The notes beneath the pieces are model-generated. The model was not told the origin of the DNA and did not search any database. It was given only the letters and a program-made list of their open reading frames with translations. The translations under genes were made by a program, and so were the position numbers. From Bdellovibrionales bacterium (lineage in GTDB: Bacteria; Bdellovibrionota; Bdellovibrionia; Bdellovibrionales; UBA1609), in assembly GCA_007121385.1 (NCBI GenBank), contig SKLV01000012.1, forward strand, positions 1 to 36,156: 36,156 bases of DNA, given 5' to 3'. Positions 1 through 36,156 of the stretch are shown piece after piece (the first letter of the stretch is position 1; each line of letters starts with the position of its first letter).

Positions 1-693
1 CTGAACGTGCCGAAAAAAAACATTTCTACCGCTGAAGACCCTGTGGAATTTAATTTGGATGGGATCAATCAGGTTCAGGTCAATGCTGAAATTGGCTTTG
101 GCTTTGCGGAAGCCCTGCGCTCTTTTTTGCGACAAGATCCTGAGATTATTATGGTGGGGGAGATTCGTGATTTGGTGACCGCAGAGATTGCCTACAAAGC
201 CGCCTCCACGGGTCACTTGGTGGTGAGCACCTTGCACACCAACGACGCCTCCTCAACGGTCAGCCGTTTACTGGATATGGGAGTGGCCCCCTATATGGTG
301 GCGGAGGCCACCAGCCTGGTGATCGCCCAGCGTCTGGTGAAAAGGGTCTGCACCAAATGTGGGACTGACCATAAAGTGGCCCCTGAAGTTTTGATTAACC
401 TAGGAGTGCCCGAGAGCGAAGTTCATGAGTTCAATCAGCTGCGCCGCGGAGAGGGCTGTAATATGTGCAACGGCACCGGCATGAAAGGTCGGGTGGCCAT
501 TTTTGAGGTGATGCGCATGACCGCAGCTGTGAAAGAGGCCATCTTTAAGGGGGCTTCACCTTTACAATTAAAGAGAATGGCCATTGAAAATGACAACATG
601 AGGACCTTGCGTGGAAGTGCTTTGTTGAAGCTCAAAAAAGGCCTGACCACAGTGGAGGAGGTTCTCAACACCTCGGTGCGGGATGATTTATGA
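1..693 (+). CDS. pilB: Type IV pilus assembly ATPase PilB (GspE family), 5' truncated by window edge
   Basis: Open frame from base 1; EDPVEF, LRSFLRQDPEIIMVGEIRD, STGHLVVSTLHTNDA, and C-x2-C...C-x2-C (VCTKC/GCNMC) typical of PilB; followed by pilT/pilC. Confidence 0.93.
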   Translation: MNVPKKNISTAEDPVEFNLDGINQVQVNAEIGFGFAEALRSFLRQDPEIIMVGEIRDLVTAEIAYKAASTGHLVVSTLHTNDASSTVSRLLDMGVAPYMVAEATSLVIAQRLVKRVCTKCGTDHKVAPEVLINLGVPESEVHEFNQLRRGEGCNMCNGTGMKGRVAIFEVMRMTAAVKEAIFKGASPLQLKRMAIENDNMRTLRGSALLKLKKGLTTVEEVLNTSVRDDL

Positions 694-1757
694 TCACCTT
701 GCACCAGCTGCTGAAGGCTGCGGTCAAGCAAAATGCCACCGATTTGCATATCGTGGCAGGCTCTCCCCCCGTTCTCCGCGTGGATGGGCGGATTGTGCGC
801 GTGAAAACGGGTGAGCTTAAAGGGGATGAAACCCGCAACCTGTGCTACTCCATATTGACTGATGCGCAGAAGGCCCGCTTTGAAGCGGCCAAGGAAATTG
901 ATTTTAGCTTTGGCATAAAAGGGGTGAGTCGATTTCGTGCCAATTTATTTTTTCAAAAAGGCTATGTGTCTGGAGTTTTTCGCCGCATTCCCTTTGAGAT
1001 CCCCCCTCTCGAGAGCTTAGGGCTGCCCAAAGCCGTGCATAAGCTGGGGGCTTTCCCCTCGGGACTGGTTTTGGTTACGGGCCCTACGGGGAGCGGAAAG
1101 ACCACCACCATTGCCTCAATCATTGACAAAATCAATCAAGAGCGCCGCGGACATATTATCACCTTTGAAGACCCCATCGAGTACATCCACAGCCATAAAA
1201 CCTCTATCGTTAATCAAAGAGAGGTGGGGGTGGACACAGTCAGTTACAAACAGGCCCTGAAGTACGTTTTGCGTCAGGATCCTGATATCTGTTTGATGGG
1301 AGAGCTGAGAGATTTGGAAACCATTGAGGCCGCCCTGACCATTGCAGAGACGGGACATTTGGTCTTCGGCACTCTTCATACCAACTCCTCAGTGCAGACC
1401 ATCAGTCGAATGGTGAGTGCATTTCCTTCGGAGCAGCAGGAGCGAGTGAGAGCTCAGCTGAGTTTGGTGCTCAATGCCATCTTGAGCCAGAGGCTTTTGC
1501 CGACTCTGACCGGGGGCATGGTGGCGGCCTGTGAGGTCTTGATGATGAACACCAATGTGCGCAACCTGATTCGTGAAAATAAGCTGCATCAAATCTACGG
1601 CATGATGCAGGTCGGACAGGATCAGAGTCAGATGTGTACTCTTAACCAGTCCTTGATGCGTTTGGTGATGCGAAGAAAAATTGATGTTCGACAGGCCTTT
1701 ATTGTCAGCAATGATCCAGATGAATTGGACAAGCAGCTCAAGCAGGCGGGTGTTTAA
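690..1757 (+). CDS. pilT: Type IV pilus retraction ATPase PilT
   Basis: Walker A GPTGSGKTTT, AETGHLVFGTLHTNS, LRQDPDICLMGELRD; ATGA overlap with upstream pilB. Confidence 0.95.
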   Translation: MITLHQLLKAAVKQNATDLHIVAGSPPVLRVDGRIVRVKTGELKGDETRNLCYSILTDAQKARFEAAKEIDFSFGIKGVSRFRANLFFQKGYVSGVFRRIPFEIPPLESLGLPKAVHKLGAFPSGLVLVTGPTGSGKTTTIASIIDKINQERRGHIITFEDPIEYIHSHKTSIVNQREVGVDTVSYKQALKYVLRQDPDICLMGELRDLETIEAALTIAETGHLVFGTLHTNSSVQTISRMVSAFPSEQQERVRAQLSLVLNAILSQRLLPTLTGGMVAACEVLMMNTNVRNLIRENKLHQIYGMMQVGQDQSQMCTLNQSLMRLVMRRKIDVRQAFIVSNDPDELDKQLKQAGV

Positions 1758-1786
1758 GCTCAAGAATGGCTTAAGAGGAGTGGTTT

Positions 1787-3010
1787 ATGGCAACTTATTT
1801 GTTTAAAGCAAAGACTCCAGAAGGCAAGCTGGTTCAAGGGGAAGTGGAAGCCGCCAACGAGGCCGAGGTTCGGGTCAAGTTAAGAGCTCAAAGGCTGCTG
1901 CCGGTGCGGGTGGTGAATAAATCCAGTGCCCAGAAAGCCAAAGGAGGCGGCGGAGGACTGGGGCTTTTTAACGACTCTGTCTCGTCCAAGGACTTGCAGC
2001 TCTTCACCCGACAGTTTGCGGTGTTGATTGGAGCGGGAGTTCCCATTATGCAAAGCCTGGATGCCCTCTCCCAAGGGGGGAGAAAGCCCGCCATGATCAA
2101 AGCCATTAAGACCATTTTGGACTCTGTGGAAAAGGGAAAGCGATTGGCTGAGGGCATGGCCATTCAGCCCAATGTTTTTGATCGCACCTATGTCAATTTG
2201 GTGCGGGCTGGGGAAGAGGGTGGTGTGCTCGATGAGATTCTCAATCGCTTGGCTGAATACATTGAGAAATCCAATAAATTGCGGGGCAAGATTGTCTCGG
2301 CTCTTTGGTATCCGGCGGTGATTATTGTGGTCTCGGTGGGAGTGATTGCGGGGATCTTGGTCTTTGTGATTCCCAGCTTTATGGAGATCTTTGCTTCCGC
2401 CGACCGAGAGCTTCCCGCTCTAACTCAAATGGTGATCACGGCCAGCGACACTCTTCAGGAAAAATGGTATGTGTTGGTGGGGCTTTTGGTAGCTCTACCT
2501 GTTGGGGGAAAGCTCTATTATAAGAGTCCGGAGGGGCGCAAGGTCTGCGATCAAATTCTTATCGAGCTGCCAGTGATGGGCAACCTGGTGCAAAAGGGTT
2601 CAGTGGCCAGGATGTCGCGCACTTTGGCGGCTCTTTTGCGAGCCGGTGTGCAGATCATGGATGCTCTGGATATTGCCGCTCGGACTTCAGGAAATTATGT
2701 CATTGAAAAGGCCTTGATTGATGCCAAAGACGGAGTCTCAAAGGGAAAAAATTTGGCTGAACCCCTGCGCAAGGTGAAGCATTTGCCCGATATGGTGGTG
2801 CAGATGATTGCGGTGGGAGAGCAGACGGGGAATCTGGACTCCATGTTGGAGAAAGTGGCCGACTTCTATGAAGATGAAGTGGAGGCGGCCGCTGATGCCA
2901 TGACCAGCCTGATTGAGCCCTTGTTGATGGTGTTTTTGGGCGGAGTTATTGCCGTACTTGTGGTGGCCATGTATCTGCCCATCTTTGACCTTGCCGGCGC
3001 GGTTATGTGA
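1787..3010 (+). CDS. pilC: Type IV pilus inner-membrane platform protein PilC (GspF family)
   Basis: FTRQFAVLIGAGVPIMQSLDAL, repeated GspF halves, RAGVQIMDALDIAA, C-terminal IEPLLMVFLGGVIAVLVVAMYLPIFDL. Confidence 0.95.
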   Translation: MATYLFKAKTPEGKLVQGEVEAANEAEVRVKLRAQRLLPVRVVNKSSAQKAKGGGGGLGLFNDSVSSKDLQLFTRQFAVLIGAGVPIMQSLDALSQGGRKPAMIKAIKTILDSVEKGKRLAEGMAIQPNVFDRTYVNLVRAGEEGGVLDEILNRLAEYIEKSNKLRGKIVSALWYPAVIIVVSVGVIAGILVFVIPSFMEIFASADRELPALTQMVITASDTLQEKWYVLVGLLVALPVGGKLYYKSPEGRKVCDQILIELPVMGNLVQKGSVARMSRTLAALLRAGVQIMDALDIAARTSGNYVIEKALIDAKDGVSKGKNLAEPLRKVKHLPDMVVQMIAVGEQTGNLDSMLEKVADFYEDEVEAAADAMTSLIEPLLMVFLGGVIAVLVVAMYLPIFDLAGAVM

Positions 3011-4716
3011 TCATGAGGACCTTTGAGCTGATTCTCAATGAGGACGCCCGAGCCCCGGCTCCCCTAGGGGGAGGCTTTTCCGGACTGGATCGTTGGCTGC
3101 TGATCCAGGGGGCTCGCACCATCCTAATGGTGCTAGTTCTTTTTTTGGTGATTGGGTTCCAGTTCACGCAAAAGCATTTTTTTATTACCACTGTTTGGAA
3201 CCCTGTCTACTTTGCTTTGGTTCTGAGTTTTGTCCTCAACGGCCTTTACCTGCTTCTATTTGAAAGATTACAGCAGCATCACAATTGGATTCATGGCGCC
3301 CTTTTTACCGTGGATCTATTTGTGATCAGTCTGTTGATTTTTTTCACCGGGGTCAGCCAGTCCCTCTTTGTATTTCTCTACCTGATCAACCTGATTCTGG
3401 GCGGCTTGGCCTTTCAGCGGGAGGGAGGCCTCTATTTGGCCATGTGGACCTCAGTTCTTTTCAGCTGGCTGATTATTTTAAGCCCTTTCGCCGAGGGCGC
3501 CAGCCTCTATCTTTCGGTGATTATGAACAATGTGGCTTTTTTTTCTGTGGCTTTGGTCAGTGGAACTCTGAGTGAGCAGTTGGATTTTATGCAGAAGAGG
3601 GTGGTGGCGCAAGGGGCCGACCTTAGAGCCCTTAAGGAGCTCAACACCCTTGTGGTTGACAATATCGCCACCGGTCTCATGACCGTGGACCCCAGCCTGC
3701 GTGTGCTCACTGCCAATGGGGCCGCCCAGGACATTCTTGAGAACTCTCAGTTGGCGGGCCGCCCTCTCGGCCAGAGCTTTGCAGCTATGGCCGAGTTGAT
3801 TCCTCAACAGGTTCGACTTCCCGGCCAGGCTTACCGCCAAGAGGTGGAGTTTCAGGATCATCGGGGGCAGAAGCGAATTTTGGAGGTGGTGCTCTCGGTT
3901 TTGGTGGATAAGAACGAAGAGCACCGAGGCTACCTCCTTCTCTTTCAGGACCTGACCCAGGTGAAGTACCTAGAGCAGAAAATGAGGCATCAAGAGAAGT
4001 TGGCGGCCGTAGGTCAGTTGGCCGCAGGGATTGCCCATGAGATTCGCAACCCTCTGGCCAGCATCAGCGGGAGTATTCAGCTACTGGTGACTTCCCAAGA
4101 TGCGCTGACTCCTGAAGATCAAAAGCTGATGGCCATTGTATTGCGGGAAATTGATCGCCTGAATGGTTTGATTTCGGAGTTCTTGGAGTATGTTCGGCCC
4201 GAAGTGGCGATGGAAGACCCGGTGAATTTGAATGAGGTTCTGCGCGAGGCTTTGGAGGTCCTAAAATTCAATAAATCTCTGCGTCAGGACATTGCTTTTG
4301 AAAAACAGCTCAAAGCCAGTCACCTGATTTTAGGTCATTACGATAAACTCAAGCAGGCCTTTCTCAATATTTTACTCAATGCGGGGCATGCGGTTCAAGA
4401 TGTGGCTCGTCCGGAAATTTCCGTGAGTTGTGAAGACGAGAATGGAGATTATGTCTTGGTCAAAATAGAGGACAATGGCCAGGGGATCGATCCGGCTCGG
4501 ATTTCTAGGATTTTTGAGCCCTTTCACACCACCAAGCCTAAGGGAACCGGATTGGGTTTGGCCATCACTCATAAAATTTTTGAGATGCACGAGGCCGAGG
4601 TCACTGTGGAGAGTCAGCTGGGAGAGGGCACCGAGTTTCGGATTCGCTTTCCCACAGCACGCTTCCGCAAAGAGCTCGACCCGCAAGATCAATCAATTAG
4701 GACTTTGACAGCATAA
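3007..4716 (+). CDS. pilS: Two-component sensor histidine kinase PilS-like (multi-TM N-terminus, PAS, HisKA, HATPase)
   Basis: H-box AAGIAHEIRNPLASISGSIQLL, N-box LLNAGHAVQD, G-boxes DNGQGID / GTGLGLAI; sits between pilC and pilR; GTG start overlapping pilC stop. Confidence 0.88.
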   Translation: MIMRTFELILNEDARAPAPLGGGFSGLDRWLLIQGARTILMVLVLFLVIGFQFTQKHFFITTVWNPVYFALVLSFVLNGLYLLLFERLQQHHNWIHGALFTVDLFVISLLIFFTGVSQSLFVFLYLINLILGGLAFQREGGLYLAMWTSVLFSWLIILSPFAEGASLYLSVIMNNVAFFSVALVSGTLSEQLDFMQKRVVAQGADLRALKELNTLVVDNIATGLMTVDPSLRVLTANGAAQDILENSQLAGRPLGQSFAAMAELIPQQVRLPGQAYRQEVEFQDHRGQKRILEVVLSVLVDKNEEHRGYLLLFQDLTQVKYLEQKMRHQEKLAAVGQLAAGIAHEIRNPLASISGSIQLLVTSQDALTPEDQKLMAIVLREIDRLNGLISEFLEYVRPEVAMEDPVNLNEVLREALEVLKFNKSLRQDIAFEKQLKASHLILGHYDKLKQAFLNILLNAGHAVQDVARPEISVSCEDENGDYVLVKIEDNGQGIDPARISRIFEPFHTTKPKGTGLGLAITHKIFEMHEAEVTVESQLGEGTEFRIRFPTARFRKELDPQDQSIRTLTA

Positions 4717-4727
4717 AGGAGGCATCC

Positions 4728-6134
4728 ATGAAAGCGCGGATTTTAGTGGTGGACGATGAGGAGTCCATAAGAGAGTTTTTGGAGATCATGTTGCGCAAAG
4801 AGGGTTACGAGGTCACCTGTGCTGAGGATGGGCAAAAGGCCTTGGATGTTCTCAAAAATAAGTCTTTTGACATGGTGATTTCAGATTTGCAGATGCCCAA
4901 TGTGACGGGAATTGAGCTGCTTCGCCAGGTCAAAGACCAGTATCCCGATATGCTCTTTATGATGATCACGGCTTTTGGGACGACAGAAAATGCTGTGGAG
5001 GCCATGAAGCTCGGGGCCTACGATTATATTACCAAACCCTTTAAAATTGATGAGGTCAGGATCAACATCGCCAACGCTTTGCGAAGTCAAAACTTGGAGG
5101 TGGAAAACCGCAGTCTTAAAAAAGAGCTCAATCGGGAATACAATTTTCAAAACCTGGTCGGCAACTCTGAGACCATGCATCGGATTTACGACCTCATTAA
5201 AAGGGTGTCTCAGGCTCCCACCAATGTATTGATTACGGGAGACAGTGGTACGGGGAAAGAAATGGTGGCTAAGGCCATCCACTACAATGGCCCGCTTAAG
5301 GACAAACCTTTTATCACTGTTAACTGTGGAGCTATCCCGGAGTCTCTGATGGAGTCAGAGATGTTTGGACACAAGAAAGGGTCCTTCACAGGGGCCGTCA
5401 GCGACAAAGTGGGCCTTTTTGAAGTGGCTGACTCGGGAACTCTGTTTTTGGATGAGGTGGGAGAACTGCCCTTAACCATTCAGGTCAAGCTGTTAAGAGC
5501 CATTCAAGAGAGAGTCATTCGTCGAGTGGGAGGGACAGAGGATGCAAAAATCAATGTGCGCATTATTGCGGCCACCAATCGTGACCTTGAGGAAATGGTT
5601 AAGGAAGGGAGCTTTAGGCAAGATCTTTTTTACCGGCTCAATGTGATCAACATCAAGACTCCGGCTTTACGTGAGCGCAGCGAGGACATTCCCGCTTTGG
5701 CCAACCATTTTCTGCAAAAGTACAACGAGCGCTTAGGCAAGAGCATTGGCGCCATCAGTGCAGAGGCCATGGAGGTTCTCAAAAAGTACGACTACCCTGG
5801 CAATGTGAGAGAGCTGGAGAACATCATTGAGCGCACGGTGGCCTTGGAGGGGGGCGGAACTATCCTGCCTGAGAGCTTGCCTCCCTTTGTCAGCACTCCC
5901 TCGGGACGCAAGTTGGCCTCCAGCCATGAGATCGAAATCACCGAAGATGGTTTGGACTTGGATAAGGTGATGGGGCAGATCGAAAAGGAGTTACTGATCA
6001 AAGCCATCCATGCCTCCAGTGGGGTCAAAAAGCGTGCGGCCAAGCTGCTCAATATCACCTTTCGCTCCATGCGCTACCGGGTGGAGAAGTATGGGCTGGG
6101 CGTGATGGGCGAGGATGAGCTGGATGAGGATTGA
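4728..6134 (+). CDS. pilR: Sigma-54-dependent response regulator PilR (NtrC family)
   Basis: REC domain ILVVDDEESIREFLEIML, AAA+ GDSGTGKEMVAKAIH and GAFTGA-type GSFTGAVSDK, C-terminal HTH RAAKLLNITFRSMRYRVEKYGL. Confidence 0.93.
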   Translation: MKARILVVDDEESIREFLEIMLRKEGYEVTCAEDGQKALDVLKNKSFDMVISDLQMPNVTGIELLRQVKDQYPDMLFMMITAFGTTENAVEAMKLGAYDYITKPFKIDEVRINIANALRSQNLEVENRSLKKELNREYNFQNLVGNSETMHRIYDLIKRVSQAPTNVLITGDSGTGKEMVAKAIHYNGPLKDKPFITVNCGAIPESLMESEMFGHKKGSFTGAVSDKVGLFEVADSGTLFLDEVGELPLTIQVKLLRAIQERVIRRVGGTEDAKINVRIIAATNRDLEEMVKEGSFRQDLFYRLNVINIKTPALRERSEDIPALANHFLQKYNERLGKSIGAISAEAMEVLKKYDYPGNVRELENIIERTVALEGGGTILPESLPPFVSTPSGRKLASSHEIEITEDGLDLDKVMGQIEKELLIKAIHASSGVKKRAAKLLNITFRSMRYRVEKYGLGVMGEDELDED

Positions 6135-6159
6135 TTTTTCTAGCTCAAGGAGTTAGCTT
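6131..6159 (+). promoter_or_regulatory. Candidate sigma70 promoter for tRNA-Arg (TTGATT-N17-TAGCTT, GC-rich discriminator)
   Basis: TTGATT at 6131-6136, 17-nt spacer, TAGCTT at 6154-6159, followed by GCCCGCC before the tRNA; overlaps the pilR stop codon. Confidence 0.5.
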
Positions 6160-6171
6160 GCCCGCCGTGGG

Positions 6172-6248
6172 GACCACGTAGCTCAGTTGGATAGAGCAAC
6201 AGTTTCCTAAACTGTAGGTCGCAGGTTCAATCCCTGCCGTGGTCGCCA
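6172..6248 (+). tRNA. tRNA-Arg (anticodon CCU), CCA encoded
   Basis: Acceptor GACCACG/CGTGGTC, D-arm GCTCAGTTGGATAGAGC, anticodon arm ACAGT-TTCCTAA-ACTGT, T-arm GCAGG-TTCAATC-CCTGC, G-CCA end. Confidence 0.97.
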
Positions 6249-6249
6249 G

Positions 6250-7083
6250 TTAACCCCGAGGTTCTTCCAAGAGCTCCAAATAGCGGCGTAAAATTTGTTG
6301 CTCCACTTGTCCCAGTCGCCCCCCCGGCACCGGCACCCTCACAATCAACTGAACCAGGCCCATATCAGACAATCGGATGGAGACCTGGGGCTCTACGGAA
6401 GGCACTTCCAGAGCTTCTCTTTCTCCCATGCGGCTGAGCTGGTGGCGGGCCGCATCCAGGTGGGGGGCGCAGATCTCCCGACTGGCTTGGGTCAAGGCCT
6501 GCTCAGCCTTTTTCCATTTGGCTGTGCGCTTCAGTGGAACTTTAAAGGTGTGAAGAACATAGCGACGCCGATTGGACTCATTGATTACGGGTAAGCTGAG
6601 CAACTGGGCATTAGGTAAAGTGATTTGTCGGCCGGTGAGGTGGGGGAGGTCCTTTCCTGGCCCGATCTCGAGGAGGGTGGTGCTGACCAAATCATGATCA
6701 ATGACCTCCCCGTGTACATCACCAATAGAGATACGGTCCCCCAAATCAAATGGGCGGACACTGGCCTTATACATCCCGCCCAAAAAGCACAAAATCATCT
6801 CCTTCATTGAGATGGCGAGGGCGGCTCCAATGGCGGCCACAGAGAGGGCAAAGGTTCTCAGTTCAGTGGCCCAGATGACAAAGAGGCCGAGGGCAAAGAT
6901 AATAAAGGCCACATTTTTAACGTGGACCATCCAGCGTCGCTTAAGTTCACTGTCGCCCAGATTCCAGCGTCTGAGCCCACTGAGTAAAAGCCAGCGGGCC
7001 GACATCACCACGATAAAAAGGAAGACAGAGCTGAGCAGCTGATCCAGGATCTGCCAGTCATTGATTTGCGCAAAAACAGCCAT
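6250..7083 (-). CDS. Mechanosensitive ion channel family protein (MscS-like)
   Basis: TM helices followed by LSVAAIGAALAISMKEMILCFLGGMYKASVRPFDLGDRISIGDVHGEVIDHDLVSTTL...ITLPNAQLLSLPVIN, typical MscS core. Confidence 0.88.
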   Translation of the reverse strand: MAVFAQINDWQILDQLLSSVFLFIVVMSARWLLLSGLRRWNLGDSELKRRWMVHVKNVAFIIFALGLFVIWATELRTFALSVAAIGAALAISMKEMILCFLGGMYKASVRPFDLGDRISIGDVHGEVIDHDLVSTTLLEIGPGKDLPHLTGRQITLPNAQLLSLPVINESNRRRYVLHTFKVPLKRTAKWKKAEQALTQASREICAPHLDAARHQLSRMGEREALEVPSVEPQVSIRLSDMGLVQLIVRVPVPGGRLGQVEQQILRRYLELLEEPRG

Positions 7084-7192
7084 AAAAAGTCACATCCTTT
7101 CGCCCAAAAAAGGCGCTGTTTCAGGAGTTTAAAGAGAGTTGACCCCAGGCGAGAGCCGCAAAGCTTTCCTGCAGCCAGCAAAAACTCAAGGA

Positions 7193-7206
7193 AAAGCCCG
7201 GGCTTT
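7193..7206. promoter_or_regulatory. Perfect 14-bp palindrome AAAGCCCGGGCTTT near the predicted mscS transcription start
   Basis: Read directly; lies just downstream of a TATAAT on the minus strand. Confidence 0.45.
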
Positions 7207-7208
7207 AA

Positions 7209-7235
7209 ATTATAAGCTATTAAAATTATTGGCAA
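7209..7235 (-). promoter_or_regulatory. Candidate promoter for the MscS-like gene (TTGCCA-N15-TATAAT on minus strand)
   Basis: Perfect -10 TATAAT (plus ATTATA 7209-7214); -35-like TTGCCA (plus TGGCAA 7230-7235); AT-rich surroundings. Confidence 0.4.
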
Positions 7236-7349
7236 TTGCTAATTTCTAAAATCTGGGCTCCCAGGCTCAGGTTCAAGATGGCACTGCTCTTGCTTTAAAG
7301 ACCACTTCGACAGATTAAGAACTTTCTCTCAAACTCCAGGAGATCCGAA

Positions 7350-8192
7350 ATGAATTCTTTAAGCTCCCCCGCTCGAATGATGCCCATCCTTATGATGTGG
7401 TCCATTTTGGCCATTGGCTGTTCGGACCGAGGCTTTAAGCTGGCTGAAAATAACGAGTTGATTGAAAAGGTCTTGGGGGTCGAGGCGGGAGTGGAGGCCC
7501 AAGAGGCCGCGGAAGAAAAGACCCTGGACTCTTTGGTCTCCAGCGGACAAATTCCGCATTTCGGCTTTAGCTTTGAGGAGATCAAGGACACTGTTGAGCA
7601 CTTGATCAGCGAGGATCAACAGCGTCGCGAGGACATTCGCACCTATGCCTCGGCCCTGGAGGGAGATGAGATTTACGATGTGGCTCAAGAGAAGCTTGTG
7701 GAAAAGATTCTTCAGAGCACAGGTCAGTTTATTAAGGGAGTCCGAATTGCTGAAGCGAGCCCACTTAAGAGCAACAGCGACTACAGTGAGCTGGAGCGCA
7801 CTTTAATTGTCCATGTCCTGATGAAGAGCCGTAATGGACAGAGAGCGGCCGCCGTGGGCGGTCTCAACCTAAAAGTGGATGTGGGCTCGGCCCAGTCCAG
7901 CATTGCTCGGGTGGACACGGTCAAGTGGGATCAGCAGCAAGTCTTTGGGGAAAAAGTGGTCTTAAGTGCCTGGTGTATGAACGGCATCTGCAGCTCCGTG
8001 CGCCTTATTGTTGAGGATCGTTTTAACCAGGAGAGTCTGGTGGCGGACTTTGCCGACACAGGAGATGGGACTTTGGCTCTTGTAAACTCACAGTTTGCCG
8101 TGGAGACGGAATTTAGCCTGCTGGAAAGAGCCACCTCTGAAGAGGCAGACGAAGAGGCAGACGAAGAGGCAGACGAAGAGGCATTCTTTTAA
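7350..8192 (+). CDS. Putative lipoprotein of unknown function with C-terminal acidic EEAD repeat
   Basis: N-terminal MMPILMMWSILAIGCSD lipobox-like; SD-like CAGGAG upstream; ends ...TSEEADEEADEEADEEAFF. Confidence 0.75.
   Translation: MNSLSSPARMMPILMMWSILAIGCSDRGFKLAENNELIEKVLGVEAGVEAQEAAEEKTLDSLVSSGQIPHFGFSFEEIKDTVEHLISEDQQRREDIRTYASALEGDEIYDVAQEKLVEKILQSTGQFIKGVRIAEASPLKSNSDYSELERTLIVHVLMKSRNGQRAAAVGGLNLKVDVGSAQSSIARVDTVKWDQQQVFGEKVVLSAWCMNGICSSVRLIVEDRFNQESLVADFADTGDGTLALVNSQFAVETEFSLLERATSEEADEEADEEADEEAFF
8139..8183 (+). repeat. 12-bp tandem repeat GAAGAGGCAGAC, about 3.75 copies (encodes EEAD)
   Basis: Copies at 8139, 8151, 8163 and a partial copy at 8175. Confidence 0.95.
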
Positions 8193-8449
8193 GAGACTCC
8201 CTAGGAGCGTGGGCCACCTCGTCAGAGAGGGGTAACAGTGTTGCCCTTCTGGCCAAGATTAATGCGACCCATAAAGTTCGCGAGATCATTCAGAGCTTTT
8301 CAGTGGTGCTAAAGAGTGACTTGTAACGCATAGCATAATACAGTTTCGCCCACCTCCCAGCCTCTTCCCCTCCTGGATCTCTTGTCGACCTTGGTCTAGA
8401 ATCAAGAAGGGCTTAAACAAAATTTTGTGGGCGCTCACAGGAGGTTATT

Positions 8450-8698
8450 TTGGTGGACAAAAAACTTCACTGGCGGCGTTGCCATGTGTGCGGATCACTG
8501 AACCACTCCCATGGGGGAGAAGTGGGGCGTTGTCAGCACTGTGGAAAGGCTCTGGCCCCCTTTTTTTACTTTTCCGACCACTTGGCTCCCACCCCAAGTG
8601 ATTTTCAGTTGCGTCCTCCCTTGGTGCCCGGCGAGTATCAAGCCATTATGGGCTTGACAGCTCACTGGCTGGACCCAGGAGAGGAAAGTAGGAAATGA
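8450..8698 (+). CDS. Small zinc-ribbon protein of unknown function (TTG 8450 or GTG 8453 start)
   Basis: C-x2-C pairs CHVCGSLNHSHGGEVGRCQHCGKAL; AGGAGG SD just upstream; ATGA overlap with next CDS. Confidence 0.75.
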   Translation: MVDKKLHWRRCHVCGSLNHSHGGEVGRCQHCGKALAPFFYFSDHLAPTPSDFQLRPPLVPGEYQAIMGLTAHWLDPGEESRK

Positions 8699-9912
8699 AA
8701 GCGATTAGCCTAAAAGACATCCAGGCGGCACAGGCCGCTATTGGTCAGTTGGTTCAAAGGACTGAGCTCAACCACTCCCGCAGTTGTTCCCGTTGGCTGG
8801 GAACAGAAGTTTATTTAAAGTTTGAAAACCAACAGACCACAGGCTCTTTTAAGGTGAGGGGAGCCCTCAACAAAATCCTCAGCTTGAGTGAACCCGAGAG
8901 AAAAAAGGGGATTATCGCCTGTTCAGCAGGAAATCACGCCCAGGGGGTGGCCTTTGGGGCCTCTATGGTTGGGGCTCAAGCCCATATTGTGATGCCCGCC
9001 CGAGCTCCTCTGGTGAAGGTGCGGGCCACCGAGGGCTATGGGGCTAAAGTGATTCTCCATGGGGAGATTTTTGATGAGGCCTACGCTTTGGCTCAGGATT
9101 TGGCGCGAGATCGTGGTTATAGCTTTGTTCACCCCTACAATGACCCTATGGTTATGGCTGGACAGGGTACCATAGGCTTGGAGATCCTCCAGGACCTTCC
9201 CGATGTGGACTCGGTGATTGTCCCCATTGGGGGCGGGGGTCTGATCAGTGGAGTGGCCACAGCCATTAAGGCCTTAAGGCCTCAGTGTCGAGTTTATGGG
9301 GCAGTGGCCGCCAACAGCCCGGGGATGTATAATCTCTTCCATGGGATTCAGGTGGCGCAAGGAGCCCCATCCACTCTGCCCACCATTGCCGATGGCTTGG
9401 CGGTCAAGCAGGCCAGTGGGTCTATTTTGGAATCTTATATTCGGCCTCTGGTTGAGGACATTGCCGCCGCTTCCGAGGATGAAATCGCTGAGGCCATTGT
9501 GGTACTGATGGAGAGAGCTAAGGCTCTGGTTGAGGGCTCTGGGGCTGTGGGGCTGGCGGCGGCGGCCCACAGGCCACAGCAGTGGGATCTGGGCAAGAAG
9601 TGTTGTATCCTTCTCTGCGGGGGCAATATTGACTTGAATATGATCTCTAAGATCATTGAGCGCGGCTTGGTGCAGCGCGGCCGTCTGGCCCGGATTTCCG
9701 TGGTGGTGCAAGATCGGCCGGGGGCTCTGAATGGATTGACAGCTCTGCTGGCTTCATCTCAGGCCAATGTGATTGAGGTTCAGCACGATCGCTTGAGCTC
9801 CGGCTTGGAGCTGAGTGAAACTCAAATTGATTTTTTAATTGAGACCAAGAGCTCTGAGCATTTTGAGGAAATAAAAAAATCTCTGCTTCAATCAGGGGCC
9901 CGAATCCGGTAA
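8695..9912 (+). CDS. ilvA: Threonine dehydratase (PLP-dependent) with C-terminal ACT-like domain
   Basis: KFENQQTTGSFKVRGALNKI, SAGNHAQGVAFGA, PIGGGGLISGVATAIK, C-terminal VVVQDRPGALNGLTALLASSQANVIEVQHDR. Confidence 0.9.
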   Translation: MKAISLKDIQAAQAAIGQLVQRTELNHSRSCSRWLGTEVYLKFENQQTTGSFKVRGALNKILSLSEPERKKGIIACSAGNHAQGVAFGASMVGAQAHIVMPARAPLVKVRATEGYGAKVILHGEIFDEAYALAQDLARDRGYSFVHPYNDPMVMAGQGTIGLEILQDLPDVDSVIVPIGGGGLISGVATAIKALRPQCRVYGAVAANSPGMYNLFHGIQVAQGAPSTLPTIADGLAVKQASGSILESYIRPLVEDIAAASEDEIAEAIVVLMERAKALVEGSGAVGLAAAAHRPQQWDLGKKCCILLCGGNIDLNMISKIIERGLVQRGRLARISVVVQDRPGALNGLTALLASSQANVIEVQHDRLSSGLELSETQIDFLIETKSSEHFEEIKKSLLQSGARIR

Positions 9913-9957
9913 GGAAAGCTGTGCTTCAGTGAAAAGGCATATGAAAGGAGAGCTGTT

Positions 9958-11079
9958 TTGAAGGTCTCGGCAGATATTCTCAATTTGGTGCCCTACTCCC
10001 CTGGCAAACCCATCGCAGAGACAAAAAGAGAGTTGGGGCTAGAGCGGGTGATTAAGTTGGCCAGCAATGAAAACCCCTTGGGGCCTTCGCCCAAGGCCTT
10101 AGAGGCCATAGTTCAAGCTATGGGTGAACTCCATCGCTATCCAGATGCAGCGGCCTATGAGCTGAGTCGCGCCTATGCTGAGGTCTACGGAGTCTCGGAA
10201 AAGGAGCTGGCTTTTGGCAATGGCTCCAATGAGCTGATCGACCTATTGATTCGGATTTTTTGCGAGCCGGGGGAGACTATTTTGACCTCTCAGGCGGCCT
10301 TTGTGGCCTACCCCATCTGTGCCCAGGCGGCCCGGGTCAAGGTGCTGACCACCCCGTTGACCCCTGATCTGCGCTTTGACCTTAAAGCCATGGCCCAAAA
10401 ACTCATGGAGCCGGAAACTCAGAAGTCCACTCGCCTGGTCTTTATTGCCAACCCCAATAATCCCACGGGCACCTATGTGAAGGACTCGGAGTTGGGCGAG
10501 TTTTTACAGGAACTGGCCCAGCACAAGGATCTTTTGGTGGTTTTAGATGAGGCCTATTTAGAGTTTGTGCGGGCCTCAGACTATCCCGATGGGGTCGCTT
10601 GGCTTAAAAAGTTTCCCAATCTGGTCTTGCTCCGAACGATGAGTAAAGTTTTTGGTCTGGCCGGACTGCGCTTGGGGGCCATGTTGGCTCGGCCTGAGGT
10701 CATTGACCTGGTTCAGCGAGTGCGCAACCCCTTTAATGTGAACAGTTTGGCGCAAGTGGCGGCGGTGGCGGCTCTCAAGGATGCTGAGTACCTGCGGCAA
10801 GTTCAGGAGCTCACTTGGCAGGGCTTGGACTACTTTTATGGAGAGTTAGAGGGGTTGGGCCTGCCCTATTGGCCCTCCCAGGGGAACTTTGTTCTCTTTG
10901 ACAGCCAAAGGGACTCCACTCAGGTTTTTCAAGCTTGGCTGCGGCGAGGGGTGATCAGTCGTCCAGTGAGAAACTATGGTTTGAATACTCATCTGCGTTT
11001 GAGTGTGGGGCTTATGGAGGAGAATCAAGAGGCCATGTCCAGCTTGGCTGATGTTCTGTCCGAGGTGCAGGGTGGCTGA
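9958..11079 (+). CDS. hisC: Histidinol-phosphate aminotransferase
   Basis: KLASNENPLGPSPKALEAI, FIANPNNPTGTY, DEAYLEF, RTMSKVFGLAGLRLG; TTG start with AAAGGAGAG SD. Confidence 0.92.
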   Translation: MKVSADILNLVPYSPGKPIAETKRELGLERVIKLASNENPLGPSPKALEAIVQAMGELHRYPDAAAYELSRAYAEVYGVSEKELAFGNGSNELIDLLIRIFCEPGETILTSQAAFVAYPICAQAARVKVLTTPLTPDLRFDLKAMAQKLMEPETQKSTRLVFIANPNNPTGTYVKDSELGEFLQELAQHKDLLVVLDEAYLEFVRASDYPDGVAWLKKFPNLVLLRTMSKVFGLAGLRLGAMLARPEVIDLVQRVRNPFNVNSLAQVAAVAALKDAEYLRQVQELTWQGLDYFYGELEGLGLPYWPSQGNFVLFDSQRDSTQVFQAWLRRGVISRPVRNYGLNTHLRLSVGLMEENQEAMSSLADVLSEVQGG

Positions 11080-11794
11080 GAGCAGAGAGCAGAGCGGAGA
11101 GGCGAGTAAAGAGGGTCCCTTTGTGATCACCGTGGATGGGCCTGCGGCCTCGGGCAAGTCCTCAGTGAGTCGGCTTTTGGCCCAGAGTTACGGCTGGAGT
11201 TGGCTCTCGACGGGAGCCTTTTATCGAGCTCTGGCCCTTGTGGCGCGCAAGACGGGGGCCGCCTTGGATCAGGAGGAGGCTCTGGTGAGGCTGGCAGAGT
11301 CTCCCAGTTGGCGAGTGGCCATGGCTCCCGAGAGAACCCTGGTCTTCTTTAAAGAAACGCCTGAGGGTCCAGAAGAAGATGTGACGGACCAAATCTATGC
11401 GGAAGAAGTGGGCTCTGATGCATCGCAGATAAGCCGCTTTCCCGGGGTTCGCAAGAGCTTGCTTCAGGCCCAGCGCAACTGCACCCAGGGAGTCAGCGGG
11501 CTGGTGGCCGAGGGGAGAGACTGCGGGACGGTGATTTTCCCCCAGGCTCACTTAAAGATTTACCTGACCGCCGCCAGCGAGAGCCGGGCCCAGAGGCGGG
11601 CCCAGGAGCAGGGAAGGGATGTGGAGGAGACGGCCCGGGCTCAGCGGCTCAGAGACCATCAGGACTCCAGTCGCAAGGCGGCTCCTCTCACAGTGCCCCC
11701 GGGTGCCCATGTCATTGATACAAGCCAGTTGAACTTGGATCAGGTGGTTGAAAAAGTGAAAGATTTGCTTCAAACTCAAGTCTTTGAAGCTTAA
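11072..11794 (+). CDS. cmk: Cytidylate kinase (GTG start chosen; track ORF extends upstream to 11003)
   Basis: ITVDGPAASGKSSVSRLLA P-loop, STGAFYRALAL, VAEGRDCGTVIFPQAHLKIYLTAASESRAQRR. Confidence 0.92.
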   Translation: MAESREQSGEASKEGPFVITVDGPAASGKSSVSRLLAQSYGWSWLSTGAFYRALALVARKTGAALDQEEALVRLAESPSWRVAMAPERTLVFFKETPEGPEEDVTDQIYAEEVGSDASQISRFPGVRKSLLQAQRNCTQGVSGLVAEGRDCGTVIFPQAHLKIYLTAASESRAQRRAQEQGRDVEETARAQRLRDHQDSSRKAAPLTVPPGAHVIDTSQLNLDQVVEKVKDLLQTQVFEA

Positions 11795-11813
11795 CTCAAA
11801 GTGTAAATTCTTT

Positions 11814-11841
11814 TTGACTTTGGGCCTTGAGCCTCTATAAC
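11814..11841 (+). promoter_or_regulatory. Candidate sigma70 promoter upstream of rpsA (TTGACT-N16-TATAAC)
   Basis: TTGACT 11814-11819, 16-nt spacer, TATAAC 11836-11841. Confidence 0.6.
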
Positions 11842-11888
11842 AGGGACCTATCTCAGGGAAATAATACAAGTCTTTGGGAAATAAAAGC

Positions 11889-11916
11889 GAGCGTGACCAG
11901 CAAAGGGTCGCGACTC
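11889..11916 (+). promoter_or_regulatory. Stem-loop in rpsA 5' leader immediately upstream of the SD sequence
   Basis: GAGCGTGACC-AGCAAAG-GGTCGCG(A)CTC: 10 pairs (one G-U) with a single bulge, 7-nt loop; SD AGAGGAGG follows directly. Confidence 0.55.
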
Positions 11917-11936
11917 AGAGGAGGTAATCTTTGCGT

Positions 11937-13796
11937 ATGGTCGATCATAGCACAGGATCAAAAATGAAATCTAAAGCTCAAATGGAAAGGGAGAAGGTCT
12001 TAGCTCTTCTCGATGAGGCAGATAAAGAAGTTCCTGCCAACCCCGGACTAATCACAGCGTCCGAGAAAACTGGGGATGATTTTGCCAGCCTATTTGAGCG
12101 CTCCCTTGAGGACCGAGACTTCAAAGTGGGAGATGTGGTCAAAGGGAGAGTGGTTGAGGTTCAGGAAGACTATGTTCTGGTGGACATCAACTACAAGAGT
12201 GAGGGGCTGATCCCCATTTCTGAATTTCGCCTGGTGGAAGGTCAAAGGCAGGTCAATGTGGGCGACGAGGTGGAAGTCTATATTGATCGCATTGAGAATG
12301 AAAACGGCATGGTGGTGTTGTCGAAAGACAAAGCCGATATGCTCAGGGCCTGGACGGACATCTCTCGCGCCGCCGAAAATGAGGAGGTGATTGAGGGCAC
12401 CATTATTTCCAAAGTGAAGGGTGGTCTCAGCGTGGACATTGGCGTTAAGGCCTTTTTGCCGGGAAGTCAGATTGATCTGAGACCGGTGCGCAATATGGAT
12501 CATTACATCGGTAAGAGCTACAAGTTTAAAGTGATCAAATTCAACAAAAAGCGCGGAAATATTGTGCTTTCTCGTCGGGCCCTGCTGGAGGAGGAGCGTG
12601 AGAGTCTGCGCACTCAGACCCTGGATCAAATGGCCGAGGGATCAGTGGTTCAAGGTTTGGTTAAAAATATCACTGACTACGGAGCTTTTATCGATCTTGG
12701 GGGTATGGATGGTCTTCTCCATATCACTGATATGAGCTGGGGAAGAGTCAAGCACCCCTCAGAGTTGCTCAATGTGGGCGACGAAGTGGAAGTGAAGGTC
12801 CTCAAGTTCGACAATGAAAAGGAGAGAGTCAGCCTGGGAATGAAACAGCTGCGGCCCGACCCTTGGGAAGATGTGAGCGATCGCTTTGCCGTGGGCAAAA
12901 AGCTATCTGGTCGAGTGGTGTCTCTAGCGGATTACGGAGCCTTCTTAGAGCTGGCTGAGGGTGTAGAAGGTCTTGTCCATGTCAGTGAGATGAGCTGGAC
13001 CAAAAGGGTGAAGCACCCCTCGCAGGTCCTCAAAGTGGGTGATGATGTGGAAGTTCAGGTCCTTGAGGTGGACAGAGAAAATCGCCGCATCAGCTTAGGC
13101 ATGAAGCAATTGCAGCCCAATCCCTGGATGGAGCTCAAGGAGAGTTATCCTCCTGGGACCATCATTGAGGGAGAAGTTAAGTCCATCACTGATTTTGGCG
13201 CCTTTATTGGTGTGGAAGAGGGAATTGATGGCCTTGTCCATATTTCCGACTTCTCCTGGACCAAGAGAATCAACCACCCCTCAGAGGTCTGTAAGAAGGG
13301 TGACAAGCTGCGAGCCGTGGTGCTGGGCGTGGACATTGAAAATGAGCGTTTCAGCTTAGGAATGAAGCAGCTGGAGGCCGACCCTTGGGCGAACATCGAA
13401 GACAAGTACAAAATTGGCTCCCAACACGATGTGAAGGTGGTCAAGACGGCCGACTTTGGGGTTTTTGTGGAGCTGGAGTCAGATATTGAAGGCCTGATTC
13501 ACATTAGCGAGTTGAGCACCAAGAGAGTGGATAAACCCGAGGATGTGGTTCAAGTGGGAGACACTATCACCGCTGAGATTATCACCATTGACAGTGATGC
13601 TCGCAAAATTGGTCTGAGCGCCAAGTTGGTTAAGCTTCGCGAGCAGAAGGCCGATGTGGATGACTATGTCAAGAAAGTCACTTCCACGGCCAAGACCAGC
13701 TTGGGAGACCTCTTTGGCGACGCTCTTAAAGGAGCGGCGCCTGGCTCTGGGGCGACCCCCTCCTCATCTGCGGACAAAAGCTCCGAAGAGCAATAG
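11937..13796 (+). CDS. rpsA: 30S ribosomal protein S1 (six S1 motifs)
   Basis: Six S1-type repeats (e.g. VVQGLVKNITDYGAFIDLGGMDGLLHITDMSWGRVKHPSE); GAGGAGGT SD; ATG at 11937 preferred over TTG at 11931. Confidence 0.95.
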   Translation: MVDHSTGSKMKSKAQMEREKVLALLDEADKEVPANPGLITASEKTGDDFASLFERSLEDRDFKVGDVVKGRVVEVQEDYVLVDINYKSEGLIPISEFRLVEGQRQVNVGDEVEVYIDRIENENGMVVLSKDKADMLRAWTDISRAAENEEVIEGTIISKVKGGLSVDIGVKAFLPGSQIDLRPVRNMDHYIGKSYKFKVIKFNKKRGNIVLSRRALLEEERESLRTQTLDQMAEGSVVQGLVKNITDYGAFIDLGGMDGLLHITDMSWGRVKHPSELLNVGDEVEVKVLKFDNEKERVSLGMKQLRPDPWEDVSDRFAVGKKLSGRVVSLADYGAFLELAEGVEGLVHVSEMSWTKRVKHPSQVLKVGDDVEVQVLEVDRENRRISLGMKQLQPNPWMELKESYPPGTIIEGEVKSITDFGAFIGVEEGIDGLVHISDFSWTKRINHPSEVCKKGDKLRAVVLGVDIENERFSLGMKQLEADPWANIEDKYKIGSQHDVKVVKTADFGVFVELESDIEGLIHISELSTKRVDKPEDVVQVGDTITAEIITIDSDARKIGLSAKLVKLREQKADVDDYVKKVTSTAKTSLGDLFGDALKGAAPGSGATPSSSADKSSEEQ

Positions 13797-13804
13797 GCTT
13801 TAAG

Positions 13805-14377
13805 GTGGCTAAAAAAGGCACCGAGTCTGATTCTATTCAAACTCCGGATTGGGCCAGAGATATCTGGCCTCAAGAGAGGGATGTGATGTCCCGGCCGGAG
13901 CGCTTTAAATATGTCCGAAAGCTTTTGGTGCCCGACGGCTGTGTGTTTTGTCGGGCGCGGGACTTAGGGGTGGGCTTTGAAGGGCTGAACCTCTTTATGT
14001 CAAAAAGTTCTATGGTGATGCTCAACAAGTACCCTTATAACAACGGGCACTTGCTCGTTCTTCCTCAGCGCCATGTGGCCAGTTTATTGGACTTGAGCGA
14101 GGCAGAGGCGGCCGAACTCCAGGTTCTTTTGCGCCGAGCTCAGTCCATTTTGCAGCAAGTCTACAACTGCTCTGGCTTTAATATTGGGATCAATCAAGGG
14201 GCTGTGGCCGGAGCGGGAATCCCTGATCACCTGCATTGGCATATTGTTCCGCGCTGGGCGGGAGACACCAACTTTTTTCCCATTATTGCGGAGACCAAAG
14301 TTCAAGCGGAAAGTCTTGAACAATGTTACGAGCGTCTATTACCCTATTTTCGAGGTATAGATGATGATCAAAGTTAA
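13805..14377 (+). CDS. HIT-family nucleotide hydrolase/transferase (Ap4A-phosphorylase-like)
   Basis: CVFCRARD...LNKYPYNNGHLLVLPQRHVASLLDL...GAGIPDHLHWHIVPRW, HIT motif HLHWHIVP. Confidence 0.88.
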   Translation: MAKKGTESDSIQTPDWARDIWPQERDVMSRPERFKYVRKLLVPDGCVFCRARDLGVGFEGLNLFMSKSSMVMLNKYPYNNGHLLVLPQRHVASLLDLSEAEAAELQVLLRRAQSILQQVYNCSGFNIGINQGAVAGAGIPDHLHWHIVPRWAGDTNFFPIIAETKVQAESLEQCYERLLPYFRGIDDDQS

Positions 14378-14798
14378 TCCTTTAGAGAACCAAGGTATTG
14401 AGTTTGAGCTGGATCATATTGGTATTGCCACTCCCAGTTTAGAGGAGGGCAAAAGGCTGTATGAACTCTTAGGCTTAGGCCCAGCTGATGTGGAAGAAGT
14501 GCCCTCAGAAAAAGTCCGAGTGGCCATGTATGAACTGGGCAACGGGGCCCGTGTGGAGCTTTTGGAGTCCACAGATCCTGAATCAGCCGTGGGTAAGTTT
14601 TTAAAGCGGAGAGGGCCAGGCATTCACCATATTTGTCTTCGAGTGAAAGACATTCGATCGGTGATGAACAACTTGCTTAAGGCTGGTGTGAGGCTGACCA
14701 GTGAAGAGCCACGGCCTGGGGCCCACAACTGCTTGGTGACTTTTATTCATCCCAGTGAGGCGGGGGGAGTTCTGATCGAACTCAGTCAAAGACCATGA
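14361..14798 (+). CDS. mce: Methylmalonyl-CoA epimerase (VOC superfamily)
   Basis: ELDHIGIATPSLEEGKRLYELLGL, GARVELLEST, KRRGPGIHHICLRVKDI, GVLIELSQ. Confidence 0.88.
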   Translation: MMIKVNPLENQGIEFELDHIGIATPSLEEGKRLYELLGLGPADVEEVPSEKVRVAMYELGNGARVELLESTDPESAVGKFLKRRGPGIHHICLRVKDIRSVMNNLLKAGVRLTSEEPRPGAHNCLVTFIHPSEAGGVLIELSQRP

Positions 14799-15562
14799 GG
14801 GTTTCTCCCCAGGGTATTCATTTGGTGCCGGTCACGCCCATGGTCAAGAAGCTCTTGATTGTCTCTTTGTCCTCCTGGTTTTTTCTGGTCATGATTCTCC
14901 AAAGCTACTTTTTGACCCAACCCCTGATTTATCAGTGGTTGGGATTGGTCCCGGATAGCCTGATTCGAAACTTCATGTTGTGGCAGCCTCTGACCTATAT
15001 CTTTGTTCACTCCACAGGAATTTTTCATGTGGCCTTTAATATGCTTCTCTTGTGGTGGTTGGGGGCTGAGTTGGAGATGCGCTGGGGCGGGCGCATGTTT
15101 TTAACCTATTACTTGGTTTGTGGGGTGGGAGCCGCTTTGCTGTATTTGCTCTCCCTCTTCATCTACTATTTAGCCACAGGAAATTACTCTCCCTTTCTGA
15201 GTCCAGTGGTGGGAGCTTCGGGTTCGGTTTTTGGTCTTCTGTTGGCTTATGGAATCTTGTTTGGAGACCGAGTTTTTTATCTCTTTATGCTCTTTCCCAT
15301 GAAGGCCAAATACTTTGTGATGATCTTGGCCGCCATTGAGTTGTTGACAGTCATGAGCTCAGGGGTGGGAGGGCCAGTGGCCAACTTAGCTCACTTAGGA
15401 GGGCTGGTGTCGGGCTTTTTGTTTCTGTGGTTTTGGGGGCGTTGGAAAAGTCGGGGCAGAGGTGCGAGTCGAGGACGCCAAAGGCGTGGACCTGATCTGC
15501 GGCTCGTGGTAGACAATGAAAAAGGTCGCCCTCAGAATGGTGGGCCCAAGTATTGGAACTGA
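14795..15562 (+). CDS. Rhomboid-family intramembrane serine protease (catalytic residues present)
   Basis: GIFHVAFNMLLLWWLGAELE, GASGSVFGLLLAYGILF (GxSG), NLAHLGGLVSGFLF (catalytic His), multi-TM. Confidence 0.9.
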   Translation: MRVSPQGIHLVPVTPMVKKLLIVSLSSWFFLVMILQSYFLTQPLIYQWLGLVPDSLIRNFMLWQPLTYIFVHSTGIFHVAFNMLLLWWLGAELEMRWGGRMFLTYYLVCGVGAALLYLLSLFIYYLATGNYSPFLSPVVGASGSVFGLLLAYGILFGDRVFYLFMLFPMKAKYFVMILAAIELLTVMSSGVGGPVANLAHLGGLVSGFLFLWFWGRWKSRGRGASRGRQRRGPDLRLVVDNEKGRPQNGGPKYWN

Positions 15563-15575
15563 GGAGGTCAGATTT

Positions 15576-15761
15576 ATGGATTTGAGGAGAGCCCTTAAGG
15601 AAATTAAATTTGATAAAAGACTGGTGGACTTCAACCGAAGCCAAGGCCAGCTCTCCAAAGAGGAGTGGGAGGCAACATTGAACCGCCTTCCCGACTTGGC
15701 GGACCAAGCTGAACCGCTCAATTTGGACTCCAACAAAAGCGACAGAGATCGCTTTAGTTAA
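15576..15761 (+). CDS. Small conserved-looking hypothetical protein (61 aa) following the rhomboid gene
   Basis: GAGGAGGT SD before ATG 15576 (MDLRRALKEIKFDKRLVDFNRSQGQLSKEEWEATLNRLPD...); track ORF starts at 15516. Confidence 0.65.
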   Translation: MDLRRALKEIKFDKRLVDFNRSQGQLSKEEWEATLNRLPDLADQAEPLNLDSNKSDRDRFS

Positions 15762-15763
15762 GA

Positions 15764-16300
15764 TCAGTCGTGACAGTCCTCCACCGGAGGAGGAGGGTTG
15801 AGTTGGTTGCGCTCCTCATCAATCGGGGGCATGGGAACGGGCTCGTCTCTTTCCACAATGCGGATGTCGGCACAGGAAAAGTAAGGCCTGGGGTTGGCGG
15901 GGTTTTCAGTCATCCACTGAATGAGACGCAAAGTGCAGCTGCTGCAGGTGAGTCCTGCAGGCAATGTCAAATTGGCCTGCCATCTGTGAGGTAAGGTATC
16001 CCGCCCATTCTGAGTGTCAGGGACTTCCAAGAGAATCTGGAAAGTTTCATCGTTGTCCGAGGAAATGGAGAGCTCGTAATAGCCGGGATGGTCTATGGTC
16101 TCCTCCCATTGCACCACAATCGTTTGGCCGGCTTGAAACTCCACTGTGGGGTTCATATTTTTGGCTATGCCTCCACAGGGCCCAGTTTTTAAGCCTGGAT
16201 TGTTGCTGCGCGGAGGGGTGGTGCCTCCCGGCAGCAAGCGGGCGTGGGCACTCACTTCGAGGGTCCAGACAGCGGCGAGCAGTAGGACAAAGAACTTCAT
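15764..16300 (-). CDS. Secreted LPMO-like (polysaccharide monooxygenase-like, SCE4755-type) protein
   Basis: Signal peptide MKFFVLLLAAVWTLEVSA followed by His (HARLLPGG...), NPGLKTGPCGG, ETIDHPGYYELSIS, LPAGLTCSSCTLRLIQWM, YFSCADI. Confidence 0.7.
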   Translation of the reverse strand: MKFFVLLLAAVWTLEVSAHARLLPGGTTPPRSNNPGLKTGPCGGIAKNMNPTVEFQAGQTIVVQWEETIDHPGYYELSISSDNDETFQILLEVPDTQNGRDTLPHRWQANLTLPAGLTCSSCTLRLIQWMTENPANPRPYFSCADIRIVERDEPVPMPPIDEERNQLNPPPPVEDCHD

Positions 16301-16797
16301 AACTCAACTCCTCGATGGCATTTAGCGTAAAGTGCATCTATGGCTTTCTCTAAAGTGTCGGCAGAACTGTGAAAGATAGCTCGGTCTTGGTGAAGGAGGC
16401 GGCGATTGTAGCAGTTGAACTCCGCGTAGTTGTAGGCCCCACCAGGAGCAAAGTCTTCGGGCTCGCCAAGGGCTCGGGAGGTGTCAAAAAAGAGGTGTTT
16501 CACATCCAAGCAGCGCGCCCCGAAGGCTTGGGACTCAAAGCACAGGGAGAGGGTGTCTTCGCCGTCCTGCGTGTTGGGGCTGAAGACTCGGGCATCACAG
16601 GAGATGTCGGCAAAGACTTGGCAGTCCTCATCCTGGCTAAAGTTCATCACTTTGAGGCTTTCCTGAACTGGAGGCTCGCAGGTCCTTCCTAACGACAGGG
16701 AGCTCTCCGATTGGATGGAGAAGCCGTCACAATTATTATAGAGTACAAGGGCTGGCACCACCCATATCACCAAGGCCAATTTGCGAAGCCAACTCAT
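16297..16797 (-). CDS. Cys-rich envelope protein with N-terminal hydrophobic segment ending LVLYNNC; unknown function
   Basis: MSWLRKLALVIWVVPALVLYNNCDGF..., eight cysteines; 4-nt overlap with the downstream LPMO-like gene. Confidence 0.75.
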   Translation of the reverse strand: MSWLRKLALVIWVVPALVLYNNCDGFSIQSESSLSLGRTCEPPVQESLKVMNFSQDEDCQVFADISCDARVFSPNTQDGEDTLSLCFESQAFGARCLDVKHLFFDTSRALGEPEDFAPGGAYNYAEFNCYNRRLLHQDRAIFHSSADTLEKAIDALYAKCHRGVEL

Positions 16798-16891
16798 TTC
16801 TATATTCCCCCAAGCTAATTTAAGGGTATCAGAGCTCTGCTAGGGGAAGAAACAATTCTTCTGAGAGTCTCACTTTGAGGCAGCTAAGGGT

Positions 16892-17989
16892 CTAGCGTGT
16901 TGCAGTTTGGTGGTTAGAGCGTAATTTCTGGGCCAAGAGCTTGTTGTGAATGGGGGACCAGGTTTCTCCGACGATGGCCCAGGGGCCAGGGTTCACATCA
17001 GAGCCATTATTCAATCTCTCAAGATAGAGAAACTTTTCCCCAAAGTCCGAGATCCGATCGGACTCGTAGCCTTGAACGAAGCGGATGACGGCCCTGGACC
17101 CATGGATCAAAACTTTGGGCTCATAGGTTTGCACCCGAATAAAGCTGTAGCGGTTTTTGAGTCCCTCTTTGTGCCTCTTCCAGGCCCGGCGATTCATTCC
17201 TCCAGACTCAAAGTCTGGATGGTAAAACTCCATATAGCGGTCAATGTCTTGGGACTCCCAGGCCTGTCGCCAGTTCTCTAGCCAGGTGAGCATTTGAGAA
17301 GAGTTGAGCCTTTGCCGAGCGGGGTCAATGTACTCTGTGCTCTCTTCGACAATAATGGGAGTGCGCCCTAAGGTGATGTATTTTTGAATATCATCCATGT
17401 GCTCATTGCGGATCACCACACAGCCTCGAGAGCCTCGCCAAAGGGAGGTGGTGTCGGGGATCCCATGGAGCCAAATCCCCGAGCCTGTCTTTCTGTCCCT
17501 TCGGTCAAAAAAATTGGGATAGTCCATGGTAAAAGCTCTCACTCCATACTCGTCAAAGTTCAGTTGGCGACCCTGATACATATGCTCAAAAAAATAAATC
17601 CCTCGCGGAGTCTTGAGGTCACCTAAAATCATTTTGTCCCCAGGGACTCGCCCCAGGTCTGTGGAGTAAGAAGTCACGAAAACGATTTGGCCATTGCGGT
17701 TTCTCCACACCGAAAGAGTTCTTCGCGCCTTGTCCACCACAATGGCATAGGGTGAGAAGTAAAGCCCCTGCCCCAGATGAGCCAGAGCGCTGGGAATGGA
17801 GCCCGGCACGGGGACAAAAGGGGGCGGGTCTGGGCGAAACTCTCCATTGATGGGCTCGGCGGTCGACTCCGTCTCGGTTTGAGAGTAGGCGTCCTCCTCG
17901 GAAACCATAGAGGGGGAGGCCTGAGCCAGGCTGAATGCGCAAAGCGTTATTGTGAGAGCTACAAGAGCTCGAAATCTAGCTGTGGACAT
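16892..17989 (-). CDS. L,D-transpeptidase (YkuD) with C-terminal NTF2/SnoaL-like domain (Csd6/Pgp2-like architecture)
   Basis: IVVDKARRTLSVWRNRNGQIVFVTSYSTDLG, KTPRGIYFF, GIWLHGIPDTTSLWRGSRGCVVIRN (HG...S-R-G-C), C-terminal NWRQAWESQDIDRYMEFYHPDFESGG. Confidence 0.88.
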   Translation of the reverse strand: MSTARFRALVALTITLCAFSLAQASPSMVSEEDAYSQTETESTAEPINGEFRPDPPPFVPVPGSIPSALAHLGQGLYFSPYAIVVDKARRTLSVWRNRNGQIVFVTSYSTDLGRVPGDKMILGDLKTPRGIYFFEHMYQGRQLNFDEYGVRAFTMDYPNFFDRRDRKTGSGIWLHGIPDTTSLWRGSRGCVVIRNEHMDDIQKYITLGRTPIIVEESTEYIDPARQRLNSSQMLTWLENWRQAWESQDIDRYMEFYHPDFESGGMNRRAWKRHKEGLKNRYSFIRVQTYEPKVLIHGSRAVIRFVQGYESDRISDFGEKFLYLERLNNGSDVNPGPWAIVGETWSPIHNKLLAQKLRSNHQTATR

Positions 17990-18158
17990 GGTCCTATTAC
18001 AGAGACCGGGGTCTATAATGTCAAGAAAAGGCCAGAGGTGTCTCCCCTTGAGGCGCAGAGAGTCCCATTTTTACGAAGCGGGTCAAAAACTCACGTCCTC
18101 GCTTAAAGGCTTAGGACTTTGTGCCGATAAGATCCTTGTTCAGCAAGGGGAGGTGAAT

Positions 18159-18659
18159 ATGGCTGATGAAGCGCAAGAGCCTAAATCGGATAGCGCCTTT
18201 AAAAAACTATGGCCCATTCTCTTTGCCACGGGAAATCTTCTCGGTGTGGGTCTAGGGGCTTTTTTGGTCTATGTCTCGACCATTGGCTATCAGCCCCCTT
18301 CAATGGCTGAGGAAGAGCTGCTCTCCGAAGTGCATGAGTTTTATCGACACTTGGAGGCCGGGCCGGTGATGTTCACTCTGGAGCCCTTTAACACCAACTT
18401 AGATGGAGTTCCGCGCCGATTGATTCGCATGGAGGTCAACTTGGAGATGTTGGATCAAAGGGGCTTTGAGGAGATCTTTACTCTGGGGGCTGAGGCCAGG
18501 GACTCTATCATTCGCATTCTCAACAACACCCGATATGATGACATTGAAACCGTTCAGGGGAAGCTGCACCTCAAAAATCAGATTGTCTCCCAGCTCAATG
18601 GCTTCCTTCATCAGGGTGTCATTCAAAACGTGTACTTTTCAGATTTTGTAGTTCAATAA
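18159..18659 (+). CDS. FliL-like flagellar basal body-associated protein
   Basis: Single N-terminal TM; FTLEPFNTNLDG...RLIRMEVNLEM...RDSIIRILNNTRYDDIETVQGKLHLKNQIVSQLNGFL...VYFSDFVVQ; GGGGAGGTGA SD before ATG 18159. Confidence 0.78.
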   Translation: MADEAQEPKSDSAFKKLWPILFATGNLLGVGLGAFLVYVSTIGYQPPSMAEEELLSEVHEFYRHLEAGPVMFTLEPFNTNLDGVPRRLIRMEVNLEMLDQRGFEEIFTLGAEARDSIIRILNNTRYDDIETVQGKLHLKNQIVSQLNGFLHQGVIQNVYFSDFVVQ

Positions 18660-18673
18660 GTCTTCCGCCTAAA

Positions 18674-18702
18674 TTGACAGCTCTAATGAGCTCCCGCACA
18701 AT
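18674..18702 (+). promoter_or_regulatory. Candidate sigma70 promoter for the M16 pair (TTGACA-N17-CACAAT), with inverted repeat AGCTC-TAAT-GAGCT
   Basis: Perfect -35 at 18674-18679, 17-nt spacer, CACAAT 18697-18702; inverted repeat 18679-18692 overlaps the -35 end and spacer. Confidence 0.5.
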
Positions 18703-18739
18703 GGGGAGAATTGACCTGTTGTAAAGGGAGGGCTTTAGG

Positions 18740-20119
18740 GTGACTAAATTTTTTGCTCTCGGTCTTGTTTTATCCATTTTGGCCAGCCCGGTCCTCCGGG
18801 CCACAGAGGTGACCCCGGCCGTTTCGGCCGCGGAATTGGCCAATATGATCCGCCTTGAGGTGGAAAGGTACACTTTACCCAATGGCTTAACGGTGCTTTT
18901 ACACCAGGATCACTCGGCCCCCATTATCAGCTATCATCAGTGGTACCGGGTGGGCTCCAGGGATGAAGAGCCGGGCCGAACTGGGTTGGCCCACTTTTTT
19001 GAACACCTGATGTTCAAGGGGACGCCGCGCTTTTCCAGTCGGGAGTTGGATCGACTGATTCAGTCAAACGGGGGTACCTACAACGCCTTTACCAGTAAAG
19101 ATGTGACAGCTTATCACACCACCTTGCCAGCCGGAAAACTTGAACTCATTGTGGATATTGAAGCTGATCGCATGCGCCATCTGATTTTTGATGAAAGTGA
19201 GATTGCCAGTGAGAGAGAGGTGGTGAAGGAGGAGAGGCGTTTTCGCGTGGAGGACAGCGTTCCCGGCTCTCTCAATGAGGCGATGTGGAACACCATTTTT
19301 CGCGTCCATCCCTATCGTTGGCCAGTGATCGGTTATATGGCCGACCTTAAGGCCGCAACCATGGATGATCTCAAGGCCTTTTACCGCCGCTTCTACAGTC
19401 CCAACAATTCAGTGGTGGTCATTTCTGGGTCTTTTGACAAAGCAGAGGCCCGTCGGCTGATTGAAAAGCACTTTGGACCCATTCCTGCTGGCGAGAGCAT
19501 TGAGAGGAATTATCCCGAGGAGCCAGTCCAAAATGCCGAGCGCAGTGTGGTGCTGCGGCGGGACGTTCAGAACCCCACCATCGCTGTGGGCTTTAGAGGG
19601 GTGGATGCTCAGAGCCCCAAGGCCCACGCTTTGGATCTATTGTCGAGTATTCTGGCCGGAGGCGACTCCAGTCGACTGCACCGCCGTTTGGTCTATCGAG
19701 AACAGACAGCGACTTCGGTTTCCGCCTTTTCTTATGCCGGGGCCAGTCCGGGTGTATTTCAAATCACCGCCAGTGTGAAGCCTGGGGTGGACCCCAATCA
19801 GGTGCTGCGCTCCATCTATGCTGAGATTTATCGGGCGCGCAATGCTCTGGTCACTCCTCAGGAGCTGGAGAAGGTTCGCAACCAGGTGATGAAGGGCTAT
19901 GTGGACGCCATGAAGACCATTGAAGGCAAGGCCCGGGTCCTAGCCTATGCTGAAGTGGTCTATGGGTCCTACTCACGAATTTTTGAGGATCTGGCTCGCT
20001 ACGCTGAGGTGACCCCCGAGCAAATCCGAGAGGCTGCTCAAGCTCACCTGAGGCCGGAACAGCGATCTGTCATTCAGATTTTACCAAGGGTGGCGCCTGG
20101 CTCGCCACGGGAGTCTTAA
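18740..20119 (+). CDS. M16-family zinc metallopeptidase (catalytic HxxEH)
   Basis: RTGLAHFFEHLMFKGT (HFFEH), downstream EREVVKEERR; GTG start. Confidence 0.93.
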   Translation: MTKFFALGLVLSILASPVLRATEVTPAVSAAELANMIRLEVERYTLPNGLTVLLHQDHSAPIISYHQWYRVGSRDEEPGRTGLAHFFEHLMFKGTPRFSSRELDRLIQSNGGTYNAFTSKDVTAYHTTLPAGKLELIVDIEADRMRHLIFDESEIASEREVVKEERRFRVEDSVPGSLNEAMWNTIFRVHPYRWPVIGYMADLKAATMDDLKAFYRRFYSPNNSVVVISGSFDKAEARRLIEKHFGPIPAGESIERNYPEEPVQNAERSVVLRRDVQNPTIAVGFRGVDAQSPKAHALDLLSSILAGGDSSRLHRRLVYREQTATSVSAFSYAGASPGVFQITASVKPGVDPNQVLRSIYAEIYRARNALVTPQELEKVRNQVMKGYVDAMKTIEGKARVLAYAEVVYGSYSRIFEDLARYAEVTPEQIREAAQAHLRPEQRSVIQILPRVAPGSPRES

Positions 20120-20120
20120 C

Positions 20121-21515
20121 ATGAGGTGCTTCAAAGGACTGATAGGCTTTATGGCTTTGTTTTCAGTGGCCTGTGCCACTTTGCCAAGTGGGAGAGCTCC
20201 CTTTCAGTTGAGACCTTTTACCGAAGTCCAGTTGGACAACGGTCTGCCCGTGCTTTTGATTCCAGATCAGAGTCTGCCCTACATCTCATTGGTTCTCCTG
20301 ATTCACTCAGGAGCGGCAGACGATCCTCAGGGTCAAGCGGGTCTGGCTTCCCTGGTGGGAGACCTGCTCAATAAGGGAACCACGTCACGATCGGCTGTAG
20401 AGTTGTCTGACTCTCTGGCCCAAATCGGGGCGGGGTTTTCGGTTTCCGTGGGTCAAGACTACACTTTTGTGTCGGCGAGCAGCCTTTCTTTTCACTTTGA
20501 GCCTTTGCTCAGGGATTTTGCCGAAATTCTCACTGAGCCCACCTTTACCCAAGTGGAAGTGAATCGGGTTCGCCAGCGGCGCCTGGCTGAGCTGCAGAGG
20601 GTGGTGGATCAGCCCACGGGCTTTGCGGCTCGAGCCTTTCAGCAGATTTTATATGGGACAGAGCACCCCTATGGACGTCCTTCCTCGGGGACGCTGGCAG
20701 ATGTGAGAGCTATGCGGCGAGCGAATATTATTCGCTACTATTTAACACACTATCGTCCCAACAACGCCCAGCTGGCCGTGGTCGGAAACTTTAATCAGGA
20801 CAGTATTCAAGAGGATCTCAACCGGGCTTTGGCCAACTGGGAGGCCAGGGAAAGACCCCCCTTGGAGCTGGCCCAATTCCCCGAGATCAATGGTCGGCAG
20901 GTTCATATGGTCCACAAGGGAGACCTCACTCAAACTCAAATCCTTATAGGGCATGGGGGGATTCAGCGGACGGATCCTGACTTTCTCACTTTGCGTGTGG
21001 CCAACAGCATTTTGGGAGGGGCCTTTTCTAGCCGATTGATGGATGAGATTCGTGAGGTCAGGGGCTTAACCTATTCAGTGAGCTCCGAGATTGGCTCAGG
21101 TCGGGACCGAGGTCTGTTTTCCATTCGTAGCTTCACCCGTCATGAAAAGGCGGGAGAGACTGTTCAGGTCGCTCTAGGAGTTTTAGAAAAGTTGATTGAA
21201 GAGGGGGTCACAGATAGGGAGGTGAGGGACGCCAAGGCCCTTCTCAAAGGAATATTTCCTCGAGCCATAGAAACTCCAGAGCGCCTGGCACAGAACCTCT
21301 TGATTTTACGCTATCATGGAATTGGAGATGATTATCTTCGGGACTATTTCCGCAACCTGGATCGCATCCGGGCTCGCGATGTGAATCGGGCCATCCGGAA
21401 GCACTTGGATGCTCAGAACCTGCGCATCGTTTTGTTCACCCATCGAGAGCAGGTGGAAGCCCAGCTGAAAGACTTTGAGCCAATAGAACACCATAGTTTT
21501 GAGGACTTTCGTTAG
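20121..21515 (+). CDS. M16-family peptidase-like lipoprotein lacking HxxEH (inactive partner)
   Basis: Lipobox MALFSVAC; M16 fold sequence PQGQAGLASLVGDLLNKGT with no HxxEH; adjacent to the catalytic M16. Confidence 0.9.
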   Translation: MRCFKGLIGFMALFSVACATLPSGRAPFQLRPFTEVQLDNGLPVLLIPDQSLPYISLVLLIHSGAADDPQGQAGLASLVGDLLNKGTTSRSAVELSDSLAQIGAGFSVSVGQDYTFVSASSLSFHFEPLLRDFAEILTEPTFTQVEVNRVRQRRLAELQRVVDQPTGFAARAFQQILYGTEHPYGRPSSGTLADVRAMRRANIIRYYLTHYRPNNAQLAVVGNFNQDSIQEDLNRALANWEARERPPLELAQFPEINGRQVHMVHKGDLTQTQILIGHGGIQRTDPDFLTLRVANSILGGAFSSRLMDEIREVRGLTYSVSSEIGSGRDRGLFSIRSFTRHEKAGETVQVALGVLEKLIEEGVTDREVRDAKALLKGIFPRAIETPERLAQNLLILRYHGIGDDYLRDYFRNLDRIRARDVNRAIRKHLDAQNLRIVLFTHREQVEAQLKDFEPIEHHSFEDFR

Positions 21516-22267
21516 CCTCTGCTTCGGCGCCGCTTTTTGTTTTTTTGACCCTGGGGCCAAAACCACAGGGCAAAAGCTCCCAAAAATAGAAGTCCTAAGA
21601 TGATCCAGGGGAGCCAGGAGGAGAGTCCCTCTGTGGTTCCCGACTTGGATTGGGCTTCCAGGCCAGAGAGGTTTAAGCTCTGAAAGCCTCCTTCAGAAAG
21701 GGCTCCGGATGCAGTGACTTCCGCTAAGGCCAGGTCGGACCAGACCTCTAGGGGAGGCAGACGGATGCTGGAGAGGACGGACTGAAAGTGCAAATTATAG
21801 GCCTCCCACTGACTGGAGTGGGCCGAAAAGCTCAGCAGCACGGAAAGGCCTCGGGCCGAGGTGGCCACATAACGAGTATTGAATTGGGGGATCTCGCTGG
21901 CAAAATGAGTGGCATCCACCCATTCGACTCCACCGAGTTCGAGGACAGTGTGAGCAGTGACCTCAGAGCGCTGTGGGGCGGACCCCGTGCGAATGGCGGT
22001 GGCCCTGGGCTCAAGGAGGCGTCTCTTTAAAAAGTCCAAGTTCTCTTCGGCACTGACCTGCTTGGCTGAGACCACCAGGATGGCCTGTCGGCTGAGGGCG
22101 GGGTCCTCTGGCTGACAGACAATATCGGCCCCATCCTTTTGGCAGTCCCAACCAGGCGGGACCTGGAAGCCCATATAATTGGTCTGGATCAGAGTTTGGC
22201 CCCAGGCTGGCCCAACTCCAGAGCTGAGTAGCAAGCAGGCTAAGTGGATCAAGGCGATGGGTTTCAT
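21512..22267 (-). CDS. Signal peptide + extracytoplasmic domain + C-terminal TM with basic tail; paralog of next gene
   Basis: MGFQVPPGWDCQ...FNTRYVATSARGLSVLLSFSAHSSQWEAY...SSIRLPP...SWLPWIILGLLFLGAFALWFWPQGQKNKKRRRSRG. Confidence 0.75.
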   Translation of the reverse strand: MKPIALIHLACLLLSSGVGPAWGQTLIQTNYMGFQVPPGWDCQKDGADIVCQPEDPALSRQAILVVSAKQVSAEENLDFLKRRLLEPRATAIRTGSAPQRSEVTAHTVLELGGVEWVDATHFASEIPQFNTRYVATSARGLSVLLSFSAHSSQWEAYNLHFQSVLSSIRLPPLEVWSDLALAEVTASGALSEGGFQSLNLSGLEAQSKSGTTEGLSSWLPWIILGLLFLGAFALWFWPQGQKNKKRRRSRG

Positions 22268-23040
22268 GAGGGTTTTGACTTAGGCCTTCTTTTTTTCTTG
22301 GGCTGAGGCTTTTTTCTCAATAAGAGCAATCCCGCAGAGAGAATAATCACCCCCAAAGCCAACCAAGTGAGAGCCGAGGAGCCCCCTGATCCTCCCTCCT
22401 CCTCATCCATATAGAGGTCTAAGTCTCCACTTAAAATAGTGCCCACCGGAGTTCCCAGGCTTTCGTGGGCTCCACGCACACCATGAGCTCCCCCCTGGCG
22501 GAGGAGGTCCTGAGTGGCCACCACTCGCAAGCTGTTGATGGCCCGCAAAAAGTCCGGGCTGTAGCGAGTGTAAAAGTTGCGGTGAGCACTAAAGGTGACC
22601 AAAATGGCAATTCGATCCTTTGTGGTGATCAGATAGCGAGTGTAATAGGAGTTGATCTCACTTCCAATTTGCAGGCCATCCACCCAGGTGTGGTTGTCGA
22701 TGTTCACTCGATTGACCTGCACCACTTGAGAGGCCTGAGTGCTTCCATCGGGGCGAGCCAAATTGCGCACCGATTTCAGGTGGTTTTCGTAGTTTTCAAG
22801 ACTGTCTCCTGGCCCCAGTTCTTTGGCCGTGAGAATAATAACCGCCTCTTTGGGCTTTTGCTCGTTGTTGACGCAAACCCATTCGGTGTTCTCCATACTG
22901 CAGTTCCAGCGCTCGGGAAGTTCAAAGCTGACGTAGGCGTTACGAAAACGCCGAGCCTCTGCAGGGAGGCCCATCAGGGCAATCAGAGCCAGGATTCCAA
23001 GCTGAGCGAGAGGCCACGAAAGGCGAGAGGAGTATTTCAT
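22264..23040 (-). CDS. Signal peptide + extracytoplasmic domain + GGSGGSS linker + C-terminal TM with basic tail; paralog of 21512-22267
   Basis: VSFELPERWNCSM...YYTRYLITTKDRIAILVTFSAHRNFYTRYSPDFLRAINSLR...EEEGGSGGSSALTWLALGVIILSAGLLLLRKKPQPKKKRR. Confidence 0.75.
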   Translation of the reverse strand: MKYSSRLSWPLAQLGILALIALMGLPAEARRFRNAYVSFELPERWNCSMENTEWVCVNNEQKPKEAVIILTAKELGPGDSLENYENHLKSVRNLARPDGSTQASQVVQVNRVNIDNHTWVDGLQIGSEINSYYTRYLITTKDRIAILVTFSAHRNFYTRYSPDFLRAINSLRVVATQDLLRQGGAHGVRGAHESLGTPVGTILSGDLDLYMDEEEGGSGGSSALTWLALGVIILSAGLLLLRKKPQPKKKRRPKSKPS

Positions 23041-23088
23041 TTCTTTAGTGTAGAGGAAAAACTCAAATCCTTGCAGCTCAAAATGAGA

Positions 23089-23114
23089 CTTAAGGTCAGG
23101 CTCTCGACCTTAGG
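23089..23114 (-). terminator. Strong stem-loop directly after the subtilase stop codon (terminator/attenuator candidate)
   Basis: CTTAAGGTC-AGGCTCTC-GACCTTAGG, 9 pairs with one G-U; no clear poly-U tail. Confidence 0.4.
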
Positions 23115-23116
23115 CC

Positions 23117-24820
23117 TTAAGGTGTCTCACTTTGAGGCGTCAGAGCCAGTTCAAGCGCTTGGGCGGAGTTAAAAAAGCGACTGGAGCCCACAAAGGGTCT
23201 GAGTCGAGAGTCAAAATCCCCACTTTGGCGCAGGAGGCTTCTCAGCTCCGAGGCAGAGAGTTCTGGTCGCAGGCTTAAAATTTTTGCGGCCGTCCCCGCC
23301 ACCAGGGGAGCTGCCATGGAGGTGCCGGCGCTTTCGTGGTAGGTTAATCCTCTGGGGTTATCGATATAACAAGACTTTAGCTTGGCTCCGCCAATGGTGC
23401 TACCTCCTGGGGCAATCACATCCACGCTGTGAGCTCCAAAGTTGGAGTAGGAGGCCACAATTCCAAACTCATCCTTGGCCGCCACAGAGACCACATTGTC
23501 ATTGGGCAGAGAGGCCGGGAACATGGGAATGCGATCATTGCTCACCCCAAAGCCTCCAAGGCCATTGCCGGCGGCCGCGACAATGAGGACTCCCTGAGAT
23601 TCGGCATACTGAACAGCCCGAGTGACAATGGGAGAGACGATCTGGTAGTAGCCAGCGGAAAGGTTGATCACTCGAGCTCCTTGGTCCACGGCATAGTAAA
23701 TGGCTCCCGCCATAGAGCCCAAGTCTCCGCCCAAGCTATCGAGGACTTTGAGGGAGAGAATTTGCACATTTCTCGCCACTCCAAAATGGGAGGAGGCGGC
23801 CAAGCCCGCCACATGGCTGCCGTGACCACTGTCATCAAAGGGGTAGGGGTCACCATTGCGAAAGTCGTAGCCCACCACATCGTCAATAAAGCCATTGCCG
23901 TCGTCGTCGATTTGGTTGTCGGGAATTTCATTCGGGTTGATATAGATATTTCGTGCTAAAGCCGGGTGGTTGTAGTTGGTTCCCGAGTCAATGATGGCCA
24001 AAATCACTGGTGAGCTCTCTGGGGAATTCAGGTCAGGGGGAGTCTGCTGAGAGAGGATTTCCCAAGCTCGGGGAACTGAAATTTCCTCCAGGTGACCAAA
24101 CTGCTCAAGGGGATATTCAGCTTTATGCTTCAGGACCTCCTCCAAAGGGGGAGGGTTGAATTTTGGGTTGTCCGTCACAATAATTTGAAACTGTTCGCTG
24201 CGACAGTCTCCAGTTTCTGTTTTGCCCCTCAGAACAATGTCGTAAAGTCCAAGGCTGTCTGGTTTAAATTCCAGGTCAGTCCCTTGGGCAGAAGAGCGAA
24301 TTTTTTGCGAACCCAGGGGATGTCGCACCACCCAGGAAAACTCCTCCCCCGAGCCCTCCACAGTCAGTTGAAGGCTTTGCCCTAAGAGCATTCGCTGACC
24401 CGACTGCAGTCCTTGGGGCTTGACCACCTGAATAGGGGGACGGCCTGGAGCGGAGGGGCGGCAATCCTCTTCACCCAAGTTTTTGGCAAAGACTTGGGGT
24501 AACGAGATGTAGTGATTGGAGTCCGAGTGAACTCCGGCGGGCAATACTTGATGGAGATGATCTAAGTCAGTCCCAAAAATTTCATAGAGCTCATGTTTGG
24601 GGCTGATCACGCGAAACTCCAAATCCGGTTGAGTCTTGAGGAGATGAACCAGGTCCGTCTCCGCCAGACCCTGCACCACTTGACCGGTCTGACTCTGAGA
24701 CTCTGGAGCCATCTGGCGTTGACGGTCCCTGAACTGATCCAGCCCTGGGGCGCAAGCGGCCAGAACTGAGCTCAATAGAAGGATTCCCCATTGGCTCCTA
24801 TATGGCTTGAGTGTCCCCAT
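23117..24820 (-). CDS. S8 family subtilisin-like serine protease lipoprotein (ATG at 24820 preferred; track ORF starts 24898)
   Basis: Lipobox ILLLSSVLAAC; Asp IIDSGTNYNHPAL, His DSGHGSHVAGLAAS, Asn VAAAGNG, Ser GTSMAAPLVAGTA. Confidence 0.92.
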   Translation of the reverse strand: MGTLKPYRSQWGILLLSSVLAACAPGLDQFRDRQRQMAPESQSQTGQVVQGLAETDLVHLLKTQPDLEFRVISPKHELYEIFGTDLDHLHQVLPAGVHSDSNHYISLPQVFAKNLGEEDCRPSAPGRPPIQVVKPQGLQSGQRMLLGQSLQLTVEGSGEEFSWVVRHPLGSQKIRSSAQGTDLEFKPDSLGLYDIVLRGKTETGDCRSEQFQIIVTDNPKFNPPPLEEVLKHKAEYPLEQFGHLEEISVPRAWEILSQQTPPDLNSPESSPVILAIIDSGTNYNHPALARNIYINPNEIPDNQIDDDGNGFIDDVVGYDFRNGDPYPFDDSGHGSHVAGLAASSHFGVARNVQILSLKVLDSLGGDLGSMAGAIYYAVDQGARVINLSAGYYQIVSPIVTRAVQYAESQGVLIVAAAGNGLGGFGVSNDRIPMFPASLPNDNVVSVAAKDEFGIVASYSNFGAHSVDVIAPGGSTIGGAKLKSCYIDNPRGLTYHESAGTSMAAPLVAGTAAKILSLRPELSASELRSLLRQSGDFDSRLRPFVGSSRFFNSAQALELALTPQSETP

Positions 24821-24928
24821 CTCAATCCCCCCTTTGCTTCTCTCCCCCGAGAGACCCACATCCTGGACAGCTCGGATGAGGGAAGCAATTAATTCCAATT
24901 AAAATATAAAAAATTCAGCAATAAGTCG

Positions 24929-24949
24929 TTGATAAATCGCTGAAATCAA
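24929..24949. promoter_or_regulatory. LysR-box-like site TTGAT-N11-ATCAA between divergent lysR and subtilase genes
   Basis: TTGAT 24929-24933, 11-nt spacer, ATCAA 24945-24949; matches the classic T-N11-A dyad. Confidence 0.6.
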
Positions 24950-24984
24950 TCAATTTTACTGCAGGGCAATAAAATTTTCAGGCT

Positions 24985-25016
24985 GAGACCCTGTTAAATT
25001 CACAGAGCGGGGTCTC
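24985..25016 (+). promoter_or_regulatory. Stem-loop in the leader of the lysR gene
   Basis: GAGACC-CTGT-TAAATTC-ACAG-(AGCGG)-GGTCTC; a second stem CTCCG...CGGAG follows at 25016-25038. Confidence 0.45.
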
Positions 25017-25076
25017 TCCGGGCTTCAGGCTGGCGGAGCCTATTAAAGAATTTTATAGTCCCCTCAAGGAGGTCTA

Positions 25077-25979
25077 ATGAACTTGCAGCAACTCACTACC
25101 TTTTGCACTGTCATCAGTGAGGGCAGTATGACGGCCGCAGCCGACAAACTGTTCCTCACCCAACCCGCAGTCAGTCAGCAGATTCGCAACCTGGAGGAGG
25201 AGTTGGGAGTGGAGATTTTGGTGCGGGGAACTCGTCAGGTCAAACCCACCTTGCAGGGACAACTGCTCTACGACTACGCGAAAAGAATTCTTCACCTCAC
25301 TCAACAGGCTCAAGTGGCGATTCAGACCATCTCTCAAGAGGTGTCAGGAGAGCTTCGCATTGCCACCCTCAACTCCATAGGGCTGTATATGATCAGTCCC
25401 ATCATAGGTCTGTTCCTCAAACACAATACTGGTTTGCGGATTCAGCTGGTCTATGGCTCTGGAGAGAGAATCATCCGCGATATGAAGAACCACCAAGTGG
25501 ACTTGGTGATTCTACCAGACCTGAAGTCGGAGTATGGAATTGAATTTCCCGAGTACAATAAGCGATTTCTCTACAAGGATGAAATGTGGCTGGTGGGGGC
25601 AGGAAGAGACACCAGCCTTCCCTCCAATATTGACTTGGGAGTTTATGCCTCACGACCTGTGGTGTCCTTTACTGAACAGTATCCCGGCTTTCGTTACTTT
25701 TTAGAGAAGAAATTGAAAGACCGCCGCATAGAGGTTGCACCGGCCTTTGAGACGGACAATGTGGGCACCTTAAAAAGGGTCATTGAGGCGGGGATGGGTT
25801 GGGGCTTCTTGCCTTCCCACAGCATTCGCAAACAGGTCAAAATGGGCCGTCTCACTCAGGTTCAGGTGGATGAGTTGCGCTATTCAGTGGCTGTCAATAT
25901 GTACACCCCGGAAAATCCGGAGCGAGAAGCCATTAATGAGGTCTTTTTCCGCGCCCTGCACCAGCAGTCTTTGTCCTAA
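25077..25979 (+). CDS. LysR-family transcriptional regulator
   Basis: MNLQQLTTFCTVISEGSMTAAADKLFLTQPAVSQQIRNLEEELGVEILVRGTRQVKPTLQGQ; CAAGGAGG SD. Confidence 0.93.
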   Translation: MNLQQLTTFCTVISEGSMTAAADKLFLTQPAVSQQIRNLEEELGVEILVRGTRQVKPTLQGQLLYDYAKRILHLTQQAQVAIQTISQEVSGELRIATLNSIGLYMISPIIGLFLKHNTGLRIQLVYGSGERIIRDMKNHQVDLVILPDLKSEYGIEFPEYNKRFLYKDEMWLVGAGRDTSLPSNIDLGVYASRPVVSFTEQYPGFRYFLEKKLKDRRIEVAPAFETDNVGTLKRVIEAGMGWGFLPSHSIRKQVKMGRLTQVQVDELRYSVAVNMYTPENPEREAINEVFFRALHQQSLS

Positions 25980-25986
25980 GCTCTAG

Positions 25987-26835
25987 TTACAGCAAGACGC
26001 TGTGGGGCAAATTCATCCGCGTCGCCACCAGGCGGATGATTTCGGCCGCCGTCTCTTCAAGAGCCCGATCCGTGACATCAAAAACAGGCCAGCGCTTGTT
26101 TTTGCGAAAAAGGCCAAGGGCATATTCAATCTCTTTTTGCACATGGGCCAAGCTGGCATATTCGGAACCTGCATCTTGGCCAAACTTTTCTAATCTCTTG
26201 CGGCGAATGCGAATCAGAGAGTCGGAGTCGATGATCAATCCCACGACCTTCCTCTGATCCACCGCAAAGAGTTCTTCAGGCAGGGGGGTGTTGAGCACCA
26301 AGGGAATGTTGGCGACCTTCCAGCCCTTGTGACTGAGATAAATGGACAGTGGGGTTTTGCTGGTGCGGCTGATCCCAACCAAAATAATATCGGCCCTATC
26401 CAAATCAGTTAAAAGTTTACCGTCATCGTGCTTCACGGTAAATTCAATGGCCTCAATGCGCTTAAAATATTTTTCATCCACAGTGCGAAGAAGTCCAGCT
26501 GTGGGACTGTCTTGAGCTGGCCCCAAGTAGTCATTGAGCTCTTTCAGCAGTGGCCCCAAGAGGTCCACCGCTTTGAGGCCTTTGGCACTGGCGGCAGCAC
26601 AAATTGTCTTCTGCAGTGAGGGGCTCACTAGGGTGTAGACAATCAGGGCCTTGCGTTCAAAGGCCTCTGTCATCAAGGCCTCCACTTGTTCTTCTGATCG
26701 GACATTTTTGCAGCGGACAATCTGTACATCTTGGCCCGGGTGCTGGACGAGGGCCGCTCGAGTCATGGCACTGGCGGTCTCTCCGGTGCCGTCGGACAAA
26801 ATATAAATAGTTGAAGGGGAGGGGGGAAATGTCAT
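25987..26835 (-). CDS. ppsR: Pyruvate,phosphate dikinase / PEP synthase regulatory protein (DUF299, bifunctional kinase-pyrophosphorylase)
   Basis: IYILSDGTGETASAMTRAALVQ, LVGISRTSKTPLSIYLSHKGWKVANIPLV. Confidence 0.9.
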   Translation of the reverse strand: MTFPPSPSTIYILSDGTGETASAMTRAALVQHPGQDVQIVRCKNVRSEEQVEALMTEAFERKALIVYTLVSPSLQKTICAAASAKGLKAVDLLGPLLKELNDYLGPAQDSPTAGLLRTVDEKYFKRIEAIEFTVKHDDGKLLTDLDRADIILVGISRTSKTPLSIYLSHKGWKVANIPLVLNTPLPEELFAVDQRKVVGLIIDSDSLIRIRRKRLEKFGQDAGSEYASLAHVQKEIEYALGLFRKNKRWPVFDVTDRALEETAAEIIRLVATRMNLPHSVLL

Positions 26836-26840
26836 TCTAT

Positions 26841-27359
26841 TTAGGCCTCAAGGGGTAAGTCACCAGGAACGAAACTAAAGAACCCCGGCCCTCCCATGTC
26901 TCCTTGAGAAGTCTGCATCTCTTGGACTGAGAGAGAATTCTCTTGGGGCCAGTGAGCTTCCAAATCTCTGTCCTTAATTTCAAGAGGCAAAAAAAGCCGC
27001 AGAGAGGGGCGCCCCAAGCCCTGCCAAATCTGATGTGCCTGCTCAAGCCAGGGCAGAGGCTCTCCCATAAAGGGCAAAATCACCGTGTACTGATTGGGAA
27101 GCCGGTGAGAGGAAGACAGCAGGAGGGGGGATTGATCCCCTTGTAGAGGGGCTGTTCCCAGTTCTATTTCGTTATCCTGAAGAATTCCCAGTAGGGAAGG
27201 GGCCAGGGCTTTAGGTTGATGCTCTTGAGCCCGAGCCACCAAAAAGTTGAGATACCAGTCCACTTTGCGGGTGAAGGCCGACTGCAAGGGAGAAGGTAAA
27301 AGCCAGAGATCAGAGCCGCCGGCAAAGGCGCCGGGATTGGAGAGTTTCTTAAAGCTCAT
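26841..27359 (-). CDS. Hypothetical protein between nusB and ppsR
   Basis: 172-aa ORF, ATG overlaps end of nusB, stop 5 nt before ppsR start; no motif recognised. Confidence 0.6.
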   Translation of the reverse strand: MSFKKLSNPGAFAGGSDLWLLPSPLQSAFTRKVDWYLNFLVARAQEHQPKALAPSLLGILQDNEIELGTAPLQGDQSPLLLSSSHRLPNQYTVILPFMGEPLPWLEQAHQIWQGLGRPSLRLFLPLEIKDRDLEAHWPQENSLSVQEMQTSQGDMGGPGFFSFVPGDLPLEA

Positions 27360-27780
27360 GCTGGGCCTGCTTTAGGATTTGATCTAGAACTCCGTTCACA
27401 AAAGAAGCGGATTCCGTACTGCCGTACTTTTTGCTGATTTCGATGGCCTCATTGAGAGCCGACTTAGGCGGGACGGCTCCATTGGAAAAGTGAATCTCAA
27501 AGACAGCCATGCGCATCAGAGTGAGGTCCACAAGGGCCATGCGGGGAATTTTCCAGTGGGCACTATGGGCCTCAATAAGGGCGTCAATTTCAGTTTGATG
27601 AGAGGTGACCCCCTGAAGCAAAAACTCAGCGTAGTTCCACGCCTCGAGTGGGGCCTGAACATGGCTCTTGAAGGTCTCCAAATGCTCTTCAATACTGAGA
27701 TCAGAGACAAACTCTCTCTGGAAGAGCACCTGAAGGCTCAGCTCTCTCGCCTGACGACGGGGCCCGTGATTTTGCGCCAT
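27349..27780 (-). CDS. nusB: Transcription antitermination factor NusB
   Basis: RRQARELSLQVLFQREF...RMALVDLTLMRMAVFEIHF...VPPKSALNEAIEISKKYGSTESASFVNGVLDQI. Confidence 0.93.
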   Translation of the reverse strand: MAQNHGPRRQARELSLQVLFQREFVSDLSIEEHLETFKSHVQAPLEAWNYAEFLLQGVTSHQTEIDALIEAHSAHWKIPRMALVDLTLMRMAVFEIHFSNGAVPPKSALNEAIEISKKYGSTESASFVNGVLDQILKQAQHEL

Positions 27781-27926
27781 GAAAAAATCTCCTCTGGGGG
27801 AATTTTCTAGTCCTCCTCCAGAGCCGGGTCAACAAAATGTCACTTTGCAGCAATGACGGGGCGCCTCGCCATTTGACCGGAGATCTGATAGTTTGGCCTT
27901 CATCGACCTTTAGAGAGAGGGTTTCT

Positions 27927-28574
27927 ATGAGGAAAATAGTTTTTATTTTATTGTCAGTCACTTTCAGCTTTGGGGCCTGGTCCCAGGTGGATGTGACCCA
28001 TGTTCCTGAAGTGGGGCCAGAGAAAGGGAGGGAATACATGCGGCGGAGAGCTCCGGCCCCAGCCAGCAGCCGTCGCCCAGCCTCCCTGCCCGGGCCTACG
28101 GGCCCCCGTTATTTAAGTCTCCATGTGGGGGGCTTTATCGATCAGGATGTCTATCGCTGGGGAGACAGGGACAACCAGGATGTGGGCCAACTCAATACAG
28201 GCGTGTCCTACAAGGTGGGGGAGTGGACTCAGGCCATGGATTTGCTGTTTCGTGCCGACTTCACCACTTTTCATCTGCTGGAGAGAAGGGCACTCAAAAT
28301 GTCCCTGCTGCCTGTAGTGACCTTTCCTGATTCGGGCAGTCAGTTTCCCCTCTACTTTGGCGCGGGAGCCGGTCTGGGAGTCTTTTTTAAGCAGGCCCCT
28401 GGATTTTCCAGCTTATCCTTGGACTATCAGATTTTAGCTGGAGCCCGCTTCTTTGATGTGTTTCAGGGAGCTGGATTGATGTTTGAGGGGGGGCTCAAAA
28501 ATCATGTGCATCTTTTCAGTAAGGGCCAGCACAACGGGATCTTTTTCACTGCTGGAACGGTGTTTCGCTTTTGA
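27927..28574 (+). CDS. Putative outer-membrane beta-barrel protein
   Basis: Signal peptide MRKIVFILLSVTFSFGAWSQ, aromatic/glycine alternation, C-terminal ...TAGTVFRF ending in Phe; track ORF starts 27837. Confidence 0.6.
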   Translation: MRKIVFILLSVTFSFGAWSQVDVTHVPEVGPEKGREYMRRRAPAPASSRRPASLPGPTGPRYLSLHVGGFIDQDVYRWGDRDNQDVGQLNTGVSYKVGEWTQAMDLLFRADFTTFHLLERRALKMSLLPVVTFPDSGSQFPLYFGAGAGLGVFFKQAPGFSSLSLDYQILAGARFFDVFQGAGLMFEGGLKNHVHLFSKGQHNGIFFTAGTVFRF

Positions 28575-29824
28575 GGGCTCAGGAAACCTTTCAAGATAAA
28601 CTCCACCGCCCGGTTTTGGGAAAAGTGGTCTCCGCCCTTGGAGAAATTTTTGTCCATGGGCGCCATGCCGATAAGGTGATCGAGAGTTTGGGGAGAGCCT
28701 CTCAGCCCCGTCTGGGCAGTCGGGATCGACGTCTTTTGGCCGAGTCGGTTTATGATAGTGTGCGCTGGTGGAGGCCTTTATGGCAGGTCACTCAGGGCTC
28801 TTGGCCCCCCACCACCGACCAGCTGCAAAATTCTCAGCTTTGGCAAGTGGTGGGCGCTTGGCTGATTCTGTACAAAAACCTGGAGACTTTGCCCCAGTGG
28901 GTTGAGTGGCAAGATCTGCCTCCTCCTCAAACTCTGCGGGCCCGCTTTGCAGGACTGAGCGAGTTTGAGCAGGCCTCCTTCCCCGATTGGCTCCAGGAGC
29001 TGGCGGAAAGAGAGTTGGGGGCCGAGGCCTGGTCTCAACATCGCCAGGCTCTCAACAGCCTAGCTCCCGTATTTTTAAGGGTCAACGGTCTGAAAATCAC
29101 CCGCGGAGAGCTGCAGCAGGTTCTGGCCGAGGAGTCGGTGGAGACGGTGGTGGAGGAGAAAGTGGCCTCGGCACTTCGTCTTAAAGTTCGCGCTCCTGTG
29201 TTCCGCACCGAGGCCTTTAAAAAGGGCTATTTTGAGGTGCAGGATTTGGGATCTCAGCAGATCGCTCCTCTCCTGCAGGTGGAGCCGGGACACCGAGTGG
29301 TGGACGCCTGTGCGGGAGCCGGGGGAAAGAGCTTGCACCTGGCCGAGTTGATGCAAAACCGTGGTCGCATTATTGCCATGGACATCCACCAGTGGAAGCT
29401 GGACGAGTTGAAAGTGAGGGCTAGAAGGGCGGGAGTGAGCAGTCTTGAGACCCGATTGATTGAGTCCACCAAAGTGATCAAGCGCTTACGCCAACAGGCC
29501 GACCGCCTTCTTTTGGACGTGCCCTGCACGGGATTGGGAGTTCTGAGACGTAATCCCGACAGCAAATGGAAGCTCAGTCTGTCTGAGTTGGAGAGGCTGA
29601 GGCAGCTTCAGGCCCAACTGTTGCAGAATTACAGCTCCACTCTCAAGGTGGGGGGCAAGATGGTCTACGCCACCTGCAGTCTTTTGCCCTCAGAAAACCG
29701 CTTGCAGGTGAAAGCCTTTCTCGACAGTCAAACTGGAGGCTGGGAACTGGAGGAAGAACTGGAGCTTTGGCCTGAGCAGGGAGGTGGAGATGGCTTTTAT
29801 GGGGCTCGGCTCCGAAGACTTTAA
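28571..29824 (+). CDS. rsmB: RsmB/NOP family 16S rRNA (cytosine-C5) methyltransferase-like
   Basis: VVDACAGAGGKSLHLAEL, LLLDVPCTGLGVLRRNPD, MVYATCSLLPSEN; TTG start overlapping upstream stop. Confidence 0.85.
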   Translation: MRAQETFQDKLHRPVLGKVVSALGEIFVHGRHADKVIESLGRASQPRLGSRDRRLLAESVYDSVRWWRPLWQVTQGSWPPTTDQLQNSQLWQVVGAWLILYKNLETLPQWVEWQDLPPPQTLRARFAGLSEFEQASFPDWLQELAERELGAEAWSQHRQALNSLAPVFLRVNGLKITRGELQQVLAEESVETVVEEKVASALRLKVRAPVFRTEAFKKGYFEVQDLGSQQIAPLLQVEPGHRVVDACAGAGGKSLHLAELMQNRGRIIAMDIHQWKLDELKVRARRAGVSSLETRLIESTKVIKRLRQQADRLLLDVPCTGLGVLRRNPDSKWKLSLSELERLRQLQAQLLQNYSSTLKVGGKMVYATCSLLPSENRLQVKAFLDSQTGGWELEEELELWPEQGGGDGFYGARLRRL

Positions 29825-29924
29825 GCCCTACATCCGTTTTGCACCTCAACTTAAAGCGTCTTGAGTTGAGACAGACCGCATTTTTTTCTCTGGCTTTGGC
29901 TCTGTATGCCCTATCCTGTAAAAG

Positions 29925-30059
29925 ATGACTGTAAGCTTTTTGATTCTTGGAGCATTGTTAGGTTTGGTGGTGCTGGTCGGGCTCTGGCCCCGTCCTCAGG
30001 TTCAAGAGGTTCGCTTTGAACTGGCTCCCGCCCCTCGTCCACCCCGGAGGCGTCGATGA
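29925..30059 (+). CDS. Small membrane protein candidate, 44 aa (below ORF-track cutoff)
   Basis: MTVSFLILGALLGLVVLVGLWPRPQVQEVRFELAPAPRPPRRRR; TM plus Pro/Arg tail; stop overlaps the next start (ATGA). Confidence 0.55.
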   Translation: MTVSFLILGALLGLVVLVGLWPRPQVQEVRFELAPAPRPPRRRR

Positions 30060-30490
30060 ATAAGAGACGCTGGATGATTTCCTCTCTGACGGTCGGCCTG
30101 GGCTTTCTTCTTTTACACTTTCAAAACTGTGCGATGCCTTCAGAGTTGGAGGGGTACTCTGATTCACCTGCTTTTGGCTCCTCTGAAGAGGTGAGAATTG
30201 TGGACGATTGGGCGACGGCAAAGATCAGTCTTTTTCAAAAGAGTATGGACCTGGCAGTGGACGAAGACATCCTCGTGGTTGATGGCTTTTGCTCTCGCTC
30301 TTTGCGAGGAGAGGTCTTGGAGTGGGACTTGGAGGAGCACTCCCAGGGAGTCGCCCTCTGTGAAATGGGAGGGTTTCGGCTGGTTCTCGATCACTTGGGA
30401 GAGCTGGATTGTGGTTTTGACTACCGCCTTCAAGTGCGCTCCACCGAGGGAGATCAAGAAGACCTGATCCTTCATCGCCACTGTTTATAA
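30056..30490 (+). CDS. Lipoprotein-like protein with LLLHFQNC motif, unknown function
   Basis: MNKRRWMISSLTVGLGFLLLHFQNCAMPSEL...; five cysteines. Confidence 0.7.
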   Translation: MNKRRWMISSLTVGLGFLLLHFQNCAMPSELEGYSDSPAFGSSEEVRIVDDWATAKISLFQKSMDLAVDEDILVVDGFCSRSLRGEVLEWDLEEHSQGVALCEMGGFRLVLDHLGELDCGFDYRLQVRSTEGDQEDLILHRHCL

Positions 30491-30538
30491 ACTTTCTTAG
30501 ATTTCAGAGCCACCATAATTTAAACTCCAAGAATTTTC

Positions 30539-30564
30539 CCTCGCCGGCGAGGCTGGACCCAGCC
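30539..30564. other. Back-to-back perfect hairpins CCTCG-CCGG-CGAGG and GGCTG-GACC-CAGCC
   Basis: CCTCGCCGGCGAGG 30539-30552 is a 14-bp palindrome; GGCTGGACCCAGCC 30551-30564 overlaps it by GG. Confidence 0.6.
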
Positions 30565-30636
30565 CATCGACCAGGCTTTTGACCCAAGTCAGGGAGTCCT
30601 TGACGATAATTTTGCCCTGCGGGGACAATCTAAAAT

Positions 30637-31791
30637 ATGGATATGGGTTCATTTCTCAGGTTTATGGTCAACCACAATGAGGCCATCATTCAGTGGCTGG
30701 TCTTTGCCATTGTGGTCACTGTGGCCTTCATACTTTTTCGCAGTCTGTTTTTTAAACAGGAAGAGGCCGAGGCCGAAGGGGCAGGGCTCGGTTTGGGGGC
30801 CTCGGCTCAAGATCTGGAGATCACACTGCAAAAGATTCTGGCCAAGTCCTCCAGACAGGATCAGCCCGCCTCTGTTGAAGGGGGGAACCCACAAAAATCT
30901 GAAGCAAGCCCTTCTCCCAGTGAGTTGGCTGAACTCAGACTGGAGCTCTCTAAGCGCCAGCAGGAGATAGAGGACTTAAAACTCCAGCTGAATGAGGCCG
31001 TGGCCGCTTCGACTCAGGCGGGGAGTGCCCCACCAACCCAGACCAGTGATGATAGCGCACTGAGGGCCACCATTGAGGAGCTAGAGGCCCGCCTGGCGGA
31101 ATACGGCATTTTGGAAGACGACATTGCCGACCTGTCCTTGTACAAAGAGGAAAATCAAAAGTTGAAGGCTGAGCTGGAAAGACTGAGACAAGGGGGGGGA
31201 GTGAGTGAGGTCTCTTCTGAAGGGGCAGACCTGGATAGGGGAGAGGCCGCTGAAATGGCTGCCGAAATGGCTGCCGAAACGGCCTCTGAGGCCGCCGCTT
31301 TTTCGCAAGAGATTATGGATGGCGTCCCTCAAGAGGGAGGGCAGAGTGAGGTGGAGCCAGCGCCCCCTACTCCTCGTAAAGAGGAAAAAGTCTCCTCGGC
31401 GGCAGCAGCTGCCGCCGCTTCAGCGGCCGCCTTTAACGAGAGCCCTGAGGCTTCAGCTGCAGCTGAGCCGACACCCTCGTCAGAGCCGACCACTGCAGCT
31501 GCGGCCCCAAATCCTGCGGTGGCTCAGGAAGACGACTTGTTGGCTGAATTTGCCGTGGCCATGGGTGTGGCCGAGGCGACCGACGACTCGGCACCCCCTG
31601 CGCAGGAGCAGGAATCCGATGCCGAGGCCTCCCTGGAAGAGTTTGACACTTCCAAGATGTTGGCCGAGATGGAGGCCCTCAGTCAGGTGGCTTTGAATTC
31701 GGATCAGGACGATGGGGAATCAATTTTTGAAGAGTCCTTGGATACGGATAAAATGGAAGAGGAAGCGAGCCGACTGGCAGCCAAAGAATAG
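30637..31791 (+). CDS. Single-TM, coiled-coil, Ala/Glu-rich protein of unknown function
   Basis: TM EAIIQWLVFAIVVTVAFILFRSLFF, coiled coil ELAELRLELSKRQQEIEDLKLQL, long acidic/Ala-rich tail. Confidence 0.8.
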   Translation: MDMGSFLRFMVNHNEAIIQWLVFAIVVTVAFILFRSLFFKQEEAEAEGAGLGLGASAQDLEITLQKILAKSSRQDQPASVEGGNPQKSEASPSPSELAELRLELSKRQQEIEDLKLQLNEAVAASTQAGSAPPTQTSDDSALRATIEELEARLAEYGILEDDIADLSLYKEENQKLKAELERLRQGGGVSEVSSEGADLDRGEAAEMAAEMAAETASEAAAFSQEIMDGVPQEGGQSEVEPAPPTPRKEEKVSSAAAAAAASAAAFNESPEASAAAEPTPSSEPTTAAAAPNPAVAQEDDLLAEFAVAMGVAEATDDSAPPAQEQESDAEASLEEFDTSKMLAEMEALSQVALNSDQDDGESIFEESLDTDKMEEEASRLAAKE

Positions 31792-31795
31792 GTGG

Positions 31796-32629
31796 ATGTG
31801 GATGAAGAAAGCGTCAAGTGGGGCCTTTGGGGGAGTTTTGGCAGCGATGGTCTTTACCTGGGGAGCTCAGGGAGCTCCAGCTCCCCGTCCAGGAGTCAAC
31901 TTGCCTCCGCCCCCAGTCCAGCAGACTCCGCAGAGCACTGACTCCAGAAGTCTAGCTCAGGCCAGAGAGCTGGTGTTGATGGCTCTGAGTTTGCCAGAGG
32001 AAAATCGTCTTCAGGCACTCAGGGAGCAGGCCCAACAGGCCTCTTTGAGGTCCTCTTCCTTTCGCGCCCTTGAGCAGTTGAGTTTTGAGGACTCCCAAAG
32101 TTTACAGGTGCGTTGGCGCTCCCTGACAGCCTTAGCCCAGGTCTATCCAGAGCAAGCCGAACCCGTCCTCAATCGGGCCGCAGCCAGCTCTGATTGGTTT
32201 ATGCGCAACGCAGCTCTAGTGGCCATGACTTCACTGCGCAGTGAGTACGCCTTGGCCTGGGCTCAGAAGCTGAGTCGAGATCCCGCTCTGGTGGTGAGAA
32301 CGGCCGCCTTCCAGCTCATTGCCCATATTGGCGCTCCACAAACAGAGAGCTTGTTGTGGGAACAGCTCTATGCGCCAGAGAATTTTCACAATGGTCAGAG
32401 TCTATTTGTACGTCGTCATATTGTGAAGGCTCTCTCTGCAATCGCTCGCCCAGGCCAAGAGGCCCGCTATATTCGTGTCCTCGAGGACGCCGATGCTCGT
32501 CTTCACCCCTTTGCCATTCAGGCTCTAGAAAAAATCAGTGGTCGGACTCTGACCGCTCAAGGGGCCACCGTCTCCCAAGTGAAGGAGGAGTGGCTCAGCT
32601 GGTGGGGGAGTCAAAACCTCCAGCTTTAG
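31796..32629 (+). CDS. Exported HEAT-repeat-like protein (start 31796 or 31802; track ORF starts 31712)
   Basis: MKKASSGAFGGVLAAMVFTWGAQG signal; helical repeats ALVAMTSLRSEYALAWAQKLSRDPALVVRTAAFQLIAHIGA...HIVKALSAIA. Confidence 0.7.
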   Translation: MWMKKASSGAFGGVLAAMVFTWGAQGAPAPRPGVNLPPPPVQQTPQSTDSRSLAQARELVLMALSLPEENRLQALREQAQQASLRSSSFRALEQLSFEDSQSLQVRWRSLTALAQVYPEQAEPVLNRAAASSDWFMRNAALVAMTSLRSEYALAWAQKLSRDPALVVRTAAFQLIAHIGAPQTESLLWEQLYAPENFHNGQSLFVRRHIVKALSAIARPGQEARYIRVLEDADARLHPFAIQALEKISGRTLTAQGATVSQVKEEWLSWWGSQNLQL

Positions 32630-32633
32630 GTCT

Positions 32634-33167
32634 TTAAGGCTGACTCAGGGCCCTTTCCAAGGCCTGCTCCAAAAACAGCTCGCGCTCAATGCGGTACAGG
32701 AGGGCTTCTTCCTCAAGTCCGTCGCTGGGCAGGGGTCTCGGCTCAGAAAAAAAGTCGGAGGCCTGTTCAGTGTTTTTACGCACACTGACCTTAATGGCCG
32801 GCCGCCCCTCGATCTGCCCGCGGAGAACTCGAATGGAGAGCCAACTGCTCACCCCTCCTGGCTGATAGTTGGGTCGATGGGGAGGGGTCCACAGGTCGGG
32901 GCGGCGCCTGGGCTCTGTTTCAATCACCCCCTGATCCATATTGTTTACTGACATGCGATAGTCTTTCAGGGCCAGCTGGGTAGCCCTCCAGACTTTGTCG
33001 TAAGGGGCCGAGAAAACCTGCTCGCGAGGAGCATAGCTGGGCTCAGGCCCTGAGTTGTCACTAAAAAGAGCGCAGCCGGTGAGGGCTGCGCTAAGAGAAG
33101 ACAACAGAACGATTCGGGTAAAAATCTTCCCTAAGAGCTTAAAAGTCCAAGGCGTTGCGAGTGACAT
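32634..33167 (-). CDS. Lipoprotein, possibly BamC/DUF-like; unknown function
   Basis: Lipobox SLSAALTGC; APYDKVWRATQLALKDYRMSVNNMDQGVIETEP; overlaps the end of the upstream gene. Confidence 0.7.
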   Translation of the reverse strand: MSLATPWTFKLLGKIFTRIVLLSSLSAALTGCALFSDNSGPEPSYAPREQVFSAPYDKVWRATQLALKDYRMSVNNMDQGVIETEPRRRPDLWTPPHRPNYQPGGVSSWLSIRVLRGQIEGRPAIKVSVRKNTEQASDFFSEPRPLPSDGLEEEALLYRIERELFLEQALERALSQP

Positions 33168-34746
33168 GGGTAACGGCATCAACAGAGAAAACTCCTTCAT
33201 TAGCTCCTCTCGAGCTTAAGGCTCTGGAGTCCTGTTGTCCAGTCTTCAAGTCTTGCCCCAAAAAGAGGACCTCCCAGCGATAGCTGCGGCCGGGTTGGCG
33301 AGGCCAATCCATCTCGGGAAGATCCAGTTGATCAATCCAAGAGCCGGCCATCACCTGCCACAGGCGAGTGCGCTTTTCAAACTTCATTTCACCCTGGCCC
33401 ACCATTTCGATTTCGGAGAGAATCACCAGAGTTCCAAGGGGTGAAATTCGCTCCTCAGGGGCAGGCACCTCGAAGTTCAGCTGGCGGCTGTGAGCAAGGA
33501 CAGGAGCCTCAATGAGAGGCATGAAGTAGATGGGTTGCGTCGACGAGGAAGCAGGAGTGAGGGCAAAGCTCAACTGAGTGAAGCTCTCCTGAGAGCGACT
33601 AAAGAAGTCGGCCAAGCTGATTTGGCTTGGACCATTGTCGCAGATGTAAAAGTCATCGCAGTCCGGCCAGGTGGGGGCAGGGGTTTCATCTCGGCGGTTG
33701 GCTCCATCATATTTTTTAAAGGCCGACAGGACAAAGCCCTCTGAGCTTTGGCCGGTGCTTTTGAGTTGACGGGTTTCGCCGCTCTCCAGGCGCTTAATGT
33801 CGGTGGGGAAGAGGTGTCCGTCTGAGAGCCCCATGGCCAAGCTGATCATAATTTCGTCCCGAGCAAAGGGGGGTGCCGTCACAGCAACCTGGGTGTCAAA
33901 GCTGATCTGATTGACGCTTAAGTCCTGTTGGGCCCCACCCGGCCCCACAACGATGTCTCTTAGGCCACCGCTGATAAAATTAAAGTGATTAATGACCTCA
34001 AACATGGACTTTCCGGCGCGCACTTCATCGATCACTCGGCGAAAGGGAAAGTTGCCATGGGTGGCGACAAAGCGGCGCACTCCGGGCTGGCGCACAAAAG
34101 CCCGGTAGTTGGGTTTATCGAAGGTGATGGGAAAGACGTAGTTTTCTCTCTGTCGGGGCAGGGTCAGATTGCTGGGAAGCTCTACATTGTTGCCTAAAAT
34201 TCGGATGACATCCACTTCTGGGCTGATCACATCGGCAATATCAAAGTGGAGGAGGTCGGCCCGAGTGAAGGCGGGAATCACCAATCCATAGTGAAGGTTA
34301 CCATCCCTCTGCAGGTTGCCGAAGCCAGTGGTCTGACCACTCACTTGAATGAGGTTCTCACCATCTCGATCACTGATTCGCAGAGTGTGGTCTCCGGCCG
34401 ACATATTCCAAAAAGTACTGCGCAAATGCAGACGGCTTTCCACAGTGATGGGCAGATCGCCTTGCCAAGCTGGGGAGATGTGGGCCACCCCCTGGTCGTC
34501 AGTTTGAGTTGAGTTGCCGGCAAAGGGTTGGTCGGGAGCTGAACCCACTAAAACCTGGGCGCCCACTACAGGATATCCCTGCTCATCAATGACCTGAAGA
34601 CGATACCCCTCGGTGACTTGCGACTGAAGCCCTAAGGCCTCGAATTCGGAAGGGGCTTCTGTGAGGACCCCTTTTTGCCCCTGAAAACCACAGGCGGCAA
34701 AAGCAAAACTGAAACTGATAGTGAGAAACGCGCGGACTAGTCTCAT
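33139..34746 (-). CDS. Large lipoprotein of unknown function with N-terminal Ig/carboxypeptidase-regulatory-like region
   Basis: MRLVRAFLTISFSFAFAACGF lipobox, AAGGAGGG SD; LQVIDEQGYPVVGAQVLVG...TDDQGVAHI. Confidence 0.75.
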   Translation of the reverse strand: MRLVRAFLTISFSFAFAACGFQGQKGVLTEAPSEFEALGLQSQVTEGYRLQVIDEQGYPVVGAQVLVGSAPDQPFAGNSTQTDDQGVAHISPAWQGDLPITVESRLHLRSTFWNMSAGDHTLRISDRDGENLIQVSGQTTGFGNLQRDGNLHYGLVIPAFTRADLLHFDIADVISPEVDVIRILGNNVELPSNLTLPRQRENYVFPITFDKPNYRAFVRQPGVRRFVATHGNFPFRRVIDEVRAGKSMFEVINHFNFISGGLRDIVVGPGGAQQDLSVNQISFDTQVAVTAPPFARDEIMISLAMGLSDGHLFPTDIKRLESGETRQLKSTGQSSEGFVLSAFKKYDGANRRDETPAPTWPDCDDFYICDNGPSQISLADFFSRSQESFTQLSFALTPASSSTQPIYFMPLIEAPVLAHSRQLNFEVPAPEERISPLGTLVILSEIEMVGQGEMKFEKRTRLWQVMAGSWIDQLDLPEMDWPRQPGRSYRWEVLFLGQDLKTGQQDSRALSSRGANEGVFSVDAVTHVTRNALDF

Positions 34747-34816
34747 AGACCCCTCCTTAATTTGTAAAATATTCAAAGCTACACCTGAGTTCGGGTCAAG
34801 TGGCAGAATGTCAAAG

Positions 34817-34845
34817 TTGACAGGGCTTTAGAGGTAGGCCAATAT
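34817..34845 (+). promoter_or_regulatory. Candidate promoter for tRNA-Met (TTGACA-N17-CAATAT)
   Basis: Perfect -35 TTGACA 34817-34822, 17-nt spacer, CAATAT 34840-34845. Confidence 0.5.
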
Positions 34846-34887
34846 GCCGGCTCATCGTCTTTAAGGCCCTAGGGGGCCCGAAAATGC

Positions 34888-34964
34888 GGCGGGGTAGCTC
34901 AGTTGGTTAGAGCAGCGGAATCATAATCCGCGTGTCGGGGGTTCAAATCCCTCCCTCGCTACCA
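34888..34964 (+). tRNA. tRNA-Met (anticodon CAU; elongator type preferred, tRNA-Ile2 not fully excluded), CCA encoded
   Basis: Acceptor GGCGGGG/CCTCGCT, anticodon arm GCGGA-ATCATAA-TCCGC, T-arm GGGGG-TTCAAAT-CCCTC, A-CCA; lacks initiator features. Confidence 0.93.
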
Positions 34965-35061
34965 AATTTTTGTATTAGCATGAAGAGTCCATCCAGGACC
35001 CTCATCCAAACTGGTCCGAAATCAGGGGCTAAGGTCAATATTTTCCATCTGGAGTATTAAC

Positions 35062-35090
35062 GCGCTGATTCTCCGGCGTCGGAGAAGCGC
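35062..35090 (+). promoter_or_regulatory. Strong stem-loop GCGC-(TGA)-TTCTCCG-GCGT-CGGAGAA-GCGC upstream of glutathione peroxidase
   Basis: 11 Watson-Crick pairs read directly, 3-nt bulge, tetraloop. Confidence 0.55.
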
Positions 35091-35274
35091 CGCATTCCCT
35101 CTTTTACTTTCAGAGTTTTGATCTTGTTCTATCAAGAGCTTTTTGCCAGTGCTATGAGTAAAACTGCAGGTTCAGAGTGGTGGCCAGAAATGGCTAGCCC
35201 AAAATTTGTGCGAAAAATTTGTGGCCAAATCGCGCGGCCTAAAACGCAGAGACCAAGCAAAAGCGGAGGGCAAA

Positions 35275-35898
35275 GTGAACAGGAAAATCAAATTAGTCCA
35301 AGTCAAGACGATCGGTTTTTTTAGTATTTTGGTTTTTGGGGTCTTTTCCCTTTTACTTATGGGCGGCTCCCTTCTCAGTCAGGCCAGCCCCTCTCAGGCT
35401 TCCGCCGCTAAGGGCCCCATGTCCAGTTTGTTTAAGATTCCAATTCATAACGCGAAGGGAGAAAAAATGACTTTAGAGCAGTACCAAGGTAAACCGATTT
35501 TGTTAGTCAACATTGCCACTCGCTGTGGCTTCACTCCTCAGCTGAAGGGGCTTGAGGCTCTGCACAACCGCTACTCAAGCCAGGGCCTGGTGGTTTTAGG
35601 AGTTCCCAGCAATGACTTTGGCGGCCAAACTCCTGAGGCCAATGAAGAGGTCTTAAGTTTTTGTCAGAGCAACTTCGGAGTGAGTTTTCCTGTCTTGGAG
35701 AAGGTGGTGGTCAAGGGGCCAGACAAACACCCCCTATTTCAACAGGTGATTGCTCAAGATCCTGCTCAGGCTGAGATCAAGTGGAACTTTGAGAAGTTTT
35801 TGCTAGGGCCCGATGGTCGCTTGGTGAAGCGCTTTTTGTCGGCCGTAGAACCTGAAAGTGCCGAACTCACTTCGGCTATCGAAGCTCTCCTGAAGTAA
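35275..35898 (+). CDS. Glutathione peroxidase (Cys type), N-terminally membrane-anchored or exported (GTG start)
   Basis: LLVNIATRCGFTPQLKGLEAL, LGVPSNDFGGQ, KWNFEKFLLGPDG; hydrophobic N-terminus IGFFSILVFGVFSLLLMGGSLL; GGAGGG SD. Confidence 0.9.
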   Translation: MNRKIKLVQVKTIGFFSILVFGVFSLLLMGGSLLSQASPSQASAAKGPMSSLFKIPIHNAKGEKMTLEQYQGKPILLVNIATRCGFTPQLKGLEALHNRYSSQGLVVLGVPSNDFGGQTPEANEEVLSFCQSNFGVSFPVLEKVVVKGPDKHPLFQQVIAQDPAQAEIKWNFEKFLLGPDGRLVKRFLSAVEPESAELTSAIEALLK

Positions 35899-35948
35899 AA
35901 GTTGGAGTTGTAGCTGAGGAGCTTAAGAGCTGAAGAAGGGGAGAAGCT

Positions 35949-36156
35949 GTGGGCGAGGAGATTGAGTCGCAAAAGTTTGCCGATGACCAGGCACAAGAGT
36001 TTATGGCCAGGGTTCGCCAAGAGACTCAGTGGCTGGGAGAGCAGGTGGCCCATGGGCGGTGTGCCTATGCTCCTCGCCACGGCTATGAGCTTGAAGGCTA
36101 TTTAATGGACGGGGACGGCCGTCCCGTGGGCCGCAATATGGAGCTTCTCCAGGAGA
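35949..36156 (+). CDS. Start of a probable glutamate-cysteine-ligase/carboxylate-amine-ligase-like gene, truncated by window end
   Basis: GTG-start ORF MGEEIESQKFADDQAQEFMARVRQETQWLGEQVAHGRCAYAPRHGYELEGYLMDGDGRPVGRNMELLQE; GYELEGYLMDGDGRP..N resembles GCS2-type N-termini. Confidence 0.5.
   Translation, partial: MGEEIESQKFADDQAQEFMARVRQETQWLGEQVAHGRCAYAPRHGYELEGYLMDGDGRPVGRNMELLQE

Follow-up and report, generated by a model that had tools for sequence, protein, structure and literature searches.

An SCE4755-family LPMO-like protein encoded together with its own lipoprotein in a Bdellovibrionales genome, and a possible disulfide tether between the two

The window analysed here, a stretch of 36,156 nucleotides from a Bdellovibrionales bacterium, carries a gene for an LPMO-like protein of 178 amino acids (15764..16300). 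The coordinates given in the initial annotation are correct, and the strand, which was left unstated there, is minus. Directly upstream, as in relatives, lies a gene for a Cys-rich lipoprotein of 166 amino acids (16297..16797), its stop codon overlapping the start codon of the LPMO-like gene in the sequence ATGA (16297..16300), an arrangement suggestive of translational coupling. Both genes, and all of their features mentioned below, are on the minus strand. The original observation of an LPMO-like gene was thus confirmed; it included neither the lipoprotein gene nor the terminal cysteine of the LPMO-like protein, and the coupled gene together with the matched odd cysteines of the two proteins is what is new here. 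The two-gene module is adjoined by a gene for an L,D-transpeptidase (YkuD) with a Cds6-type NTF2-like C-terminal domain (16892-17989, minus). Elsewhere in the window, two adjacent genes (21512-22267 and 22264-23040, minus) encode similar secreted proteins, each with a hydrophobic segment followed by a basic tail at its C-terminus, and look tandem-duplicated.

The translation of the LPMO-like gene reads MKFFVLLLAAVWTLEVSA|HARLLPGG..., followed by ETIDHPGYYELSIS, GPCGG, CSSCTLRLIQWM and PYFSCADI, and the motifs listed previously (a second histidine, GPCGG and YFSCADI, with ETIDHPGYYELSIS and CSSCTLRLIQWM) are all present in it. The protein scores 101.3 bits against the NCBIfam profile NF043005 of the SCE4755 family (curated cut-off 75; E 4.6e-29; model positions 4-145 of 146), 28.4 bits against Pfam LPMO_10 (gathering threshold 23; E 3.1e-6) and 30.4 bits against the BIM1-like domain (gathering threshold 27; E 6.4e-7), values well outside what chance would give. 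Because of these profile scores, the invariant residues and the LPMO fold matches described below, the protein is, judged by its sequence, a new member of the named but experimentally uncharacterised SCE4755 family. The profile search thus bears out the SCE4755-type identity proposed in the initial annotation, and its LPMO-like identity is upheld by the family profiles, residue invariance, alignment of the copper site with AA15 and AA10 enzymes, and fold comparison. The gene is present in a single copy in its own genome, and no plasmid-borne relatives of it were found. No open-access paper on the SCE4755 family was found either, the family being named by profile only.

The predicted signal peptide, MKFFVLLLAAVWTLEVSA (16247..16300), consists of a Lys, a hydrophobic core and a final VSA, with cleavage expected before His1. 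This cleavage, which had been proposed to expose the first ligand of a copper histidine brace, is predicted from comparison with homologues: those with a complete N-terminus have a His right after an Ala, Gly or Ser at position -1, in a leader that is otherwise variable, with one exception (L022). The codon of mature His1 (16244..16246), that of His53 in the HPG motif as second brace ligand (16088..16090) and that of Tyr122 in the YxxC motif as axial residue (15881..15883) specify residues that are invariant, together with Cys24 and Cys125, in an alignment of 51 sequences (A2). In alignments based on a profile of 20 relatives, His53 and Tyr122 coincide with His91 and Tyr184 of TdAA15A (5msz) and with His144 and Phe219 of ScLPMO10C (4oy7), the AA15 and AA10 residue numbers being obtained by counting along the profile alignments. 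In the insect AA15 enzyme TdAA15A (PMC5823890) and in ScLPMO10C (PMC5094447), the histidine is the second ligand of the brace and the aromatic residue the axial one. The second histidine and the axial aromatic residue in YFSC, both pointed out in the initial annotation, therefore coincide with the corresponding AA15 and AA10 positions. An LPMO-type copper site in the window protein is accordingly highly probable, and the mature protein would be expected to bind copper and to be redox-active. A divergent family member (L022, genome G232, match 1435-1863) has Asn1 and Gln53 in place of both brace histidines; their joint loss is as expected if the two share one metal.

The AlphaFold model of the mature protein (pLDDT 92.5) has as its 20 best PDB matches LPMOs of families AA11, AA15, AA10 and AA9 and fusolins. 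Nineteen matches have E<=0.001, and every one of these is an LPMO or a fusolin, though with TM-scores of just 0.39-0.60. The LPMO-like beta-sandwich anticipated earlier is thus recovered in the model, with a TM-score to any LPMO of 0.60 at best, which we count against the explanation favoured below.

The partner protein has a predicted lipobox cysteine (LYNNC; 16729..16731), placed by an aligned motif in relatives and probably lipidated; relatives with a complete N-terminus have [YF]xNC, SGC, SAC or ISC at the aligned position. The [YF]xNC lipobox-like motif, with an Asn at -1 that is unusual for lipoproteins, recurs in the window (at 16297-16797 and 30056-30490) and in most partners. The folded part of the partner has six conserved cysteines, and its model (pLDDT 84) is of high confidence in the core and of low confidence in the N-terminal segment. 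No Pfam or NCBIfam family matched the partner, no PDB relative was found by sequence, and comparison of the model with PDB folds gave no match (best E 0.17).

The LPMO family was found in 24 of 370 genomes of the phylum and the partner family also in 24, of which 23 are LPMO-bearing. At the loci of relatives within the phylum, the partner gene is directly upstream of the LPMO gene, and adjacent to it wherever the contig allows; in the sole LPMO genome without a partner (G076, locus L017), the LPMO gene is cut by the contig end. A near-obligate pairing of the two genes within the phylum is thus well supported, and the lipoprotein is very probably a functional partner of the LPMO-like protein. 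One orphan partner copy (L129, 1333-1791, genome G221) has no LPMO beside it and lacks the linker cysteine discussed below. In the flanks of the myxobacterial loci that were examined, no partner lipoprotein was detected.

Each of the two proteins has a cysteine to spare. The C-terminal tail of the LPMO-like protein (15767..15856) is variable and Pro-rich, without conserved residues except for one cysteine, and is modelled with a pLDDT of 70-78, so that it may lie against the domain to which it belongs. The tails of short-form LPMOs in general comprise 16-62 residues, are mostly Pro-rich and have this cysteine as their only conserved residue. The window protein's single tail cysteine is mature Cys158, third from the end (15773..15775), and exactly one tail cysteine, 2-9 residues from the C-terminus, is found in 19 of 19 short-form LPMOs, that of the window included. 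For rough comparison, among ORFs in the flanks (spurious ORFs included) a cysteine falls in the final 6 residues of 12% and in the final 10 residues of 20%. In complete sequences, the cysteines of the folded domain are even in number, and these are lost in pairs (the two core cysteines missing in L024 and L080 are the CxxC pair); the tail cysteine is therefore left without a partner in its own chain. The partner's extra cysteine (mature Cys18; 16678..16680) lies in its low-confidence N-terminal segment. Exactly one such linker cysteine, between lipid anchor and core, occurs in all 16 readable partners of short-form LPMOs, against none of the 6 partners of LPMOs that end in a cysteine and a transmembrane helix. 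In one partner (L010), two core cysteines are lost and the linker cysteine is retained.

The association of 16/16 versus 0/6 is no statistical proof, because the trees do not show repeated origin (in AU tests a single origin of the cysteine states was not rejected, with p 0.87 for the LPMO tree and 0.43 for the partner tree), and the pattern may reflect few evolutionary events. The simplest reading of the matched odd cysteines is an intermolecular disulfide, which we judge to have about an even chance of being right; either spare thiol could instead link two copies of its own protein or be modified with some other group. Among the points in favour, the host genome encodes two DsbA-family proteins and four secretins.

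The explanation that we favour, with slightly better than even confidence, is that the window encodes a secreted oxidase or oxygenase with one domain and a copper histidine brace, which is co-translated with its own lipoprotein and held by it at the envelope through a disulfide. Signal peptidase would expose His1, the LPMO-like domain would fold with its internal disulfides, and the spare cysteine at the tail end would then pair with that of the partner's flexible linker. The partner would provide the lipid, yielding a lipid-anchored copper enzyme that could act on nearby glycan. In a histidine brace, the free amine of the N-terminus takes part in holding the copper (PMC10952591). Since His1 must therefore be free, the enzyme itself is presumably not N-terminally lipidated and would owe its lipid to the partner. 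The pair would be expected to reside at the outer membrane.

It is also conceivable, if rather unlikely, that the LPMO-like enzyme is free or tethered non-covalently, with the lipoprotein binding it without any mixed disulfide and each spare cysteine being used separately. Gene pairing needs no disulfide, and both spare cysteines are in lower-confidence segments of the models; however, both have been retained across very divergent sequences, and the linker cysteine is missing in partners of LPMOs with a Cys-transmembrane tail. The divergent member without brace histidines bears on another possibility, namely that of an LPMO scaffold serving to bind glycans or surfaces without catalysis, its copper site being a relic or incidental in some lineages. 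This member still has the tail cysteine, the partner gene and the partner's linker cysteine, in a genome scored 100% complete, so that catalysis cannot be all that the pair is kept for. Nevertheless, none of the 51 aligned sequences departs from His1, His53 and Tyr122, and we consider a non-catalytic protein very improbable.

Copper acquisition or delivery, as by fungal BIM1/X325 proteins, would change the function: the brace would bind copper without any cutting of polysaccharide, and the lipoprotein would hold the protein at the envelope. The BIM1-like domain is above cut-off in the window protein and in 15 of 20 members, and anchored copper-binding relatives are known. In BIM1/X325 proteins, an Asp occupies the copper site that LPMOs leave open, often with an axial Tyr in the latter. 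The axial Tyr of the LPMO type does not vary here, which makes a BIM1-like role less likely; moreover, no X325 or CopC structure is found among the top fold matches, the first 20 of which are LPMOs, and no copper-transport gene recurs nearby. Such a role thus appears improbable.

Returning to an anchored oxidative enzyme, the window protein probably oxidises a polysaccharide, and its most likely function would be that of an envelope-held copper enzyme acting on glycan within reach. Peptidoglycan or a prey polymer, as suggested in the initial annotation, is a possible substrate. Genomic context lends this guess no support, because the L,D-transpeptidase gene does not recur next to relatives; having no counterpart near them, it was also rejected as a functional partner.

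Other branches of the family rely on different C-terminal ways of anchoring. Members from Pseudomonadota MAGs are extended far beyond the domain at the C-terminus, in several cases up to a final hydrophobic segment. No formal MYXO-CTERM match was found in the Bdellovibrionota forms with a Cys-transmembrane tail. At five loci (L033, L042, L044, L046 and L048), the LPMO tail ends in a KP/AP-xx-(L/V)K-like motif resembling an FN3 strand, and a lipoprotein directly downstream has an FN3-like domain seemingly without its first strand. With the native tail joined on, the fn3 score of the lipoprotein rose from 17.2, 14.5 and 18.2 to 22.4, 19.2 and 26.0 bits at three of the five loci, and from no match to 12.3 bits at a fourth, with scrambled tails giving 13.7, no match, 18.8 and no match at these four; L046 had no fn3 match with or without the joined tail. 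From these sequence comparisons, it is possible that a split FN3 domain is completed by strand donation from the LPMO tail to the lipoprotein. Pentapeptide-repeat-like proteins with CxxC are encoded directly upstream of the LPMO gene at three of these loci (L033, 5417-5923; L044, 421-849; L046, 4802-5416).

It is tempting to speculate, albeit tentatively and at somewhat less than even odds, that the pair represents a two-protein display module, in which a disulfide from its C-terminal cysteine holds the enzyme to a lipoprotein of its own and leaves the catalytic N-terminus free, related lineages having arrived at MYXO-CTERM ends, fused extensions or possibly split FN3 domains instead. If true, this would provide a simple answer to the question of how Gram-negative bacteria retain LPMO-like enzymes with a free N-terminus on the cell, as well as a first lead on the function of two families that have gone unstudied, one named by profile and the other without family or solved fold.

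Among known systems, the best fold match of the window model is the AA11 structure 7p3u. The AA11 enzymes (7p3u, 4mai) and the AA10 enzyme (4oy7) have the LPMO beta-sandwich and a YxxC-like C-terminal strand in common with the window protein, but with a TM-score of at most 0.60 and an identity of at most 20%; the window domain is shorter, and its substrate face should therefore differ. TdAA15A, the second-best fold match (5msz, TM-score 0.49), shares the aligned second His and axial Tyr, but is an animal digestive enzyme of about 195 residues, compared to some 130 for the window domain. BIM1/X325 proteins (Pfam PF20238) share the histidine brace and small domain and are membrane-anchored in fungi, yet with an Asp copper ligand and a GPI anchor in place of the axial Tyr and bacterial lipoprotein partner seen here. 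The SCE4755 family itself (NF043005) has the same leader, HPG and YxxCAD motifs. Its Sorangium member (L078, the only one scanned) has a MYXO-CTERM end, unlike the bare terminal cysteine and partner of the window protein, which was rejected as a MYXO-CTERM protein, its chain ending two residues after the cysteine. In M. xanthus, MYXO-CTERM proteins are cut at an invariant, probably lipidated cysteine (PMC11980579). MYXO-CTERM/myxosortase anchoring also uses a C-terminal cysteine as the anchor point of related LPMO-like proteins; the window protein lacks the transmembrane helix and basic tail after this cysteine, and a separate lipoprotein would provide the anchor instead.
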